Of a stretch of 64,000 nucleotides of DNA, positions 1 through 64,000 are shown in pieces (position 1 is the first letter of the stretch; each line of letters begins with the position of its first letter). The position numbers were made by a program, and so were the translations under genes. Location: NCBI GenBank assembly GCA_015295945.1, contig DVED01000071.1, forward strand, positions 1 to 64,000, read 5' to 3'. The notes beneath the pieces were generated by a model, which did no database searches, was not told the DNA's origin, and saw only the letters and a list, made by a program, of their open reading frames with translations. The DNA is from Oscillatoriales cyanobacterium M59_W2019_021 (GTDB lineage Bacteria; Cyanobacteriota; Cyanobacteriia; Cyanobacteriales; Geitlerinemataceae).

Positions 1-147
1 CTCAGTACGGGTTAAGCAAAACCCTGTATCCCTTGTTGGGGTTTGGGGTTTGGGGTTGGTTAGTTGTTAGTTGTTAGTTGTTAGTTGTTTCTCTCCCCCT
101 GCCTCCCCGGCTCCCCTTCACCGGAAGCTGTCTTATCCCGTACTGAG
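1..147. repeat. STRR cluster bracketed by an inverted repeat
   Basis: A GGGTTTG-like tract (about 40-58) runs into four TTAGTTG heptamers and then a CTCCCC-rich tract (about 91-118). The cluster is bracketed by a 16-base inverted repeat, CTCAGTACGGGTTAAG at 1-16 and its complement with one mismatch at 132-147. The same composite (GGGTTTG, TTAGTTG, TTTCTCTCCCCCTGC) recurs almost unchanged near 26037-26110. No gene is evident before 247. The element may extend beyond the left edge of the window. Confidence 0.75.
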
Positions 148-246
148 GTTCCTATTACTGTCTAACTACTCCTGCCATCCTGCACTAACACTTTATGAGA
201 GGGTCGATCGCGGTAAAATCCCGATCGAGACCGAACATCCCTCATA

Positions 247-1152
247 TTGCCCAAAATCGTCAAAATCGTGTTTCCAGATTTTCTTCCCCCTGCCGTCCGC
301 AATTTGACCGAGCCTACCTCGATCGCCCTCGCCCAAAACCTGTACGTTACCGACATTACCACCCCCTTAAGCCCGCAGCCCATTCCCACCGCCGCCGTGC
401 GTCAAGGCACGGGCGATCCGCCGATCCTGCTGCTGCACGGGTTCGATAGTTCGGTATTCGAGTTTCGTCGCTTGTTGCCCCTGCTAGCCACCGATCGCGA
501 AACCCTGGCGGTCGATTTACTGGGTTTTGGATTTACCGATCGCTTGACCGTCAGCGCCATTGCCTGTGACACCATCAAAACCCACCTCTACGAGTTTTGG
601 AAAACCGAAATTACCCGACCGATGGTCTTGGTGGGCGCGTCCATGGGAGGTGCGGCGGCGATCGACTTTACCCTCACCTATCCCGAAGCCGTCGATCGCC
701 TGATTTTAATCGGCAGTGCCGGAATTGCCAAAGGTCCGATCGTCGGCAAATTTCTCGTCCCCCCCTTCGACTATTTCGCTGCTGACTTTCTGCGTCGCCC
801 GCAAGTCAGAAAAAGCATCAGCCAAACGGCGTATTACGACAAAACCTTAAATTCTGCGGACGCGCAATTGTGCGCGGCGCTGCACCTGGCTATGCCGGGT
901 TGGCATCGCGCCACCATCGCCTTTACCAAAAGCGGTGGCTACGGTTCGTTTCGCGATCGCCTCCATCAAATTCAGCAGCAGACCCTGATCCTCTGGGGCA
1001 GAAACGATCGCATTTTGGGAACCCGAGATGCGGCACAATTCGAGAAGGCGATCGATCGCAGCCAACTGATTTGGATCGACAACTCCGGTCACGTTCCTCA
1101 CCTAGAAAAACCCCAAGTTACAGTCCAACATATTCTAGACTTTGTGAAATGA
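247..1152 (+). CDS. Alpha/beta-fold hydrolase
   Basis: A 301-residue single-domain alpha/beta hydrolase of unknown substrate. The oxyanion-hole region reads LLLHGFDSS (about 61-69), the nucleophile elbow is GASMGG (about 130) and the catalytic histidine lies in SGHVPHLEKP near the C terminus. A DRILG stretch before it probably carries the acid. No signal peptide is evident, so it is probably cytoplasmic. The reading frame has a stop at 214-216 and the only usual start codon after it is the TTG at 247, so a TTG start is inferred. The gene at 1426 is a second hydrolase of the same length and strand. STRRs separate the two, which argues against one tight operon. The fold is clear; the substrate cannot be read from sequence. 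Confidence 0.87.
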   Translation: MPKIVKIVFPDFLPPAVRNLTEPTSIALAQNLYVTDITTPLSPQPIPTAAVRQGTGDPPILLLHGFDSSVFEFRRLLPLLATDRETLAVDLLGFGFTDRLTVSAIACDTIKTHLYEFWKTEITRPMVLVGASMGGAAAIDFTLTYPEAVDRLILIGSAGIAKGPIVGKFLVPPFDYFAADFLRRPQVRKSISQTAYYDKTLNSADAQLCAALHLAMPGWHRATIAFTKSGGYGSFRDRLHQIQQQTLILWGRNDRILGTRDAAQFEKAIDRSQLIWIDNSGHVPHLEKPQVTVQHILDFVK

Positions 1153-1425
1153 GGGATAGTTGCTTATTGGGTATGGGGTGTTGGGGATTTGGGGTTTGTT
1201 AGTGGTTAGTTGTTAGTGGTTAGTTGCTTCTCTCCCTCTGCTCAAGAAAGCTTCCCCTGCCTCCCCGGCTCAAGAAAGCTCCCCTGCTCATCTCAACACG
1301 CAGGCAGGGAGTATCGCCATTGCCCCGACAAAATGTAACAATTACTTTACAATCGCAGAAAGAGGCGATCGGTTGTATCTCCATCAGAGTCGAACCCATC
1401 GATTACCCATTACCCCCACACCTTT
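1153..1425. repeat. Intergenic STRR tracts between the two hydrolase genes
   Basis: These 273 bases hold no gene. They contain GGGGTTTG-like units, TTAGTGG/TTAGTTG heptamers (about 1199-1229) and a CTCCCC-rich tract broken twice by CAAGAAAGCT (about 1230-1290). The CAAGAAAGCT insertion also appears, in one or other orientation, in the repeat clusters near 23830, 28733 and 42770. A short CCCATTA run (about 1406-1418) sits just upstream of the 1426 start. Confidence 0.7.
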
Positions 1426-2331
1426 ATGTTTTCTGGAACGACAACACCATCGACATCAATTCCCACCGCCACCTGGCAGTGGCGCGGATTTCCCATCGGC
1501 TATCAAACCCTGGGAGAAACCGGACCCGCCGTCGTCTTAATTCACGGTTTCGGCGCATCGGGGGGACACTGGCGCAAAAATCTCCCATTTCTAGCGCAAA
1601 CTTGCCGCGTTTATACCATCGATCTCATCGGTTTCGGACGGTCTGCCAAACCGACCCCCGGACAGGACATCGACTATACCTTTGAAACTTGGGGGGATCA
1701 AATTGCCGATTTTTGTCGGGAAGTGGTGGGAGGCAAAGCGTTTTTAGCGGGCAATTCCATCGGTTGTATCGCGGCGATGCAGGCAGCCGTCAGCCATCCG
1801 GAGATCGCCCTCGGTGTCGTCCAGCTTAACTGTTCGTTGCGGTTATTGCACGATCGCCGTCGGGAGTCCCAATCTTGGGCGAAGCGCATGGGTGCGCCTC
1901 TGTTACAGCGTTTGCTGAGTGTCAAACCCGTGGGCGAGTTTTTCTTCCGGCAACTAGCAACGCCGAAAACTGTCCGCCAGATTTTGCTCAAAGCCTATCG
2001 ACGATCGGAAGCTGTCACCGACGAGTTGATCGATCTGATTTTACAACCCGCACGAGATCGAGGGGCAAGCGATGTTTTCGTTGCCTTTACCCGCTATTCC
2101 CAAGGTCCTTTACCGGAAGAATTACTGGAAAAATTGCCCTGTCCGACGCTGATTTTGTGGGGGACGGACGATCCCTGGGAACCGATCGAATTGGGTCGCA
2201 AATTCGCGGATTTTGCAGCGGTCGATCGCTTTATTCCCCTAGATGGCGTGGGGCATTGCCCCCAAGACGAAGCTCCGGAACTCGTCAACCCGATCGTTCG
2301 GGATTGGATTTTAACAGCGACCAATGGGTAA
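1426..2331 (+). CDS. Alpha/beta-fold hydrolase
   Basis: A 301-residue alpha/beta hydrolase. It shows VVLIHGFGASGGHW (about 41-54, oxyanion region), GNSIGC (about 110, nucleophile serine) and GVGHCPQDEAPE (about 276-287, catalytic histidine). A GTDDPWEP segment before the histidine fits the acid region. The pattern resembles the pheophytinase-like and haloalkane-dehalogenase-like hydrolases common in cyanobacteria, but nothing here fixes a substrate. The ATG at 1426 follows a CCCATTA repeat and lacks a strong Shine-Dalgarno. The protein's own start of about ten Ser/Thr-rich residues before TWQWRG is probably disordered. The 1-1152 gene is a distant relative upstream on the same strand. Confidence 0.87.
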   Translation: MFSGTTTPSTSIPTATWQWRGFPIGYQTLGETGPAVVLIHGFGASGGHWRKNLPFLAQTCRVYTIDLIGFGRSAKPTPGQDIDYTFETWGDQIADFCREVVGGKAFLAGNSIGCIAAMQAAVSHPEIALGVVQLNCSLRLLHDRRRESQSWAKRMGAPLLQRLLSVKPVGEFFFRQLATPKTVRQILLKAYRRSEAVTDELIDLILQPARDRGASDVFVAFTRYSQGPLPEELLEKLPCPTLILWGTDDPWEPIELGRKFADFAAVDRFIPLDGVGHCPQDEAPELVNPIVRDWILTATNG

Positions 2332-2865
2332 TGGGTGATTGGGAATTGACCAACCCCAAAGGACTGATGACAGACAAAAAAAACCAGCTCGCGCTAGGCT
2401 CAAAGCTGGGAGAAAGTTCAATGACGACGCTTTTTTTCAGAAAGATAGATTTCTGTCTGCGAGTTGCTGCTTATCTCAAGCTTTCAAACTCTGTGATTTT
2501 TATCCCTCTTGTAAACTAATGTAACGCATTAATTAAGTTTTGTAAATAGGTCGAAGAGAAAAAGTCTCCCCAAGGTTCTCCAACCTGTCTGAATGAGGTC
2601 ATCAGAAGGCAGAAGCCAGAAGAGGAGTTTTTGTCAGAAGCTTGAACTCCTCCCAAAAACTCTTTCCCCTCAAGGAAGAGGCTTGTACCCGCGATTCTTG
2701 GTCAAATCCACCGGAATTTACTCGATCCGGTCGAGATCGCCTGGCATCGATCGACCCGTCAATAGGTCTCACAACGGCTCTGGGAACTGCTATAGCCCCC
2801 AGAAGTGTTAGCGTAGGTAACAGACCAACGTTTGTTGCGACGCAACCTCAGCCCATTCTCCCCTC
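2332..2865. other. Intergenic region upstream of panB with hairpins
   Basis: These 534 bases hold no convincing gene; the short ORFs in the track lack recognisable features. After a short AATGGGT repeat there is a small hairpin with CAGAAA/TTTCTG arms (about 2438-2455), and a stronger one with 8-base arms GAGGAGTT/AACTCCTC at 2622-2652. The AT-rich stretch around 2500-2550 could hold the panB promoter. A long panB leader or a small RNA is possible but unproven. Confidence 0.4.
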
Positions 2866-3636
2866 ATGAGCGTAACTCCCCCAAAATTGAGCCAGTGGAA
2901 ACAACAAGGAAAGCGCATCGTGGCGCTGACGGCGTGGGATTACGCGATCGCCCAAATTCTCGATCGTGCTGGGGTGGATGTCATTCTGGTCGGGGATTCT
3001 CTGGCAATGGTGGCGCTGGGATACGACACCACCTTACCGCTGACTTTAGAGGAAACGTTGCACCACGCCAAAGCCGTTTGTCGTGGGGTCAAAGATGCTT
3101 TAGTCGTTGTGGATTTGCCCTTTTTAACCTACCAGGAAAGCCCTCAACAAGCCTTACATTCGGCAGGACGGGTGTTGAAAGAAACGGGTGCGGGTGGGGT
3201 GAAAATTGAAGGCGGCTATCCGGAAATGGCCCAAACCGTGGTGCGTTTGGTTCGTGCGGGAATTCCGGTGATGGGTCACGTTGGCTTAACTCCGCAGTCG
3301 GTGCGCCAAGTGGGATATCGGCAACAGGGAAAAACTGAAGCCGATCGCGATCGGATTTTATCCGAAGCGATCGCCCTCGAATGTGCTGGAGCCTTCGCGA
3401 TCGTCCTCGAACACATCCCCGCCGATTTCGCCGCCACGATTACATCCAAACTCTCCATTCCCACCATCGGCATCGGTGCGGGTTCCCACTGCGACGGACA
3501 AATCCTCGTTACCCACGATTTGTTGGGACTCTCCGACAAACAACCTCCCTTCGCCAAGGTCTACGCCAACTTGCGGCAAACCATAACTCAAGCTGTTGAT
3601 GAATACTCTCGGGAAGTTCGCGATCGATCGTTCTAG
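2866..3636 (+). CDS. panB: 3-methyl-2-oxobutanoate hydroxymethyltransferase
   Basis: Ketopantoate hydroxymethyltransferase, which transfers a hydroxymethyl group from 5,10-methylenetetrahydrofolate to alpha-ketoisovalerate in pantothenate and CoA synthesis. At 256 residues it is full length for PanB. It has the conserved [22 protein letters not shown] segment (about 41-63), the GGVKIEGG motif (about 110) and GHVGLTPQS (about 140), followed by the C-terminal [25 protein letters not shown] block. These carry the family metal and substrate contacts. The ATG at 2866 is well placed. It stands alone here; no panC or panD is adjacent. Cytoplasmic. Confidence 0.96.
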
Positions 3637-3720
3637 AGGATTTGACGGAACCCTGATGTTTTGGCGAAGTTCTCCAATCTGGGCTTTTCCGAATGTGTAA
3701 CAACCCTATCTTAGCCTAGA

Positions 3721-3738
3721 TGTTCCAAATTTGGAACA
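3721..3738. promoter_or_regulatory. Perfect 18-base palindrome, candidate operator
   Basis: TGTTCCAAATTTGGAACA is a perfect inverted repeat 36 bases before the ATG of the small XRE-type regulator at 3775. Its length, dyad symmetry and position suit an operator for a dimeric helix-turn-helix protein, so autorepression is a reasonable inference. No experimental support is visible. Confidence 0.6.
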
Positions 3739-3774
3739 TTTACTCAGTTATAAGCCTCTGACACAATGTGAGGC

Positions 3775-4002
3775 ATGGGCAGAGCAGGGAAAGCACTGAA
3801 ACAGGTATTAGAAGCGTATGGCATCAGTCAAAATCGATTAGCCGTTGTCATGGATGTAGGACGTTCCAACATTCACCGTTGGGTGAATGGAACCACCGAT
3901 CCGGTTGCTGAAGCTGTACTGGAAATTCGGGATGCGCTACAGCAGATCGATCCAGAGGCGGCAACGGAATTCATTCGCCTGTATTTGGGAGAAGAAGATT
4001 AA
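3775..4002 (+). CDS. Small XRE-family helix-turn-helix regulator
   Basis: A 75-residue protein that is almost entirely one Cro/C1-type helix-turn-helix: LKQVLEAYGISQNRLAVVMDVGRSNIHRWVNGTTDPVAEAVLEIRDAL. The recognition helix is around SNIHRW (about 42-47). There is no sensor or catalytic domain, so it is likely a minimal DNA-binding dimer. The perfect palindrome at 3721-3738 is the obvious candidate operator. It could be the antitoxin-like half of a pair, but the only ORF downstream is a 33-residue remnant at 4006. Confident on the fold, not on the target. Confidence 0.85.
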   Translation: MGRAGKALKQVLEAYGISQNRLAVVMDVGRSNIHRWVNGTTDPVAEAVLEIRDALQQIDPEAATEFIRLYLGEED

Positions 4003-4005
4003 ATT

Positions 4006-4107
4006 TTGTACATTTATTGCTGGGAAGATATCGCTCGATATGAGGGGATGACGATCAAAGAACTCGAATCGCGCTGGCTAGCCGAAGAAAATTTTGAACT
4101 GGAGTAA
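4006..4107 (+). CDS. Possible very short ORF or gene remnant
   Basis: Starting three bases after the XRE stop codon, a TTG opens a frame of 33 residues ending ARYEGMTIKELESRWLAEENFELE. It is too short for the ORF track. The charged, helix-prone sequence with clean coding character looks like the C-terminal end of a protein, or a microprotein translated with the regulator. I do not recognise a family. It could equally be chance. Confidence 0.2.
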   Translation: MYIYCWEDIARYEGMTIKELESRWLAEENFELE

Positions 4108-4282
4108 ATCCGCCCATTCCCCACTCCCAATTAAGTTGTGAATTTCGTCCCGATCGCCGTAAACTAGTCAATTATACGCAGGCTGTCGATCTATTTTCGG
4201 TCTCTGTTATAGGTAAATTTGCTCACTTATCGCTTGCTCCGTTTTCAAAGCCTGCTGTTCGATACGGCGTGTTAGCAGACTT

Positions 4283-4373
4283 GGCAACTGGAATGCCTGT
4301 TAAACTCCAGTTGTGCCGTCGATCGACTTCCATCGTGTCATTAAGCCTTCACGGGTAGTCTTCGTAGCTACCC
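4283..4373 (+). promoter_or_regulatory. Two hairpins in the guaA upstream region
   Basis: CAACTGGA (4285-4292) pairs with TCCAGTTG (4306-4313), and the stem can extend by GGC/GCC with a bulge. A second hairpin GGGTAG/CTACCC lies near 4352-4372, followed by CCTCTTTC about 20 bases before the ATG. They may shape a guaA leader. The xpt-type purine riboswitch core was not recognised here. Confidence 0.35.
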
Positions 4374-4400
4374 CTCTTTCGTAGTATCCGACATCCGCAC

Positions 4401-6014
4401 ATGACTGTACAAACGCAAACTCCCGAAACTCCCTTGGACTCTAGCTTCAAAGCCCTCGATCAGCAAACGATTATCATCCTTGATTTTGGGTCTCAGTATT
4501 CAGAATTGATCGCCCGGCGCATCCGCGAGACTCAAGTGTATTCCGAAGTGCTGTCCTACCGCACTAGCGCTAAAGAATTGCGCCAATTCAACCCCAAAGG
4601 CATCATCCTCTCCGGGGGTCCGAGTTCGGTGTACGACAACAACGCGCCGAAATGCGATCCCGAAATTTGGCAACTCGGTATTCCCATTTTGGGGGTGTGC
4701 TACGGGATGCAACTGATGGTGCAACAATTGGGCGGTGTCGTCGAACGCGCCAAACGCGCCGAGTATGGCAAAGCGGCACTATTTGTAGACGATCCCACGG
4801 ATTTGCTGACCAACGTGGAAGATGGCAGTACCATGTGGATGTCCCACGCCGATTCCGTCACCCAGTTACCCTCCGGTTTTGAGGTGCTGGCGCATACGGA
4901 AAATACGGAGGGGGCAGCCATTGCCGATCACGAGCGAAAATTCTACGGCGTGCAGTTCCACCCCGAAGTGGTGCATTCCGTCGGCGGATTGGCGCTAATT
5001 CGCAACTTCGTCTACCACATCTGTCGGTGCGAACCCACTTGGACGACAGAAGCCTTCGTGGAGGAAGCCATCCGGGAAGTTCGGGCGAAAGTGGGCGATA
5101 AGCGCGTGTTGTTGGCGCTGTCGGGGGGTGTAGATTCCTCCACGCTGGCGTTCTTGCTGCACAAGGCGATCGGCGATCGCCTCACCTGTATGTTCATCGA
5201 TCAGGGGTTCATGCGCAAGTACGAACCGGAACGGTTGGTGAAACTCTTTGAAGAACAGTTTCACATCCACGTCGAATACGTTAACGCTCGCGAGCGCTTC
5301 CTGGAAATGCTCGATGGCGTGACCGATCCCGAAGAAAAGCGCCGCCGCATCGGACACGAGTTTATCCGGGTGTTTGAAGAAGAATCCAAGCGCCTCGGAC
5401 CGTTTGATTATTTGGCGCAAGGAACGTTGTATCCCGACGTGATCGAGTCGGCGGATACCAATGTCGATCCCCAAACGGGAGAACGGGTGGCGGTGAAGAT
5501 TAAGAGTCACCACAATGTCGGCGGATTGCCGAAGGATCTGCGGTTTAAGTTGGTCGAACCGTTGCGGAAGCTGTTTAAGGATGAAGTGCGGAAAGTGGGG
5601 CGATCTCTCGGATTGCCCGAAGAAATCGTCGGGCGCCAACCTTTCCCCGGTCCGGGATTGGCAATTCGCATCCTCGGCGAAGTGACCGCAGAACGCCTGA
5701 ATATTCTTCGGGATGCCGATTTGATCGTCCGCCAGGAAATCAACCGTCACGGGTTTTACAATCAGTTGTGGCAGGCGTTCGCGGTGTTGTTACCCATTCG
5801 CAGCGTGGGGGTGATGGGCGATCGGCGCACCTATGCCTATCCGGTGGTTCTCCGCTTTGTTTCTAGCGAAGATGGGATGACGGCGGATTGGTCGCGGGTT
5901 CCTTACGATCTCCTGGAGTTGATTTCTAACCGCATCGTCAACGAAGTGGAAGGGGTCAATCGGGTGGTTTACGATATCACCTCCAAACCCCCTGGAACGA
6001 TCGAGTGGGAGTGA
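4401..6014 (+). CDS. guaA: GMP synthase (glutamine-hydrolysing)
   Basis: Converts XMP to GMP using ATP and glutamine, the last step of guanine nucleotide synthesis. The 537-residue protein has both expected parts. The class I glutamine amidotransferase domain shows the nucleophile in LGVCYGMQ (Cys about 100) and the His-Glu pair in FHPEVVHS (about 190). The ATP-pyrophosphatase domain shows the P-loop LSGGVDSS (about 240), and the C-terminal dimerisation domain ends PPGTIEWE as in other GuaA proteins. The ATG at 4401 gives a short cyanobacterial-type N-terminal extension before the amidotransferase domain. Convergent with the gene at 6212, with a hairpin between them. Cytoplasmic. Confidence 0.97.
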
Positions 6015-6025
6015 TAGAAGAAGAA

Positions 6026-6062
6026 TTCAGGAGTTCAGGAGTTCAGGAGTTCAGGAGTTCAG
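6026..6062. repeat. Tandem 8-base repeat TTCAGGAG
   Basis: Four full copies plus five bases of TTCAGGAG directly follow guaA. Related CTCCTGAACTCC sequence in the opposite orientation appears at about 6174-6190, so the ends of the intergenic region can pair. Unlike the other tandem repeats in the window, its period is 8, not 7. Confidence 0.85.
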
Positions 6063-6125
6063 AATCAATCAGTGGAGAATTCTAAACTGGCTCCTGACTC
6101 CTAAATTCTATTTTGGTAATAAGAC

Positions 6126-6153
6126 ATAAGTTATGGAAATCTTCATAACTTAT
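6126..6153. terminator. Hairpin between convergent guaA and the M41-like gene
   Basis: ATAAGTTATG and CATAACTTAT form a perfect 10-base stem with an 8-base loop, followed on the + strand by a T-rich stretch. The position between two convergent genes suits a bidirectional terminator, though the stem is AT-rich. Confidence 0.55.
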
Positions 6154-6211
6154 TTACTTTTTCGGGCTTGATTACTCCTGAACTCCTGTAGGCGAAGCCA
6201 GCTCGCAGCGC

Positions 6212-6886
6212 TTACTCCTCAGATATCGCTTTCTGGCATTCTGCGACCGGAAGGCGATTTTTCATGGCTTCCACTAGGCGATCGTACGCTTGGGAGTTGG
6301 ACTCTATCAGGGTTTTGGCTTGTAAGATCGCCCACCGTTCTCGCGCTGAGATATCGGAGATTGCCGGACGCAGTTGAGTGAGAACGCCGCGCAGTTGTAA
6401 GAGATCGTCGTCGCCTCCTTCTGCCGAACCGTAGGCGAGGGTTTCCGCTGCGATCCCCGCCATCCAAATGGTGGCGTAGCGATTGAGCAGGCGATCGCTA
6501 ATTTGACCTTGTTGCAGTTGTTCGAGGAGTTGGCGATCGTCGAATTGCACGCCACCGCGTCCTTTTTGACCTTGCCGGAAGGCTTCCCAAGCGGAGAGGG
6601 TATACCCGGAGATGGGAACCTCCAATAAGTGTGCCACCAGGAAGTGTCCCGCTTCGTGCCGCGTCACCCGCAACCGCCGTTCTTCCGAGGTTCCGGCGAT
6701 CGCATCGAGGAGAATTTCCAATCCGCGACCCTGCCAACCCAAGGTATCGATCGTCACCAACCCCAACAATCCCGCCACCGCCACTGCCGGAACCGTCGGC
6801 GATAGATTAATTAGCGGTCCGAGTAACGCCGACATGGTGAACAGGAAAACGGTAATCGCAATAAGATTTAAGCTGATAGGATTCAT
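6212..6886 (-). CDS. Membrane-anchored M41-like (FtsH peptidase-type) protein without AAA domain
   Basis: Two hydrophobic segments (LNLIAITVFLFTMSALLGPL and TVPAVAVAGLLGLVTI) precede a peptidase-like region with HEAGH, the zinc-binding helix of M41 peptidases, in RVTRHEAGHFLVAHLLEVP. A later GGDDDLLQ segment resembles the part of FtsH that carries the third metal ligand. No Walker A or AAA module is present, so this is the stand-alone FtsH-like protein known from cyanobacteria. The ATG at 6886 (MNPISLN) is preferred because it puts the first membrane segment near the N terminus; 6916 and 7003 are also possible. Active peptidase or chaperone-like partner of FtsH cannot be decided from sequence. 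Confidence 0.75.
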   Translation of the reverse strand: MNPISLNLIAITVFLFTMSALLGPLINLSPTVPAVAVAGLLGLVTIDTLGWQGRGLEILLDAIAGTSEERRLRVTRHEAGHFLVAHLLEVPISGYTLSAWEAFRQGQKGRGGVQFDDRQLLEQLQQGQISDRLLNRYATIWMAGIAAETLAYGSAEGGDDDLLQLRGVLTQLRPAISDISARERWAILQAKTLIESNSQAYDRLVEAMKNRLPVAECQKAISEE

Positions 6887-7105
6887 GGGTAATGGAGAAG
6901 GCGATCGGGAGAACATCACTGCTTCATTATTACGGATCGATCGTCCCTTGGGGGATTTCTGGAATCGCGCATCACCACATTGACGCTTAAGGCGGGTTTT
7001 CAAACTGCTGAAGAAGGGCGAAGCATTTGGGTTCTAGATCTTGGGTTTAGCTGGGGATTTACCGCCCAAATGCTAAGCGCAAGAGCGCTGGCTTCGCCTA
7101 CGCCC

Positions 7106-8026
7106 CTACGAGCGATCGAACCCGAAAAAGAGTCGCAACACGTATTCCATCCGACCCGACCACGATTCTTCGGTATGCTGACCGATGGGATCTTCGACGA
7201 CAAACAAATCTTCGTTTTCCCGATAGCCAAATTGTCGAATCAGGAGATCGCGCATTTCTCTGCCGCGAACGGTCGATCGTTCTTCGATAAATGCGTTGTG
7301 GAATCCCCCGTCTCTCACCAAACCCCAGTCCAAATAAATTTGCGGTCGTCGGGCGGGATCTTTAAGGGTTTTCGACGCTAAATCGACCAGTGCCGAAGAT
7401 TCCAACGACGCCAACGAAGGACCGAATAATTGAAATAACGACATATCCGTCACCGAATCCAAACCTACCCAAAACGATGGCGACAGTGCCGCTACCCGCC
7501 GGAATTTATCGGGATGTTGGGTGGCAGTATAAAAGGCAGCCAAACCTCCGTGAGACGAACCCAAAATCAGGGTGTTTTCTGCCTCGGGAAGCGTTCGATA
7601 TTCGTCGTCGATAAAGCCTTTAACCGAGTGTGCCAGATAGCGGGCATAAGCGTCCAAACCGCCCCAATTTTGACCCCAAACGGGTGCGTGGGTGTATTCA
7701 AAATCGCGATCGACCGGAGCAATGGCAACGATGATGACCCGACCGATGGCATTACTAAGATACAGTCGCGAGAGTAAGGTGGGGAGGTTCCAGGTTTTGC
7801 CATACGCACCTCCGGGAAAAAAGACCGTATGACCGTCGTTGGCGTAAATGACGGGGTAGCGTTCTCTAGACACTTCGTAGTTGCGGGGTAGGAAGAGGTG
7901 TACGGTCCGCGGCGTGTCTTCGGGTCCGGCAACTTGAAAGCGATCGTAGGTATGGAAAAATCCGCCCCAATGCCCGCGATCGTGAAACCAACACTCCTGT
8001 CCGCCTTTGATAAATTGCTCTGCCAT
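7106..8026 (-). CDS. Esterase-type alpha/beta hydrolase (esterase D-like/COG2819-like)
   Basis: A protein of about 306 residues from the second ATG (MAEQFIKGG), chosen over the upstream in-frame start at 8065 because the extra 13 residues are basic and look non-conserved. RTVHLFLPRNY is the usual opening of this esterase group, followed by YPVIYANDGHTVFF. The nucleophile elbow is GSSHGG (about 160), with the C-terminal histidine probably in GGFHN or EDPIGQHTEESW. The family hydrolyses small esters, siderophore or acyl substrates. No signal peptide is visible. No neighbour suggests a pathway. Confidence 0.8.
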   Translation of the reverse strand: MAEQFIKGGQECWFHDRGHWGGFFHTYDRFQVAGPEDTPRTVHLFLPRNYEVSRERYPVIYANDGHTVFFPGGAYGKTWNLPTLLSRLYLSNAIGRVIIVAIAPVDRDFEYTHAPVWGQNWGGLDAYARYLAHSVKGFIDDEYRTLPEAENTLILGSSHGGLAAFYTATQHPDKFRRVAALSPSFWVGLDSVTDMSLFQLFGPSLASLESSALVDLASKTLKDPARRPQIYLDWGLVRDGGFHNAFIEERSTVRGREMRDLLIRQFGYRENEDLFVVEDPIGQHTEESWSGRMEYVLRLFFGFDRS

Positions 8027-8117
8027 CGTGTCGATCGATTTTTTGCGCTTGCTGATTGCGAACACTCTGACACAGGTGGGGTCATTCCGGCAATATGACG
8101 GTTTTGCTGTGGGATAA

Positions 8118-8330
8118 AGGGCGATCGACCTTTTCGTAGGGTGTGTTGAGCGATAGCGAAACGCACCATTTGTTTGTCGAGTTGAGTTTTCATCCTGCCT
8201 CGAACTTAAGTGCGAGGCTAATAGCTGAACTCCATTAAAATGGACTAATCAGATAAATTCTTCTAGTTTTGAGTCATCTTTAGGTGAGTTGAGCTATGAT
8301 CCCAGGAATTAATTCCTGGGTGGGATTAGG
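8118..8330. repeat. Structured repeat, copy A
   Basis: One of two directly repeated units about 290 bases apart (the other is 8408-8617). It runs from AGGGCGATCG through TCGTAGGGTGTGTTGAG and ACGCACC, then a chain of inverted repeats, to an AGGAATTAATTCCT palindrome and a closing GGTGGGAT. The closing stem pairs ATCCTGCC with GGTGGGAT using two G-U pairs, and a CCTCG/CGAGG stem sits inside. See copy B for the covariation. No ORF is convincing. Confidence 0.65.
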
Positions 8331-8384
8331 CGATCGATCGAGAGCTATAAAAATCGGCAGTTTGAACTTTAAGGTTGTTTTGAT

Positions 8385-8424
8385 AAAAAAACGATCGCTC
8401 TTGGGGAAGGGCGATCGTTTTTTT
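8385..8424. terminator. Perfect 14-base hairpin with A and T tails
   Basis: Seven A then CGATCGC pairs with GCGATCG then seven T, with a 12-base loop (8399-8410). It is a textbook bidirectional intrinsic terminator built on a HIP1-like core. It lies between the two copies of the structured repeat, and its right arm overlaps the first bases of copy B. Confidence 0.75.
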
Positions 8425-8617
8425 CGTAGGGTGTGTTGAGGGACGAAACGCACCTTTTTTTGTCGGGTTGAGTTTCCATCCCGCCTCAAACTTAAGTGTG
8501 AGGCTCATAGCCCAACTCCATTAAAATGGACTCATAAGATGGAGAATTCTAGTTTTCAGTCATCTTTAGATGAGTTGAGCTATGAGCCAAGGAATTAATT
8601 CCTGGGCGGGATTGGGC
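8408..8617. repeat. Structured repeat, copy B
   Basis: Second copy of the 210-base unit. Pairings that can be drawn by eye are ATCCCGCC/GGCGGGAT (closing), CCTCA/TGAGG, GCTCATAGC/GCTATGAGC, TCCAT/ATGGA, TCATCT/AGATGA and the AGGAATTAATTCCT palindrome. Compared with copy A, the inner stem changes CCTCG/CGAGG to CCTCA/TGAGG, a compensated G-C to A-T change. That supports selection or recent function as a folded element. It could be a non-coding RNA or a MITE-like repeat. Confidence 0.65.
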
Positions 8618-8955
8618 TTTCGCACTGACGAAGAACTGCCCAGTTTGAGACCGACCTGCTGATTCGATCGCCCCCTGGCTTGCCCAAATCTTTCTCAATG
8701 GCTCCAAAGGTGACGGGAACGATCGCCCGGTGAGTTCTGTGGGACGATCGCCCACTCGCCCAACTTTTGCCAAAATCCCGGTCTGGACTTAAACTAAATA
8801 CTTAATCTGAAACTCAGAGTGCATCGATTCGATCTTAAAAACTTAGGAATTGCGCAACCCTCCATTCCCGTCACCGAGTTGCCCGTTCCCATAATCCTGC
8901 TGACTCGACGACCCCTCAACTCCATTACTCTGTAGCCCGAGAACTCGCCAACGCC

Positions 8956-10155
8956 ATGCCACTACCCGCCCCGATCCGTTCTTTCAAAGCACGACTGCGC
9001 CCTCTCAGCCAGCCGGATACCTGGACCTCCGTCTTGGGACTCCTATTATTAATGCCTCTAGGATGGCAAATTATCGACCATCTCCAACAACCCCCGCCGG
9101 AAGCCAAAACGCCTCCGCCCAAACCCGATGCCGATGCGACGGCACAGCTCGAACCCAATGCGGCGACGAGTGACAATGCTACAGCAGCCGAACTCGATAA
9201 CTCGGATGTCTTAAATCAGTTGCTCGATAAAGCTGACAAAATCGAGTCTCCTTTGGCGGCCATTTCCGGCTCCACTCCTCAAACAACAAGGGTTGACGTT
9301 GCTTCCACGGGAGCGGCGGGTTCGCAACTCGACACGGATGCGATTCTCGAAAAATTTGCTGCGGGTGGCTCTCCCACCGCTTCCCCCGTCGTTCCTGCCA
9401 ACTCCGAACCCCCAATCCGGATCTATCCGACGGGATCGATCGCCCAAACCATTTTGCAACGCAATCCCATTTCTGCCAATCCGTCGAATTCTGGGGCGCC
9501 GCTCCCCAGTGCTCTGCAAGCTGCCCTAGAAAAGTCGGCAGAACGGGAAGCGGCTCAAAGCGATCCCCTACCGCAAGCCCCGCAGAACGATCTCGCCTTG
9601 GTCGCCCCTCCTCCTCTCCCGGAACCCTCAACCTCGGCACTCTCCGTTCCTCAACCGATTCCCCTAGCACCACCCCTGACTCCGGCTGACTCCAATCTTC
9701 CGGCTGGGGTGTCCGTGCCGACTTCGGAGTTTCCGACGTCCGATTTTTCAACGCCGGAACCCTCAACCCCGGACTCTCCCACCTCGTATTTACCGTTCCC
9801 GACATCGCCGCTACCCACTTATTCTGGGGAAGAACGCGCCGTTCCTCGCGAGTCTGGCAACCTGCCACCTGGTTTCAACTCAGTCCCGACTTCTACCCAG
9901 CAGACGAAACTTTACCCCTATATTCCCGAACGGGTTTATTCTTCTCCGCTACCCGCGTTGCCTCCCGCTCCCATGGAAGCGAACTCGAATAATAGCGGAT
10001 TTCGCCCGCTTCCCAATCCGACTCTGACGCCTCAATCTCAAAATCCAGCGGCAATTCCGCAGGCGGGAGGCAATCCGAGCGATCTAGAGGCAACGCCGTT
10101 TTCTGTAGAACGATCGACAGGGGGTGGCGAAATTAATACGTTTGCCAATCCCTAG
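8956..10155 (+). CDS. Proline-rich single-pass membrane protein, unknown function
   Basis: A 399-residue protein not recognised beyond its architecture. A short basic N terminus leads into one hydrophobic segment, VLGLLLLMPLGWQII (about 26-40). The rest is a long Pro/Ser/Thr-rich, low-complexity region with many PxxP-like runs, ending in FSVERSTGGGEINTFANP. The topology suggests an inner-membrane anchor with a disordered tail, perhaps in the periplasm. The ATG at 8956 fits this topology. A terminator-like hairpin follows at 10258. The region 8618-8955 upstream is gene-free and should hold its promoter. Composition is skewed, but the third-position pattern looks like real coding sequence. Confidence 0.65.
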   Translation: MPLPAPIRSFKARLRPLSQPDTWTSVLGLLLLMPLGWQIIDHLQQPPPEAKTPPPKPDADATAQLEPNAATSDNATAAELDNSDVLNQLLDKADKIESPLAAISGSTPQTTRVDVASTGAAGSQLDTDAILEKFAAGGSPTASPVVPANSEPPIRIYPTGSIAQTILQRNPISANPSNSGAPLPSALQAALEKSAEREAAQSDPLPQAPQNDLALVAPPPLPEPSTSALSVPQPIPLAPPLTPADSNLPAGVSVPTSEFPTSDFSTPEPSTPDSPTSYLPFPTSPLPTYSGEERAVPRESGNLPPGFNSVPTSTQQTKLYPYIPERVYSSPLPALPPAPMEANSNNSGFRPLPNPTLTPQSQNPAAIPQAGGNPSDLEATPFSVERSTGGGEINTFANP

Positions 10156-10169
10156 TTTCAGCTTGAGAT

Positions 10170-10207
10170 CGATCGCGGTTTCAAAAAAGGTAACTGAAAC
10201 GCGATCG
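10170..10207. other. Hairpin with HIP1-like arms
   Basis: CGATCGC and GTTTCA pair with TGAAAC and GCGATCG, with one bulged G, just after the 8956 stop codon. There is no T-run, so it is not a typical terminator. It may stabilise the 3' end or be part of a repeat. Confidence 0.4.
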
Positions 10208-10257
10208 AACGGATTCGATCGTATCCTGAAACCAGACGACCTCATGTATCCTATCCC

Positions 10258-10282
10258 AAGCAGCCGATGGTGCTGCTTTTTT
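10258..10282 (+). terminator. Intrinsic terminator
   Basis: AAGCAGC pairs with GCTGCTT across a 7-base loop, followed by a T-run. It suits termination of the 8956 gene and lies between convergent genes. Confidence 0.7.
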
Positions 10283-10304
10283 GTGTTTGGGCACTGTTTC
10301 CCCT

Positions 10305-11072
10305 TCAATCGATTAAAATTTCTTCATCGTTGATTTCTAAATCGTCCTGCCATTCGATATCGGGAATCGATTCAAACGCTTGGCGTAACGACTCTTCCCA
10401 CAATTTGCGAATTTGCGCGAGGTACGGACTGCCTAAGCGCAATTTCAGCCGATTCTGGATGGCAAAACTATCGGTTTTGTAGGCAATCAAATTAATGGGC
10501 GGTCCGACGGAAATGTTCGATTTCATGGTGGAGTCGATGGACAGTAACGCGCATTTTGCTACCGCTTCCAGAGGGGTATCGTAACTGAGGGTGCGATCGA
10601 GAATGGGTTTGCCGTACTTCGTTTCCCCAATTTGTAAAAATGGCGTTTCGGGCGTAGCTTGAATGAAATTGCCTTGAGGATAGATTAAATAAAGCTGGGG
10701 TGCTTCTCCTTGAATTTGTCCGCCTACTAATAAATTACACTGAAAATCAATGCGATCGCGCTCCAGCCAAGGACGTTCTCGATCTTGAATTTCCCGAACT
10801 TTATCCCCTAAGTAACGCGCGATGTCGTAAAAAGTGGGCGAGTTATACAGATTGGTGACATTGCCATCTTGTAAATCTCGCTTGACTTCAGCAATGATGG
10901 CTTGAGTTATCGATAAATTTCCACTGGTACAAATTAAAATCGCTCGCTTGTCCGGCAAGCAAAATTCAAACAGTTTGCGATAGGTGGAAATGTAGTCGAC
11001 TCCAGCATTTGTGCGCGAGTCCGCAGCCAGAACGATCCCGCACTGATTGACAATTCCCAGGCAATAGGTCAT
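10305..11072 (-). CDS. Anbu, proteasome-type peptidase
   Basis: A bacterial ancestral beta-subunit of the N-terminal nucleophile family. The 255-residue protein begins MTYCLGIVNQCGIVLAADSRTNAGVDYISTYRK, with the catalytic Thr directly after Met and the AADSRTNAG motif of Anbu. It has no prosequence to remove beyond Met, as is usual for Anbu, which forms large self-assembled rings. In many bacteria Anbu sits with an alpha-E protein, an ATP-grasp enzyme and a transglutaminase-like protein. None of these is nearby, so here it is an orphan. The ATG at 11072 is followed upstream by STRR sequence (about 11083-11145), which must contain or abut its promoter. Substrates are unknown. Cytoplasmic. Confidence 0.9.
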   Translation of the reverse strand: MTYCLGIVNQCGIVLAADSRTNAGVDYISTYRKLFEFCLPDKRAILICTSGNLSITQAIIAEVKRDLQDGNVTNLYNSPTFYDIARYLGDKVREIQDRERPWLERDRIDFQCNLLVGGQIQGEAPQLYLIYPQGNFIQATPETPFLQIGETKYGKPILDRTLSYDTPLEAVAKCALLSIDSTMKSNISVGPPINLIAYKTDSFAIQNRLKLRLGSPYLAQIRKLWEESLRQAFESIPDIEWQDDLEINDEEILID

Positions 11073-11222
11073 AAAAACTTAGGGTTTGGGGTTTGGGGTT
11101 TGGTCATTGGTGAGAAACAACTAACCACTAACCACTAACTATGAGGAGTAGTCGATTTCGGCACGAGCAGTGTACCATAGGGAGAACGATCGCCGATCCT
11201 CTGGTTAGTTTGAGTCGTTTCT

Positions 11223-12704
11223 ATGGAATTGTCTCCACCTCTCGCGCCTGGTTTTTTGTTGGACGATCGCTACGAAGTTCTGCGGTGTTTGGGTGGCGGT
11301 GGCTTCGGACGAACGTATTTAGCCAAAGACCGACATCGTTTCGACGAATTCTGCGTCCTCAAGGAATTTGCCCCCCAAGTTCGAGAAGAATCCGCCCTGC
11401 AAAAAGCGGCAGAACTCTTTCAACGAGAAGCGGGGGTTCTCTACCAACTCAAACACCCGCAAATTCCCGAGTTTCGGGCATTTTTGACCGTTACCGTCGG
11501 TGAGAAAAAGGCGCTGTTTTTAGTCGAACAGTATATCGATGGTGAAACGTACGCCCAATGGCTGCACCGAGGACGCCGTTTGAGCGAAGCCGAAGCCATC
11601 CCATTTCTGTCAGACTTGCTCCCCATTCTAGAATACTTGCACGATCGCGGCGTCATTCATCGCGATATTTCGCCGGATAACCTGATTTGCGATCGCGCCA
11701 CCGGAAAACCCATCCCCATCGATTTCGGCAGCGTCAAACAATGGGTGCAAAAAGCCACCCAACCGCCGGGGTCGCCGGCAACCCAAATCCACAAACCCGG
11801 TTACACGCCGCCGGAACAAATCCAAGGTCGCGCCATTCCCAGTAGCGACTTGTACGCACTCGGGGTCACGGTGCTGGTGTTATTGACCGGAAAATCGCCG
11901 TTGGATTTTTACGACGAAAACGAACAAACGTGGCATTGGCGGCAGTTCTTGCGGCTGCAACCGCCCTTAGAAGCGATAGTCGATCGCCTGTTAGCCATTC
12001 GTCCGATCGATCGGTACGCTTCGGCGAGGGAAGTGCTGGATGACTTAACTCCCCTCGCCCATGCCGCCACGCCCGCGGTTCCCGTGACAGTACCGCATCC
12101 CCTGCCAACTCCTGCCGTACCCGTTCCTTCCCCCACATCTACTGTCAAAACCGTCGTCGTTTCCCCCGCCGCACCGCCTTCCGTGACTCCACCCGTTGCC
12201 ACCGTTCAACCATCGCCGTCCCCTCCGCTTCTCCAAAGTGCTGTCTTGCCTTTTCTGCAACGGATGGGGCGATCGTTTGCTGCCTTGGTGGTGTTGCCGT
12301 TTCGCCTCTTGCATCGCGTCTGGAAAACGATGACATTCGGCATCCGGGTTGCCAATTGGGTGACGGTGTGGACGTGGCGGTTGGCTATTGTGGCGGTGGG
12401 GGTGGCAATTGCGGCAATCCTTTGGAAACCCGATTTATTAAGCGCTCTCAAACCCATTCCCCGCCAACCCGAGACGGCGGAAACCGCGACGGTGGAAGAT
12501 TGCTATACGGCGATCGAGCGATATGCCACTTCGGGATTTCCGGTTGCTTCGCTGTATGCCGAAGTTGATCGTCTCTTGTACGATCGCTTTCCCGAACTTC
12601 AAGGGCGATCGTTAACCGACAAACCCGACGACGCACCGTTTCGCGAAGCGTGGTGCGACATTGCTCAACAAGTTTTGGAGGCTGAAATCGGGCGATCGCC
12701 ATGA
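11223..12704 (+). CDS. Hanks-type Ser/Thr protein kinase with transmembrane segment
   Basis: A 493-residue kinase. The glycine loop reads LGGGGFGRTYLA (about 23-34), the ATP-binding lysine is in CVLKEF (about 48), the catalytic loop is HRDISPDN (about 145-152) and the metal-binding motif is DFGSVKQW. A Pro/Val-rich linker of about 80 residues follows the kinase domain. A hydrophobic helix, VTVWTWRLAIVAVGVAIAAILW (about 377-398), then leads to a C-terminal domain of about 90 residues that is probably extracytoplasmic, as in other cyanobacterial PknA/PknB-like proteins. The variant HRDISPDN (not HRDIKPDN) occurs in this cyanobacterial subgroup. It converges with the gene at 12763, only 58 bases away. 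Confidence 0.92.
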   Translation: MELSPPLAPGFLLDDRYEVLRCLGGGGFGRTYLAKDRHRFDEFCVLKEFAPQVREESALQKAAELFQREAGVLYQLKHPQIPEFRAFLTVTVGEKKALFLVEQYIDGETYAQWLHRGRRLSEAEAIPFLSDLLPILEYLHDRGVIHRDISPDNLICDRATGKPIPIDFGSVKQWVQKATQPPGSPATQIHKPGYTPPEQIQGRAIPSSDLYALGVTVLVLLTGKSPLDFYDENEQTWHWRQFLRLQPPLEAIVDRLLAIRPIDRYASAREVLDDLTPLAHAATPAVPVTVPHPLPTPAVPVPSPTSTVKTVVVSPAAPPSVTPPVATVQPSPSPPLLQSAVLPFLQRMGRSFAALVVLPFRLLHRVWKTMTFGIRVANWVTVWTWRLAIVAVGVAIAAILWKPDLLSALKPIPRQPETAETATVEDCYTAIERYATSGFPVASLYAEVDRLLYDRFPELQGRSLTDKPDDAPFREAWCDIAQQVLEAEIGRSP

Positions 12705-12762
12705 TTCTCAAAGCCGAATGACAAATCGTGCGATTTCGTGACAGTTGGGTCGGATGGCGAGA

Positions 12763-13614
12763 TTAGTCTGCTGAGTGCAAGTTGCGACTTTGCTCCGCTC
12801 GGAATTGCGTTTCTTGGGAGTTCTGGGCGTACTGTTGCGCTCGATTTCGGGCGGTTTGATACCGAGAATCGTCTGGGGGAAGGGTTGCCATCAACTCCGA
12901 TGCTTTTTGCCATTTGGCGGCAATTTCCAGCCATTGCGCCGTGGTTTGGGCGGTTTGACCTTCCCGAGAGGCTTGTTCGGCTAAGGCAACGGCGGCGGCA
13001 AACGGATCGGTAACGTTCGGCGTCGGCGTGGCGACAACGGGAATCTCGGTCGGGACTGGGGTTTCGGGTATGGGGGCAAACCACTGGCGATAGGCAAATC
13101 CTCCGAGAAAAAGGAGGGCTAAACTGATGCCAATTCCTCCGAGAATGCCTTGTTTAAAATAACTGTGCCGCAGGGGAGTCGGGGCTAGAGTTGTCGTGAA
13201 GATTTCCCGAGACCGCCGATCGTTCCGGGATTGCCAAGTGCTGCGAAGTTGCCGGAGGAGGTTGGGTTGGGCGATCGCGATTTTTTGCGACCACAGAAGT
13301 TGCTTGTCGGGATCGCGGCGAATTTCCTCCAACCACAGGAGTTGCTGTTCGCGGACTAGCCGACTGTTGATGTTGACGCGGCGAATGTTCCGAGGCGCGA
13401 TCGCTTCTAGGATCTCGCGAATCCGCTGCACCAGCGTCGATTGCTCGAGTTGTTCCGCTTGGTTGGCTTCGCACAAAAGCTGCAACATTCCATCTTCAAA
13501 CACGGCGCGAATTCTCACGCCGGAATCGGCTAATCGCTCGTTAAGCACTTGAACGAGCGCGACAATGCTGCCTTGCTGGGCTTGGTGCGCGATGGTATCG
13601 ACGGGATTGACCAT
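12763..13614 (-). CDS. Cyanobacterial membrane protein of unknown function
   Basis: A 283-residue protein from the ATG at 13614 (MVNPVDTIA); the extra ten residues of the longer ORF look like leader sequence. The first 90 residues form a compact domain (VALVQVLNERLADSGVRIRAVFEDGMLQLLCEA..., then RIREILEAIAPRNIRRVNINSRLV) that looks globular and cytoplasmic. A basic linker follows, then one transmembrane helix, GILGGIGISLALLFLGGFAYRQW. The C-terminal part is Pro/Thr-rich, with an alpha-helical AVALAEQASREGQTAQTTAQWLEIAAKWQKASELMATLP region resembling a TPR-like or coiled repeat. I do not recognise a named family. Transcribed away from 13800. Confidence 0.7.
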   Translation of the reverse strand: MVNPVDTIAHQAQQGSIVALVQVLNERLADSGVRIRAVFEDGMLQLLCEANQAEQLEQSTLVQRIREILEAIAPRNIRRVNINSRLVREQQLLWLEEIRRDPDKQLLWSQKIAIAQPNLLRQLRSTWQSRNDRRSREIFTTTLAPTPLRHSYFKQGILGGIGISLALLFLGGFAYRQWFAPIPETPVPTEIPVVATPTPNVTDPFAAAVALAEQASREGQTAQTTAQWLEIAAKWQKASELMATLPPDDSRYQTARNRAQQYAQNSQETQFRAEQSRNLHSAD

Positions 13615-14076
13615 ATGTAATAGGAAAAAATTGATCGCCTGCATCCGCAGACCGCGTAAATTCGATCTCAGTTAACCATAGATTAATGTAAAGTATCTTA
13701 GTCGTCCTTGACGATTGTTTCCCAGAAATTTCCCAACTTTCAACCCCAAATCTCCATTTCTGTCCGATAATTAAAACCTATTTATATAGGTATATCCGTT
13801 TAAAATCTAAATATCTGCGATCGAATGTTAACGGTTTTGGGAAACATTTCTCCTACGGGTTTACAGGGTTGGCGGGGCGTGGTACGATTTTGTCAAGTTA
13901 TCGATCGTGTTTGGGTGGTTTGGTATAACTACTCGATGTCGATCGTTCCCTCAAAGTCTTACCCCACCGTTAAATTCCGCTCTACACTGGATATTCGCCA
14001 TCGCCTTCGAGACATCCATTTTTTTTACCGTTTTTAGGGTCGGGTTGACAAAAATAGAAAAATGTGCAGGTACGAC
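13615..14076. other. Gene-free AT-rich region
   Basis: Nothing convincing is encoded here. It should contain the promoter of the 12763 gene. A short dyad ACCTAT/ATAGGT with a 4-base spacer lies at 13776-13791. The 70-residue ORF at 13825 lacks any recognisable feature. Confidence 0.35.
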
Positions 14077-14508
14077 TCAACCCAATTGGAATTGACTGCC
14101 GTTATTGAGGTCTAACCCCACCACTCCAGTCACGATGCCGCCGAGGCGAATTGGGGTATTGCCGTTGACTTTCCGCAGTTGGTAGTCGGTGGCAGAGCCT
14201 TGCAGTTGGAGGCGATCAGTATTGCTACTGGGTAGAAAGCGCCATGTTCGTCTCCTAGTCGTAGCTTGGCGGAAATCAGCCGACTTTTTCAAATTCGCGA
14301 AAGGCTTACTGGCTCGGCATTTTGCATTTTGAATTCCGCGTAGCTTTACTAAAAATCTGCTGCGATCGGCGATTGACCCCTCAAAACCCGCCCCCCAATG
14401 TACCGCATCCCAACCAGAAGCACTATACACGGCGATCGCAACCCAAATCTGCCGTACGACCGATCTCCGAGTTGCCTCGAATGCGCCAAAATAAAAGCAG
14501 ATAGCCAA
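14077..14508 (-). pseudogene. Decayed sequence: possible transposase fragment plus another gene end
   Basis: The 143-residue ORF seems to be a patchwork. Near its start, FGAFEATRRSVVRQIWVAIAVY resembles the FFGTSENAVKTQIWIAISVY segment near the C terminus of IS4-type transposases, but with extra residues and no continuation. The last 50 residues (SSNTDRLQLQGSATDYQLRKVNGNTPIRLGGIVTGVVGLDLNNG) look like a genuine protein C terminus unrelated to it. The start codon and middle region look non-coding. I read it as remnants rather than an intact gene; the transposase identification is weak. Confidence 0.3.
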
Positions 14509-14540
14509 TTAAATTTTGGATTCACTGGGAATAACACCAT

Positions 14541-15269
14541 ATGAGTAATACCAGTAATTTTCGTCAAGCCATTCGGCAGGCGAACAGCCAGCCGTTAGTC
14601 GGCTCCAACGTCATCGCCAACGCCTTACCGTTTGTCGGCGGCGGATTGGTGCTGACGGCGATGGGAACTTACGGCGGTTTGCACGTTCTGCAAAACAACC
14701 CGGCAATCTTCATGCCTACCTTCTGGGTTGCCTTAATTGCCGAACTCGTTTTATTTTTCATCGCCCGTGGCGTCGCTGAAAAGGGCAACAACAGCACGGC
14801 ACTGCCCTTACTGGCAACTTACAGCCTACTTTCCGGTTACACTCTCACCGGGTTGGTTGCCCTCGCCCTTTCCACCCCCGGAGTCGGTATTACTGGAATT
14901 GGGGTGGCTGCCCTCGGTTGCGGCATTACCTTCGTTGCCGCCCGTCAAATCGGGTCTAACCTCTCCGACGCCGATGGCATGGCACTGACGAAGACGGTAC
15001 AGTTAGGGGTCATCGCTCTGCTGGTCGTTCTCGTCCTGCAATTTCTGTTTGCCATGTTTGGCGTCTTTACGCCAACTTGGTTGGAAATCGGCATTTCTGG
15101 CATCGGTGTATTCCTGTTTGCCGGGGTAGCGGTCGTGGATTTCTACATCCTGCCTCGCACGTATCGGGACGACCAATATCTGCCCGCCGCCCTGTCGATG
15201 TATTTGACCTACATCAACTTGTTCGTGTTCATCCTGCGATTGTTAATTGCCTTCAACAGTCGCGATTAA
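14541..15269 (+). CDS. BAX inhibitor-1 (BI-1/YccA-like) family membrane protein
   Basis: A 242-residue integral membrane protein with about seven hydrophobic segments from LPFVGGGLVLTAMGTYGG to LTYINLFVFILRLLIAF. The C-terminal ALSMYLTYINLFVFILRLL matches the family signature around the last helices, and YILPRTYRDDQYLPAAL sits in the expected loop. The acidic residues in DADGMALTK and VVDFY are candidates for the pH-sensing and calcium-leak Asp pair known in BsYetJ. In bacteria the family leaks calcium or interacts with membrane proteases such as FtsH. The ATG at 14541 starts a short polar N terminus. A strong terminator follows at 15300, so the gene is probably monocistronic. Confidence 0.85.
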   Translation: MSNTSNFRQAIRQANSQPLVGSNVIANALPFVGGGLVLTAMGTYGGLHVLQNNPAIFMPTFWVALIAELVLFFIARGVAEKGNNSTALPLLATYSLLSGYTLTGLVALALSTPGVGITGIGVAALGCGITFVAARQIGSNLSDADGMALTKTVQLGVIALLVVLVLQFLFAMFGVFTPTWLEIGISGIGVFLFAGVAVVDFYILPRTYRDDQYLPAALSMYLTYINLFVFILRLLIAFNSRD

Positions 15270-15299
15270 ATTCGGAACCTTAACACACCAATCGAGAAG

Positions 15300-15328
15300 C
15301 CCGGTTTTGCTACAAAGCCGGGTTTTTT
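15300..15328 (+). terminator. Intrinsic terminator after the BI-1 gene
   Basis: CCCGGTTTT pairs with AAAGCCGGG (one G-T pair) around a 5-base loop, followed by six T. It is an excellent rho-independent terminator shape 31 bases after the stop codon. Confidence 0.88.
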
Positions 15329-15492
15329 ATTCATACGTTAGGCTTGAAAATGGTGAGATCGATATTGCAATCGATTCTAATCGAGAAGAGCGAGAGTTAT
15401 GATAGCAGAATTCTGTCAATTGCCAAGCCTAAAATTAATAGATAGAAATAGATTGCCAAACTGTTATGCCATAGCAATGGCAGTCAATTCCA

Positions 15493-15756
15493 ATGTCAGA
15501 ATATGATGCCATGAGACAGGAAGCGAGGGCAATGTCTTGTCGAGAAAGACTGGAGTTAGATCGCAGTTTAGAAATGGGTTGGAAACTGTTTCCATGGGAG
15601 TGCAGGGCGCAATTTCGGATTGTTAGCGGTGTAGAAATTTTGTGTCTAACTTCTAGTCAAATGGAAAGTTTGTTTGCCAAGCATTCATACTTACAGGAAC
15701 ATTATCCTCAAATTGAGGCGATCGAAGACGATCCGATACCACAATTACTATGGTGA
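15493..15756 (+). CDS. Small hypothetical protein
   Basis: An 87-residue protein of unknown function. It has a charged N-terminal helix (MRQEARAMSCRERLELDRSLEMGWKLFPW), a central hydrophobic strand (FRIVSGVEILCLTSSQMESLF) and an acidic C terminus (QIEAIEDDPIPQLLW). The ATG at 15493 is preceded by a small hairpin TGCCAT/ATGGCA (15467-15482). It lies tail to tail with Uma2 at 15779 with only 22 bases between. Coding character is fair, but no family was recognised. Confidence 0.55.
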   Translation: MSEYDAMRQEARAMSCRERLELDRSLEMGWKLFPWECRAQFRIVSGVEILCLTSSQMESLFAKHSYLQEHYPQIEAIEDDPIPQLLW

Positions 15757-15778
15757 ATTCATATCTATTCTCTAAACT

Positions 15779-16342
15779 TTAAATTGCTACATTCTGATAA
15801 ACGGCAACTAGTCTCACAGTTAAACCGAGACTTGAAAGCTCGATCGTGCTATCCGGTCGATCGAACTCTCGCAAAAACCAACCTCCTTCGGATTTACAAT
15901 AGTAAAGAATCTTCTTTTGATATTGGTCTACCATCAAATAGTCTTGCAATTCGGGAATCGATCGATAAAACGAAAATTTATCGCCTTGGTCGTAGTTGCG
16001 AGTAGACTCCGAAAGCACTTCAATAATCAGACAAGGATTGGTCAGTGCTTTTCCTCCTCGCTCTAAAGCCATCCATTGGGGTAGATTGGCAAGCATCAAA
16101 TCTGGATAGACATATCGCTTATACTGAGGAATCCACAGCTTAATATCCGAAGCATATAGCTTGACGCCTTCTGGCAGTTGAGGTTTTAACTCCAAAATTA
16201 GATTGATTGAAATTTCATTATGTTCGGGGGACTCTCCTGCCATTGGTATAATTTCTCCATCGTGGTATTCGCTTCTGAATTCAGCGGTTTCTTCCAATTC
16301 CAGGTATTCTTCCACGCTGTAAAGTTTGGAAATTCCTAACAT
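15779..16342 (-). CDS. Uma2 family endonuclease-like protein (DUF820)
   Basis: A full-length Uma2 protein of about 187 residues from the ATG at 16342. It has the PD-(D/E)XK-like fold signature: YLELEETAEFRSEYHDGEIIPMAGESPEHN (about 12-41), then LKLYASDIKLWIP, YVYPDLMLA and PCLIIEVLSEST. The acidic residues in YPDLM and the E in IEVLS fit the nuclease-like site. Uma2 genes are present in many copies in filamentous cyanobacteria and their role is unproven. This is one of two intact copies in the window; two more are broken. The upstream in-frame extension to 16381 is unlikely. Confidence 0.9.
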   Translation of the reverse strand: MLGISKLYSVEEYLELEETAEFRSEYHDGEIIPMAGESPEHNEISINLILELKPQLPEGVKLYASDIKLWIPQYKRYVYPDLMLANLPQWMALERGGKALTNPCLIIEVLSESTRNYDQGDKFSFYRSIPELQDYLMVDQYQKKILYYCKSEGGWFLREFDRPDSTIELSSLGLTVRLVAVYQNVAI

Positions 16343-16549
16343 TGTCTTTTCTCGTGAGTGACGATCAGTAACATCTAGCATCGATCGCGCCGACGATCAA
16401 CTAATTCTACAAGCCAAACTTAGACAATTGTAACAACCCGAAAGAGTTTGTACCGAATTCGTTTAAAATTTGTATGGATTTGCCCATCCAGATCTATTGC
16501 TAACATTTGAAAGGCGATCGCCGCTGTCGGAAAAATCGGAAGAAGATTT

Positions 16550-18520
16550 ATGAAAAGCTTGTGGAACGATATCGAAGCGCAACACTATGCCGATGACTTA
16601 GCCTTGCGGGTTTATACCTCCCGCCTGTTGGGACGCGAACCTTCCCTCGTTCTCCACGGTGGCGGCAACACCTCCGTGAAAATCCGCGAGAAAAATATCG
16701 TCGGCGAAGAAGAAGATATCCTCTACGTCAAAGGTAGCGGTTGGGATCTCGCCACCATCGAAGCGGCTGGATTTTCCCCCGTTCGCATTCCCCACTTGCT
16801 GAAACTGGCGAAACTGGAAGCCCTCTCCGACCCCCAGATGGTCAACGAACTAAAAACCCAGATGACTCGCGCAAGCGCACCTTCTCCCTCCGTCGAAACC
16901 ATTCTTCACGCCACGCTGCCTTATAAATACGTCGATCACAGCCACGCCGATGCGGTCATTACGATTACCAACACCCCCGGCGGATTCGATCGCATTCGAG
17001 AGATTTACGGCAATCGTGTAGTTATTATCCCCTATGTCATGCCGGGATTCGATCTGGCTCGATTGTGCGCCCAAAAATTTGGAGCCGAAGCCACGGAAAC
17101 AACTGTGGGCATGGTGTTAATGAATCACGGCTTATTTTCCTTCGGAGAAACCGCTCGAGAGTCCTACGAACGCCACATCGAACTGGTTTCCCTCGCTGAA
17201 GATTACTTGCAAAAACACGGTGCTAGCAGTCCCCCTGCCGCCCAAGCAACAACTGCACCCGACGAAAAACCCCTGCGTCACACCCTCGCCGAATTGCGCC
17301 ACCAACTCTCCCAAACCGCCGGATTTCCCGTCATCCTGGCAACCCACCGCACCCCCAAAACCCTCGCCTACGCCAACCGCGACGATATCGGCACGATTTC
17401 CCAACAAGGACCCCTGACGCCGGATCACGTCATCCGCACCAAGCGCATCCCTATGTTAGGGCGGGATATAGCGGCGTATGCTGACGCCTACAAAGCCTAT
17501 TTCCAAGCCCATGCGACCGAGAGTTTAACGATGCTCGATCCCGCCCCCAGGGTGATTCTCGACCCAGAATTGGGGATGTGTACGGTGGGGCAAACGGCGA
17601 AACAGGCGCAAATTGTCGCGGATATTTACGATCGCACGATAAATGCGATCGAATCTGCCACAATTTTAGGCAGCTACCAAGCCCTTTCTCCCAAAGATAT
17701 TTTCGCCGTTGAATATTGGGATTTGGAACAAGCCAAGCTGCGTCAAGGGGGCAAACCTCCGGCATTTACCGGGGAAGTGGCGTTAGTTACCGGGGCAGCT
17801 TCAGGAATTGGCAAAGCGTGCGTGGAGTCGCTCTTAAAACGGGGGGCTGCCGTCATCGGTTTGGATATTAATCCTCAAATTGAAACATTACAGTCTCGTC
17901 CCGATTTTTGTGGCATTGCCTGCGATGTTACCAACGAATCGGCAATTGTTGCGGCGTTAGAACGGGGAATTCAAAAGTTCGGCGGCGTGGATTTATTAAT
18001 TCTCAATGCCGGAATTTTTCCCGCAGGTTGTCCGATTTCTAAATTGGGAAGCGACGAATGGCGCAAGGTGATGTCGATTAATCTCGATGCCAATTTAGTT
18101 TTGATGCGGGAGTGTCACCCCTTCCTAAAACTCGCACAAAAAGGCGGTCGCGTCGTCATCATCGGCTCGAAAAATGTCCCTGCACCAGGTCCCGGCGCAG
18201 CGGCTTATTCTGCCTCGAAAGCGGCATTAAACCAACTGGCGCGAGTGGCGGCGTTAGAATGGGGAAGTGATGGTATTCGCATCAATACACTACATCCTAA
18301 CGCCGTTTTCGATACCGGAGTTTGGACGGAAGAAGTTTTACAAGCTCGTGCCAAACATTACGGTTTAACGGTAGAAGAATACAAAACCAATAATGTGTTG
18401 AAAGTGAAGGTAACGAGTCAGTCGGTGGCGGAGTTAGCAGCAGAAATGTGCGGCGATTTATTCGCGAATACGACGGCAGCGCAAATTCCAGTAGATGGAG
18501 GGAACGATCGAGTTATTTAG
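16550..18520 (+). CDS. Bifunctional aldolase/short-chain dehydrogenase
   Basis: A 656-residue two-domain enzyme. The N-terminal class II aldolase/adducin domain (about 1-230) shows LHGGGNTSVK, a metal-site histidine pair in VDHSHADA and a third in MNHGLFSFG. The C-terminal short-chain dehydrogenase domain (about 405-656) shows TGAASGIGKA for NAD(P) binding, NAG in LILNAGIFPAG, and the YSASK catalytic Tyr-Lys. This arrangement matches the rhamnulose-phosphate aldolase/lactaldehyde dehydrogenase-like (RhaD/RhaE-type) fusion family. A sugar-phosphate or sugar-acid cleavage coupled to oxidation is likely, but the substrate is uncertain. ATG at 16550. No sugar transporter or kinase is adjacent. 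Confidence 0.92.
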   Translation: MKSLWNDIEAQHYADDLALRVYTSRLLGREPSLVLHGGGNTSVKIREKNIVGEEEDILYVKGSGWDLATIEAAGFSPVRIPHLLKLAKLEALSDPQMVNELKTQMTRASAPSPSVETILHATLPYKYVDHSHADAVITITNTPGGFDRIREIYGNRVVIIPYVMPGFDLARLCAQKFGAEATETTVGMVLMNHGLFSFGETARESYERHIELVSLAEDYLQKHGASSPPAAQATTAPDEKPLRHTLAELRHQLSQTAGFPVILATHRTPKTLAYANRDDIGTISQQGPLTPDHVIRTKRIPMLGRDIAAYADAYKAYFQAHATESLTMLDPAPRVILDPELGMCTVGQTAKQAQIVADIYDRTINAIESATILGSYQALSPKDIFAVEYWDLEQAKLRQGGKPPAFTGEVALVTGAASGIGKACVESLLKRGAAVIGLDINPQIETLQSRPDFCGIACDVTNESAIVAALERGIQKFGGVDLLILNAGIFPAGCPISKLGSDEWRKVMSINLDANLVLMRECHPFLKLAQKGGRVVIIGSKNVPAPGPGAAAYSASKAALNQLARVAALEWGSDGIRINTLHPNAVFDTGVWTEEVLQARAKHYGLTVEEYKTNNVLKVKVTSQSVAELAAEMCGDLFANTTAAQIPVDGGNDRVI

Positions 18521-18545
18521 GTAATTGGTAATTGGGGTTTATAGT

Positions 18546-18612
18546 ATAGTAGGGTGGGCAGCATTAGCGATTTAAGAATTGTGTAAATCTATGTCGTGTA
18601 GCTGCCCACTAT
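18546..18612. repeat. Small inverted-repeat element
   Basis: TGGGCAGC and GCTGCCCA face each other about 37 bases apart, with flanking ATAG/CTAT. GTAGGGTGGGC-type sequence of this kind is a common dispersed cyanobacterial repeat. It lies between the aldolase gene and two pseudogenes. Confidence 0.5.
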
Positions 18613-18665
18613 TTAGTCTGATCGATCTACAATAATTCTTGTAGTCGCACATTCAATTTAAGATA

Positions 18666-18887
18666 ATGCAATCTAATCCAAACTCGAGAACTGGAAGAAT
18701 TGGTATAGCTGGCACACAACTTATTTTTGAAAGACTAGGTTGTATTTTTCGCGAGTAACCGACAGAAGATTATGGAATTGATGCCCATGTTGAATTTATT
18801 GAAAATGGTAAAGCAACTGGAAAGTTAATTGCCTTGCAAATTAAATCAGGAGATAGCTGGTTTAAAGAAAAAAAGGAGACAATATAA
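18666..18887 (+). pseudogene. DUF4365-like nuclease remnant with in-frame stop
   Basis: The reading frame from ATG 18666 gives RTGRIGIAGTQLIFERLG, then CIFRE, a stop (TAA), PTEDYGIDAHVEFIENGKATG and LIALQIKSGDSWF before ending at TAA 18887. YGIDAHVEF with LQIKSG is the DUF4365 signature (PD-(D/E)XK-like: D in GID, Q-x-K). The single TAA is one base from CAA (Gln), so a point nonsense mutation probably killed the gene, and the C-terminal two thirds are missing. Not in the ORF track because of the stop. Confidence 0.7.
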
Positions 18888-18951
18888 AAAAAATGAATTT
18901 GAGTTGTAGAAAATTAATTAGTTCATTAGAATAGGTTCAAAAGTGAGGATA

Positions 18952-19135
18952 ATGACGATCGCGAAAACCCAAAAACTCAATACCACGATCGAAGACTATC
19001 TCGAATTTGAGGTCAACTCGGACGAACGGCATGAATATATCATCTGAATATAATGGTTTAGCTTCTAGCCTGGTGTTGGCATCCATTTCCGTTGAGATTT
19101 GTTTAGCCGATCTTTACGAAAGTATTGAGTTTTAG
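18952..19135 (+). pseudogene. Internally deleted Uma2 remnant
   Basis: The first part from ATG 18952 reads TIEDYLEFEVNSDERHEYI, the N-terminal signature of Uma2 proteins, then meets TGA at 19045. Twelve bases later a different frame reads GLASSLVLASISVEICLADLYESIEF and stops at 19135, which is a typical Uma2 C terminus. The central 120 or so residues are gone. Together with the DUF4365 remnant beside it, this is a small graveyard of nuclease-like genes. Confidence 0.7.
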
Positions 19136-19237
19136 AGACTCTGAGAATGGAAAATCGAAATTCTTCAGTTTTCTCGGATCGTTCGCGACATCTCTAGAAA
19201 ATTGAAATAACCTATAGCCAATCCCCAACGATCGATC

Positions 19238-19915
19238 GTGTTTAGACTTCTTGTTTTCCTAACCATTTTCGGACTGAGTTGGATAAATATTCCCAGTTCG
19301 ATCGCCCAATCCCCAGAACCCGCCTCGCCAGATACGGGAACTCCCGAGGGTCAGCAAGGGGTGGGAGGCACTCGTCCCGAAACCCGTTGTCCGGATGCGG
19401 AGGGCAAACCCTTAACAGTACTGGTTCAGGGTCGCGGACAAGATATCACTCGCGAGGAAAATCCCGTTATTTGGGTGTACGTTCCCTATGCTGCGGGAAA
19501 GATCGGTTATCTCGAATTTTCGTTGCACGATCGCCCCGTAACGCAAACCTTCTACCGCACGGCGATCGAAGTTGCCGACAGTCCCGGACTGGTGAAAATT
19601 CCCATTCCGTATTCCTTGACGCCAAATACAACCTATCGCTGGTACGTTAAACTGTACTGCCAATCCCATCAACCGGGAGACAATACCAAATACTATTACC
19701 TGCAAAATTGGATGCAGTACCGACCCGATGCCCCCACGGAAACGAGTTGGTACGATCGCATTGCCCAAATGGGCGATCGATATTTCGCCGATCCCGACAA
19801 CCCCCAACTCCAAGCAGAGTGGCAGGATTTGTTAGCGTCGATCGGTTTACCGGAATGGATCTCGCAAGTTCCCCTTGCCCATCCTCGATTCGTTCCACCC
19901 GACGAAAGCAAGTGA
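19238..19915 (+). CDS. DUF928 family secreted protein
   Basis: A 225-residue protein with a clear signal peptide (MFRLLVFLTIFGLSWINIPSSIAQ, cleavage probably after SIAQ). The mature part carries the DUF928 pattern: TRPETRC, LTVLVQG, NPVIWVYVPYAAGKIGYLEFSL, GLVKIPIP and NTTYRWYVKLYC, followed by a helical tail. DUF928 proteins in cyanobacteria often lie near CHASE2 or TPR proteins and are thought to be periplasmic; the role is unknown. The ATG at 19238 lies directly before the signal sequence. The paired cysteines (about 51 and 145) could form a disulfide. Confidence 0.87.
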   Translation: MFRLLVFLTIFGLSWINIPSSIAQSPEPASPDTGTPEGQQGVGGTRPETRCPDAEGKPLTVLVQGRGQDITREENPVIWVYVPYAAGKIGYLEFSLHDRPVTQTFYRTAIEVADSPGLVKIPIPYSLTPNTTYRWYVKLYCQSHQPGDNTKYYYLQNWMQYRPDAPTETSWYDRIAQMGDRYFADPDNPQLQAEWQDLLASIGLPEWISQVPLAHPRFVPPDESK

Positions 19916-19922
19916 ATCCTGC

Positions 19923-19938
19923 TGTGACCAATATCACA
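19923..19938. promoter_or_regulatory. CRP-type site upstream of psb34
   Basis: TGTGA-N6-TCACA is a perfect match to the CRP/SYCRP1 dyad consensus, 91 bases before the psb34 ATG and just after the DUF928 stop codon. AT-rich promoter-like sequence (TTACATT...TATATT) follows. cAMP-dependent control of psb34 is an inference from the motif. Confidence 0.55.
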
Positions 19939-20028
19939 ACGAGATTTGCGTCAAGTCACTGTTACATTAATTTACATTACGTTATATTTGTTAACAACAA
20001 AGCAAAACACACACACGGAAAACGCACG

Positions 20029-20208
20029 ATGTATACCACAGTTAACGAAGACGGCATCCTCAACAACTACGCCACCGAACCCCAAATGTACTACGCCGAG
20101 TATCCCTCACCCGAACAACAACGTCGCTACGCTCAACTCGGCGGACTAGCTGCTCTGTTAGTTAGTGCCGTGATTTTGACAGCAGTCTCTGTTAGTTCTA
20201 TTGTCTAA
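20029..20208 (+). CDS. psb34: Photosystem II assembly protein Psb34 (ssl1498 family)
   Basis: A 59-residue protein, MYTTVNEDGILNNYATEPQMYYAEYPSPEQQRRYAQLG followed by one transmembrane helix, GLAALLVSAVILTAVSVSSIV. This matches the ssl1498/Psb34 family of HliP-like single-helix proteins that associate with photosystem II assembly intermediates containing CP47. The ORF track shows it only as the end of a longer frame from 19708; the true start is the ATG at 20029, which gives the family's conserved N terminus. A CRP-like site lies 91 bases upstream and a strong terminator 53 bases downstream, so it is its own transcription unit. Thylakoid membrane. Confidence 0.92.
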   Translation: MYTTVNEDGILNNYATEPQMYYAEYPSPEQQRRYAQLGGLAALLVSAVILTAVSVSSIV

Positions 20209-20260
20209 AGATTTAATCGAACACCAAGATCCTGTTACGAAGTCTTTTCCTCTATCGTTT

Positions 20261-20289
20261 CGCCTCGGTTACCGCCGAGGCGTTTTTTT
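20261..20289 (+). terminator. Intrinsic terminator after psb34
   Basis: CGCCTCGG pairs with CCGAGGCG around a 6-base loop and is followed by seven T. It separates psb34 from the convergent DUF2358 gene. Confidence 0.9.
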
Positions 20290-20326
20290 GTCAGTTGGGT
20301 CATGAGTCATCTGTTTTCTTGTGAAT

Positions 20327-20770
20327 TTAGCTATCAGACGATCGATCGCCCGGACGGAAAAATTGTTGTAAAATTTCTCCAGGAGATCGATCCCAAGTAT
20401 CGATATGTTCGTAAATCGTTCCCTCAGAATCGAGTTTGTAGGTCGAATAGCCGTTAAAGAAAATCTTAGCTTTCCAAGGAACTCGTAAAGTCCCCCGTAC
20501 CGTCCAGTTTGCCAGAATGGTATCCTCTGCCGATCGATCGACCGAGTGTAAATCGAAGAAGATTTCCGTAAAAAAGAGCCGAGCGTGAAAGCGCAGCGTC
20601 CAGAAAATAATTCGATAGTTCAATTTGCCCTTAAACCGATTGACGGGATCTTTAAATTCGATATTGCGAGTGTAGATCTCGTAAGAAATATCGCGATCGA
20701 ACAGGGTTGGCAAATCGTGCTTCAGTGTTTCGATAGCAGCATCAACGGTCGAGTCTAAAGTTGCGGACAT
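20327..20770 (-). CDS. DUF2358 family protein
   Basis: A 147-residue protein with the DUF2358 pattern: a helical start (VDAAIETLKHDLPTLFDRDISYEIYTRNIEFKDPVNRFKGKLNYR), then RFHARLFFTEIFFDL and a beta-rich end with TVRGTLRVPWKAKIFFNGYSTYKLDSEGTIYEHIDTWDRSP. This looks like an NTF2/SnoaL-like alpha+beta cone. The family occurs in cyanobacteria and plant plastids, and its function is not settled. The longer ORF begins with TTG; the ATG at 20770 (MSATLDST) is preferred. Cytoplasmic. Confidence 0.85.
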   Translation of the reverse strand: MSATLDSTVDAAIETLKHDLPTLFDRDISYEIYTRNIEFKDPVNRFKGKLNYRIIFWTLRFHARLFFTEIFFDLHSVDRSAEDTILANWTVRGTLRVPWKAKIFFNGYSTYKLDSEGTIYEHIDTWDRSPGEILQQFFRPGDRSSDS

Positions 20771-20941
20771 AACAGTTGCCAATTCAATTCTCTATGGGTT
20801 ATCAATTCAGGATTTTCCCCTTACGTCTTCACCTCCTCAGCCCCTCACCCCCACTTGTCCCAACTCCATACAACTGCCCTAACGTGCGGGGATCGGTTCG
20901 CTTTCGAGGTAAGATCGGAACGATTGAAAGATGAAAGACTT

Positions 20942-21487
20942 ATGCTCAAACGACTTGCTGCCATCCTTCTCGTTCTGTTTAGCCTCACCCTCACCAGTTG
21001 TTCGGTGTCCCCCACCACCGGACTCAAAGCCTACGTAGACGACTATGACGGCTATGAATTTCTTTATCCTAATAGTTGGATCGAAGTCAACGCCACCAAC
21101 CTCGAACCCGACGTCATCTTTCACGACTTAATCGAAAGTTCGGAAAACGTCAGCGTCATTCTCAATCCGTTACCGAACGATAAAACCCTCGCCGATCTCG
21201 GCACGCCAACGGACATCGGATACAGACTCTCCAAAAGCGCGATCGCTCCTCCAGGTTCTAATCGCCAAGCCGAACTCACCAATGCCGAACAGCGCGAATT
21301 CGACGGCAAAACCTACTACCTCTTAGAATACGACGTTAAACTTCCTCAAGGAGAGCGACACAACCTCGCCAGCATTGCCATCAGTCGCGGTCAACTGTTT
21401 ACACTGAACGTTTCGACTACCGACAAACGCTGGTCTAAGATGCAAGAGCAGTTGAAAGCCGTGGCGAATTCATTCCACGTTTACTAG
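20942..21487 (+). CDS. PsbP-family lipoprotein (CyanoP)
   Basis: A 181-residue thylakoid-lumen lipoprotein. The N terminus MLKRLAAILLVLFSLTLTSCSV has a lipobox ending LTSC, so the mature protein starts at a lipidated Cys. The body matches CyanoP: GLKAYVDDYDGYEFLYPNSWIEV, VSVILNPL, LGTPTDIGYRLSKSAIAPPGSNRQAELTNAEQREFDGKTYYLLEYDV and a C-terminal WSKMQEQLKAVANSFHVY. CyanoP is an early photosystem II assembly factor that binds near D2. The ATG at 20942 is chosen over the longer ORF because it starts the signal peptide. maf follows 29 bases downstream on the same strand. Confidence 0.92.
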   Translation: MLKRLAAILLVLFSLTLTSCSVSPTTGLKAYVDDYDGYEFLYPNSWIEVNATNLEPDVIFHDLIESSENVSVILNPLPNDKTLADLGTPTDIGYRLSKSAIAPPGSNRQAELTNAEQREFDGKTYYLLEYDVKLPQGERHNLASIAISRGQLFTLNVSTTDKRWSKMQEQLKAVANSFHVY

Positions 21488-21516
21488 AAATACTGCGTTA
21501 GAAAACGGCGATCGCG

Positions 21517-22173
21517 ATGACAATTCCCTTACTCATTCTGGCATCGGCTTCTCCGGCACGCCGCCAACTCCTCAAAAGTGCGGGGATCGATCCCATCGTT
21601 TGTCCCAGCGATTTGGACGAGTCCCAAGTGCAACTCGGCAATGCCGTGGCACTGGTTCAAACCTTGGCACAGCTTAAAGCCGAAAGTATAGCCGATCGCA
21701 TCCGAGACGGGAAAGTTCCGCCATTGTGGGAGGAAGACACTCCACCACCCGAATCGATGCTAATTTTGGCGTGCGATTCGATGTTGCAGTTGGGAGATGA
21801 AATTTTCGGCAAACCCGCCAATGAAGGGGAAGCGATCGCGCGTTGGCAGCGAATGCGCGGACAAGTTGGCGATTTATATACCGGACATGCTTTAATCGAT
21901 TTGGCACGCAATACCACGTTGGTCAACTGTCAAGTGACGCGGGTTCATTTCGCACCCGTTACCGATCGCCAAATCGCAGCCTACGTCGCCACCGGAGAAC
22001 CCCTGAACTGCGCCGGATGCTTTGCGATCGACGGCAAAGGCGGTTTGTTCGTGGAAAAACTGGAAGGGTGTCACACCAATGTTATCGGTTTGAGCTTGCC
22101 GTTGTTGCGGCAAATGTTATCGGAATTGGGCTACGAACCGACGGATTTTTGGCGATCGACCTTTCTGGGTTAA
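21517..22173 (+). CDS. maf: Maf-like nucleoside triphosphate pyrophosphatase
   Basis: Hydrolyses canonical or modified NTPs to NMP and pyrophosphate, acting as a house-cleaning enzyme. The 218-residue protein opens with the Maf signature [19 protein letters not shown] (about 5-23). It has the catalytic acidic segment [19 protein letters not shown] (about 84-102) and C-terminal [31 protein letters not shown]. An insertion around [19 protein letters not shown] lengthens the region before the catalytic Asp, as in other cyanobacterial homologues. It probably shares a transcript with cyanoP (29-base gap). Cytoplasmic. Confidence 0.92.
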
Positions 22174-22555
22174 GAGGTTGTCGATCGACTCTTTCTTCAG
22201 AACGATCGGAGTTCCCAAATCGGCAGGCAATGGCAAATTGGAGATTGCCCGTTGAGGAAAAATCTCAATCGTTTCCGCCATCGCTTGCCCTACTAGCGAC
22301 TAGCAAATACTGTCCGCAGAACGCCACAATTCTCGATCGTACAGACAGTTCAAAATCTGGTCGATCTGGTGATATAACGTCAAAGTTTTCTGATATTATG
22401 TAGCCATTACCCGTTAGTGATTGGCAATAGAATCGGTGAAGGGAGTTGCTTTTGTTCCCTTTCCGGTTCTCATTTCTTCTCGAGAGCAATTTGCGTGCGT
22501 TTTTTCGAGCAAATTTTTTTCCTCTACACCCATTTTTCATAATTTCGCAACATTT
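22174..22555. other. Gene-free region upstream of the WD40 gene
   Basis: These 382 bases carry no convincing ORF or repeat. A short CCATTACCCGTTAG run near 22404 resembles the STRR heptamers. It should hold the WD40 gene promoter. Confidence 0.35.
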
Positions 22556-23824
22556 ATGAAATCCAAACTCTGGTCTTCTCTTTTCGCTCTGGGTGCGACC
22601 TTGGTATTAGCAGAGCGGGCGATCGCCTTTTCCCCCAATTCTGCTAACCGAAACACAGAAATCGTCCAGTCTCAACTGCCAACCGACGCACAACTCGTTA
22701 ACAGTTTCCAACTGTTTGGCGAACCGACGATGTGTCGGGGGTTTAGTTTGCCTGCTTTTGCCGTCAGTTCCGACAGTCAATCTTTTGCCGTAATGGCACA
22801 CGGTTTCACAGAACGATTGTGCGGTGGCGGCGAAAGTAATTTGACCTTGTGGAACCTGGCAACGGGCAAAAAAATTAAAACGTTGTTAGAAGGAGGCGTG
22901 GGTGAAGCCTTCTTGATGTCTCCGCCTTTCAATGAAGCCGAACCGAACGATATTACTGCTTTAGCGGGAGACTTAGCGCACGATTTAGTCTTTACTCCCG
23001 ACGGCAAAATGTTAGTTGGGGCGCTATCAGAAATGACGATTAAACTTTGGGATAGCAAAACTGGGGAAGTTCTGCAAACGTTATCGGGACATCGAGCGGC
23101 TGTTCGATCGATCGCCATCACTCCCGACGGTCAAACCTTAATCAGTGGCAGTTCCGATAAAACCATTAAATTCTGGGATTTGAAAACTGGAAGAGTCACT
23201 CGAACGCTAACTGAAACTTATGGCATTCAAGAAATTATTCTCTCGCCCGACGGTCAAAGTCTCCTCAGTATTGCCAACGACAACGAATTCGATCCAACCG
23301 ATGCCAAAATTAATTTGTGGGATGTTAAAACGGGCAAACTTATTCGCGATTTTTACCCCTCCCGCGAGGTCTTGAGACCCATTATTTTCAGTCAGGATAG
23401 CAAAACGATTATCAGTGCGAGTCCGGACAATAGCATTAAATTGTGGGACGCTCGCAAGGGCATCCGCATGCTAACCTTAAAGAGTCATACCGATCGCCTC
23501 CACTGGCTCGCTACGACACCAGACGGTCTTTTCTTAGCCAGTAGCAGCTATGACGGTCAGGTCAAACTGTGGAATTTTCCCGATCGAAAATTTATTCGGA
23601 CGATTCCCATAGAAACAGGCTTTGCGCTTTTAAAGTTTAGTCCGGATGGCAGAATTTTGGCGATCGGAACGGGTGGGGACGTACAATTGTGGAATTGGCG
23701 CATTCCCGAAAAATATCATTCGATCGCGGGTGATTGGGCGCTAGACTTTACCCTAGACGGACAAACCGTACTGGTTAACAATTCGGCAACCTTTAACATC
23801 GACGTTTGGCGGTATCGAAAATAG
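22556..23824 (+). CDS. Secreted WD40 repeat protein
   Basis: A 422-residue beta-propeller protein. The ATG at 22556 begins a signal peptide (MKSKLWSSLFALGATLVLAERAIA). At least six WD40-like repeats follow, each with the LWD or LWN strand end, for example TIKLWDSKTGEVLQTLSGH, TIKFWDLKTGRVTRTL, KINLWDVKTGKLIRDF, SIKLWDARKGIRMLTLKSH and QVKLWNFPDRKF. This repeat number could close a single propeller with the N-terminal NLTLWNLATGKKIKTL segment. It is probably a periplasmic scaffold. The upstream 45 residues of the ORF in the track are not used because they delay the signal peptide. No partner is evident nearby. Confidence 0.9.
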   Translation: MKSKLWSSLFALGATLVLAERAIAFSPNSANRNTEIVQSQLPTDAQLVNSFQLFGEPTMCRGFSLPAFAVSSDSQSFAVMAHGFTERLCGGGESNLTLWNLATGKKIKTLLEGGVGEAFLMSPPFNEAEPNDITALAGDLAHDLVFTPDGKMLVGALSEMTIKLWDSKTGEVLQTLSGHRAAVRSIAITPDGQTLISGSSDKTIKFWDLKTGRVTRTLTETYGIQEIILSPDGQSLLSIANDNEFDPTDAKINLWDVKTGKLIRDFYPSREVLRPIIFSQDSKTIISASPDNSIKLWDARKGIRMLTLKSHTDRLHWLATTPDGLFLASSSYDGQVKLWNFPDRKFIRTIPIETGFALLKFSPDGRILAIGTGGDVQLWNWRIPEKYHSIAGDWALDFTLDGQTVLVNNSATFNIDVWRYRK

Positions 23825-23903
23825 GAAGAGAGCTTTCTTGAGCGGGGGAAGCCGGGGAAGCCGGGGAAGAAGAAAGCAAAAGCGCGAAAGCGCAACTAGC
23901 AAT
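23825..23903. repeat. CTCCCC/GGGGAAGCC repeat tract, filled-site copy
   Basis: GAGCTTTCTTGAGC, then GGGGAAGCC units, then GAAGAAAGCAAAAGCGCGAAAG and CGCAACTAGCAAT. The same series, in the same order, occurs at about 42764-42852, where it continues straight into TTACAAACCCC without the MITE. Confidence 0.8.
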
Positions 23904-23905
23904 TA

Positions 23906-24041
23906 TAGCAGTCGCCATACCAGTTAGGACAAATTTGGGGTAGGGGCGAAGCATTTGCCCGAAAGCCTCATACACGAACCCATAAGAATTCTGCAAATGC
24001 TTCGCCCAATCTTCATGTCCTAATCGAAGTGGCGACTGCTA
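23906..24041. mobile_element. 136-base MITE with TA target duplication
   Basis: A non-coding element with long imperfect terminal inverted repeats of about 50 bases, beginning TAGCAGTCGCC and ending GGCGACTGCTA. Further matching blocks are AGGACA and GGGCGAAGCATTTGC. It is flanked by TA on both sides (23904-23905 and 24042-24043). The paralogous repeat at 42764-42865 contains the uninterrupted junction AGCAATTACAAACCCC with a single TA, so insertion with TA duplication can be read directly. TA duplication fits mobilisation by an IS630/Tc1-type transposase, which is not encoded in this window. Confidence 0.88.
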
Positions 24042-24043
24042 TA

Positions 24044-24096
24044 CAAACCCCAAACCCCAAACCCCCAACACCAAATGACCAATGACAAATCACCCG
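24044..24096. repeat. STRR tract after the MITE
   Basis: CAAACCC-type heptamers are followed by AATGACC/AATGACA units, directly next to the stop codon of the LCP-family gene at 24097. Confidence 0.7.
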
Positions 24097-25596
24097 TTAC
24101 CAGCGATTTTCTAGAGAGCGATCTTCTCGACCAGAACGATTTTCAAAAGAGCGATCCTCTTCCAACGAACGTTCTTCTTCTAACGATCGATCGTCTAAAG
24201 GTTGCTGCCTCAACCAATCCCGCCCTACCTGAATGGTAATATCGGAATTGATCGCTCCGGTACTCTCGATGCGAACTTCTCCAAGTCCCAATTCTTGCTG
24301 AAGGGCTTCGGCACTGTCGATATCTCCCTGTTGGGCGACGATGCGGGTGATTGCCAGGGGTTCTGTCCATGGCTGGTCAACCGTAATATTCTGATATCCC
24401 TCTTTTTCCAATTGCAGGACTAAATTATCGATCGCCCCCGGTTCGTCGGTACTATCTTGAATAGCAATGCGGATATAAGAATCGTCGGTTTTCCAAACTT
24501 TTCTGCCCCGATAGCCGCGATCGAAATGCTCCGCCATCATTTCATCGATCTGTCCGTAATTCGGCAGCCAGTAGCTCGGATCGTTGGGAGTTACAGGAGA
24601 ATTAAACTCTCCGGGCAACATCAACATTTGCGTATTTTCGCGAGAAATATTCGAGGCAAATCCGACCAGTGCCGCGATCTCTTCCAAACTAAGATTGGTA
24701 TCGATATATTCCTGAATCACCGACAGAATTTGAGGGAGTTTCACCACCGTTCCCGGACTGAGGGTTTGTTCCATCAACGCTCGCATAAAGGTTTGCTGGC
24801 GCTGGATGCGACCGATATCGCCCAAGCCATCGTAGCGGTAACGCAGGAATTGCAAAGCTTGTTCGCCGTTGAGGCGCTGTTCTCCTTCTTTAAGATCGAT
24901 ATACAGGTGCTGGGTTTGGTCTGTATATTTCATGTCCTTGGGAACGTAGACCGTCACCCCTCCGAGGGCGTCGATCAGTTTTTCCACCGCCATGATATTA
25001 ATCCGCACGTAGCGATCGATCCGCACCCCATCCAACAATCGGCTCAGGGTTTTCGCACTCAGTGCCGGACCGCCAACGCGATTGGCTTCGTTGATTTTCG
25101 TTTCCCCAATGCCTTCCACCCACGCATAAGTATCGCGGGGCACGGACAGCAGAGAAACCTTCTGGCTTTTGGGATCGAACCGCACCAGGAGCATACTATC
25201 CGACAACCCTTCCAGGGAGTTGACGGTCGGATCGTAACCCGACTCGGTCAGCGGCAAATCCAGATCGGACGAAAGCACCTTCGTCCCCAAAATGAGGATA
25301 TTCACCGGTCGAGTCAGTTCCGGCAGCCGCAGGTTCATTTTGGCAATATCATCTTTGCTGAAAACGGCTTGTTCTTCCGGAGTTAACCGGGACTGCATCA
25401 GCGGCGTACTCGATAGGGAAACGGCAAATAACGCACCAGCCGTTGCCGAAATCATCGCCACGCCACCTAAGCCTAAACCCAGTCCCAACCAGCTTTTCAT
25501 ACCGAATTTAGCTATTTTAGGGGGAGATGCTGGAGATTGCGGAGATGGGACACGAGATTGAGAGTGACGGTTTTGAACTGGCACTGGATTCCTCAC
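24097..25596 (-). CDS. LytR-CpsA-Psr (LCP) family protein with LytR C-terminal domain
   Basis: LCP proteins transfer polyprenyl-phosphate-linked glycans to peptidoglycan or other acceptors. After a basic, Pro/Ser-rich cytoplasmic tail comes one membrane helix (WLGLGLGLGGVAMISATAGALFAVSL). The LCP domain follows with VNILILGTK, SDSMLLVRFDP, VSLLSVPRDTYAWV (phosphate-binding Arg), INEANRVGG and LQFLRYRYDGLGDIGRIQRQQ. A second domain near the C terminus (SYIRIAIQDSTDEPGAIDNLVLQLEKEGYQNI) resembles LytR_C. The longer ORF starts with TTG inside the next gene, so the GTG at 25596 is proposed; ATG 25500 is the alternative. The acidic/basic tail ERSLEEERSLEEDRS at the C terminus is low complexity. 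Confidence 0.9.
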   Translation of the reverse strand: MRNPVPVQNRHSQSRVPSPQSPASPPKIAKFGMKSWLGLGLGLGGVAMISATAGALFAVSLSSTPLMQSRLTPEEQAVFSKDDIAKMNLRLPELTRPVNILILGTKVLSSDLDLPLTESGYDPTVNSLEGLSDSMLLVRFDPKSQKVSLLSVPRDTYAWVEGIGETKINEANRVGGPALSAKTLSRLLDGVRIDRYVRINIMAVEKLIDALGGVTVYVPKDMKYTDQTQHLYIDLKEGEQRLNGEQALQFLRYRYDGLGDIGRIQRQQTFMRALMEQTLSPGTVVKLPQILSVIQEYIDTNLSLEEIAALVGFASNISRENTQMLMLPGEFNSPVTPNDPSYWLPNYGQIDEMMAEHFDRGYRGRKVWKTDDSYIRIAIQDSTDEPGAIDNLVLQLEKEGYQNITVDQPWTEPLAITRIVAQQGDIDSAEALQQELGLGEVRIESTGAINSDITIQVGRDWLRQQPLDDRSLEEERSLEEDRSFENRSGREDRSLENRW

Positions 25597-25642
25597 ACGC
25601 GATAAACTTGAAAACGTTGGTTGATAGGAGCCTCGCTCCGAC

Positions 25643-26026
25643 TTAAGGCAGACGATCGCCGATCCGACTGATTCCCGGCAGCCAGAGGGGTTTATTCCGC
25701 CACAGACGCACCATGAGACCGAAGTTGACGACAAAATACGTGGTCGTCAGCACGCTATTGGCGATCCACAAGGGAAGATTCGGCAATTCCGAATACTGCA
25801 CGCCCGTTCCTAACAAAATGTAACCTGAAAGCCACATTAACGCTAGAGCGATCGCCAAACGACCGATCGATTTCTCCTGCGGCGTTCCTTTGCCCCGAAA
25901 CAACATCCACCACGCCGGGAAAAACCCGAACACGGGGATCAAATAGATAAACAGTGTCACACGGTTTAATTTGTCATTTGGTATTGGGGGTTTGGGGTTT
26001 GGGATTTGGGGTTGGTTATTTGTCAT
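25643..26026 (-). CDS. Small membrane protein with a repeat-derived N terminus
   Basis: A 127-residue protein with three to four hydrophobic segments (TLFIYLIPVFGFFPAWWMLF, SIGRLAIALALMWLSGYILL, LWIANSVLTTTYFVVNFGLMVRLW). It looks like a conserved cyanobacterial membrane protein of unknown function. The first 19 residues, MTNNQPQIPNPKPPIPNDK, are translated from AAATGAC and CCCAAAC heptamers, so the STRR upstream has either supplied the start or been annexed by the ORF. A GTG a little further in (before TLFIYLIPV) is the conservative start. The LCP gene follows 46 bases downstream on the same strand. Confidence 0.75.
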   Translation of the reverse strand: MTNNQPQIPNPKPPIPNDKLNRVTLFIYLIPVFGFFPAWWMLFRGKGTPQEKSIGRLAIALALMWLSGYILLGTGVQYSELPNLPLWIANSVLTTTYFVVNFGLMVRLWRNKPLWLPGISRIGDRLP

Positions 26027-26157
26027 TCGTCATTTGGGGTTTGGGGTTGGTTAGTTGTTAGTTGTTAGTTGTTAGTTGTTTCTCTCCCCCTGCTTCCCTT
26101 GCTCCCCCTGCCTCCCCTGCTCCCCCTGCTCTTTTGATCCGGAACTTCCTCACCTCC
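26027..26157. repeat. Composite STRR/CTCCCC tract
   Basis: GGGTTTG units, five TTAGTTG heptamers and TTTCTCTCCCCCTGC run into repeated CTCCCC(TGC) units. The first part matches the cluster at about 48-108 almost base for base. It fills the gap between the subtilase and the small membrane protein gene. Confidence 0.8.
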
Positions 26158-27786
26158 TCACTCAGGCACTGTCCACCACGCCAGGGCGTAGGGTTGGGTG
26201 GGTTCGTTAACTTGTCGGCGGTATTCGACGCGGATTTTGTAGCGTCCGGTGGCGGGGATTGGGTGGAAGATGTGTTCGACGCTATCAACGGAACTGGTAG
26301 AAGACCAAATGCTGTTGGTGGGGTCGTCTTCGTCGGCGGGCATCAGATAGAGGTTGAGATCGTTCAAACCGCGATCGCGAAAGGTTTCCCCCTCATCGTA
26401 CTCCCCATTTTGGTTGGTATCCTCGAGATCGACAATGCGATCCCAAGCGAGGGTCGCGGCGACGAAACTGCCCTGTTTCAGGGGCGCTTCGATAATGTAA
26501 TCGCGATACTCCGTGGCGGTGACTTCGCCGTAGTTCCAGCCGATGGTGGGAACGGGATCGGTGGGTTTCCACTGACCGGGACTGAACTGCTGATAGGCGC
26601 GGAAGGCGTTGAGGTGTCCGGTTCCCATGTCGCCGTTGAGGGGAATTTCGGGATCTTGGAAAGCGTCCGATTCCAGCCAGTTTTTGCCGCTTTTATCGAT
26701 AATCGTGCGAGTCATACCTTGGCGCAAGCCATTGCCGCCATCTTGTACTTTATCGGCAGCGTTGAGCAGAACGGCTTTCATCACCTCGTGACGGCGGGCG
26801 TCGGGGCTCCAGTTGGGTTGTGCGGCACTGAGTTGACGATCGCCGTATTCTTGTAATAAGGCAACCGTGGCGACGACGTGGGGTGATGCAAAGCTGGTTC
26901 CCGTATTTTGGGAAACGCTGCCATCCTGGTTGAGCAAATCGACATTGCGACCGGGGGCGAGCAAACTCACCAAGCGGCGTCCGTCGATGTTGGTTTCTAG
27001 TCCCACTAAGCGACTGTCGGCTCCGGTGAAGACGCTGCCCAGGTTGGAAACGTCTACGTAGCTGAAGACCCCATCTTGAATGCGGCTGAAAGCAACGTTA
27101 ACCCCGTTGAAGTTATCGGTAGGGATGGGAATGCCGCCCGTGCCTTGGTTTCCGGCGATCGAATACAGAACGTTATGCACCCGTGCCGACCAATCCACGC
27201 ACAGGGTCAGCAAGGCGTTGCCGTCGAGTTGGGCTTCGGGTCGGGGATCGAGGGATAGGGGTTCGCCAAAGCTGAAGTTGATCGCTCGCACGTCGTTGCC
27301 ATTTTGCAGGGCGACGTGTTGGGTGGTCAGACATTCTTGAGCTTGGCGGTTCGTACCCATATCCAGGGCGGCGCCAGCGGAGTAGAGGCGAGCTTCCGGG
27401 GCGACTCCCGGTGCGGCTTTGGCTTCGCTAATCATCACCCCGGCGACATTTTGGGCGTGACCGTCGAGGTTGGTATCGCTTTGGGCGCGGCTGTTGCGAA
27501 AAAAGACCCCCGTCGGTGCGGTGCCGCGATCAGGTGGGGTATCCTTATCTAACCCGAATTTGGCGGGTCTGCCAATTTCCACTTGTCCGATGGCGATTTT
27601 GCGACCGAGGAGATTGTAGGGTTCCTCGTGCAGGCGCAGGGCATCGATTCCCGCTTCGCCAACGGACGTTCCCACATCTCGAGAGGTTAGGGAAACGGCG
27701 AATCCGGGAGTGGGAGCTAAAGTGCCTATCAGACCGAAGGTACTGGCGATCGAAGCGAGTTGGCGCGCGATTTTGAGTTCAATCAA
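26158..27786 (-). CDS. Secreted S8 (subtilisin-like) peptidase, catalytic Asp replaced
   Basis: A 542-residue subtilase-like protein with a hydrophobic start (ARQLASIASTFGLIGTLAPTPGFAVSL), probably a signal peptide. The histidine motif is present as LDGHAQNVAGVM and the serine motif as TGTSFASPHVVATVALL. The usual aspartate motif (VAVIDTG) instead reads IAIGQVEIGRP, so Glu stands where Asp is expected. The C-terminal 150 residues (LKQGSFVAATLAWDRIVDLEDTNQNGEYDEGETF...) look like a beta-sandwich with a calcium-type DxNxNGxYDEGE loop. The start is TTG at 27786, eight bases after a GGAG. It may be active with a non-standard triad or act as a binding protein. Confidence 0.85.
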   Translation of the reverse strand: MIELKIARQLASIASTFGLIGTLAPTPGFAVSLTSRDVGTSVGEAGIDALRLHEEPYNLLGRKIAIGQVEIGRPAKFGLDKDTPPDRGTAPTGVFFRNSRAQSDTNLDGHAQNVAGVMISEAKAAPGVAPEARLYSAGAALDMGTNRQAQECLTTQHVALQNGNDVRAINFSFGEPLSLDPRPEAQLDGNALLTLCVDWSARVHNVLYSIAGNQGTGGIPIPTDNFNGVNVAFSRIQDGVFSYVDVSNLGSVFTGADSRLVGLETNIDGRRLVSLLAPGRNVDLLNQDGSVSQNTGTSFASPHVVATVALLQEYGDRQLSAAQPNWSPDARRHEVMKAVLLNAADKVQDGGNGLRQGMTRTIIDKSGKNWLESDAFQDPEIPLNGDMGTGHLNAFRAYQQFSPGQWKPTDPVPTIGWNYGEVTATEYRDYIIEAPLKQGSFVAATLAWDRIVDLEDTNQNGEYDEGETFRDRGLNDLNLYLMPADEDDPTNSIWSSTSSVDSVEHIFHPIPATGRYKIRVEYRRQVNEPTQPYALAWWTVPE

Positions 27787-27920
27787 TGGGATTTCTCCAA
27801 GGCGATCGACGATCGAAAATTCGATGAAATATCGGTAAAACCTGTTAAGAACTATACAGAATTTGTTAAAATTTTCTAAAGATTTATTGTTGTCCGCATG
27901 CCGGGGAGACCGTATAGATT

Positions 27921-28625
27921 ATGACCACCCAATCGAAAAAGCCGATCGTTGTGTCGCCATCGATTCTTTCAGCCGACTTCAGCCGTCTGGGAGACGAAAT
28001 TCGAGCAGTAGACGAGGCTGGGGCGGACTGGATTCACGTCGATGTCATGGACGGTCGCTTTGTCCCCAACATTACCATCGGACCGCTGGTGGTACAGGCA
28101 ATTCGCCCGATTACCACCAAGCCTTTAGACGTTCACTTGATGATCGTCGAACCCGAAAAGTACGTTGAGGATTTTGCCAAGGCGGGTGCAGACATCATTT
28201 CCGTTCATGCCGAGCATAATGCCTCCCCTCACCTGCACCGCACCCTCGGTCAAATCCGGGAGTTGGGCAAGCAAGCAGGCGTCGTTCTCAATCCTAGCAC
28301 TCCTTTAGAGTTGATCGAATACGTGCTGGAATTGTGCGATCTGATCTTGATTATGAGCGTCAACCCCGGTTTCGGCGGTCAGAGTTTCATTCCCGGCATC
28401 GTTCCCAAAATTCGCCAACTGCGCCAGATGTGCGACGAACGGGGTCTCGATCCCTGGATTGAAGTTGATGGCGGTTTGAAGGGGAACAATACCTGGCAGG
28501 TGTTGGAAGCGGGTGCTAATGCGATCGTTGCGGGTTCGGCAGTGTTCAACGCGCCGGATTACGCCGAAGCGATCGCCGGTATTCGCAATAGCAAGCGTCC
28601 CCAACCGGAATTAGCCACGGTGTAG
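27921..28625 (+). CDS. rpe: Ribulose-phosphate 3-epimerase
   Basis: Interconverts ribulose 5-phosphate and xylulose 5-phosphate in the Calvin cycle and the oxidative pentose phosphate pathway. The 234-residue TIM barrel has the family signatures [16 protein letters not shown] (about 10-25), [19 protein letters not shown] (metal His and Asp), [41 protein letters not shown] and [12 protein letters not shown]. The ATG at 27921 is 12 bases after a GGGGAG stretch. A strong hairpin follows at 28666. It stands alone; glpX or gap2 are not adjacent. Confidence 0.97.
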
Positions 28626-28665
28626 TTCTCTATACTGAACTTTTGAGATCGAGTCCGATCACCCG

Positions 28666-28690
28666 AGCGCCGAGATATCATCTCGGCGCT
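28666..28690 (+). terminator. Hairpin terminator after rpe
   Basis: AGCGCCGAGAT and ATCTCGGCGCT form a perfect 11-base stem with a 3-base loop, 40 bases after the stop codon. The T-run is only three bases, so efficiency is uncertain. Confidence 0.75.
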
Positions 28691-28691
28691 T

Positions 28692-28815
28692 TGCTGTTTG
28701 GGGTTTGTTATTGGTTAACCTGCTCCCCCTGCTCAAGAAAGCTCCCCCGACTTCCCCGGCTCCCCTGATATCCCGTTCGCCGACGCGCCAACGGCTAGCG
28801 CGGTCGAACGAAGGG
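28692..28815. repeat. STRR tract and REP-like hairpin
   Basis: GGGTTTG, then CTCCCC units with a CAAGAAAGCT insertion (about 28733-28745). The tract ends in a palindromic stretch with CGTTCG/CGAACG outer arms and CGCGC/GCGCG inner arms (about 28776-28814). A similar GTTCGCGCAGCG sequence recurs at about 63365. Confidence 0.6.
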
Positions 28816-28865
28816 TACTATGATGAATGAGAAAATCGGAAGGTTTCCGCTGAGAATGCACGCAA

Positions 28866-29855
28866 ATGACAGAATATAATGTTTATGGCTTAGGAAATGC
28901 CTTAGCCGATATCGAATTTGAAATTAGTGTCGATCGCCTGCAAGAATTAAAGATCGAGAAAGGGGTGATGACGCTGATCGATGCCGATCGCCAACACGAA
29001 ATTTTGGATCGGTTGAGCGATTTGTCTCCCAAGTTGAGTTGCGGGGGATCGGCAGCCAATACGGCGATCGCCATCAGCCAATTTGGCGGTCACTCTTTTT
29101 ACTCTTGCAAAGTGGCTAACGACGAGACGGGACAAGTTTATCTCGAAGATCTGATTCGTAACGGCGTTGATAGCAATTTACTGTTGACCGATCGCCCCGA
29201 TGGGGTGACAGGAAAGTGTATTGTTTTTGTCACTCCAGATGCCGATCGGACAATGAATACCCACTTGGGCATTTCGGCGGAGTTTTCCCCCGAAGAACTG
29301 GTTCCCGAGGCGATCGTCAAGTCGCAATACTTGTATGTAGAAGGGTATTTAGTCACGTCACCAACTGGGAGAGCGGCGGCAATCCGCGCCTGTGAAATCG
29401 CTCGAGAGGCGGGAGTCAAAACCTCTCTTTCTCTGTCCGATCCCAATATGGCTGAATTTTTTAAAGATGGCTTGTTGGAAATGATCGGTTCGGGTATGGA
29501 TTTTATTTTTTCCAACGAAAGCGAAGCGTTGAAATTGGCAAAAACTGAGGATATGTCTGAGGCGATCGCTTACTTAAAATCTCTGGCTAAAGGATTTGCA
29601 ATTACGCGCGGACCGTCGGGTTCTTTAATTTTCGATGGCGAGGAAATGCTGGAAATTCCTCCGGTGAAAGTCGAGGCGATCGATACAGTTGGTGCGGGCG
29701 ATATGTATGCGGGAGCTTTTCTTTATGGCATTACTAACGGGATGAATTTTACCCAAGCTGGGAACTTAGCGTCTCGAGCTGCGGCTAAACTCGTGACCTC
29801 CTTCGGTCCGCGTTTGCATATTGCCGAAACTCGAAAACTTTTGGAAGTTGGGTAA
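28866..29855 (+). CDS. PfkB-family kinase, probably adenosine kinase
   Basis: A 329-residue ribokinase-fold enzyme. The N-terminal segment YNVYGLGNALADIEFEIS (about 3-20) and the CGGSAANTAIAISQFGG motif (about 58-74) bind the sugar or nucleoside. DTVGAGDMYAGAFLYGI near the C terminus (about 273-289) is PfkB signature 2, with the catalytic Asp in GAGD. The layout, including the sequence GKCIVFVTPDADRTMNTHLG, resembles bacterial adenosine kinase-like sugar kinases. ATP-dependent phosphorylation of adenosine is the best guess; other sugars remain possible. The ATG at 28866 sits among AT-rich promoter-like sequence. The APH/AAA gene follows on the same strand after 71 bases. Confidence 0.9.
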   Translation: MTEYNVYGLGNALADIEFEISVDRLQELKIEKGVMTLIDADRQHEILDRLSDLSPKLSCGGSAANTAIAISQFGGHSFYSCKVANDETGQVYLEDLIRNGVDSNLLLTDRPDGVTGKCIVFVTPDADRTMNTHLGISAEFSPEELVPEAIVKSQYLYVEGYLVTSPTGRAAAIRACEIAREAGVKTSLSLSDPNMAEFFKDGLLEMIGSGMDFIFSNESEALKLAKTEDMSEAIAYLKSLAKGFAITRGPSGSLIFDGEEMLEIPPVKVEAIDTVGAGDMYAGAFLYGITNGMNFTQAGNLASRAAAKLVTSFGPRLHIAETRKLLEVG

Positions 29856-29867
29856 TGGGTAATTGGT

Positions 29868-29900
29868 GATGCGTTTCGTTCCTAAACACACTCTACCTAC
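29868..29900. repeat. GTGTGTT/AACGCA dispersed repeat (inverted copy)
   Basis: GATGCGTTTCGTTCC and AACACACTC are the complement of the GTGTGTTgag...ACGAAACGCA sequence at the start of both structured repeats (about 8139 and 8429) and near 43877. It lies between the PfkB and APH/AAA genes. Confidence 0.55.
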
Positions 29901-29926
29901 TAATGAATAACCAAGAAAAATAACGC

Positions 29927-31471
29927 ATGACTCCTGCAAGTTTGCCGCCGATCGTTGAGCAAATGTTGCAACCGACATTTTATCCGCATTCAGTTGTGGA
30001 ACCTATTCGTTTGTTGCAAACTCACATTTCTTTTATTTTGCTGACGGGAGACTATGTTTACAAAATCAAAAAGCCCGTTAACTTCGGCTTTTTAGATTAC
30101 TCGAGTTTGGAAAAACGGCAGCATTTTTGCCAGCAAGAATTGGAGATGAACCAACGGGGAGCAGGCGAAATTTATCTGGAGGTGTTGCCGATTTCTCAAC
30201 GGGGGGAAGAGTTTGTGTTGGGAAGTTCGGAAAATATCGTCGAGTATGCGTTAAAAATGCGCCAGTTTCCCCAAGAAAATTTATGGACGAGTTTGTTTGA
30301 TCGCGGGGAATTGAGCGATAGTCATTTGGAAGAGTTAGGGAGAACGATCGCCCGATTTCATGCCGAATCTCCCACGGATGAGTATATCCAAAGTTTCGGT
30401 TTACCCGATCGTATTCGCGAGGCGATCGAGGACAATTACCGAGCCACAGAACTCTATATCGGTAGGGTACAAACGAGACAGCAATTCGAGGAAACCAAAG
30501 CTTTTACTGATCGCTTTTTTCGGGAGAATCGAGATCTGTTCGATCGTCGCATCGCTGCGGGGAAAATTCGCGCCTGTCACGGCGACTTGCACTTGAAAAA
30601 TATCGCCACTTGGCACGATAAAATTATTCTCTTCGATTGCATCGAATTTAACGAACCTTTCCGATTGGTGGATGTCATGTACGATGTGGCATTTGTCGTC
30701 ATGGATTTGGAGGCGAGAGATCGCTCAGATTTGGCGAATATTTTCCTCAATACTTACGTTGAAGAAACCGGAGATTGGGAAGGGTTGCAAGTTTTACCGC
30801 TTTATCTGTGTCGGCAAGCCTACGTTCGGGCAAAAGTGACCTCGTTTCTGTTAGACGATCCGGGAATTTCTGAGGAAGAAAAACAGAAAGCGAGCCAAAG
30901 TGCGGCAGATTATTATCACTTAGCTTGGCAGTACGCTCGACCCCGCCAAGGGCGATTTATCGTGATGTCGGGGTTATCTGGTGTGGGGAAAAGTACCGTG
31001 GCGGGTTGGGTGGCGCGTCGTTTGGGTGCCGCACGCATTCGATCGGATGCGGTCCGCAAACACTTGGCGGGAATTCCGTTAGATCGACGGGGGGAGGCAG
31101 CCATTTATTCGGAATTCATGACGCAACAAACCTACGATCGCCTGTTGGAATTGGGGCAACTGTTAGCCGCTAAAGGATGGTCGGTTATTTTAGATGCGAA
31201 ATTTGATCGCTCAGTGTGGCGCAAACGGGCGATCGAATTGGCAACTGCTGCCAATCTGCCAATTCGCATTCTCCACTGTCAGGCACCGCCGGAGGTGTTG
31301 CGCGATCGCCTCAACCGCCGTACCGGGGATATTACCGACGCCACCGCCGATTTGCTCGATTCCCAACTCGCCGCCGCCGAACCCTTCGACGAAAGCGAAC
31401 GAAATTACGCGATCGCCATAGACACGACCCAACCCTTAGCGGCACAATTAGAAAGTCTGTTATCGCTCTGA
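29927..31471 (+). CDS. Aminoglycoside phosphotransferase-like / AAA-type ATPase fusion
   Basis: A 514-residue two-domain protein. The N-terminal part (about 1-330) has the APH/ChoK kinase-like fold: GDYVYKIKKPVNFGF with a likely ATP-binding Lys, then ARFHAE, CHGDLHLKNIATWHDKIILFDCIEFNEPFR, where HGDLHLKN is the catalytic loop and FDCIEF holds the metal-binding Asp. The C-terminal part (about 340-514) is a zeta-toxin-like or gluconate-kinase-like P-loop: MSGLSGVGKSTVAGWVARRLGA (Walker A), then DAKFDRSVWRKRAIELA. This fusion is widespread as bifunctional aminoglycoside phosphotransferase/ATP-binding protein, and its natural substrate is unknown. ATG at 29927. Confidence 0.92.
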   Translation: MTPASLPPIVEQMLQPTFYPHSVVEPIRLLQTHISFILLTGDYVYKIKKPVNFGFLDYSSLEKRQHFCQQELEMNQRGAGEIYLEVLPISQRGEEFVLGSSENIVEYALKMRQFPQENLWTSLFDRGELSDSHLEELGRTIARFHAESPTDEYIQSFGLPDRIREAIEDNYRATELYIGRVQTRQQFEETKAFTDRFFRENRDLFDRRIAAGKIRACHGDLHLKNIATWHDKIILFDCIEFNEPFRLVDVMYDVAFVVMDLEARDRSDLANIFLNTYVEETGDWEGLQVLPLYLCRQAYVRAKVTSFLLDDPGISEEEKQKASQSAADYYHLAWQYARPRQGRFIVMSGLSGVGKSTVAGWVARRLGAARIRSDAVRKHLAGIPLDRRGEAAIYSEFMTQQTYDRLLELGQLLAAKGWSVILDAKFDRSVWRKRAIELATAANLPIRILHCQAPPEVLRDRLNRRTGDITDATADLLDSQLAAAEPFDESERNYAIAIDTTQPLAAQLESLLSL

Positions 31472-31487
31472 AATTGGAAATATTACC

Positions 31488-31822
31488 TGTCAGAGTAACC
31501 CCCACCTAAAGGATGGGGGATCGGGTAGACAACCAACTGCCGGAATCTGACTACACCTGCTTAGCCTAATCCTGGTACGTACTTCCGGATATTTCGCGCT
31601 TTCCGGACTATCTACAAACCCGTGTTGTCGGGTGTGGGGTAATGCTCAGACATCTTGGATTAGGTGGTGGAGCGGAAAATGCGGTCTTGGGGAGCAATTT
31701 TCCAAGACAGGCGACGGGATTTATCCCAAATACAGGTTTCGAGAGTTCCTGGGTTATACCGCTAAAAACTCTCCCCCTTGTTAAGCCGTCCTCGAAGAAC
31801 GGGGTTTCAAACCCAAGGAGTT
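31488..31822 (-). other. Possible IS200/IS605-type relic or structured RNA
   Basis: Read on the - strand, this gene-free stretch starts near a CCGTTCT-TCG-AGGACGG hairpin and ends in a CCCCCA...TTTA...TGGGGG hairpin with a TTTA loop. A hairpin with a CTTTAG-type loop is characteristic of IS200/IS605 ends. The first stem keeps a G-U pair on the - strand but a mismatch on the +, suggesting the - strand is the folded one. No transposase or TnpB remains. An omega-RNA-like remnant is possible but unproven. Confidence 0.35.
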
Positions 31823-31825
31823 TTG

Positions 31826-32296
31826 ATGACTCAGGCAGAAGATAATTCAAATCACGACAATTCCAACGACGCGCAATCGGTGTCGCCTTCGTTAACGACG
31901 ACATCGGGGTTGATCGGATTGCAACTCGGTGCCCTTTTCGCCCTCAGCTTTTCCTTAATCGGTTACCCCATTGCCTTAAGTTTATTCCTCGGCACGATCG
32001 CGGGGGTAGCGATCGCCGCATTGGTGAAGTGGTGGCAAATCGACGATGACGAAGAAGAAGCCCTCAAAGTCTCCTTCTCTGATGAAGAAATTTACGGCTT
32101 GCGGAAACGCAACCGCCGCTCCCGACAAAAACGATATTTGGAGATGCGCAATCGCTATCGCACCCGTCGCGAACGCAAAGCACTCACCAGTATGTTTTTC
32201 GAGACGGGCGGAAATCCCAACTTGTCTCCAACGGGTTCGCCAGGGGGATCGCCACCACCCACTGCCGAAGGTGAAGGCGATCGCGAAGAAGCTTAA
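31826..32296 (+). CDS. Membrane protein with basic cytoplasmic tail, unknown function
   Basis: A 156-residue protein from the ATG at 31826, which is preceded by AAGGAG at the right distance; the in-frame start at 31778 lacks this. Two hydrophobic segments (SGLIGLQLGALFALSFSLIGYPIALSLFLGTIAGVAIAALVKWW) form a hairpin. The tail begins acidic (DDDEEEALKVSFSDEEI) and turns strongly basic (LRKRNRRSRQKRYLEMRNRYRTRRERKAL), ending in a Gly/Pro-rich stretch. It is probably a conserved cyanobacterial membrane protein that contacts RNA, DNA or lipid headgroups with its basic tail. I do not recognise a family. ydcF follows 76 bases later. Confidence 0.75.
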   Translation: MTQAEDNSNHDNSNDAQSVSPSLTTTSGLIGLQLGALFALSFSLIGYPIALSLFLGTIAGVAIAALVKWWQIDDDEEEALKVSFSDEEIYGLRKRNRRSRQKRYLEMRNRYRTRRERKALTSMFFETGGNPNLSPTGSPGGSPPPTAEGEGDREEA

Positions 32297-32372
32297 AGTG
32301 GATGAAGAGATGAGGAGAAAATGGGGGTGAAAAACACCCATTACCGATTACCCATTACCCATTACCATTCTC

Positions 32373-33158
32373 ATGTTTCTCTTCCTCTCCAAATTCTTAC
32401 CCCTCTTCGTCTATCCTCTAGGATTGACCTGTTTGCTCACGATCGCCGCGTTGGTGCTGATGTGGAAGCGTCCTCGGTGGGCGGCAATTGCCCTTTCCGT
32501 GGCGTTGACGGTGCTGGTGTTGGCGGGTAACGGATGGGTGTCGTCGGCATTGGCGCGATCGCTCGAACGGCAACACCTGCCCGCCGCAGAAGTCCCCACC
32601 GCTCAGGCGATCGTCATTTTAGGCGGGGCAACTCGATCGCCCGAACCCCCTCGTCCGTGGGTGGAAGTCAACGAAGCGGGCGATCGCCTCCTCTACGGTG
32701 CTAAACTCTATCGCGAAGGCAAAGCTCCTGTTGTCATTCTCTCCGGCGGTCGGATCGACTGGCAAGGACCTGGACCTTCGGAATCGGAGGATATGGCAGT
32801 ACTCCTGGAACCGATGGGGGTTCCGGCATCCGCCATTTTGCAAGATCCCACCTCGTTGAATACGCGGGAAAATGCGGTGAATGTCAAACGCATCTTGGAA
32901 GAAAAAGGGATTCGGCAAATTTTACTAGTCACCTCAGCAATGCACATGCCGCGATCGGTTCTGATTTTCCAACGCCTCGGCATCGATCCCATCCCCGCAC
33001 CCACGGATTTTCTCACCGACGATCTCGGCGAAATTGTGACGGGTTGGCAAGATGTCGTTCTCAATTTAGTCCCCGATGCCGACTCGCTTTACCTTTCAAC
33101 TCGGGCGATGAAAGAGTATATCGGGATTATCATTTATCGCCTTCGCGGTTGGGCGTAA
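32373..33158 (+). CDS. YdcF family (DUF218) membrane protein
   Basis: A 261-residue protein with two N-terminal membrane helices (FLPLFVYPLGLTCLLTIAALVLMW and AIALSVALTVLVLAGNGWVSSAL). A DUF218 domain follows with AIVILGGAT, GDRLLYGAKLYREGKAPVVILSGG, SESEDMAVLLEPMGVPASAILQDPTSLNTRENAVNVKRIL and ILLVTSAMHMPRSVLIFQRLG. This is the ElyC/YdcF group, linked to envelope carbohydrate and peptidoglycan biology. The ATG at 32373 comes right after a CCCATTA repeat (about 32338-32366). The GT2 gene starts 16 bases after its stop codon, so the two are probably cotranscribed in an envelope-related unit. Confidence 0.92.
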   Translation: MFLFLSKFLPLFVYPLGLTCLLTIAALVLMWKRPRWAAIALSVALTVLVLAGNGWVSSALARSLERQHLPAAEVPTAQAIVILGGATRSPEPPRPWVEVNEAGDRLLYGAKLYREGKAPVVILSGGRIDWQGPGPSESEDMAVLLEPMGVPASAILQDPTSLNTRENAVNVKRILEEKGIRQILLVTSAMHMPRSVLIFQRLGIDPIPAPTDFLTDDLGEIVTGWQDVVLNLVPDADSLYLSTRAMKEYIGIIIYRLRGWA

Positions 33159-33174
33159 ATCAGTCGCACGACAA

Positions 33175-34131
33175 ATGCGCGTTGTCATTTCCATCATTAA
33201 TTATCGAACTCCCGATCTGACTTTAAACGGTTTGCGTTCTTTGTCATCGGATATCGATCTCGATCGGGATTTCGTCGTGGTGGTGGATAATGCTTCGGGA
33301 GACGATTCGGTCGATCGAATTGAAGCGGCGATCGCCCACAACCAATGGCAGCCATGGGTTCGCGTTTTTCCCTCCCCCGTTAACGGCGGTTTTTCTGCCG
33401 GACATAACCTGGTTTTCCAACAGTTTCCTGCCGATGCTTATCTGTTACTGGGCAGCGATACGATCGTCCGTCCTGGGGCAATTTCAACCCTAAAAAATGC
33501 CCTCCAAAGCGATCCTAAAGTCGGTTTAATCGGTCCGCGATTGGAAGCGTTGGATGGCACGCCCCAAATTAGTTGTTTCTGCAATCGATCGCCCATCGGT
33601 GAATTTCTCGACGCCGCTTCCACCGGAATTTTGACCCGATTTCTCAAAGCTTACGATATTCTCATTCCCGTTTCGGATGTGCCGATCGAAGCCCAATGGA
33701 TTAGTTTTGCTTGTGTCTTGATTCGTAGCGAAGTTATCCAACAAATTGGTAAAATGGATGAGGGATATTTTCTGTATTTTGAAGATATCGATTACTGCCG
33801 CAGAGCCAGAGCGGCGGGTTGGCACATTCGCTACATTCCGACAGCAAAAGTGGTGCATTTCAAAGGCGGTAGCGGTGCGGTACAAGCTAATCGGAGAAAC
33901 CGACAGCGATTGCCGACTTACTACTACGCTTCGCGATCGCGGTATTTTGCCAAATTTTACGGCAGAATGGGATTGTGGGGGGCAAATAGCTGTTGGCTAG
34001 CTGGACGAACGATCTCCTGGATGCGAGAAATTATAGGCAATAAAATGCCTCACACTTGCGAGGGTGAGGCTTGGGATATTTGGACGAACGGACTCCATCC
34101 GATGAAAGCCAATTGTTACCACGAAGATTGA
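33175..34131 (+). CDS. Family 2 glycosyltransferase
   Basis: A 318-residue GT-A fold enzyme. It opens RVVISIINYRTPDLTLNGLRSL, has VVVVDNASGDDSVD (nucleotide-sugar site), NGGFSAGHNLVFQ and LLGSDTIVRPGAI (the DxD-equivalent region). The EGYFLYFEDIDYCRRARAAGWHIRYIPTAKVVHFKGGS block is typical of rhamnosyltransferase-like GT2 enzymes. It lies 16 bases after ydcF and is probably in the same operon, suggesting surface polysaccharide work. The last 25 residues are encoded across a GCCTCAC/GTGAGGC hairpin (34047-34070), which may be a small repeat captured at the 3' end. Cytoplasmic side of the membrane. Confidence 0.92.
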   Translation: MRVVISIINYRTPDLTLNGLRSLSSDIDLDRDFVVVVDNASGDDSVDRIEAAIAHNQWQPWVRVFPSPVNGGFSAGHNLVFQQFPADAYLLLGSDTIVRPGAISTLKNALQSDPKVGLIGPRLEALDGTPQISCFCNRSPIGEFLDAASTGILTRFLKAYDILIPVSDVPIEAQWISFACVLIRSEVIQQIGKMDEGYFLYFEDIDYCRRARAAGWHIRYIPTAKVVHFKGGSGAVQANRRNRQRLPTYYYASRSRYFAKFYGRMGLWGANSCWLAGRTISWMREIIGNKMPHTCEGEAWDIWTNGLHPMKANCYHED

Positions 34132-34268
34132 AAGGCGATAACATTTTGTTGGCTGAATGGGTGACGCACGATCCCCCTAAATCCACGCCATTTGCTCCAC
34201 TTGGGGAAACCCCAAGACCGCAATGGCTCCCCTTTATCAGGGAAACTTTTAACCTCTAAATTCTCAGT

Positions 34269-35240
34269 TTATCCATCAGATTCTAAGTGAGAAGCGGACA
34301 TTTTTTCGTGTTGACGGCGACTCGCGCGAGCGCGACGATAGCCGTAAATCCCGAGCAGAACGATCGCCAAATACGGACTGAAACTCAACGCCCAAATTCC
34401 CATTTTTAACAGCGTAAAAGTTAGATTTTTAACCGCACTGGTGGCATCTTCCCAAGTTTCTTTAAATTGCAAAGGAACGGGGCGCTTGAGTTCGGGGGTG
34501 CTGGCGGCAGGGGCTTCCAAATTTAAATAAATTGTCGCGTAAGAAATTTGAGTTTGCAAATTTTTTTGCTGCGCGTCAATTTGCTCGATCGACTGGCGAA
34601 TCGTACTCAATTCTCGGGCAACATTGAGCACTTCCGCCACCGATCCCGATCGTTGTTCCATAATCTTCAGCAACAGTTCTTCCTGTTTCCGCAGGTTGCG
34701 CAATCGTGCCTCGAGATCGACCAATCGATCGGAAACATCTTCCGCCGTTCGCGATTGACTTTTCACCGTTCCCATCTGGGCAAATTGTTGTAAAGTCGCT
34801 TCCAATTTGCTTTGGGGAATGCGAATTTGCATCGACACCGTTTGCAGTCCATTGCGACTGTCCGAGCGATTGTCTTGGAGATCGATAAAATAGCCTTGCT
34901 GCTGTTTGATAATTACCGACACTGCCGAGACAACTTCATCGCTGGATTCGACAATTAAGGTCAGTGCCGCTTTTTGGATTAAGTTGGGAATGGGTGCGGG
35001 GACTTCAAGAGTGGGATTTTCAACGGCTGTACTTCCCGATGCGTCGGCAGGTGCTTCGGCAGATTGCTCCGGAGCAGCGGTTTTTGCCAGTTCTTGCATA
35101 TTTTGAACGGAGACGGGTTGGTTGCCGCAACTGGCTAAGGCGAGGCAAGAGACGAAACCGAGAACGCACCAACGGATCGATACTCCCAAAGGGAGTCGCT
35201 TACGCGATCGGGCGTTAGAATTGCAGTGAGAGGAAATCAT
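34269..35240 (-). CDS. DUF4349 lipoprotein
   Basis: A 323-residue protein. The N terminus has a basic stretch, a hydrophobic segment and the lipobox LASC (WCVLGFVSCLALASCGNQ), so it is probably a lipoprotein. After a Pro/Ala-rich linker comes the DUF4349 domain: IPNLIQKAALTLIVESSDEVVSAVSVIIKQQQGYFIDLQDNRS, RIPQSKLEATLQQFAQMGTVKSQSRTAEDVSDRLVDLEARLRNLRKQEELLLKIME. A coiled coil follows, then a C-terminal membrane helix (MGIWALSFSPYLAIVLLGIYGYRR). Anchored at both ends, it should span the periplasm-membrane interface. Function unknown. It is transcribed away from the ADP-ribosylglycohydrolase gene. Confidence 0.88.
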   Translation of the reverse strand: MISSHCNSNARSRKRLPLGVSIRWCVLGFVSCLALASCGNQPVSVQNMQELAKTAAPEQSAEAPADASGSTAVENPTLEVPAPIPNLIQKAALTLIVESSDEVVSAVSVIIKQQQGYFIDLQDNRSDSRNGLQTVSMQIRIPQSKLEATLQQFAQMGTVKSQSRTAEDVSDRLVDLEARLRNLRKQEELLLKIMEQRSGSVAEVLNVARELSTIRQSIEQIDAQQKNLQTQISYATIYLNLEAPAASTPELKRPVPLQFKETWEDATSAVKNLTFTLLKMGIWALSFSPYLAIVLLGIYGYRRARASRRQHEKMSASHLESDG

Positions 35241-35420
35241 AATTCATGCCATGGGGTATGTTGCCTCTAGGGTATCTTCGAGATGGAGAGATTGATCGAC
35301 CGATACCAAAATTGAAACGGAAAATTGGGTAATGGGTAATGGGTAATTGGAGATACGAGCTTTCCTAACGCTCGTCAATTTCTAACCTCTCCTGCAACTC
35401 CTGCAACTCCTTCTTAAAAA

Positions 35421-36260
35421 ATGTTACTAGAATTAGCCATTGGCGATGCTTACGGTGCGGGATTCGAGTTTGCCGACGAGATGTTATCGGCGAACGATTT
35501 GAGCGGTTACGTGCAGCATCCGCGATCGTTTTTTCAAGCGGAACGGTATACCGACGATACTCAAATGAGTTTGGCAATTGCCGAAACTATCGTGAATCGG
35601 CAACCGTGGACGGAACGGGTTTTGGCGGAGAATTTCCTCAAGGTTTTTAAACGCGATCCCCGCAAAGGTTACGCCAAGCGGATGTACCAATACTTGCAAG
35701 AAACCGAGGATGCAGAATCTTTTATTAAAAATGTAACGTGGTCGAGCGATGCGAGCGGTGCGGCAATGAGATCGGCACCCATTGGCGTTTTTTCAACGAT
35801 CGATCGGGTCATGGCTGCCAGCCAACTTCAAGCCGCTATTACCCATAAATCGAAAGATGGGATTAATGCTTCAGTGGCGGCAGCATTAATGGCACACTAT
35901 TTCATCTACAATTTGGGCAACAAGCAACAGTTAGGTGAATTTTTAGATACTTACGTTTGCGGTTACCATTGGATGCGACCGCAAACCGAAAGAGTTAGCA
36001 TGCAAGGGATTTGTTGCGTTCGTGCGGCGGTAACGGCAATAATAAAAGGCGATTCCCTCAGTCAGATTCTCCGAGATTGCGTGGCTTTTGGAGGAGATGT
36101 AGATACAGTGGCGGCGATCGCTTTGGCGGCTGCTTCGTGCAGTTCGGAAATCGAATCGGATTTGCCGGAAGTGTTAATTTCGGGTTTAGAAAATGAAGCC
36201 TACGGACGCGATTATTTAGTCCAACTCGATCGGCAATTGATGGGTTTGGTTAGGGGTTAG
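35421..36260 (+). CDS. ADP-ribosylglycohydrolase (DraG-like) family protein
   Basis: A 279-residue all-helical enzyme that removes ADP-ribose from proteins, nucleic acids or small molecules. It starts GDAYGAGFEFAD (about 8-19), has the metal-binding YTDDTQMSLA (about 41-50) and the second metal site GGDVDTVAAIALAA near residue 231, matching the DraG core. The DraG target here is unknown, since no nitrogenase reductase-related gene is nearby. ATG at 35421. The region upstream carries AATGGGT repeats (about 35328-35350). Converges with the MOSC gene at 36303. Cytoplasmic. Confidence 0.92.
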   Translation: MLLELAIGDAYGAGFEFADEMLSANDLSGYVQHPRSFFQAERYTDDTQMSLAIAETIVNRQPWTERVLAENFLKVFKRDPRKGYAKRMYQYLQETEDAESFIKNVTWSSDASGAAMRSAPIGVFSTIDRVMAASQLQAAITHKSKDGINASVAAALMAHYFIYNLGNKQQLGEFLDTYVCGYHWMRPQTERVSMQGICCVRAAVTAIIKGDSLSQILRDCVAFGGDVDTVAAIALAAASCSSEIESDLPEVLISGLENEAYGRDYLVQLDRQLMGLVRG

Positions 36261-36302
36261 GGGTTTATCGCCAATAACGAATGACCCATGACCCATGACG
36301 AT

Positions 36303-37139
36303 TTAGAGTCGATCGGAAATTGCGACGATTCCACCAACCTCTACTTTCGCAACCACTCCCGTTTTGGTATGACCGAAGTGTTTTTTCAGGAGGGATAAAA
36401 GCGGTAAATCCCGCTCTCCAGTTGTGGGATGAACTTCGATATTATTGCAGCGACCGATGGGGGCAGAAATCGAAATTTGTGCCGTGCCTAACGATCGCCT
36501 CTGACCGATCCATTCAAATTCTTCCCACGGCTTCGTCCCTTCAAAAACCACATTGGGACGAAAGCGGCGAACGTCGATATCGCAACCCGCTACTTCGGAA
36601 ATCGCATCGAGAGTGGCTCGACCGATGAGGGAAATGTGGACCCGATGGCGATCGGGATATCGCGTATTTCCCGCCAAATCCCCCACCAATCGTACCGCTC
36701 CCGGCTGGGGGTGTCGTGCCGATTCGGTCGGGGTTAAACCTGCCAGATAGTCGGTAAAGAAGGCATCAATGCGATCGCGATCGGTTTGCAGGCTGGCAGC
36801 CAAGACCTCAACCCCATTGTGGGAAACGATCAGGCGATCGCTCTGTTCCTCGTAACGGCAATCCAACGCCGCCAAATCGGGCCAATCGTTCTGTACTGCA
36901 AAGTGCTGTTTCGACATCCACGGCACGATGCGTCCCGGTTCTGCGGCGGCATCGACAAACATTAACGCCAACGCTCGATCTCGTAAGCGACTCCCTTTGG
37001 GAGTATCGCCCCGCATCCCCAACCCCGGCTCTAACACCGCTCGATCAATCTCCTGCGGGGTCAATCCCTTAATCGGATGAATCCATAATTGGGTCACGAT
37101 GGGTTGGTCGTTGGTCATTTGTCGTTGGTCATTGGTCAT
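36303..37139 (-). CDS. MOSC domain protein with beta-barrel N-terminal domain
   Basis: A 278-residue molybdenum cofactor sulfurase-type (MOSC) protein. The N-terminal barrel starts VTQLWIHPIKGLTPQEIDRAVLEPGLGMRGD; the MOSC core has HISLIGRATLDAISEVAGCDIDVRRFRPNVVFEG and ends RCNNIEVHPTTGERDLPLLSLLKKHFGHTKTGVVAKV. The conserved Cys in GRCNN is where MOSC proteins carry sulfur. These proteins bind or transfer sulfur or molybdenum cofactor, as in YiiM/mARC. The first 12 residues, MTNDQRQMTNDQ, come from AATGACC heptamers, so the repeat contributes the N terminus; the native start may be a little further in. Confidence 0.88.
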   Translation of the reverse strand: MTNDQRQMTNDQPIVTQLWIHPIKGLTPQEIDRAVLEPGLGMRGDTPKGSRLRDRALALMFVDAAAEPGRIVPWMSKQHFAVQNDWPDLAALDCRYEEQSDRLIVSHNGVEVLAASLQTDRDRIDAFFTDYLAGLTPTESARHPQPGAVRLVGDLAGNTRYPDRHRVHISLIGRATLDAISEVAGCDIDVRRFRPNVVFEGTKPWEEFEWIGQRRSLGTAQISISAPIGRCNNIEVHPTTGERDLPLLSLLKKHFGHTKTGVVAKVEVGGIVAISDRL

Positions 37140-37244
37140 TGGTCATTTGGGGTTTGGGGTTGGTAATTGGCAAACATCTTCTCCCTCTGCTTCCCCTGCC
37201 TCCCTTGCTTCCCCTGCCTCCCTTGCTTCCCCTGCCTTCTCGAG
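37140..37244. repeat. STRR/CTCCCC tract
   Basis: A GGTTTGGGG run followed by repeated CTTCCCCTGCCTCCCTTG units, filling the gap between the MOSC gene and the serine hydrolase stop codon. Confidence 0.75.
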
Positions 37245-38816
37245 TTACTCCCGACCTCCGGACATCACCGATGCCGTGGTGGGGACGAAATCGTGACTCT
37301 CGAAGTGTTGGTAAGCCACGGTGGAAATTTGGCGAATCAGATCGCCAGCACGCTCGTCGCCATCGGTACGCTCGACCATCACCACGGCAATATACCGCTT
37401 GCCAGTCGGCAAAGCCACCAAACCCGCATCGGCAAGAATCGAGTTAATCGTCCCCGTTTTGTGGGCAATGCTCGCACCTTCTCCCAACCCTTGCGGCAGC
37501 AGAGAATCGTTTTCCGTTTCCTTCATGATCTCCAGCAGGCGATCGCGGCTGGGCAGGGAAATGACTTTACCGCGATCGACCGCTAAAATCAGCTTAGCCA
37601 GATCTTGCGGAGAGGTGGTATTCGTTCCCCCTAAATCGGGCAAGGCATTGTGGAGTACCGTTTGAGTGAGTCCCCAAGACCGAAATTTCTGATTTAACGT
37701 CTCTGTCCCACCCAGGCGATCGATCAGCATATTCGTTGCGGTATTATCGCTGGCGACGATCGCCGCCGTTGCCACTTCTAACGCCGTATAGCGAGTTCCC
37801 GGCGGGTCGTACTGCATGAAACCCGCTTCGGGAACGATTTGCTCGGGTTTTAAGGTCAACTCTTCGTCCAAGCGAATCGTACCCTCGTCGATGGCTTGAA
37901 AAAAGGCAACCAAAATGGGAATTTTAATCGTACTCGCCGCCGAAAAGACGTGGGTGTCGTTGAGATTCAGGTAACCTCCCGTCTCGAGATCCACAAAGAG
38001 AACGCCGGGATTCAACTCCGGATTTTGGGCTGCCATCTTCTCAACCTCTGCCTGGAGGTCGGTCAGTTCGCGATTCATCGGCAAGTTGACCGATTTTGCC
38101 GAGATTTCCGCCTGATCAGCTAAACGATGGGATTTGGACGGGTCTTCAGCGGGAGTGCGAATGGCGGGATTCCACAGGGCTAGAAGGGTTCCGGCGATCG
38201 CGCTCAAACCCACCCCGCAAATCAGCATCCTCGTTAAATAGGCGATCGGCGATAGGATCGATTTGGGTTTTGGTGGGTTGCCCGGATGCCATCCCGCCTC
38301 GAGTTCCCCAGGGAAGGGGGATTTCCGGTTGGGTTGCACGGGTAACGGTTTCGGGGAGGCGGACTTGCGCTTTTTCCCTCGAGGCGGCACGGGTCGAGGG
38401 GTGGGTGCGAGTTGGGGATCGGGTAACGATCCCGGTTGCGGGCGGTGTTCCACAGGCAAGCGCACCACTTGGGGATCTCGGGGCGCTCGACTGTCGAGCA
38501 GGTGGATGCCGGAATCCGAGAAACGAGATGGGGGAGGGGCTAGCGGTTGCGGGGTTGTTGGCGTCCCATCGGGGGGTGGCGAGGACTGACGGTCGAAGCG
38601 ATCGAGTCTGGAAATCGCAGCCAGTTTCGGTAAAGACACAGCCGATTGTGGGGAGTGAATCGGCGCGATCTGGGGTGGCTGTGGGAGATCGCCCCGAGAC
38701 TGAGGATTGCCCATCGCACCCTCGAAGGGATCGAGACTTTTGCGGCGTTGCCGTGCAAAGGACGGCAGATTGGGATGCAAGTGGGACAAGTGACGCGGAT
38801 TGCCAGACTTCAACAT
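37245..38816 (-). CDS. Class A beta-lactamase-like serine hydrolase, membrane-anchored
   Basis: A 523-residue protein from the ATG at 38816; the longer ORF begins with TTG. The first 200 residues are Pro/Arg-rich and cytoplasmic. A membrane helix follows (YLTRMLICGVGLSAIAGTLLALW), then the beta-lactamase fold: AASTIKIPIL (SxxK serine), ASDNTATNML (SDN) and HKTGTINS (KTG). All three motifs are intact, so an acyl-serine enzyme is likely, such as a penicillin-binding-protein-like or lactamase activity. The Glu166-type motif is not obvious, which makes true beta-lactamase activity uncertain. TrmJ lies 131 bases upstream on the same strand. Confidence 0.88.
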   Translation of the reverse strand: MLKSGNPRHLSHLHPNLPSFARQRRKSLDPFEGAMGNPQSRGDLPQPPQIAPIHSPQSAVSLPKLAAISRLDRFDRQSSPPPDGTPTTPQPLAPPPSRFSDSGIHLLDSRAPRDPQVVRLPVEHRPQPGSLPDPQLAPTPRPVPPRGKKRKSASPKPLPVQPNRKSPFPGELEAGWHPGNPPKPKSILSPIAYLTRMLICGVGLSAIAGTLLALWNPAIRTPAEDPSKSHRLADQAEISAKSVNLPMNRELTDLQAEVEKMAAQNPELNPGVLFVDLETGGYLNLNDTHVFSAASTIKIPILVAFFQAIDEGTIRLDEELTLKPEQIVPEAGFMQYDPPGTRYTALEVATAAIVASDNTATNMLIDRLGGTETLNQKFRSWGLTQTVLHNALPDLGGTNTTSPQDLAKLILAVDRGKVISLPSRDRLLEIMKETENDSLLPQGLGEGASIAHKTGTINSILADAGLVALPTGKRYIAVVMVERTDGDERAGDLIRQISTVAYQHFESHDFVPTTASVMSGGRE

Positions 38817-38947
38817 ATTTGGCGATCTGAAAATAGGTCGTAAAGGGTCGATCGGCGATGCTCCTCGATCGTCGCTTCGCAACAAGTGCGGGCTGTTATG
38901 AGGAATCGATCGCCCGATCGGGTGTCGCAAAGACAGCCGATCGCAGA

Positions 38948-39709
38948 TTAGTCCATCTCGTTTAGGGTATCATCAACCTCGCTCGGCTGCGACAACGCCC
39001 ACTCGACTTGTCGGAGAATTCCCAGCAACAGGGCGGCTTCCTCGGCAGAGAGTTCGGCGCGATTGTACAGTCGGCGGAACTTCTCCATACGAGCGGCTGC
39101 GGTGTGCGGGTACAAGTATCCCACTCTCAGGAGCAAAGTTTCTAGGCGATCGTAGTATTGTTCTAGCAAATCGATGGGGGCAGGCGAAATCGGCAAAGGT
39201 GACAAATTGTCCGAGGCTGTCGCCGCCAGATGTAACTCATAGGCACAAATAGCGACGGACTGGGCTAAATTTAACGAGGGATAAACCTCACTGGTGGGAA
39301 TGCGAACCCGGCGATGGGCGCGACTTAACTCTTCGTTAGTCAATCCCCGATCCTCTCGACCGAAAATTAATGCCGCAGGGGTCTCTAGCAGCCACGGCAA
39401 GGCGGTTCTGGGAGTTTCTAAAGGCTGGGGACAAGCGCGATCTCGTCCGGCAGTGGCGATCGCCCGCTGACAGCCGCTCAGGGCTTCTGGCAATGTGTCT
39501 ACCACCCGCGCTGACTGCAAAACATCGATCCCGTGTACCGCCATCTTCCGCGCCTCATCCCCCAAATAGTCGCATTGGGGATTCACTAACACCAACTGCG
39601 TCAGCCCCATATTCTTCATCACCCGCGCCACCGAACCCACATTCAGCGGTCCGGCAGGTTCGACCAGCACGATAGAAACTCGATCTAATGGATTGAGTTT
39701 TATGGACAT
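38948..39709 (-). CDS. TrmJ-type tRNA 2'-O-methyltransferase (SpoU family)
   Basis: A 253-residue SPOUT methyltransferase from the ATG at 39709 (MSIKLNPLDRV); the 22-residue extension in the track is translated repeat (PLPITHYE). Motifs are VLVEPAGPLNVGSVARVMKNMGLTQLVLVNPQ (motif 1), ALIFGREDRGLTNEEL (motif 2) and PTSEVYPSLNLAQSVAICAYEL (motif 3 with the trefoil knot). The extension at the C terminus fits TrmJ, which methylates the ribose of nucleotide 32 in tRNA, rather than TrmH. The serine hydrolase gene follows downstream on the same strand. Cytoplasmic. Confidence 0.92.
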   Translation of the reverse strand: MSIKLNPLDRVSIVLVEPAGPLNVGSVARVMKNMGLTQLVLVNPQCDYLGDEARKMAVHGIDVLQSARVVDTLPEALSGCQRAIATAGRDRACPQPLETPRTALPWLLETPAALIFGREDRGLTNEELSRAHRRVRIPTSEVYPSLNLAQSVAICAYELHLAATASDNLSPLPISPAPIDLLEQYYDRLETLLLRVGYLYPHTAAARMEKFRRLYNRAELSAEEAALLLGILRQVEWALSQPSEVDDTLNEMD

Positions 39710-39862
39710 TTCATAATGGGTAATGGGTAATGGGCGACCAGCCACTAATATGGTTTTTCTTGAATGGTGATACACATCCCGAGCAGGGGGAACAGGGGGA
39801 TGAGGGATGACGTTAGTTGCACCGAAGCGTATTTAGGTGATCGATATAATCACTCAGCAAAG

Positions 39863-40054
39863 TTAAAAATTCAGCCAACCAATCCCCAGGAAAACCGCCC
39901 ATCCTAGGAGGGTAAAGACGCCGAATAGCCCCCACATAAAGGGCAAAATCCACTTTTTATCGGAGTAACCGAGGAGGGGGGTCACGGAAGCGAGGACGAC
40001 GAAGAGGAAGAAGATGATGAGAAGGACGAGTAGGGTTGTAGGTGTCATCGACAT
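39863..40054 (-). CDS. Small two-helix membrane protein
   Basis: A 63-residue protein with two hydrophobic segments, LLVLLIIFFLFVVLASVTPLLG and WILPFMWGLFGVFTLLGWAVFLGIGW, joined by YSDKK. Coding character is good and the ATG at 40054 is clear. No named family was recognised; small proteins of this shape in cyanobacteria include accessory subunits and uncharacterised families. It stands alone. Confidence 0.7.
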   Translation of the reverse strand: MSMTPTTLLVLLIIFFLFVVLASVTPLLGYSDKKWILPFMWGLFGVFTLLGWAVFLGIGWLNF

Positions 40055-40359
40055 GGCGATCTCGGAAGTTTAGGAGTGACAGGGGTTTGGGGGGCAACTG
40101 GCGGTAGCGATCCGCGACCCTCAAACTCGAGAAGGCAACTGCCATAAACCACTGTAGCAATGAGATGATAAATTAGTAGATTTTTTGGCGATCGTATTGT
40201 TTTACGTACGATAAGTTTTTATAGCTTCGCCCCAAGTTAGAGTACCACATTTCTAAAACCCTGTAAACTCGTTCGATAATTGACCCCATTCTCAATAAAA
40301 AGCGAGAAATTTACGAAAAAATCCCATCGAAGTGGAAGTCGTGACATCAATTTTTCCGG

Positions 40360-42666
40360 TCAACTCATCCCTGGAATCGATCGAGCGGCATCGAGGAGCA
40401 AGCGCTTTTCCGAGCGAGCGATCGCCCGAGCGGTCGATTCTACGGCATCGGGAGAGACCGAAATTGCCGTAATCCCCCACCGGACCAAAGCATCGACGAG
40501 TTCGGGGTAGCGAGCGGGAGCATCGCCGCAGATGGAGCAGGGAATCCCCGCCTCCCGCGCCATTTCGATCGCTTGTTGGATGGCTCGCATCACGGCTGGG
40601 TGTCGTGCGTCGAATCGATCGGCGATCGCCCGATCGTCCCGGTGTGCCGCCAACATCAGTTGAGTCAAATCGTTACTACCGATGGCGATACCGCCAACGC
40701 CCGCCCGCAGGTAATCGGGAAGTAAAAAGATTGCCGACGGCACTTCCAGGGCAATCCAAACACTTGACGAAGACCCCGCCGCTTCCACCCGCTGGCGACA
40801 AAATTCAAACTCTTCGACAGTGCGGACGAACGGCAACAACAACTGTAAATTCGCTCCCCCTGCCTGACGCACCCGTGCCATTGCTGCCAACTCCAAATCG
40901 AACAGCGTCGGATCGATTTGATAGCTCAACGTTCCTCGTACTGCCAGCGCCGAGTCTGCGGTTCGACCGCGAACGCCCCCGTCGAAGGTTCGGTAAAATA
41001 CCGCTCGCGGTGCGAAGGCGCGAGTAAATTTTTGTAGTGCCTCCGCCAACCGATCGACCAATTGAGACGATCGGTCGGTTTCGAGCCATCGCTCGATCGG
41101 TTGCCCCTCTAAAACCTCGCGAACCATCAATTCGGAACGGATCAAGCCCACACCATCGACAGGTAAAGCGGCAACGCGATCGATCGCACTAGGTTGCGAC
41201 AGGTTCACCCAAAGTTGGGTCGCTAAATTCGGTCTTTCCGAAGTGGAGGAGGGAGGAACCGACGACTGGGTTACAGGGGAAGCAATCGCGTTTAAATGTA
41301 CTTCGCCGCGATCCCCATCCAGATGCAGCCATTCCCCACTCTTGATGCGATCGGTCGCACCGACCACCCCCACCACCGCCGGAATTCCCAACTCCCGCGC
41401 GAAAATCGCCGCATGACTGGTGAGTCCCCCCCATTCCGCCACCAATCCCGCCGCATTTTGCAGTAGGGGAAAAGCGTCGGGATCGAGTTTCGATGCAACC
41501 AGGATATAAGGGCTCGATCGCCCAGTGCCACTATTTCGCAACTGCGCTAACGTTCGTGCCGGAGCGATCGCCTGTCCTCCAGACGCCGCCACCCCCCTTA
41601 AAATTGCTGTCGGCGCATTAGCTGCGGATACAGTAGGACGATTCGGTTCGAGGGGAATTTCCATACCATTCGCTCCCAGGGGGTACACTTGCACGATGTA
41701 AATCGAGGATGCGGACGTCAGCGCATTTGGCATCCCAGATGTCGATCCCAACAGCACCCATTCCAGTTTAAAGTTTTCCCCCAAATCGGCACGCAACTGC
41801 CGAGCTAACTCGAGTGCTGCCGAGATCGCCGCGATCGGCAATTTTTCTTCTCCCTCACTTGCCGATGCTTCTGCAAAGGAGGGAGACATTTCGACGAGAA
41901 ACTCTCGACATCGCCCCCGGATTTCTCCTGTTTGCAGATCCACACGATACAAATCGGGGATGACTTCTTTGCGATTCGAGATAAATTCTAGGCCGGGGGT
42001 TGCTTGAATGTCCGCGCGCAACCCGCGAACTTCGAGACTTCCTGAAGCGATCGCCTCGGGTAATGGTTGAACGACGACTGCCAACCGAATGTCCGAGAGG
42101 GCAATTCCGTATCGCTGCCAGCAAAACAAACTGCGCGCGCGAAACAATTCCGCCCAAACCCGCTTCAGTGCCAAAGTGAGATCCTCCGGACGCACCCCGG
42201 CAATCTGGGAGTCGAGCAATTCGTTCAAACGGACTTGAGTCCCTTTTCCCAAACGACTGGGAACGCTGAGAGAGGGATGAACGATCGCCGTAGTCACCGA
42301 CTCGGATCTGACGATTTCTGCTAAATCGGAAACCCACCCAGAGGGAAGTTCGGCAGCCAGAATTGCCCGGCGAATGGTAGAAGAAATGGCTTGGAGTTGA
42401 GAGGGATCGTCAACATTGAGGGATAGGGAAGAAGACAACAATTCGGCAAATAACGGCTCTTGCCACCTCTGACTCTGCCAAAAATCAGATAGCATCTGCG
42501 CCGAGACGATCGACCCCGGTAGGATAGGATAGCCTTTTTGGGCAATGCGGCTCAGATCAAACGCCCGATCTCCGAGAAACGCGCGATCCTTTAGCGAGGT
42601 TGTTTCGAGAGCGACAGGTGGGATGCGGTCGAGCCAGCGTAAGCTTAATTCTCGATCTGGGTTCAC
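40360..42666 (-). CDS. PEP synthase/PPDK-like phosphoenolpyruvate-utilising protein
   Basis: A 768-residue protein resembling phosphoenolpyruvate synthase. The mobile phosphohistidine domain is intact (GGLTSHAAIFARELGIPAVVG, about residue 415-435). So is the C-terminal PEP-binding barrel: DGVGLIRSELMVRE, FYRTFDGGVRGRTA, GSNDLTQLMLAAHRDD and CSICGDAPARYPELVDALVRWGITAISVSPDAVE, with the catalytic Cys. The N-terminal ATP-grasp part is short and divergent; LGDRAFDLSRIAQKGYPILPG lacks the usual GGK lysine. It may be a PEP-binding or phosphotransfer protein rather than a full PpsA. GTG start at 42666. A long low-complexity loop is absent. Confidence 0.88.
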   Translation of the reverse strand: MNPDRELSLRWLDRIPPVALETTSLKDRAFLGDRAFDLSRIAQKGYPILPGSIVSAQMLSDFWQSQRWQEPLFAELLSSSLSLNVDDPSQLQAISSTIRRAILAAELPSGWVSDLAEIVRSESVTTAIVHPSLSVPSRLGKGTQVRLNELLDSQIAGVRPEDLTLALKRVWAELFRARSLFCWQRYGIALSDIRLAVVVQPLPEAIASGSLEVRGLRADIQATPGLEFISNRKEVIPDLYRVDLQTGEIRGRCREFLVEMSPSFAEASASEGEEKLPIAAISAALELARQLRADLGENFKLEWVLLGSTSGMPNALTSASSIYIVQVYPLGANGMEIPLEPNRPTVSAANAPTAILRGVAASGGQAIAPARTLAQLRNSGTGRSSPYILVASKLDPDAFPLLQNAAGLVAEWGGLTSHAAIFARELGIPAVVGVVGATDRIKSGEWLHLDGDRGEVHLNAIASPVTQSSVPPSSTSERPNLATQLWVNLSQPSAIDRVAALPVDGVGLIRSELMVREVLEGQPIERWLETDRSSQLVDRLAEALQKFTRAFAPRAVFYRTFDGGVRGRTADSALAVRGTLSYQIDPTLFDLELAAMARVRQAGGANLQLLLPFVRTVEEFEFCRQRVEAAGSSSSVWIALEVPSAIFLLPDYLRAGVGGIAIGSNDLTQLMLAAHRDDRAIADRFDARHPAVMRAIQQAIEMAREAGIPCSICGDAPARYPELVDALVRWGITAISVSPDAVESTARAIARSEKRLLLDAARSIPGMS

Positions 42667-42911
42667 TGAGTCTTAGCTCGTCGGATGCACTTTCTATTAT
42701 CCCTCTTTACGGAGAGGAGTGGCAGGAGTTATGAAGGCAGAAGGCGCAAGAAAGCAGAGGGAGCTTTCTTGAGCAGGGGGAGAATGGGGAGCAAGGGAAG
42801 CCGGGGAGGCAGGGGAAGAAGAAAGCAAAAGCGCGAAAGCGCAACTAGCAATTACAAACCCCAACGACAAATGACAAATGACAAATGACAAACCCCAAAT
42901 GACTACAAAAA
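42667..42911. repeat. CTCCCC/STRR tract, MITE-free (empty site) copy
   Basis: GAGCTTTCTTGAGC, GGGGAGAATGGGGAGC, GGGGAAGCCGGGGAGG, then GAAGAAAGCAAAAGCGCGAAAG, CGCAACTAGCAATTACAAACCCC and AATGACA heptamers (about 42867-42895). It is collinear with 23825-24090 but lacks the 136-base MITE, and shows the undisturbed target TA at the point where the MITE sits in the other copy. The direct repeat proves the two tracts share ancestry. Confidence 0.85.
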
Positions 42912-42940
42912 TCACCTCCCTCCGGATCGGAGAAAGGTGA
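42912..42940 (-). terminator. Hairpin with T-run on the - strand
   Basis: TCACCT/AGGTGA and an inner CTCCG/CGGAG form a two-part stem. On the - strand the stem is followed by five T. No - strand gene lies just to the right (comF is on +), so the transcript it would terminate is unknown. Confidence 0.55.
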
Positions 42941-43173
42941 GTAAACCCCAAGAGATCTAGAAAATGAGAATAGATTGCCCTAGTCGATCGCAGATGTTGT
43001 TATCGTGCGCCAACTGGCAAAAAATTTTCATGCGAGCTTTGTTTGCGTATCTTAGGAGATATTGTGGAGAATACAAAGAAAGCTGGGACTCTTTTACGGT
43101 ATTTTTAAGGAAATTCCGTATATTTAGCGAATTAATAAAGTTTTGGCAAAACACTCGTCTAGAAGAAATATTT

Positions 43174-43830
43174 ATGATATACAAATCTATTTTGGATCTA
43201 TTTCTGAAAAGCCAGTGTTCGCTGTGCGATCGCAGCGCGGAAGCAGAACTTTGCCCCTATTGCCAGCGACAGATCCAGCACGCTCAGTTCGCCAATCCCC
43301 GTCAATTTTGGCAACAACCGCTCCCCGTGTTTTCTTGGGGAGAATATAGCGGTAAGTTGAAAGCAGCGATCGCGGCGATGAAATACGAAAATCGTCCCCA
43401 GCTTGCCAAACCTCTGGGACAATGGTTGGGTCGAGCTTGGCAGAACTCGTTTCCGGGAAAGCGCGATCGACCCACCGTCGTTCCCATTCCCATGCACTTG
43501 CAAAAGCGCCGAGAACGGGGTTTCGATCAAGCAGAATTACTCGCTCGATCGTTTTGCCAAATGACGGGTTTTCCCTTAGAAAAACGGGGTTTGCAACGGA
43601 TGCGCCAAACTCAAGCGCTCTTTAATCTGTCCCCCGAGGAACGACAGCAAGAAGTTGCCGACGCCTTCGAGGTGGGAGCCGGATTTCGCCGCCGACAGCC
43701 TTCTGGCACGGTACTGTTGCTCGATGATATTTACACCACCGGAGCCACCGCCAAAGCCGCTGCAACGGCTTTAAAACGCCGAGGAATCCGCGTTTTGGGA
43801 GTTGCCGCAATTGCCACTCCTAGGCGGTAA
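43174..43830 (+). CDS. ComF family phosphoribosyltransferase-like protein
   Basis: A 218-residue ComF/GntX protein from the ATG at 43174 (MIYKSILDLFLKSQC); the 70-residue extension in the track has poor coding character. A four-Cys zinc-binding N terminus (CSLCDRSAEAELCPYC) precedes the PRT domain, with MKYENRPQLAKPLGQWLGRAW, VVPIPMHLQKRRERGFDQAELLARSF and the PRPP-binding loop LLLDDIYTTGATAKAA. ComF is needed for natural DNA uptake. The predicted competence role is family knowledge; no com genes are adjacent. Confidence 0.9.
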   Translation: MIYKSILDLFLKSQCSLCDRSAEAELCPYCQRQIQHAQFANPRQFWQQPLPVFSWGEYSGKLKAAIAAMKYENRPQLAKPLGQWLGRAWQNSFPGKRDRPTVVPIPMHLQKRRERGFDQAELLARSFCQMTGFPLEKRGLQRMRQTQALFNLSPEERQQEVADAFEVGAGFRRRQPSGTVLLLDDIYTTGATAKAAATALKRRGIRVLGVAAIATPRR

Positions 43831-43965
43831 TGTTATTTGGTTTTGGGGGTTTGGGGTTTGGGATTGGTAGTGGGTAGGGTGTGTTGAGGCACGAAACGCA
43901 CCATTATTGTTAGTTGCTTCTCTCCCCCGGCTTCCCCTGCTCTTTAATTTTGAACTCCTCACAAT
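43831..43965. repeat. Repeat tract with GTGTGTT/AACGCACC element
   Basis: GGGTTTG units, then GTAGGGTGTGTTGAGGC and ACGAAACGCACC (about 43875-43906), then CTCCCC units. The GTGTGTT and AACGCACC blocks can pair, as in the structured repeats at 8118 and 8408. Confidence 0.65.
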
Positions 43966-45387
43966 ATGGTTCAACCTTTTAATTCGATACCCAAACGAGC
44001 CGATGCGCTCGATGCTTTGCGGGGATTGGCTATTTTGGCGATGGTTTTCTCGGGGGTGATTCCATTTGGCGGAGCGCTTCCGGCGTGGATGTATCACGCG
44101 CAATTACCGCCACCCAACCATCAGTTCGATCCCAAGTTACCCGGATTGACCTGGGTGGATTTGGTTTTTCCGCTCTTTTTGTTGGCGTTGGGTGCGGCGA
44201 TTCCCCTGGCGCAGTCTCGTAATTTTATCGCTGGAAAAACGCAACTTCAAGTAATCTTTTCTCTGTTAAAGCGGGGATTTTTCTTAGGGGTTTTTGCGAT
44301 CTTTTTACAGCACGTTCGACCCTATACTCTCAATCCCAATCCGACCGATCGCACATGGTGGATTGCTTTGGCGGGATTTATCATTCTGTTTTTGATGTAT
44401 ACTCGCTGGTCTCCCGAACGATCAAAAAGGGTGCGACGATCGCTAACGTTGATGGGTTGGGGAGGAGCGATCGCGCTGATGGCAGTGCTGCGCTATCCCG
44501 ACGGTCGGGGGGTTTCGCTCGATCGCAGCGATATTATTTTAATCGTGTTGACCAATGCGATCGTTTTTGGCGGAATTATTTGGGTTGTCACGCGCGATCG
44601 CCCTCAGTTTCGTTTGGGTTTCTTAGCGATTTTACTGGCGTTAAGACTGTCGGCTACGGCTGATGGTTGGGTGGCTGCACTGTGGTCGTCTTCTCCAGTT
44701 CCGTGGATTTTTCAATTCGATTATTTGAAGTATTTATTTATCGTTATTCCCGGAACGATGGTGGGTGATTTGTTGCTGGAGTGGCGGCAATATTCCGAAC
44801 CCGAAAAATCGTCTTGGAGTCGAAATCGATATGCAATTATCAGTATTTTACTCGTCACGACCATCGGGGTTCTCCTGGTTGGCTTGCAATCGCGTTGGGT
44901 TTGGCAAACAACGATCGCCGTTCTTATATTACTCATTTTGGGCGATCGTCTGGTGAAACAGTTTCAGACTGCTACGGAACGGTTAATTTCAACGTTATAT
45001 CGTTGGGGATTCTATGCAACCCTATTGGGTTTGTGTTTTGAACCCTATGAAGGAGGTATCAAAAAAGATAGTGCGACGTTTAGTTATTTTTTTATTACCA
45101 CTGGAATTTCGATATTTATTTTGATTTTGTTCGAGATCGCGATCGAAAAATTCCAACTCGCCTCCAAACTTCAAATTCTCATCGATAACGGTCGCAACCC
45201 AATGATTGCCTACGTGGGATTCGGCAACCTCATTTTACCCCTGCTCAATCTTACCGATCTCCAACAAAAAATTGCCGACCTCAATCTCTCGATCGAATTA
45301 CGAGTTATACTGGCAATCTTTTATACCTTCATTCTAGCGGCGATCGTCAGCAAGCTAACGCAGTTCAAACTATTTTGGAGAACGTAG
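43966..45387 (+). CDS. DUF5009 / HGSNAT-like acyltransferase membrane protein
   Basis: A 473-residue integral membrane protein with about ten to eleven hydrophobic segments. It starts with a family-typical DALDALRGLAILAMVFSGVIPFGGALPAWMYHAQLPPPNH followed by DLVFPLFLLALGAAIPLAQ, resembling the heparan-alpha-glucosaminide N-acetyltransferase (YeiB/DUF5009) group. The conserved His in AWMYHAQ and the GRNPMIAYVG segment near the C terminus (INPMIAY-type) fit this family. It probably moves an acyl or acetyl group across the membrane onto a surface sugar. ATG at 43966. Only a short gap separates it from the convergent Uma2. Confidence 0.87.
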   Translation: MVQPFNSIPKRADALDALRGLAILAMVFSGVIPFGGALPAWMYHAQLPPPNHQFDPKLPGLTWVDLVFPLFLLALGAAIPLAQSRNFIAGKTQLQVIFSLLKRGFFLGVFAIFLQHVRPYTLNPNPTDRTWWIALAGFIILFLMYTRWSPERSKRVRRSLTLMGWGGAIALMAVLRYPDGRGVSLDRSDIILIVLTNAIVFGGIIWVVTRDRPQFRLGFLAILLALRLSATADGWVAALWSSSPVPWIFQFDYLKYLFIVIPGTMVGDLLLEWRQYSEPEKSSWSRNRYAIISILLVTTIGVLLVGLQSRWVWQTTIAVLILLILGDRLVKQFQTATERLISTLYRWGFYATLLGLCFEPYEGGIKKDSATFSYFFITTGISIFILILFEIAIEKFQLASKLQILIDNGRNPMIAYVGFGNLILPLLNLTDLQQKIADLNLSIELRVILAIFYTFILAAIVSKLTQFKLFWRT

Positions 45388-45420
45388 GTGGACGATCTTT
45401 TGATCGCTTTCGATCTAACT

Positions 45421-46002
45421 TCAGGGTAACTCGGTTTCAAAGACAATTCCTTCGTATAAAATTTCGATCGGGAATTCTAATTCTAAGCTGGAAAGCGTTA
45501 CTACATCTCCAGGAATGTAGGGATAGTACAGCCACATCCTTCCTTCTCCCCTACAATAGCGTTCGACGGAAATTTTTTCCGAATCGATTAAGAGATATTC
45601 CTGAAGTGTGGGAATTTTGAGGTAGTTTGTAAATTTTTCTCCTCGATCTTTGGCACTGGTACTGGGAGAAAGAACTTCGGCAATTAGGGTGGGATTTTGG
45701 ATGAATTTGCGAGCTTTGAGATCTTCGGGATCGCAACTGACAATAACATCGGGATAGTAGTATTGGCGTTGCGAGTTGAGTTGTGCTTTCACGTCGGAAA
45801 CGTTGGCTCGACAACCCCGAGAACCCAGATGGGGACGTAATATCGAGTACAAGTTCAGTGCAATATCGTTATGGGGAATGGTACTGCCTGTCATGGCAAA
45901 CACTTCGCCATCAACGTATTCGTAGCGAATGTCTTGCTGAGCTTCCCATTCGAGGTATTCCTCTGCGGTCATTTTTGGGGGGTATTCGGGGATAGCTATC
46001 AT
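45421..46002 (-). CDS. Uma2 family endonuclease-like protein (DUF820)
   Basis: A 193-residue intact Uma2 protein. The N-terminal segment MTAEEYLEWEAQQDIRYEYVDGEVFAMTGSTIPHNDIALNLYSILRPHL matches the family, as do RANVSDVKAQLN, YYYPDVIVSCDPED (the D of PD), NPTLIAEVLSPSTSAKDRGEKFTNYLKIPTLQEYLLID and a C-terminal beta strand. The ATG at 46002 is clear. It converges with the acyltransferase gene and heads an accessory-looking stretch with a broken Uma2 next to it. Function unproven; nuclease-like fold is inferred from family. Confidence 0.9.
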   Translation of the reverse strand: MIAIPEYPPKMTAEEYLEWEAQQDIRYEYVDGEVFAMTGSTIPHNDIALNLYSILRPHLGSRGCRANVSDVKAQLNSQRQYYYPDVIVSCDPEDLKARKFIQNPTLIAEVLSPSTSAKDRGEKFTNYLKIPTLQEYLLIDSEKISVERYCRGEGRMWLYYPYIPGDVVTLSSLELEFPIEILYEGIVFETELP

Positions 46003-46107
46003 ATCGGTTACAGCCTCTTGAATCTTATCTTTATTGTATCGGGCGATCTCTCGGGTGCTGGAAGTGGCAAACTAGAAGTAGCGTTCGGAAATAGGGAGAC
46101 TCAAACA

Positions 46108-46401
46108 ATGACAATCTCCGCCGATAAAAAGATGTGGACGGATGAGGACTTTATGGCATTGTCCGAAGACGGACATCGCTATGAGTTGGTGAATGGGGAA
46201 CTGGTCGTTAGTAGATATTCCAACACCTCCGGTAAAATCAGAGCCAAAGTGCGATCGATGCGGAAATATTTCTCACGATCGACTGATGGCAGAATTGGGT
46301 TTGACCGAACCTTCTCCAGCGAATTAGTTTATTTAAGTGAAAGAGGTATAAGTGAGCGAGTTTTTGAAGTGTGCGATCGAGATCTTCTGGTTGGAGATTA
46401 G
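46108..46401 (+). pseudogene. Truncated Uma2 gene
   Basis: From ATG 46108 it reads KKMWTDEDFMALSEDGHRYELVNGELVVS, the start of a Uma2 protein, and ends ERGISERVFEVCDRDLLVGD, which resembles a segment near the family's C terminus. Between them only about 50 residues remain instead of roughly 120, and the final strands are absent. Internal deletion plus loss of the 3' end is the simplest reading. It might still be translated as a 97-residue product. Confidence 0.6.
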
Positions 46402-46420
46402 AACTCTAGTATCTAGATCT

Positions 46421-47206
46421 CTAGTCCGGGTTAGATTTCGCTTTCATCCATAATTTAGCGATTTGAAAAGCTGGATTCACGATTAAAAATTTAGATATCA
46501 ATTTGAAGATAGGTTGATTTTGGATAGCTGAAGCTAAAGGAGGAGACAGTTTTTGATAAACTTGCACAAATAGATTACCAATTGGATGAGATAACAAGTA
46601 TTGATCGCAAAAAACACGTAGAGTTTGAACTTCTAAAGAGTCTTCGCCACACGCAGCAGTAGCAATAAAACAACTTCCTTTGAAGTTTGATTTACATTCA
46701 GGATGAACGTCAAAAGTTTTATATGTATCTATTTCTCCATCATTATAAGAAACTTTAAACCTTACTTTTTCATTATTTTGTATAGGAAGTCCACAGTAAT
46801 TGCAACCATCAAAAATTATTAGTTGACCACAATTTTTGCAATTACTACGATACTTGACAGTAACATATCGTAAATTTAATCCAGTGTCTCCTATTTTTTT
46901 TGGTTCTGAACATCCAAGTTCTAGAATAGGCCGAGAAGTAACTTGATTACAAGTAGGACATTTCAGTTGTATTGGATCATATTTTTGAAAGCAATATGAG
47001 TGATAAGAAAGGCCCCGAGACGCAGATGATCGGAATAGTGTCTCGTTCGACCCAATAGTAATCGCCTCTAATTTTCTTAAACTTTGTTTACAAAGATCGC
47101 ATGAAGTCAAATTTGGATCGTAACTGTTATACCCACAATGAGGACAACAAGAAACCGCAGAACTAACAGGCTTGCCACATTTTATACAAGACTTTAATGT
47201 AGGCAT
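46421..47206 (-). CDS. Zinc-ribbon protein with CFI-box C-terminal domain
   Basis: A 261-residue protein with many CxxC pairs: CIKCGKPVSS-CCPHCG and CDLCKQ at the start, CPTCNQ in the middle, CKNCGQ and CNYCGLP later, each likely to bind zinc. The C-terminal part begins with CFIATAACGEDSLEVQTLRVFCDQYLLSHPIGNLFVQVYQKLSPPLA, the CFI-box motif. Both cysteine-rich and hydrophobic parts suggest membrane association at the C terminus. AT content is visibly higher than in the flanking genes, consistent with recent gain. The vMAP-like HTH gene is divergent 188 bases away. Function unknown. Confidence 0.8.
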   Translation of the reverse strand: MPTLKSCIKCGKPVSSAVSCCPHCGYNSYDPNLTSCDLCKQSLRKLEAITIGSNETLFRSSASRGLSYHSYCFQKYDPIQLKCPTCNQVTSRPILELGCSEPKKIGDTGLNLRYVTVKYRSNCKNCGQLIIFDGCNYCGLPIQNNEKVRFKVSYNDGEIDTYKTFDVHPECKSNFKGSCFIATAACGEDSLEVQTLRVFCDQYLLSHPIGNLFVQVYQKLSPPLASAIQNQPIFKLISKFLIVNPAFQIAKLWMKAKSNPD

Positions 47207-47287
47207 AATATGTATTAAGTGTATTAATGTAAATTCCTGAAAGACAGTTCACTAAATGAAAAATACTTGTTATTTAAGTAAAAGTCA

Positions 47288-47367
47288 AGACGGCAAAAGT
47301 CGGATTAAAGCGGATACATAAAAATCTTATAAAGATTTTTGACGAAGACGGAGAAAGTCGGATAAAA
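47288..47367. promoter_or_regulatory. Direct repeats flanking a hairpin upstream of the HTH gene
   Basis: Two direct repeats of about 22 bases (AGACGGCAAAAGTCGGAT at 47288 and AGACGGAGAAAGTCGGAT at 47346), with start points 58 bases apart, bracket a perfect AAAAATCTT-ATA-AAGATTTTT hairpin (47320-47340). They lie between the CFI-box gene and the HTH gene at 47395, 28 bases before its ATG. The geometry suggests a binding site pair and a bidirectional terminator or loop. Confidence 0.65.
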
Positions 47368-47394
47368 TGATTTTTAGTCGTTAGGAATGCCTAA

Positions 47395-47877
47395 ATGGAT
47401 GTCTGGGAAGCCATAAAGTTAGTTGATGCTATCGTCTTTTCCCAAACAGGTGAGCATCTAGACGATCTACAAGCTGGTATTGTTGAAGGAGTTTTGAAGC
47501 GAAAGAAATATACTGATATCGCTAAAAGTTATGAATGTACAGAAGGTCACGTGAAGGATATCAGTTATAACCTTTGGCACATTCTGTCTACAGCACTAGG
47601 CGAACAGGTGAATAAGAAAAATTTAAAAACGACATTACTGCGTCATGGCTGTCTTAATATTTGGGGTGGGACTTTTAGCGAAAGCAACGTAATTGGTAAT
47701 GTTCAATTCTGTGGCAGCATATCCCAAAAGCAGATTGTCAATGAATCGCCTGATTTTTCTAGGGGTAAACATCAAGAGAAGATCGAAATTGCCGTCAAAC
47801 TAAGACAGCGAGGATGGGACGATCTCCAAATCATCGAACTCCTCGGTCTTTCTCCAGAAGACATCCAGAATATTTAA
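47395..47877 (+). CDS. Stand-alone vMAP-type helix-turn-helix protein
   Basis: A 160-residue protein. The first 85 residues (AIKLVDAIVFSQTGEHLDDLQAGIVEGVLKRKKYTDIAKSYECTEGHVKDISYNLWHILSTALGEQVNKKNLKTTLLRHG) match the vWA-MoxR-associated-protein N-terminal HTH seen at the front of cyanobacterial NTPase and NB-ARC-type signalling proteins. Here no NTPase follows; the C-terminal 70 residues contain a short helical KIEIAVKLRQRGWDDLQIIELLGLSPEDIQNI that resembles a second small HTH. The direct repeats upstream are candidate sites. AT-rich compared with pheT and recA. A lone regulator or the remnant of a larger defence-type protein are both possible. Confidence 0.8.
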   Translation: MDVWEAIKLVDAIVFSQTGEHLDDLQAGIVEGVLKRKKYTDIAKSYECTEGHVKDISYNLWHILSTALGEQVNKKNLKTTLLRHGCLNIWGGTFSESNVIGNVQFCGSISQKQIVNESPDFSRGKHQEKIEIAVKLRQRGWDDLQIIELLGLSPEDIQNI

Positions 47878-47958
47878 TGGCGATCAAAAAAACTAAGACA
47901 TGTTGTAGGTTGCCAAGCCACTACTACGGTTTCCATCAAAAATTGATTGTCCTGCTCT

Positions 47959-48300
47959 TCAATTCTCTCGAATCATTTCAGAAATGACTCTGGCTAATTC
48001 CGGGAGAGATTCCTCAATCGTCTGCCAAACAACTTCCACATCAACTTGCCAATATTCATGAACTAAAATATCGCGCATTCCTGCCACAGACGACCAAGGA
48101 ATTTCGGGATACTTGTTGCGTAATTCACCAGGGATTTTTTTGGTCGCTTCACCAATAATTTCTAATAACTTAACCACCGCTAAAACTTTTTCTCTGTTAC
48201 TCAAAAAATCTTCAAATGTAATCCCTCTTACAAAAGAATTAATCTCGGAAATTGCGTCCACAATATCTTCTAAAGACTCCCGTAACCCTCGCGGTGTCAT
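47959..48300 (-). CDS. hepT: HepT-like HEPN toxin (DUF86)
   Basis: A 113-residue HEPN-domain protein with the RNase signature R-x4-H-x-Y in RDILVHEYWQVD (about 85-97). It has the DUF86 opening RESLEDIVDAISEINSFV and AVVKLLEIIGEATKKIPGELRNKYPEIPW. HepT toxins act as tRNA-targeting ribonucleases and are inactivated by the MntA partner through AMP addition at the Tyr of this motif. Its ATG overlaps the mntA stop codon by four bases (ATGA), showing translational coupling on the - strand. Activity is inferred from the intact motif. Confidence 0.92.
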   Translation of the reverse strand: MTPRGLRESLEDIVDAISEINSFVRGITFEDFLSNREKVLAVVKLLEIIGEATKKIPGELRNKYPEIPWSSVAGMRDILVHEYWQVDVEVVWQTIEESLPELARVISEMIREN

Positions 48301-48590
48301 ACCTTCACAGCTTCCTCCAAAACCCGCTCCCGAATTCTCGGTTTTAGACCTTTTTGCGTTACAACATCCACGCGCATTTCCAACATTTCACTTAAATAAT
48401 CCCGCAATTGCGCTAACATCCACAGCGTAGGCGGTCGATCGTAATCGATCAACAGATCGAGATCGCTACTCGGGGTTTGCTGTCCTCGTGCGTAGGAACC
48501 AAAAATTGACATTTCCGACACTCGAAATCGAGCTTGCAATAACTCTCGATGCGCCTGTAAAAGGTGTTGGATTTCCTCTAAACTTTTCAT
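48297..48590 (-). CDS. mntA: MntA-like nucleotidyltransferase antitoxin
   Basis: A 97-residue minimal nucleotidyltransferase with the signature GSYARGQQTPSSDLDLLIDYDRPP (about 32-55), where GS and the DLD pair form the catalytic site. In HepT/MntA systems this protein modifies the toxin's tyrosine using ATP. It lies first in a two-gene operon and overlaps hepT by four bases. The sequence immediately upstream of its ATG (from 48598) is a 91-base dispersed repeat that must also hold the operon's promoter or lie very close to it. Confidence 0.92.
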   Translation of the reverse strand: MKSLEEIQHLLQAHRELLQARFRVSEMSIFGSYARGQQTPSSDLDLLIDYDRPPTLWMLAQLRDYLSEMLEMRVDVVTQKGLKPRIRERVLEEAVKV

Positions 48591-48597
48591 GGCTGAA

Positions 48598-48688
48598 GTA
48601 ACAAACGTCGGGTGGTGGGTTACGGCACGGATTCAAACGGACTGGTTTTTCCGACAAATCACCCCCGCGCCTAACCCACCCTACGAAA
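48598..48688. repeat. 91-base dispersed repeat, copy 1
   Basis: Starts GTAACAAACGTCGGGTGG and ends CCTAACCCACCCTACGAAA. GGTGGGTTA and TAACCCACC near its ends are inverted repeats. The same element, in opposite orientation and the same length, is at 55255-55345, with about nine in ten positions matching. It ends (on the - strand) eight bases before the mntA ATG, so the toxin-antitoxin operon is expressed from next to or within it. Confidence 0.8.
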
Positions 48689-48719
48689 AATAAGATCGGG
48701 TTATCAGCACAAGTATCGA

Positions 48720-51149
48720 TTAACTTCTCAAATTCACCTCAAATTTCTTCACCAACGTATCCCGCACTTTTTGATGCGCTTCGTCAACTTCCTTATCGGT
48801 TAACGTCCGATCGCCCGATCGATACAGCAAACGAAATGCCAAACTGCGCTGTCCTTCCGGCACATTTTTCCCGCGATATTCGTCGAACACTTCCACCGAT
48901 TCCAACAATTTGCCCCCGGCTTTCACCATCGCTTTCGATAACTCGGCAACGGAAACGGAAATGGGTGCAAAGAAAGCAATATCACGATCAGACGCCGGAT
49001 AGGTTGAAAAGGGTTGAAAACGGGGAATCAGAGTCGAAGGTTGCCCCACCGCTTCTAACAATAAATCTAACCCAAACTCGAAGGCATAAACCTCATCGGG
49101 CAAATCCTTTTCTTGTCGTAATTGGGGGTGTAACTGTCCGAAGTAACCCAGTTTTCGTCCCCGCAACCACAAACTCGCCGTGCGTCCCGGATGCAAGCGA
49201 TCATCGCTGCTGTCGCTGCGATATTCCACCGCAATCCCCAAGCGATCAAACGCGCTTTCTAACACGCCTTTGGCTTCAAACCAACTCATCGGTTGTGCTT
49301 TGCCAGAAGTCGTCCATCGACCCCGCACCGGATCGCCCCCGAGAATTCCGGCGATCGCATCTCCTTCTTTCAAAGTTTCGCCATCTTTCCAGAAAATACG
49401 CCCCACTTCAAAACCGTTTAACGCCCCATTTCCCTGCTGGTAATTGTATTGAAACGCTTCAATTAATCCTGGCAAAATTTCCGTTCGCAGGGCAGAATAT
49501 TCGGCGAATAAAGGGTTAGCCAGACGAATTTGTCGATCGTCCTCGATGGGTTTCACCAAGGAATAATGCAGCAATTCCGTTAACCCCGCCGCCCGAAATG
49601 CCGCCCTGACTTGACGATTGAGGGCAGTTTCGGCGGAAAGGTAGCCGTAGGAACTTTGTTTGGGCAGCGTGTCGCAGAAGCGATCGTAGCCGTAAAGGCG
49701 GGCGATTTCTTCGATGAGATCGATTTCCCGTTCGATGTCTCGGGCGCGGTAGGGCGGTACTTTCACCGTCCACACTCGGGCGGATGCGGGGACAACTTCA
49801 AAGCCCAAATCCACCAAAATTCGCTGGATATCCGCCTCGGGAATCTCACCAACGGTATCGCCTAACTTCACTTGTCCGAGCACTTCTGCCACCCGATCGA
49901 GCCTCAGTTTGATCAACTTAGACAAGTCAGAAGGACGAGTATCGGCAACTGCCCGTCCGGTTGGCGTTCCCCCCGCTAATTCTACAATTAAGGCGATCGC
50001 CCGTGCTGCCGCTGTTTCCAACTCCGCAAAATTCACCCCCCGTTCGTAGCGGGCGGAGGATTCGGTGCGCAGGGATTGGGTTCGCGCCGATCGGCGGATC
50101 GCCACCGGATCGAACAGTGCCGCCTCCAGGACTAAATTCTGCGTCCCCTCGTACACTTCCGTTTCTTCACCCCCCATGACACCCCCCAAGGCAATGGGTT
50201 TGTCGTTGGCGGTAATCAACAGGGTTTGCGCTTGCAGTTGCCGTTCCTGTCCGTCCAGGGTTTTCAGGGTTTCCCCCTCGGTTGCCAAGCGGACGCCCAG
50301 GGTTAAGTCAGCACTTCCAGCCACTTGTTGCAGTCGATCGCGATCGAAGGCGTGTAACGGTTGCCCCCACTCCAACAGCACGTAATTGGTGACATCCACC
50401 ACATTATTAATCGGGCGCACTCCCGCCGACTGCAACCGCCGCTGCAACCACTGCGGCGACGGCGCGATTTTTACCCCTTCGATAACCGTACCGATATAAG
50501 TAGGACACGCCACCGGATCGGCAATTTTCAAATCCAAGGTTGCGGTGTTGGCAATGGCAACCGCCTTCACCTCGGGTAAGTGGAGTTCGCCCCCCGTCAG
50601 GGCCGCCACTTCTCGCGCCACCCCCACCAACGACAGGGCATCCGCCCGATTCGCCGTCGCCGTCAAATCCAAGACTACATCGTCCAAACCCAGCAATGGA
50701 CGGGCATCGCTACCCAGTTGGGGATTTTCTAACTCGAAGATGTGAATCCCTTCCGATTCCTTAGCTAGCCCCACTTCCGCCAAGGAGCAAATCATCCCCA
50801 CCGACGGGACGCCGCGCAACTTGGCGGGTTTAATTTTCAGGTCGATTTGGGGTAAATAGGTTCCAACTGTGGCGACGGGAACGTAAATATCCGATCGCGC
50901 GTTGGGCGCACCGCAAACGATATTCAGGGGAGACTCGGCGCCGATATCCACCTGACACACGCTCAACTTATTGGCATCGGGATGGGGTTGGCGATCGATA
51001 ATTTTGCCCAAAACCACGCCATCCGCCCAAGTTCGGCGGTCTTCGATGTCTTCCACCTCAAACCCCGCCATCGTCAGCAGGTGGGCTAACGCTTCCGGAG
51101 ACATCTCGACATCGACGAGTTCCCGCAGCCAGTTTAGAGAGATACGCAC
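48720..51149 (-). CDS. pheT: Phenylalanyl-tRNA synthetase beta subunit
   Basis: The editing and tRNA-binding subunit of the alpha2beta2 PheRS. At 809 residues it is full length. N-terminal part: [11 protein letters not shown], then the tRNA-binding OB domain ([23 protein letters not shown], about 48-70). The B3/B4 editing domain, the B5 domain, and the catalytic-like B6-B7 domain ([11 protein letters not shown]) follow, and the C-terminal FDX-ACB domain ends [30 protein letters not shown]. The start is GTG at 51149. pheS is not adjacent, as is usual in cyanobacteria. Cytoplasmic. Confidence 0.97.
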
Positions 51150-51339
51150 GGCGATCGTTTATCTAGGGTACATTTGAGCCTATTTATTTTATAGCGATCG
51201 GCACTTAGCTGTCAGCCGTCTTGCACGATCGTCGTTATGGATGGCGTTAACATCGGCTCTGGTTGCCAGAAATTCCCGCACCGCATCCAAGTGGCTTTCG
51301 TCCGTCCGCTGCATTTGAATTGTTATGCGGCGGCTTTAC

Positions 51340-51729
51340 TTACCACACTACTATTGGCAAATTTTCGACTTCCTGAAAATGGGCATCGCGTGTTACCAGA
51401 ATTAGATCGTGTTGTAATGCCAGGGCTGCAATCCAGATATCATTCTCAGGTAACGGACGACCTTTGAGCCTCAATTTATTTTTGACTTCACCATATTGCC
51501 GCGCAGTTTCAGCATCGCACTCCAATATCGCGCTACTAGCAACCAACTCATCAATTCTTGCTAGATTTTCTCGAACTCGCCCTGATTTTCTGGCTCCGTA
51601 ACACAACTCACCGATCGCAAAACTGGGAATGAAAACTTCACTGGCTTGAGCCAGATTGTTTTTGATGATCGCCTCATCTGCAAAAAGAGCAATGATGATA
51701 TTGGTATCGAGCAAATACCTACCACTCAT
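51340..51729 (-). CDS. vapC: VapC-like PIN-domain toxin
   Basis: A 129-residue PIN nuclease. The acidic residues of the active site are visible in YLLDTNIIIALFADE (Asp about 8), SFAIGELCYGARKS (Glu), NDIWIAALALQHDLILVTRDAHF (Asp and Asp). This matches VapC toxins that cut tRNA or rRNA. It follows the 51719 gene on the same strand with an 11-base overlap, the standard antitoxin-then-toxin order. Metal-dependent RNase activity is inferred from the motif. Confidence 0.92.
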   Translation of the reverse strand: MSGRYLLDTNIIIALFADEAIIKNNLAQASEVFIPSFAIGELCYGARKSGRVRENLARIDELVASSAILECDAETARQYGEVKNKLRLKGRPLPENDIWIAALALQHDLILVTRDAHFQEVENLPIVVW

Positions 51730-51946
51730 TAAGATCTATCCGATCGCAGTCTTGTTCGATCGCCTCGCGCATTAACTGGAGATCGTCAATCGGGATCGAA
51801 CCTGCAAAACGCAACAATTGCTGTCCTGGCGTACCTCGCACTTCCACTTTTACTAACGATCGAACAAATTCAAGTACCTGCCATTGCAAATGTGGTGGCA
51901 TCACCTTCAACCGTTCGACTACTTCGTCAACGATCGGAATGTTCAT
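51719..51946 (-). CDS. vapB: VapB-type antitoxin
   Basis: A 75-residue protein located just before vapC and overlapping it by 11 bases. MNIPIVDEVVERLKVMPPHLQWQVLEFVRSLV looks like an N-terminal helical DNA-binding or dimerisation part of the DUF2281/VapB-like type, and the acidic C terminus (DLQLMREAIEQDCDRIDLNEW) is probably the toxin-neutralising tail. The identity rests on size and position more than on a clear DNA-binding motif. Confidence 0.8.
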   Translation of the reverse strand: MNIPIVDEVVERLKVMPPHLQWQVLEFVRSLVKVEVRGTPGQQLLRFAGSIPIDDLQLMREAIEQDCDRIDLNEW

Positions 51947-52566
51947 AACAACCTCCTTTCTCCTATCCTACATTACTGCCATCGTCAGCAGGTGGGCTGT
52001 GTCATCAATTAAATCTAGAACCCTTTCGGGGCAAGGGTTTCAGGGGTATTTCCAGAGACGTCTAATAACCAATAACAAAAACCAACCCCAAACCCCAAAA
52101 CCCGAACGACCCATTTTCTGCATAGTCATCACCCCGTGAGAGGTATGTGATGAGTAGCGATCGCCAAAGTGAAAGCGATCGGTTCTCTGGGAGGCACGCA
52201 ACTGCGATCGCCATACCGATGAGATGCTCCCACAGGGAAGACAAGATGACAAATATGACGGGTTGCACCGATCTGCCGATGCGAATCATTACGCAACGGT
52301 CACTTCTAGGAAGACCAAGACCGATCCGCAAGCTTACGGAGCCACATCTGACCGCTTTACGTAAGAATTGCACCAGGTATGGGGATTTCCCCCTCGCCGC
52401 CAGGGGTGATTTTTCGCCATAATGGTAGATAGGGAGGGATGACGGAAATTTTTGTCAAATCTTCAGGGCGGTTGGTGGGGCAAGCGGAAAGAAACCGATC
52501 GCGCCCGACACCCGAACTGGCGACTGTCGTTCGCACTCGATGCACTAGATTTTAAGTTGACTGAAG
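51947..52566. other. Gene-free region between the toxin pair and the kinase
   Basis: These 620 bases carry no convincing gene. A CCCCAAACC-type repeat lies near 52083-52100, and short ORFs here lack known features. The left part should hold the VapBC promoter, the right part the kinase promoter. Confidence 0.35.
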
Positions 52567-54219
52567 ATGAGTTACTGTATCAATCCGGCCTGTCCGAAAC
52601 CTCAGAATCCAGACACGATCGATCGGTGTCTCGCTTGCGGTGCTCCCTTGCTCTTGCACGATCGCTATCGCGTCGTCAAAGTCCTCGGCAAAGGGGGCTT
52701 CGGTACGACTTTCTTAGCGAAAAATGCCGTTTTGCCGGGAAATCCCGTATGTACGGTCAAGCAATTGCGACTGGGATCTAAAGATCCCCAAGTCATAAAA
52801 AGAGCGAGTACGTTATTTCGCCGAGAAGCTGCCACGCTGGGGAAAATCGGCAATCACCCGCAAGTTCCCTCCCTCATCGACTATTTTGAAACGAATAATC
52901 AATTTTATTTAGTCCAAGAATACGTTCAAGGTCTGACGCTCAAGCAAGAAGTGCAAAAGTTGGGCTGCTTCGGCGAAACCCAAGTCCGATCGGTTTTAGA
53001 TGAAATCTTACTCGTCCTCCGCTATTTACAACAACAAGAAGTCATTCACCGCGATATCAAACCCGCCAATATTATCCGACGTCAGATCGATCGCCGACTG
53101 GTACTGATCGATTTCGGAGCGGTGAAAGATGAAGTCAGCCAGACCGTGATGCTCCTCGATGGCGGTTCGCAACTGCCCAACACCTGCTTTGCCATCGGTA
53201 CTCCCGGTTTTGCCCCCCGCGAGCAAATCGCCCTCCAACCCGTCTACGCCAGCGATATCTACGCCCTCGGTGCCACCTGCCTGTATTTGCTGACAGGGGA
53301 ATCCCCCCGACGCTTGGGGTGCGATCCGATGACGGGGGAAATTATCTGGCGCGATCGGGTAACGGTGAGCGATCGCCTCGCCGCAATCTTAGATAAAATG
53401 CTCAAACCCCTGGTTCACTACCGCTACCAATCGGCGGAGGAAGTCCTCGAAGATTTGCATCGCGATCCGGCAGTGACGCCCTCTTTCCCTACCGATGCCA
53501 CGGTGGCGGAAATCACAGCCGGGGATCTGACAGCAGACGACGATCGAGAACCGGAAGTCCCCGCACCGCGTCCTCGCCCCGCCCAAGTCGAAGTGGAGCG
53601 ATCGAACTACTCCGTACTCGCCGCCCAACCGCGTCCGATCTCGACAGTGGAAAAATCCGAAGGAATGGATTCCTTTTACACCGGACTGTCTTCTGCTACC
53701 CCCAGCCGCAGTCTGGTTCGCAACGGGAAAAAAGCGATGGCAGTGGATTGGCAAGACACTCGAGTTGCCGATACCAGCCAACCCTCGGGTAAGTTAACGC
53801 TCTCTGCGTTTAAATCCGCCTATTCGGAAGGAATACGAGATTTTGCCGACTGCGATCTCAGCGGACTGGATCTGCCGAAACTCGATCTCGCTCAAATCAA
53901 TTTATACGGCAGCAAATTGATCCGAACTAACCTCAAAGGCTCGAATTTGTATAAAGCCGATTTGAGTTCGTCGGGTTTGAATGCTGCGAATTTACAACAT
54001 GCCAATTTAAGTCACGCTTATCTGTACTACTCCAATTTATCGGAAGCCGATTTGCGGGGTGCGGATTTGAGCAATGCCTATTTAAAATATGCCAATTTGC
54101 GCGGTGCTAATTTGTGCGGAGCTAATTTAACCAATGCCAAAATTACGCCGGAACAACTCGCTTTAGCCAAAACCAATTGGCGCACGATTTTACCCAATGG
54201 GAAACGCAGTTGGTTGTAA
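52567..54219 (+). CDS. Ser/Thr protein kinase with zinc ribbon and pentapeptide repeats
   Basis: A 550-residue three-part protein. The N terminus MSYCINPACPKPQNPDTIDRCLACG is a zinc-ribbon-like four-Cys motif. The kinase domain has GKGGFGTTF (glycine loop), CTVKQL (Lys), HRDIKPANI (catalytic loop) and DFGAVKDE (metal site). After a Pro/Arg-rich linker the C-terminal 130 residues are A(N/D)L-type pentapeptide repeats, such as ADLRGADLSNAYLKYANLRGANLCGANL, forming a right-handed beta-helix. This architecture belongs to the cyanobacterial SpkB-type kinases. ATG at 52567. Cytoplasmic. Confidence 0.95.
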   Translation: MSYCINPACPKPQNPDTIDRCLACGAPLLLHDRYRVVKVLGKGGFGTTFLAKNAVLPGNPVCTVKQLRLGSKDPQVIKRASTLFRREAATLGKIGNHPQVPSLIDYFETNNQFYLVQEYVQGLTLKQEVQKLGCFGETQVRSVLDEILLVLRYLQQQEVIHRDIKPANIIRRQIDRRLVLIDFGAVKDEVSQTVMLLDGGSQLPNTCFAIGTPGFAPREQIALQPVYASDIYALGATCLYLLTGESPRRLGCDPMTGEIIWRDRVTVSDRLAAILDKMLKPLVHYRYQSAEEVLEDLHRDPAVTPSFPTDATVAEITAGDLTADDDREPEVPAPRPRPAQVEVERSNYSVLAAQPRPISTVEKSEGMDSFYTGLSSATPSRSLVRNGKKAMAVDWQDTRVADTSQPSGKLTLSAFKSAYSEGIRDFADCDLSGLDLPKLDLAQINLYGSKLIRTNLKGSNLYKADLSSSGLNAANLQHANLSHAYLYYSNLSEADLRGADLSNAYLKYANLRGANLCGANLTNAKITPEQLALAKTNWRTILPNGKRSWL

Positions 54220-54396
54220 GGATTTAGCGATCGGCTATCAGCCTGGCAACGCACTTAACGGCTACTAGGCGTCCCTAACTTTCAGTCCGTAGGGGTCGAT
54301 GGAAAAACCGAATCCCTTGCCTTTCTTAGGGTTTTGGGGATTTGGGATTTGGGGTTCGTCAATGACCCATTACCCATTACCGATTACCCATTACCC

Positions 54397-55233
54397 ATGA
54401 CTCATTCTTCTTTAAATACTCGAGTTCTCGGCGAAGGAACGCCGTTGCTGTGTTTGCACGGTCATCCGGGTTCGGGGGAAAGTTTGTCGGTGTTCACCCG
54501 GCATCTGTCGCGGCGGTTCCGTACCATCGCGCCGGATTTGCGGGGATACGGTCGCACGGCAGCACCGGGAGAATTCGAGATGATCGACCATTTAAGCGAT
54601 TTGGAGGCATTGTTAGACCGATTGGCGATCGATCGGTTTTGGTTGCTGGGTTGGTCTTTGGGGGGGATTTTGGCGATCGAATTGGCGTTGCGATTTCCCC
54701 ACCGGGTTGAAGGATTGATTTTGGTGGCAACGGCGGCACGTCCCCGCAGCAGCCATCCTCCGGTGTCTTGGCAAGATTTAGCCTATACGGGGGTGGCAGG
54801 GGTTCTCAATGCGTGGAAACCGGGATGGCAGTGGAATATCGAAACTTTCGGCAAGCGATCGCTCTTTCAACACCTCGTTCGACAACATACCCCAGCCACT
54901 TACCAGTATTTGGCAACAGAAGGCGTTTCGGCGTATTTACAAACCACCGCAGCCGCGAGAAGAGCCTTAGAAAAGGCGCTGCGTCGGGGATATAACCGAC
55001 TGCCGGACTTGAAAAACATTCAATGTCCGTGTCTCGTTCTTGCCGGAGAAGGCGATCGTCACATTACCCCAGAATCGAGTCTGGAAACGGCTCAACACCT
55101 CCCCAACGCGCAATGGCAGTGCTATCCTAATACCGCGCACCTCTTCCCCTGGGAAATTCCCGATCGCGTTTTGCAAGATATCGATCAATGGCTCGACGAT
55201 CGACTAGTACCGCTACGCGGAATTAAAAATTAA
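54397..55233 (+). CDS. Alpha/beta-fold hydrolase
   Basis: A 278-residue hydrolase from the ATG at 54397. The 21 extra residues in the track (PLPITDYPLPMTH...) are translated CCCATTA repeat, so this later start is chosen. Motifs are LLCLHGHPGSGES (oxyanion region), GWSLGG (nucleophile elbow, about 98) and NTAHLFPWEIPD (C-terminal His). The acid is probably in GEGDRHITPE. Substrate unknown. A TTAAAAA heptamer run follows the stop codon at about 55225-55244. Confidence 0.87.
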   Translation: MTHSSLNTRVLGEGTPLLCLHGHPGSGESLSVFTRHLSRRFRTIAPDLRGYGRTAAPGEFEMIDHLSDLEALLDRLAIDRFWLLGWSLGGILAIELALRFPHRVEGLILVATAARPRSSHPPVSWQDLAYTGVAGVLNAWKPGWQWNIETFGKRSLFQHLVRQHTPATYQYLATEGVSAYLQTTAAARRALEKALRRGYNRLPDLKNIQCPCLVLAGEGDRHITPESSLETAQHLPNAQWQCYPNTAHLFPWEIPDRVLQDIDQWLDDRLVPLRGIKN

Positions 55234-55254
55234 AAATTAAAAATGCTTATCCAG

Positions 55255-55345
55255 TTTCGTAGGATGGGTTAGGCGCGGGTACGATCGGTCGGAAAAACCA
55301 ATCCGTTTGAAGGAGTGCCGTAACCCACCACCCGATGTTTGTTAC
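55255..55345. repeat. 91-base dispersed repeat, copy 2 (inverted)
   Basis: The same element as 48598-48688 on the opposite strand, starting TTTCGTAGGATGGGTTAGG and ending GATGTTTGTTAC. Its short terminal inverted repeats and equal length to copy 1 suggest a MITE or a fold-selected repeat. It lies between the alpha/beta hydrolase and the Nif11-like peptide leader. Confidence 0.8.
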
Positions 55346-55537
55346 ACAACATATGGCACTACGCACATAGAGTAGGACGTATTACCAAGTGAAAAGCTAG
55401 ACATAGCAAGGTTTTTGCTGATAGCTGAAGGCTTAGATTCTATGAAGTTAAGTGACAAACAATCCCTTCTATTTTAACTTTTGTCAAAATTTCGTGACTT
55501 TTGGCGAAAATCCATTTATGGTATTAATCAGGCAAGG

Positions 55538-55710
55538 TTTTTGGGTTTGCGTTATCGTCTTTCCAAAAACACGAAAACTGAGATCCGAGTTAACTTAACT
55601 CGGATCTCACCAGGAGTTCGTTCGAGCGAGAGAAGATCGATCCCGCTATATTTCTGACAACTTCATCGATCTCCAAATCGGTTAGCTCTCTATACCCAAG
55701 ACAGAGAGCT
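55538..55710 (+). promoter_or_regulatory. Three consecutive hairpins upstream of the Nif11-like gene
   Basis: First, TTTTTGG/CCAAAAA (55538-55569). Second, an almost perfect 31-base palindrome with 15-base arms around one unpaired base, containing GAGATCCGAGTTAA (55579-55609). Third, AGCTCTCT/AGAGAGCT (55684-55710). They sit in a gene-free 450-base region ending at the Nif11-like ATG. The second is not followed by T on the + strand. A regulated, structured leader is possible. Confidence 0.5.
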
Positions 55711-55797
55711 TTAGGCATTTTCATCCTAAAAATAACCAACACCCATTGACCCGATCTCCTTGCAAGGTATCCTTAAACATTGGGGAAATTTTCGGTC

Positions 55798-56034
55798 ATG
55801 AAACCACAGATGAATGCAGCAACTTTATTAAAAGACGTTCGACAACAACAACTCGCTGAAGCCAAACGCCAAGCGCTCAAGCATCCCCGTCGATTTGTCA
55901 AAATTGCCCGAGAACGCGGTTATAACTTCAGCAAAGACAATCTCGAAGCTGAAATCGATCGCTTATCAGATGAGGAATTGGCATCCTTGATGAATCCAGG
56001 TGTCGGACCGCGACAACATCTCGTCGCGCGATAA
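55798..56034 (+). CDS. Nif11-like peptide (orphan)
   Basis: A 78-residue protein with a Nif11-type domain: LAEAKRQALKHPRRFVKIARERGYNFSKDNLEAEIDRLSDEELASLMNPG. It has the FxxIARExGYxFSxxxL and LSDEEL signature of the family. Nif11-type leaders usually end in a GG cleavage site followed by a core peptide. This one instead ends NPGVGPRQHLVAR without a GG, so it is unlikely to be a simple RiPP precursor. No maturation enzyme, transporter or protease is adjacent. ATG at 55798 (the longer TTG start is rejected). It may be a regulatory or nitrogenase-associated small protein instead. Confidence 0.75.
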   Translation: MKPQMNAATLLKDVRQQQLAEAKRQALKHPRRFVKIARERGYNFSKDNLEAEIDRLSDEELASLMNPGVGPRQHLVAR

Positions 56035-56172
56035 AACTTAACGTCACAGCAGATTGGGGTTGAATCGTTAATAGTTATTCACGTTCATTAGGTCTTCGTT
56101 AAAGCTTAAAATTACGTTGATTAAGTATACATAATCCGTCTGTTGTCGCTGAGTATTGAAGCCAAAAAATAG

Positions 56173-56206
56173 AAACCCAAGTTCCGTTGACTGGAACTTG
56201 GGTTTT
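56173..56206. terminator. Bidirectional terminator between the Nif11-like gene and recA
   Basis: A perfect 13-base stem (AAACCCAAGTTCC/GGAACTTGGGTTT) with a 7-base loop. It has TTTT on the + side and, on the - strand, TCTATTTTTT after the stem. It serves recA (- strand, stop at 56261) and probably also the + strand gene. Confidence 0.88.
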
Positions 56207-56260
56207 AGCATTCCTCCGTTCAAAATTTAGGGAGGAAGCGATCGAGCAATCTGGATTTTA

Positions 56261-57325
56261 TTATTCTTCTTCGTCGCTATGCTCGCCTTCAGCCGTGCCA
56301 ACCGAGTTCGCAGAAACCACCACGCCCATTTCTAATTTTTGCCGAACTTCTCGATCGATTTTTTCAGCAAATTCGGCGTTTTCTTCCATATATTGAATCG
56401 TTTTATCCCGACCTTGACCGAGATTGTCGCCATTATAGCTGTACCACGCTCCCCGACGGTTGATAATGCCGATTTCCTCAGCTAAATCGAGCATACATCC
56501 CATGCGCGAAATTCCCTTGCCGAAAAGAATATCGAACTCCGCCACCCGGAAAGGAGGCGCGACTTTATTTTTAGCCACCTTCACTTTGGCCCGGATGCCG
56601 TACTCGTCCGATCCTTTCTTCAACGTTTGGACGCGGCGAATATCCAAGCGCACGGAGCAGTAGAACTTGAGAGCATTTCCCCCGGTGGTGGTTTCCGGGT
56701 TGCCGTAGGTCACGCCGATTTTTTGGCGCAGTTGGTTGAGGAAGATGACGCTACAACCCGATTTCCCGATATTTCCGGTAATTTTCCGCAAAGCGTGGCT
56801 CATCAACCGTGCTTGCAAGCCGATTTGGGTATCTCCCATGTCGCCTTCAATTTCCGCACGGGGAACCAGTGCCGCCACCGAGTCGATCACCACGATATCC
56901 ACTGCCACGGAACGCACCAGTTGATCGACGATTTCCAGCGCCATCTCCCCGGTGTCGGGTTGGGAAACGAGCAAATTGGCAATATCGACGCCTAAAGCTG
57001 CTGCGTAGGTGGGATCGAGAGCGTGTTCGGCATCGACGAAGGCAGCGATGCCGCCGGATTTTTGCACTTCGGAGATCGCGTGCAGTGCCAGGGTAGTTTT
57101 CCCGGAACTCTCCGGTCCGTAGATTTCGATCACCCGACCTTTAGGAAGACCGCCGCCTAATGCCAAATCTAGCGTTAGGGCGCCGCTGGGAATCGTCTCA
57201 ACTCGCATCCGGGTCGCATCCCCCAGACGAACGATCGAGCCTTTGCCAAAGGAACGCTCGATCTGGTTGATCACCAGATCCAAAGCCTTTTGTTTTTCGG
57301 GATTACCGGTAATTGCAGTCGCCAT
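56261..57325 (-). CDS. recA: Recombinase A
   Basis: The DNA strand-exchange ATPase and LexA co-protease. The 354-residue protein has the Walker [14 protein letters not shown] (about 68-80), Walker [11 protein letters not shown], the L1 and L2 DNA-binding loops in [59 protein letters not shown] and the acidic C terminus EGEHSDEEE. The ATG at 57325 gives the family's usual start. A truncated nucleotidyltransferase sequence lies 98 bases upstream, so the promoter is confined to that gap. Cytoplasmic. Confidence 0.98.
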
Positions 57326-57423
57326 GCTTCGCCTCTAAAACGTAATAGTCGTGTCAGAATTCAAGCCGCAACGCCAATTCGAGGGGTCGTCGAACTCGCG
57401 CTATCGGTTGAATATGGGATCGA

Positions 57424-57729
57424 TCAGCAGCCCCTATATTCTACATTGCGGTTACGGGTTATGGGGAAGGTGTCTGGCAACAACGCTCGCCCCGATGCCG
57501 ATTGCCAGTGCGATGCCATTTGTTCGTTCGCCCGTGCCGGGATGAGCCTGATAAACTTCAACAAACTGGGAATCTCGGAAAATTCGACTAACAAATCGAT
57601 ATCGCTAGTTTCGGTTTGCTCTTGCCGGACATAAGAGCCGAAAATTCCAAGATTTTTGACGTGGTAACGTTCTGGCAACACGGATTTATGCTGCACGAGC
57701 CATTGCTGAACTTCTTCTAAAGTTTTCAT
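57424..57729 (-). pseudogene. Truncated MNT-type nucleotidyltransferase
   Basis: The first 65 residues (LEEVQQWLVQHKSVLPERYHVKNLGIFGSYVRQEQTETSDIDLLVEFSEIPSLLKFI) match a minimal nucleotidyltransferase with an intact GSYVR...SDIDLLV site. After LLKFI the sequence changes to unrelated RLIPARANEQMASHWQSASG, so the usual helical C terminus is lost. No HepT partner is present. A translated product could still be catalytic, but it looks like a decayed antitoxin gene. Confidence 0.6.
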
Positions 57730-57812
57730 ACCAGTCTTATGCTCATCAAGATTGTGCCAATCGATCTGTTTTTTGAATATATTGTATCAATGCTCAACAA
57801 CATCTGAAAAGA

Positions 57813-60359
57813 TCAACCCAAGTTGAGGGGATCGACATCGATCGCCACGGAAACCGAGGCTGGAGTGTGATTTTTTAATTCCCACAACATCGGTAATTTG
57901 AGATCGACCCCCGGAGAAAACTTGATGAGAATTTGCCAGCGAAAGCGATCGGCAATGCGTAAAATCGGCGCGGGAACCGGACCTAAAACTTGGTAGAGTT
58001 CCTCGTTTTCCGGCTGTAACAATTCCACGAGGCGAGCGGCACTTTCCCTCACTTCCCCATCATTTACCCCACTCAAACGCAACAGAATTAACTTACCGCA
58101 AGGAGGATAATTTAACGCTTGTCGCTGAATCAATTCGCTGACGATAAACGACTCGCATTCGTGTCGTTGGACTGCCAAAACGACGGGATGGTGCGTTGAA
58201 TACGTTTGTAAAATCACCTTGCCGGGATCGTCGCCCCGCCCCGCCCGTCCGGCAACTTGAGTCAGGGTTTGAAACGCCCGTTCGCTGGCGGCGTAGTCGG
58301 AAAGGTGCAGCAACCCATCCGCCGCGATAATCCCCACCAAACTCACCGACGGCAAATCCAACCCCTTAGTGAGCATCTGCGTCCCCACCAAGACATCCGC
58401 TTCTCCGGCGGCAAACTGGCGCAACAACTCCCGATGGGAACCCTTGCGCCGGGTGGTGTCGCTGTCGAACCGGAGAACCCGCAAGTTGGGAAACTCGCGC
58501 CCCAACTCCTGCACGACGCGCTGCGTCCCGCTTCCAAAGAATTTGAGGTAGGGAGAACCGCAGTCGGGACAGTGGGGGGGTTGCAGTCGGGTATGTCCGC
58601 AGTAGTGGCAGCGTAGCAACTTCGCCGCGCCTTCTTGGGTGTAGTGGTAGGAGAGGGAAACGTCGCAGTGGGGGCATTCCATCACCTCGCCGCAACTGCG
58701 ACAGGAGACGAAGGTGCTGTGTCCCCGGCGGTTGATGAAGAGGATGCCTTGCTGTCCGGTTTCCCGGAGTTGTCGCAGTTGGGTTTGCAAGGCGCGACTG
58801 AAAATCGATTTGTGTCCCGCGTGCAGTTCCGATCGCATATCCACCACTTCGATCGGCGGTAGGGGACGGGATTGAATGCGATTGGGTAGGGATAAGTAAT
58901 AGGTGTTGGAAGTTGGTAATGGGTAATGGGTAATGGGTAATGGGTCGCTTTCTGCTCCCCCTGCTCCCCCTGCTCCCTCCGCTCCCCCTGCCTTAATTTC
59001 CAACCAACTTTCCAACGATGGGGTTGCCGAACCCAGCACCAGGGGACAATCCACCAATTCCGCTCGCCATTGCGCTACGGTGCGAGCATGGTAGGTGGGA
59101 GAGGGGCGATCTTGTTTGAAACTGCTGTCGTGTTCCTCATCGAGGAGAATCAAGCCTAACTTGGGTAAGGGAACGAACACAGCCGATCGCGTGCCGATGA
59201 CGACTTGGGGTTCTCCGGAGAGCATTTGCCGCCAGGTGTCGTAGCGTTCGCCGTCGGAGAGGGCGCTGTGATAGACGCAAATTTGCTTGCCAAAACGGGC
59301 GCGGAAGCGATCGGTCAGTTGCGGGGTCAGACCGATTTCTGGAACCAGAACCAGGGCGGATTCCCCTCGAGCGAGAATGGGGGCGATCGCCTGTAAGTAG
59401 ACCTCGGTTTTTCCGGAACCGGTGACGCCGTGGAGGAGGACGCGGGAATATCCCGACAGTTGGGAAAGGGTTTGCAATGCCGTTTCCTGTTCTGGGGTTA
59501 AAATTTTTGCGGCGTCGGCATCTACCGCTTCTCCCCGTGCTGTTCGCAGCATTTCCCGTTCTTCCACGACAACGCAACCTTTGCGTTCCAGCGTTTGCAC
59601 CGTTCCTCGCGAAGTTGCCGCCACTTGCAAGAATTCGCTCAACCACATCTCCCCGCCGCGACGTTGCAACACAGTTAGGACTTCTCGCTGGCGATCGGTG
59701 AGATCGCCAAAAGCGGGATTTTCGATGACTAAAGTTACCGCTTGTTGCCGTTTTGGCTTGGCTAACTTAGGAGGTTCCAGGTAACTTTCCACCCATTTAC
59801 GTTTCGTTAGTTCCCGGATACCGCGTTTGGCTCCTCGGACTTGTTGTTGCAGGTATTGGGCGGTGTAGTTTCCGGTTTTGGAAGCTTGCAGGAGAGCGAG
59901 GATTTGACGGGCGGTGGTGCTGACGAAGGCTTCCGCACCGGGCGGGATGGCGGCGGCGTTGAGGCGGAGGCGGCGCTGCGATCGCCCCAACAGTCCAGGC
60001 GGCAGCGCTACCCGAATCGCTTGGATTAAGGGGGTGTAGTAGTAGTTTGAGACTTTCTCGAGTAATTGCCAGTAGTGAGGCGGGAAGAATCCTTGGGTGA
60101 TGATATCGTCTACTTCTTTGAGGCGATCGACCTCTAACTCGGCTGGAGGTCGATCGAGCAAGCGAATGGCGATCGCCCCCACTTGTTGAGCCCCGAAGGG
60201 AACGCTCAAAATATCCCCCGGTTGCGCGTCTAAATCTTCTGGCAAGCGATAGGTAAAGAGTTTATCCGCTCCCGGACAATCGACCAACACCTCGATAAAG
60301 CGATCGGTTGAAGTAGCGGTTCCGTAAGGGGCGATCGGTTCGGCGAGGGTGAAAGACAT
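57813..60359 (-). CDS. priA: Primosomal protein N' (PriA helicase) with repeat insertion
   Basis: A replication restart helicase of 848 residues from the ATG at 60359 (MSFTLAEP); the 30-residue extension in the track is repeat-derived. It has the DNA-binding start, Walker A GVTGSGKTEVYLQ (about 325), DEEH in LLDEEHDSSFKQ and GSATPSLESW. The zinc module has eight Cys (CRSCGEVMECPHC, CHYCG, CPDCG), and helicase motifs V-VI include TQMLTKGLDLPSVSLVG and QVAGRAGRGDDPGKVILQT. Between LEIK and YYLSLPNRI lies AGGAEGAGGAGGAESDPLPITHYPLPTSN, encoded by CTCCCC and CCCATTA repeats. It looks functional: no catalytic motif is disturbed. Confidence 0.96.
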   Translation of the reverse strand: MSFTLAEPIAPYGTATSTDRFIEVLVDCPGADKLFTYRLPEDLDAQPGDILSVPFGAQQVGAIAIRLLDRPPAELEVDRLKEVDDIITQGFFPPHYWQLLEKVSNYYYTPLIQAIRVALPPGLLGRSQRRLRLNAAAIPPGAEAFVSTTARQILALLQASKTGNYTAQYLQQQVRGAKRGIRELTKRKWVESYLEPPKLAKPKRQQAVTLVIENPAFGDLTDRQREVLTVLQRRGGEMWLSEFLQVAATSRGTVQTLERKGCVVVEEREMLRTARGEAVDADAAKILTPEQETALQTLSQLSGYSRVLLHGVTGSGKTEVYLQAIAPILARGESALVLVPEIGLTPQLTDRFRARFGKQICVYHSALSDGERYDTWRQMLSGEPQVVIGTRSAVFVPLPKLGLILLDEEHDSSFKQDRPSPTYHARTVAQWRAELVDCPLVLGSATPSLESWLEIKAGGAEGAGGAGGAESDPLPITHYPLPTSNTYYLSLPNRIQSRPLPPIEVVDMRSELHAGHKSIFSRALQTQLRQLRETGQQGILFINRRGHSTFVSCRSCGEVMECPHCDVSLSYHYTQEGAAKLLRCHYCGHTRLQPPHCPDCGSPYLKFFGSGTQRVVQELGREFPNLRVLRFDSDTTRRKGSHRELLRQFAAGEADVLVGTQMLTKGLDLPSVSLVGIIAADGLLHLSDYAASERAFQTLTQVAGRAGRGDDPGKVILQTYSTHHPVVLAVQRHECESFIVSELIQRQALNYPPCGKLILLRLSGVNDGEVRESAARLVELLQPENEELYQVLGPVPAPILRIADRFRWQILIKFSPGVDLKLPMLWELKNHTPASVSVAIDVDPLNLG
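58912..58992. repeat. STRR/CTCCCC array inside priA
   Basis: AATGGGT heptamers followed by CTCCCC(CTG) units lie inside the priA coding sequence. Read in the coding direction they are in frame and stop-free, giving about 29 residues. The opposite orientation would meet TAA. The same composite tract is intergenic elsewhere in the window. Confidence 0.88.
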
Positions 60360-60534
60360 ATTTTTTAAGTAATAAGTAATAAGTTTGGGATTGGGGGTTT
60401 GGGGTTGGGTAGGATGCGTTTCGCGTTCGCGACATGAAAAGCGCAGCAACGCATCATTTTATTGCTTTCTGCTTCCCCGGCTTCCCCTGCCCTATTTTCC
60501 CTCCGTTTTCATAGGTTGGGGAGAGTGACATCCT

Positions 60535-60565
60535 CCCGACGCTGATGCTTCGCATACAGCGCGGG
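60535..60565. other. Strong GC hairpin upstream of the exoprotein stop
   Basis: CCCG, CGCTG and TGC pair with CGGG, CAGCG and GCA around a TTC loop. The surrounding GTGACATCCTCCCGACGCTG resembles sequences found at ends of IS200/IS605-type elements. It lies between the priA and exoprotein genes, both on the - strand, so it could also be the end of the exoprotein transcript. Confidence 0.45.
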
Positions 60566-60593
60566 ACTTATAGCTCCCCGAACCCCTCAAAAG

Positions 60594-63168
60594 TCAACGA
60601 TCGCCCTCGGCATGGACTGCTCCGTCCTGACAATCCGGCGTGGGTTGCCAATCCGAACTCGATCGATCGCCACTAGCTATCAATTCTACCGTCCCATCTT
60701 CCCGAACGATCCAACCCGTAGCTTCGACCAATTCTCGCCGGGGTTCTGGTGCGGGGAGTGGCAATGTTTGCACAATCTCTTGGGTTTCTTCGCGATAGTC
60801 GATGAGAGTTCGCAGATCTTCCCACACGATCTGGCTGTTAAGAGTTTCGATCGGGTTTTCGGGGAGTCCGCCGCGTCCGGTAATGGTGAAGGAACTGCCT
60901 TCGGCAGCACCGCAGGTGGAAACAATGCGATCGGTTCTGTCGGTGGTTTCGCCTTGTAATTCCACCAATCCGGCAGTGGCATCGACATCGGGGGTGGTGA
61001 GGGTGACGGTTCCGCTAAATTCCGTCCCTAAATCGGAGGTGGCGGTGATGTCGCTTTCGGGGGTGAGTTGATCGCGAAATGCCGTGCCGAAAATGCCTTG
61101 GGCGGCGATCGAAACCTGTCCGCCGCGTCCTTGTCGGGCGTTGGCGGTAATATCGCTATTTTCTAAAGCCACGAGGGTATCGGTGTCGATGTTAATGTTG
61201 CCACCATTCGCACTTCCGGCATTGGTGGTAATTTGGCTGTTGTGGCGCAATTGTAAGTTTCCGGTTTCCAGCGTAATATTACCGCGATCGCCGGCTGTTG
61301 TCGTTGCAGAAAGCGTGCCACGATCCAGTTCGATCGACCTTGCCCCAATATTGACATTTCCCGCCTGTGCCGTCTGAGAGCCGCTGACGTTAATCCGACC
61401 GCCATCTCGAACCGAGAGATTGCCAGTGGTAACGTTGACACTACCCGCATCGCCCCTTCCCAAGGTTCTCGCTTCCAACGTACTGGCATTGCGACCCACT
61501 CGACCCGCCAACTCCACAGACTCAGATGCCAAAATCGTCACCGTTCCCGCATTCCCCAGATTAAAAGAAGTAGAAACGATTGCCCCTCCCTCTCGCAACG
61601 TCACTTTGGGGGCAATGACTGTAACGTTCCCCGAATTCCCACTACCAAAGGTTCCGGCGGTAATCGAACTCGCAAACTCCCCCGAAGCTGTCGTCCCCCT
61701 CACTTCGACTCCCTCCGACACTCGCACGGTCAATTGTCCCCCATGACCGGAACCTGCGGGAAGCGAGGTAATCACGCCGCCATTGCGAACCCGCAACTGC
61801 CCCGTCTCGATTTCAACATCGCCCGCATTGCCGGAATTCGCATTGGCACTGGAAACCGTACTTACGGTAAACGCCTCTGCCAAAAACGATTCTCCAAAAC
61901 CCAAACCCAGCGAGGCTTGTCCCAGTCGCGGCGCAAAACCTAACAAGGGGGCTTGTCCGCTCACTTCCATCGACTCCGAAGCGCGAATCGATAACAATCC
62001 CCCAGGTCCGGGTCCGAGACTTCCCGCTTCGACTTCGCCGCCATCTCGCACGATAAAATGCCGCGTGTCGATGCGCAAATCTCCTCCTTTACCCAGTCCG
62101 AAGGTGTTGGTCGAAAGCGAACTAAACTGAGGGGTAAATGCACCGGCTATTGCTGTAGGTGCGTCCAAGGGTCCGTCTAGCGGTCCGGTGCCGCTAACTT
62201 CCACCCATTCAGAGGCGCGGATCTCCAGGGTTCCCCCCGGCTTAACCCCAAAGTTATTGGCTTCGACGAAAGAACCGCCGATAATCCTCACGTTTCGTCC
62301 TTGGAGTTGGATGCTGCCGCCGCCGTCGCCGCTAGTATCGATCGCCCCTAACTCCGAAACCAGGATATCTTGAAAAGTCTGTTCCGGCGGATAACTCAAA
62401 CGAAAAGCCGAGGGATTGTCCGGCAGTGGGTCGATCGTCACTCGACCGTTCGCCGCCACGGCACCGAGTTCGATCCGTCCCCCAAAGGCGCTGAGCTTGC
62501 CCCCCGGTACGGTAATATCCCCACCCACGAGCGCTAACGTATTTCCGGGTTGGACTTGCAAACCAACGGGGGTGGGAACTAACTCGGTTATCGTCGGATC
62601 TCGAGAGGGTAACAAAGCGGTGGTTTGCGATCGATTGACGATCAATCCCGGAGTATTGCCCAATTGCAAGCCAATGGGAACGCTAATGGTCAACAGGGGA
62701 GCATTCGCAGGATCGATCGCCCCGAACTCGGTACCGTCGGCAAACTCGAGGCGATCGGCGGTACTCCCTAGAAACGACCCCCCCCAGATCGAGCGCCGCA
62801 TTCAGACCGAAAACGATGCCGTTGGGATTGAGTAGAAACAGGTTCGCGCTACCGTTGGCACGAATTAGCCCGTCGATGTTAGAAATTTGCCCTCCGGTGA
62901 TGCGGGTGATAATGTTGTCGATAGTTACAGCATTATCGAAAAAGGCAGTTTCCCCCGTGCGGACGTTAAATTGTTCCAAACTGTGAAACAAGTTGCCTCC
63001 CACAGTTGTTCCGCCAACAATCCGCTGGATTTGACCTTCCCGGTTAACTTGGGAGTTGTTAGGCAAGGTGGAATCGGGAAAGATTTGGGCAGAAACTGCC
63101 AGGGGATTTGCCAGCCAAATCTCCATCGACAGGGAGAGATATCTCTGCATTCGGATCGCGTGTTTCAT
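60594..63168 (-). pseudogene. Filamentous-haemagglutinin-type secreted protein, frameshifted at a run of eight G
   Basis: Two ORFs (62683-63168 and 60594-62801) are one gene. The first gives a signal peptide and the TPS domain with [69 protein letters not shown], the NPNGI motif typical of two-partner-secretion exoproteins. The second continues [30 protein letters not shown] and then long beta-helix repeats of about 20 residues (RVSEGVEVRGTTASGEFASSITAGTFGSGNSGNVTV). The break is at 62778-62785, where eight C (eight G on the coding strand) stand where seven restore the frame. About 857 residues if repaired. No TpsB partner is in the window. Confidence 0.8.
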
Positions 63169-63314
63169 GATGGAAGCGCTAACTCGATCAAGTCATGGTT
63201 AAGGGGGGCAAACGAAAACCGATTGGATTTGCCGTTACTCCTTTCTCCAATTTATTCTCTTCCGACCTCCGATCGCCCGTTTCGATCGCGATCGGTATTT
63301 GTTGGGGGAAGTAA

Positions 63315-63409
63315 TCAGTAATCAGTAATCAGTAATCAGTGGTTTCTCCCCGATTACCAATTACCGTTCGCGCAGCGACTCCGCAGGAGTATTACCGATT
63401 ACCCTTCAG
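63315..63409. repeat. STRR cluster
   Basis: Four AGTAATC heptamers (about 63315-63342), then ATTACCA/ATTACCG units around a CGTTCGCGCAGCG(ACTCCGCAGGAGT) palindrome (about 63365-63392). It fills the gap between the exoprotein gene and the carotenoid oxygenase. Confidence 0.75.
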
Positions 63410-64000
63410 TTAGTTTGGCGACTGTTCGAAATGGGGGTAAATTTCGTTTTCAAATAAATCCGCCATCAGGGTAGGTGGGTAATCTTGGCGAATATCGTAG
63501 TCTTCCCGCACGGGTGGCGACGCCAATTTGCTCAACCACGTTGAGTGAACGGTCATGCCAATATTCAGCCGAGGATGACTCAGCCGATATTTTGGTCCGC
63601 TGCCCAGAGATTTGCCATCGAAAATCCACAATTCGCTTTTATCGGTGACAAAACGATCCGAGAATAACACCACGCAAACAATATATCCATCGGTGGGATC
63701 GTCGGTTCCCGGACGGGGGACGAACTGAGGAGAGTTGCCAAAATATCCCGGTGGAAAATTGTAGGAATCTTCAACGGTCAATTTTGAGGGAGATGTCGAA
63801 GTGCGATCGACGTGCATTCGCAGCAAGTTGGCAGGTTTGCCTTTTTCGACAATTTTCTTCATGTCGGCAGCACCGATCCAGCGATGGGGATAATCTTCGT
63901 ACATCTCGAAGACAAATTGACTCAGCAAATCAGACCATGCTCCCCAACAATTCCAGTAAATTTCGGTGAATCGATCGGGCTGAAATCCCCGCCAAGCATA
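63410..64000 (-). CDS. Carotenoid oxygenase, C-terminal part (runs off the window)
   Basis: The frame is open to the right edge, starting AWRGFQPDRFTEIYWNCWGAWSDLL. It is the last roughly 196 residues of a carotenoid cleavage dioxygenase: IVEKGKPANLLRMHVD, DGYIVCVVLFSDRFVTDKSELWIFDGKSLGSGPKYRLSHPRLNIGMTVHSTWL. The family's seven-bladed propeller with four His ligands is only partly visible; the final HST matches the last ligand. The track's start at 63928 is not the real one. Such enzymes cut carotenoids or apocarotenoids to retinal-type products. Substrate cannot be assigned. Confidence 0.85.
   Translation of the reverse strand, partial: YAWRGFQPDRFTEIYWNCWGAWSDLLSQFVFEMYEDYPHRWIGAADMKKIVEKGKPANLLRMHVDRTSTSPSKLTVEDSYNFPPGYFGNSPQFVPRPGTDDPTDGYIVCVVLFSDRFVTDKSELWIFDGKSLGSGPKYRLSHPRLNIGMTVHSTWLSKLASPPVREDYDIRQDYPPTLMADLFENEIYPHFEQSPN

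Follow-up and report, generated by a model that had tools for sequence, protein, structure and literature searches.

Nezha, reportedly described by Zhou et al. in 2008 as an active MITE of cyanobacteria, resembles the element reported here in being a MITE of a cyanobacterium. For ISY100 (ISTcSa), an IS630/Tc1-mariner element of Synechocystis PCC 6803, a length of 947 bp, imperfect ends of 24 bp and a doubled TA have been described; its transposase binds the 24-bp ends, and mini-elements that retain 30 bp at either end are moved (PMC2170065). Many MITEs of 77-541 bp, mostly intergenic, have been reported from the single genome of Anabaena sp. 90 and were classified as type II, since a search of that genome had revealed no insertion sequence with matching ends (PMC3542288). 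Lastly, Anabaena variabilis (A. variabilis) carries GTAG-tagged REPs inside longer, TATA-ended palindromic inverted repeats (PMC3733652).

The element described here is located in a window of 64,000 nucleotides, the whole stretch of DNA analysed, from Oscillatoriales cyanobacterium M59_W2019_021 (the host). From our point of view, it is very probably a non-autonomous IS630-type transposon, namely a MITE of type I that belongs to a subgroup of IS630/Tc1-mariner. The element and ISY100 share the doubled TA target, and the ends of ISY100 alone suffice for movement, whereas ISY100 is autonomous with a single ORF (PMC2170065). Unlike the MITEs of Anabaena sp. 90, the present element has a matching IS630 subgroup outside its host genome (PMC3542288). 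With the repeats of A. variabilis, its core has a GTAG-tagged palindrome in common, but the sequences differ and the identity of the core as a REP is putative (PMC3733652).

The element and its empty target site

In its context, the element reads AGCAATTA-(TAGCAGTCGCC...GGCGACTGCTA)-TACAAACCCC at 23898-24051 (Table 1). It is short, without coding capacity, and bordered by imperfect inverted ends of 26 bp with a TA adjoining each side. The window contains two occurrences of the tip repeat TAGCAGTCGCC and no more, namely those at the two element ends. The fold of the element is far more stable than that of shuffled sequences (-67.4 kcal/mol, z -8.9), as is expected of nested inverted repeats, and a search of 22000-26500 against Rfam gave no matches at E up to 1.

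Table 1. Features of the window at the filled and the empty site
Feature	Position	Strand	Remarks
Left neighbour gene, WD40 repeat protein	22421..23824	+	converging on the element
Host tract interrupted by the element	23827..24093	+	flanks 23827-23905 and 24044-24093
Left TA target copy	23904..23905	.	
MITE, 136 bp, without coding capacity	23906..24041	+	sole copy within the window (model R1)
Left end, 26 bp	23906..23931	+	TAGCAGTCGCCA (tip and outer box), six variable bases, TTAGGACA (inner box)
Inner palindromic core	23940..24007	+	GTAG tag 23940-23943; stem arms 23944-23958 and 23993-24007
Right end, 26 bp	24016..24041	-	layout as left end, read inwards
Right TA target copy	24042..24043	.	
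Right neighbour gene, LytR_cpsA_psr family	24097..25734	-	converging on the element
Paralogous tract without the element	42758..42889	+	single TA at 42853-42854

The original prediction had proposed a 136-base MITE with terminal repeats between two TA copies, and a paralogous tract of the same window with identical flanks and a single TA. Both are borne out by the sequence, as the flanks of the element, joined with one TA, align unbroken to the paralogous tract with a score of 145, which drops to 115 with the element kept in. The junction within this alignment is identical, ungapped and free of mismatches (GGGGAAGAAGAAAGCAAAAGCGCGAAAGCGCAACTAGCAATTACAAA), and up to 300 random window stretches of 176 bases, drawn with the surroundings of the two sites skipped, reached a maximum score of 26. 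In the window, the empty junction reads AGCAATTACAAACCCC at 42847-42862, about 19 kb from the element. Since there are indels between the two tracts outside the junction, they represent a paralogous repeat without being exact duplicates. As a dispersed intergenic repeat, the tract has 44 related places in the genome (E up to 1e-3) and contains tandem units of 7 and 9 bases. Among the 30 tract loci fetched, four show AGCAATTACAAACCCC without the element (L051, which is the window tract, L060, L066 and L070), and the empty form is hence found in more than one copy. The empty site is therefore genuine, but the paralogue in the window is not necessarily the immediate source. Tandem repeats of 7 and 9 bases are frequent between genes throughout the window (40 rows) and are of the short tandem repeat kind (STRR) known from cyanobacteria.

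It could be argued that the short tract is the product of a precise excision and not a never-occupied target, as sequence comparison within one genome gives no direction by itself. However, excision of the Tc1/mariner type usually leaves a footprint of end bases, no such footprint is present at the empty junction, and the identical junction recurs at three other tract loci. We consider a precise excision improbable, and insertion of the element into a formerly single TA is the reading on which the following sections build.

Copies in the host and IS630 elements with matching ends

A BLAST search with the element resulted in 40 matches in the genome, itself included, the best other match showing 82% identity over 109 of the 136 positions. 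A covariance model built from nine copies returned 60 hits, which correspond to 48 distinct places dispersed over the host genome; as the copies are divergent, recent activity cannot be claimed. Judged by eye, TA is present on both sides at the model's borders in 11 of the 48 places (C47, C111 at 53363, C52, C192, C154, C202, C140 at 56998, C112, C160 at 84141, C84 and C165, where C denotes a contig). The other 37 are partial, are located at contig ends, have a missing or unclear TA on at least one side, or are cores without IS630 ends. We further scanned for single ends, requiring bases 3-12 (8 of 10) and the inner box (7 of 8) and leaving the flank free. TA was present just outside 38 of the 42 distinct ends found in fetched host DNA (background 3.9% of dinucleotides), a set derived from loci fetched for matching and thus a non-random sample of the genome, although the flank played no part in the choice; the other four ends read CA, TC, AG and GA. 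Across the class, the whole-element model at E 1e-6 matched 9 of 388 genomes, including that of the host.

Some copies are incomplete in a particular way. At C140:61671, C1:39794, C164:32829, C146:1699 and C128:45769, copies with the B type of end defined below keep the left end and the core and miss the right end; they stop at or near the 3' border of the core (AGTCTTC), and their flanks differ. At three loci (L266 at C111:12894, L283 at C25:25460 and L271 at C193:10785), the left end appears to have been replaced by, or joined to, AAGTAAT, a tandem repeat of 7 bases, as if recombination had taken place between short tandem repeats and MITEs.

The end pattern TAGCAGTCGCCA-N5-GTTAGGACA, with up to 2 mismatches, was found in 128 of the 388 genomes and 33 times in the host, whereas a single match, in G325, was seen in the table for the backward control of the 26-base pattern. 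Among 117 examined loci that match IS630, 62 carry an end pair of the form TAGC-8-N6-TTAGGACR, in which the conservation of the inner and tip motifs is partly by construction, as the search required them. Most of these pairs are about 940-1040 bp apart, and TA is found on both sides of 58 of the 62 elements. At a score of at least 11, the end finder recovered 59 of the 62 on the true sequence and none on reversed or complemented sequence. Many of the 55 loci without a pair are truncated or more distant.

In four elements from other cyanobacteria (L174, L176, L218 and L219), the right end equals the tip in the window at 12 of 12 positions and agrees at 21-23 of 26 overall. The left ends read TAGCAGTCGTCA in L218, TAGCAACCGCCA in L174 and TAGCAACT in both L176 and L219, and in the latter two they differ from the tip in the window. 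The IS630 transposase family NF033545 of NCBIfam matches ORFs of L136, L174, L218 and L183, and DDE_3 of Pfam (PF13358) matches L174, so that the proteins of end-matching elements show the transposase type that is characteristic of IS630/Tc1-mariner elements. Ends of autonomous insertion sequences that match the MITE, as is typical of type I, are thus present in other genomes and not in the host. In its draft assembly of 4.99 Mb and 212 contigs, no transposase of the end-matching subgroup was found, the sole match at E up to 0.01 being the gene on C133, which belongs to the only IS630 found in the host. This gene was rejected as a partner, as its element ends in TAGCGTTTCTCA; a cognate transposase in the same genome is not required of a MITE.

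Together, the filled and the empty site, the TA-bordered ends and the IS630 elements with the same ends support the IS630/Tc1-type transposition that had originally been postulated. The expectation of near-identical copies flanked by TA held with regard to their number and the TA, and failed with regard to near-identity, and the expected full-length IS630 element with the same ends exists in other cyanobacteria, while none was found in the host assembly.

Mechanistically, the 26-bp ends, composed of TAGC, an outer box of eight bases, six free bases and TTAGGACR, would be the sites at which a clade-B IS630 transposase binds and cuts. Such an enzyme, supplied in trans, would cut out a copy, which would then be joined into a TA of the repetitive intergenic tract between the two converging genes, and gap repair would double the TA. 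If the element behaves like ISY100, it would be mobilised as soon as such an enzyme is provided. The steps backed by data are the layout of the ends, the doubling of TA, the tract without the element, the TA-bordered copies and, in other cyanobacteria, full-length IS630 elements that have the same ends. As no such transposase was found in the assembly, the family now looks stranded, or it relies on a passing or unassembled element.

The palindromic core and further alternatives

Palindromes similar to the core and tagged with GTAG also occur in the host without IS630 ends (C185, C72, C58, C160 at 17931, C164 at 40992, C117, C27 and C102), and the core thereby shows the trait of GTAG-tagged REPs that tag and palindrome also stand alone. 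In addition, three Y1_Tnp genes are present in the genome. One could hence imagine that the element is a REP-like or regulatory hairpin repeat, dispersed through recombination or through the activity of a tyrosine (RAYT) transposase, in which case the doubling of TA would be incidental. However, TA borders 38 of the 42 ends, the ends are common to the element and IS630 elements, and none of the three Y1_Tnp loci carries the core in the fetched flanks, where it would be expected for a RAYT. We regard this explanation as slightly less probable still than a precise excision. A RAYT/REP origin of the core itself is no more than a lead, because no Y1_Tnp locus of the host has the core nearby.

Two further observations concern such palindromes. 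At L343 (C41:2323), a Y1_Tnp (RAYT-like) gene is situated near a different GTAG palindrome (GTAGGGTGCGTGACGGC, locus position 2011), which is possibly a REP family of its own. By eye, the loop of the solo core at C72:2482 resembles, in a comparison with C51:1 and C15:10660, the reverse complement of the loop of an A-ended MITE, as if it had been flipped between the stem arms.

That the element is a decayed full-length IS630 whose gene was lost at the site is the least credible alternative: its ends do match full-length elements, but its inside is a palindromic core common to many copies of similar length, with no visible remnant of a transposase gene. The type-I MITE is the reading maintained below.

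A clade-specific end code and the possible exchange of ends

Within the IS630 subgroup, bases 5-12 of the ends track the transposase clade, while TAGC and TTAGGACR are constant; the stretch near each tip that differs reads GCTACGCG in clade A and AGTCGCCA in clade B. In the transposase tree, a branch with support 92 sets apart all 28 rows with an outer box of the CTACG type, and another with support 99 unites 20 of the 22 rows of the GTCGCC/GTAGCC type (B). The two remaining B-labelled rows (L249 and L256) constitute a third group together with four others. The end label changes three times on this tree versus a shuffled mean of 19.9, with the labels defined after the sequences had been seen and near-copies inflating the clustering. 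The tree was calculated by a quick method from 54 of the 62 elements, after removal of the C-terminal tail, whose coding sequence lies within the right end in clade A. Four elements were omitted due to short ORFs (L189, L190, L241 and L246) and four by hand due to poor or odd end pairs (L130, L185, L229 and L232). Within clade B, the four elements that carry the tip of the window branch off basally and do not group with the other 16 rows.

Clade-A elements show a peculiarity of their own, as two overlapping ORFs meet at an A run (L136 and L126, at about 1410-1430 in each locus), which suggests programmed frameshifting. Their right end encodes the last residues of the protein.

Both kinds of ends are found on MITEs of the host, namely the B type on the window copy and on C111, C154, C202 and C203, and the A type on C47, C192, C140 at 56998 and C160, and the inside is common to both. 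Elements of clade A, with TAGCGCTACG ends, were rejected as partner of the window copy on account of the outer box; they do fit the second host subfamily. The cores of two A-ended and three B-ended copies are 73-82% identical between the types, and in A/B pairs without the window copy 23-26 of the 34 positions of the non-palindromic loop match, the loop of the window copy being further off (16-17 of 34). On the core tree, which has few strong branches, the A/B label, set by eye, requires one change. This tree comprises 25 cores chosen by eye from the 48 places, each with at least one recognisable end; of two near-identical contig-end pairs, one was kept.

Between the two clades, the transposases agree at only about half of their residues (49-54% to the L136 protein), and an exchange of ends therefore explains a common core that carries both kinds more readily than joint descent does. 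The occurrence of one related MITE core with the ends of both clades accordingly suggests, at the level of sequence, that ends have been exchanged. Alternatively, a single transposase may tolerate both kinds of ends. Two copies at contig ends (L026 and L027) bear a mixed end, TAGCAGTACGCG. Following the notion of an exchange, one could tentatively speculate, at somewhat less than an even chance, that the MITE family passed from one transposase partner to another when about eight bases near each tip were replaced, with TAGC, the TTAGGACR box and the inside retained. In that case, these outer bases would serve the transposase as a clade-specific address, and a MITE could switch transposases by having it rewritten.

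No description of these ends was found in the literature searched, mainly freely accessible papers, and a query with the sequence itself led, among the matches listed, to unrelated papers only. Overall, the element is a real but ordinary mini-transposon of a known kind, with a filled and an empty site. To the original prediction, the analysis adds which IS630 subgroup is concerned, that this subgroup is missing from the host assembly, and a hint that ends were exchanged. The locus provides a clean record, within one genome, of the insertion of an IS630-type MITE, and connects an orphan MITE family of cyanobacteria with an IS630 subgroup that can be defined and whose end code can be read. Should the eight outer bases indeed represent a clade-specific recognition site, the sequence alone would suffice to pair orphan MITEs with their transposases, and the switching of partners would become testable.
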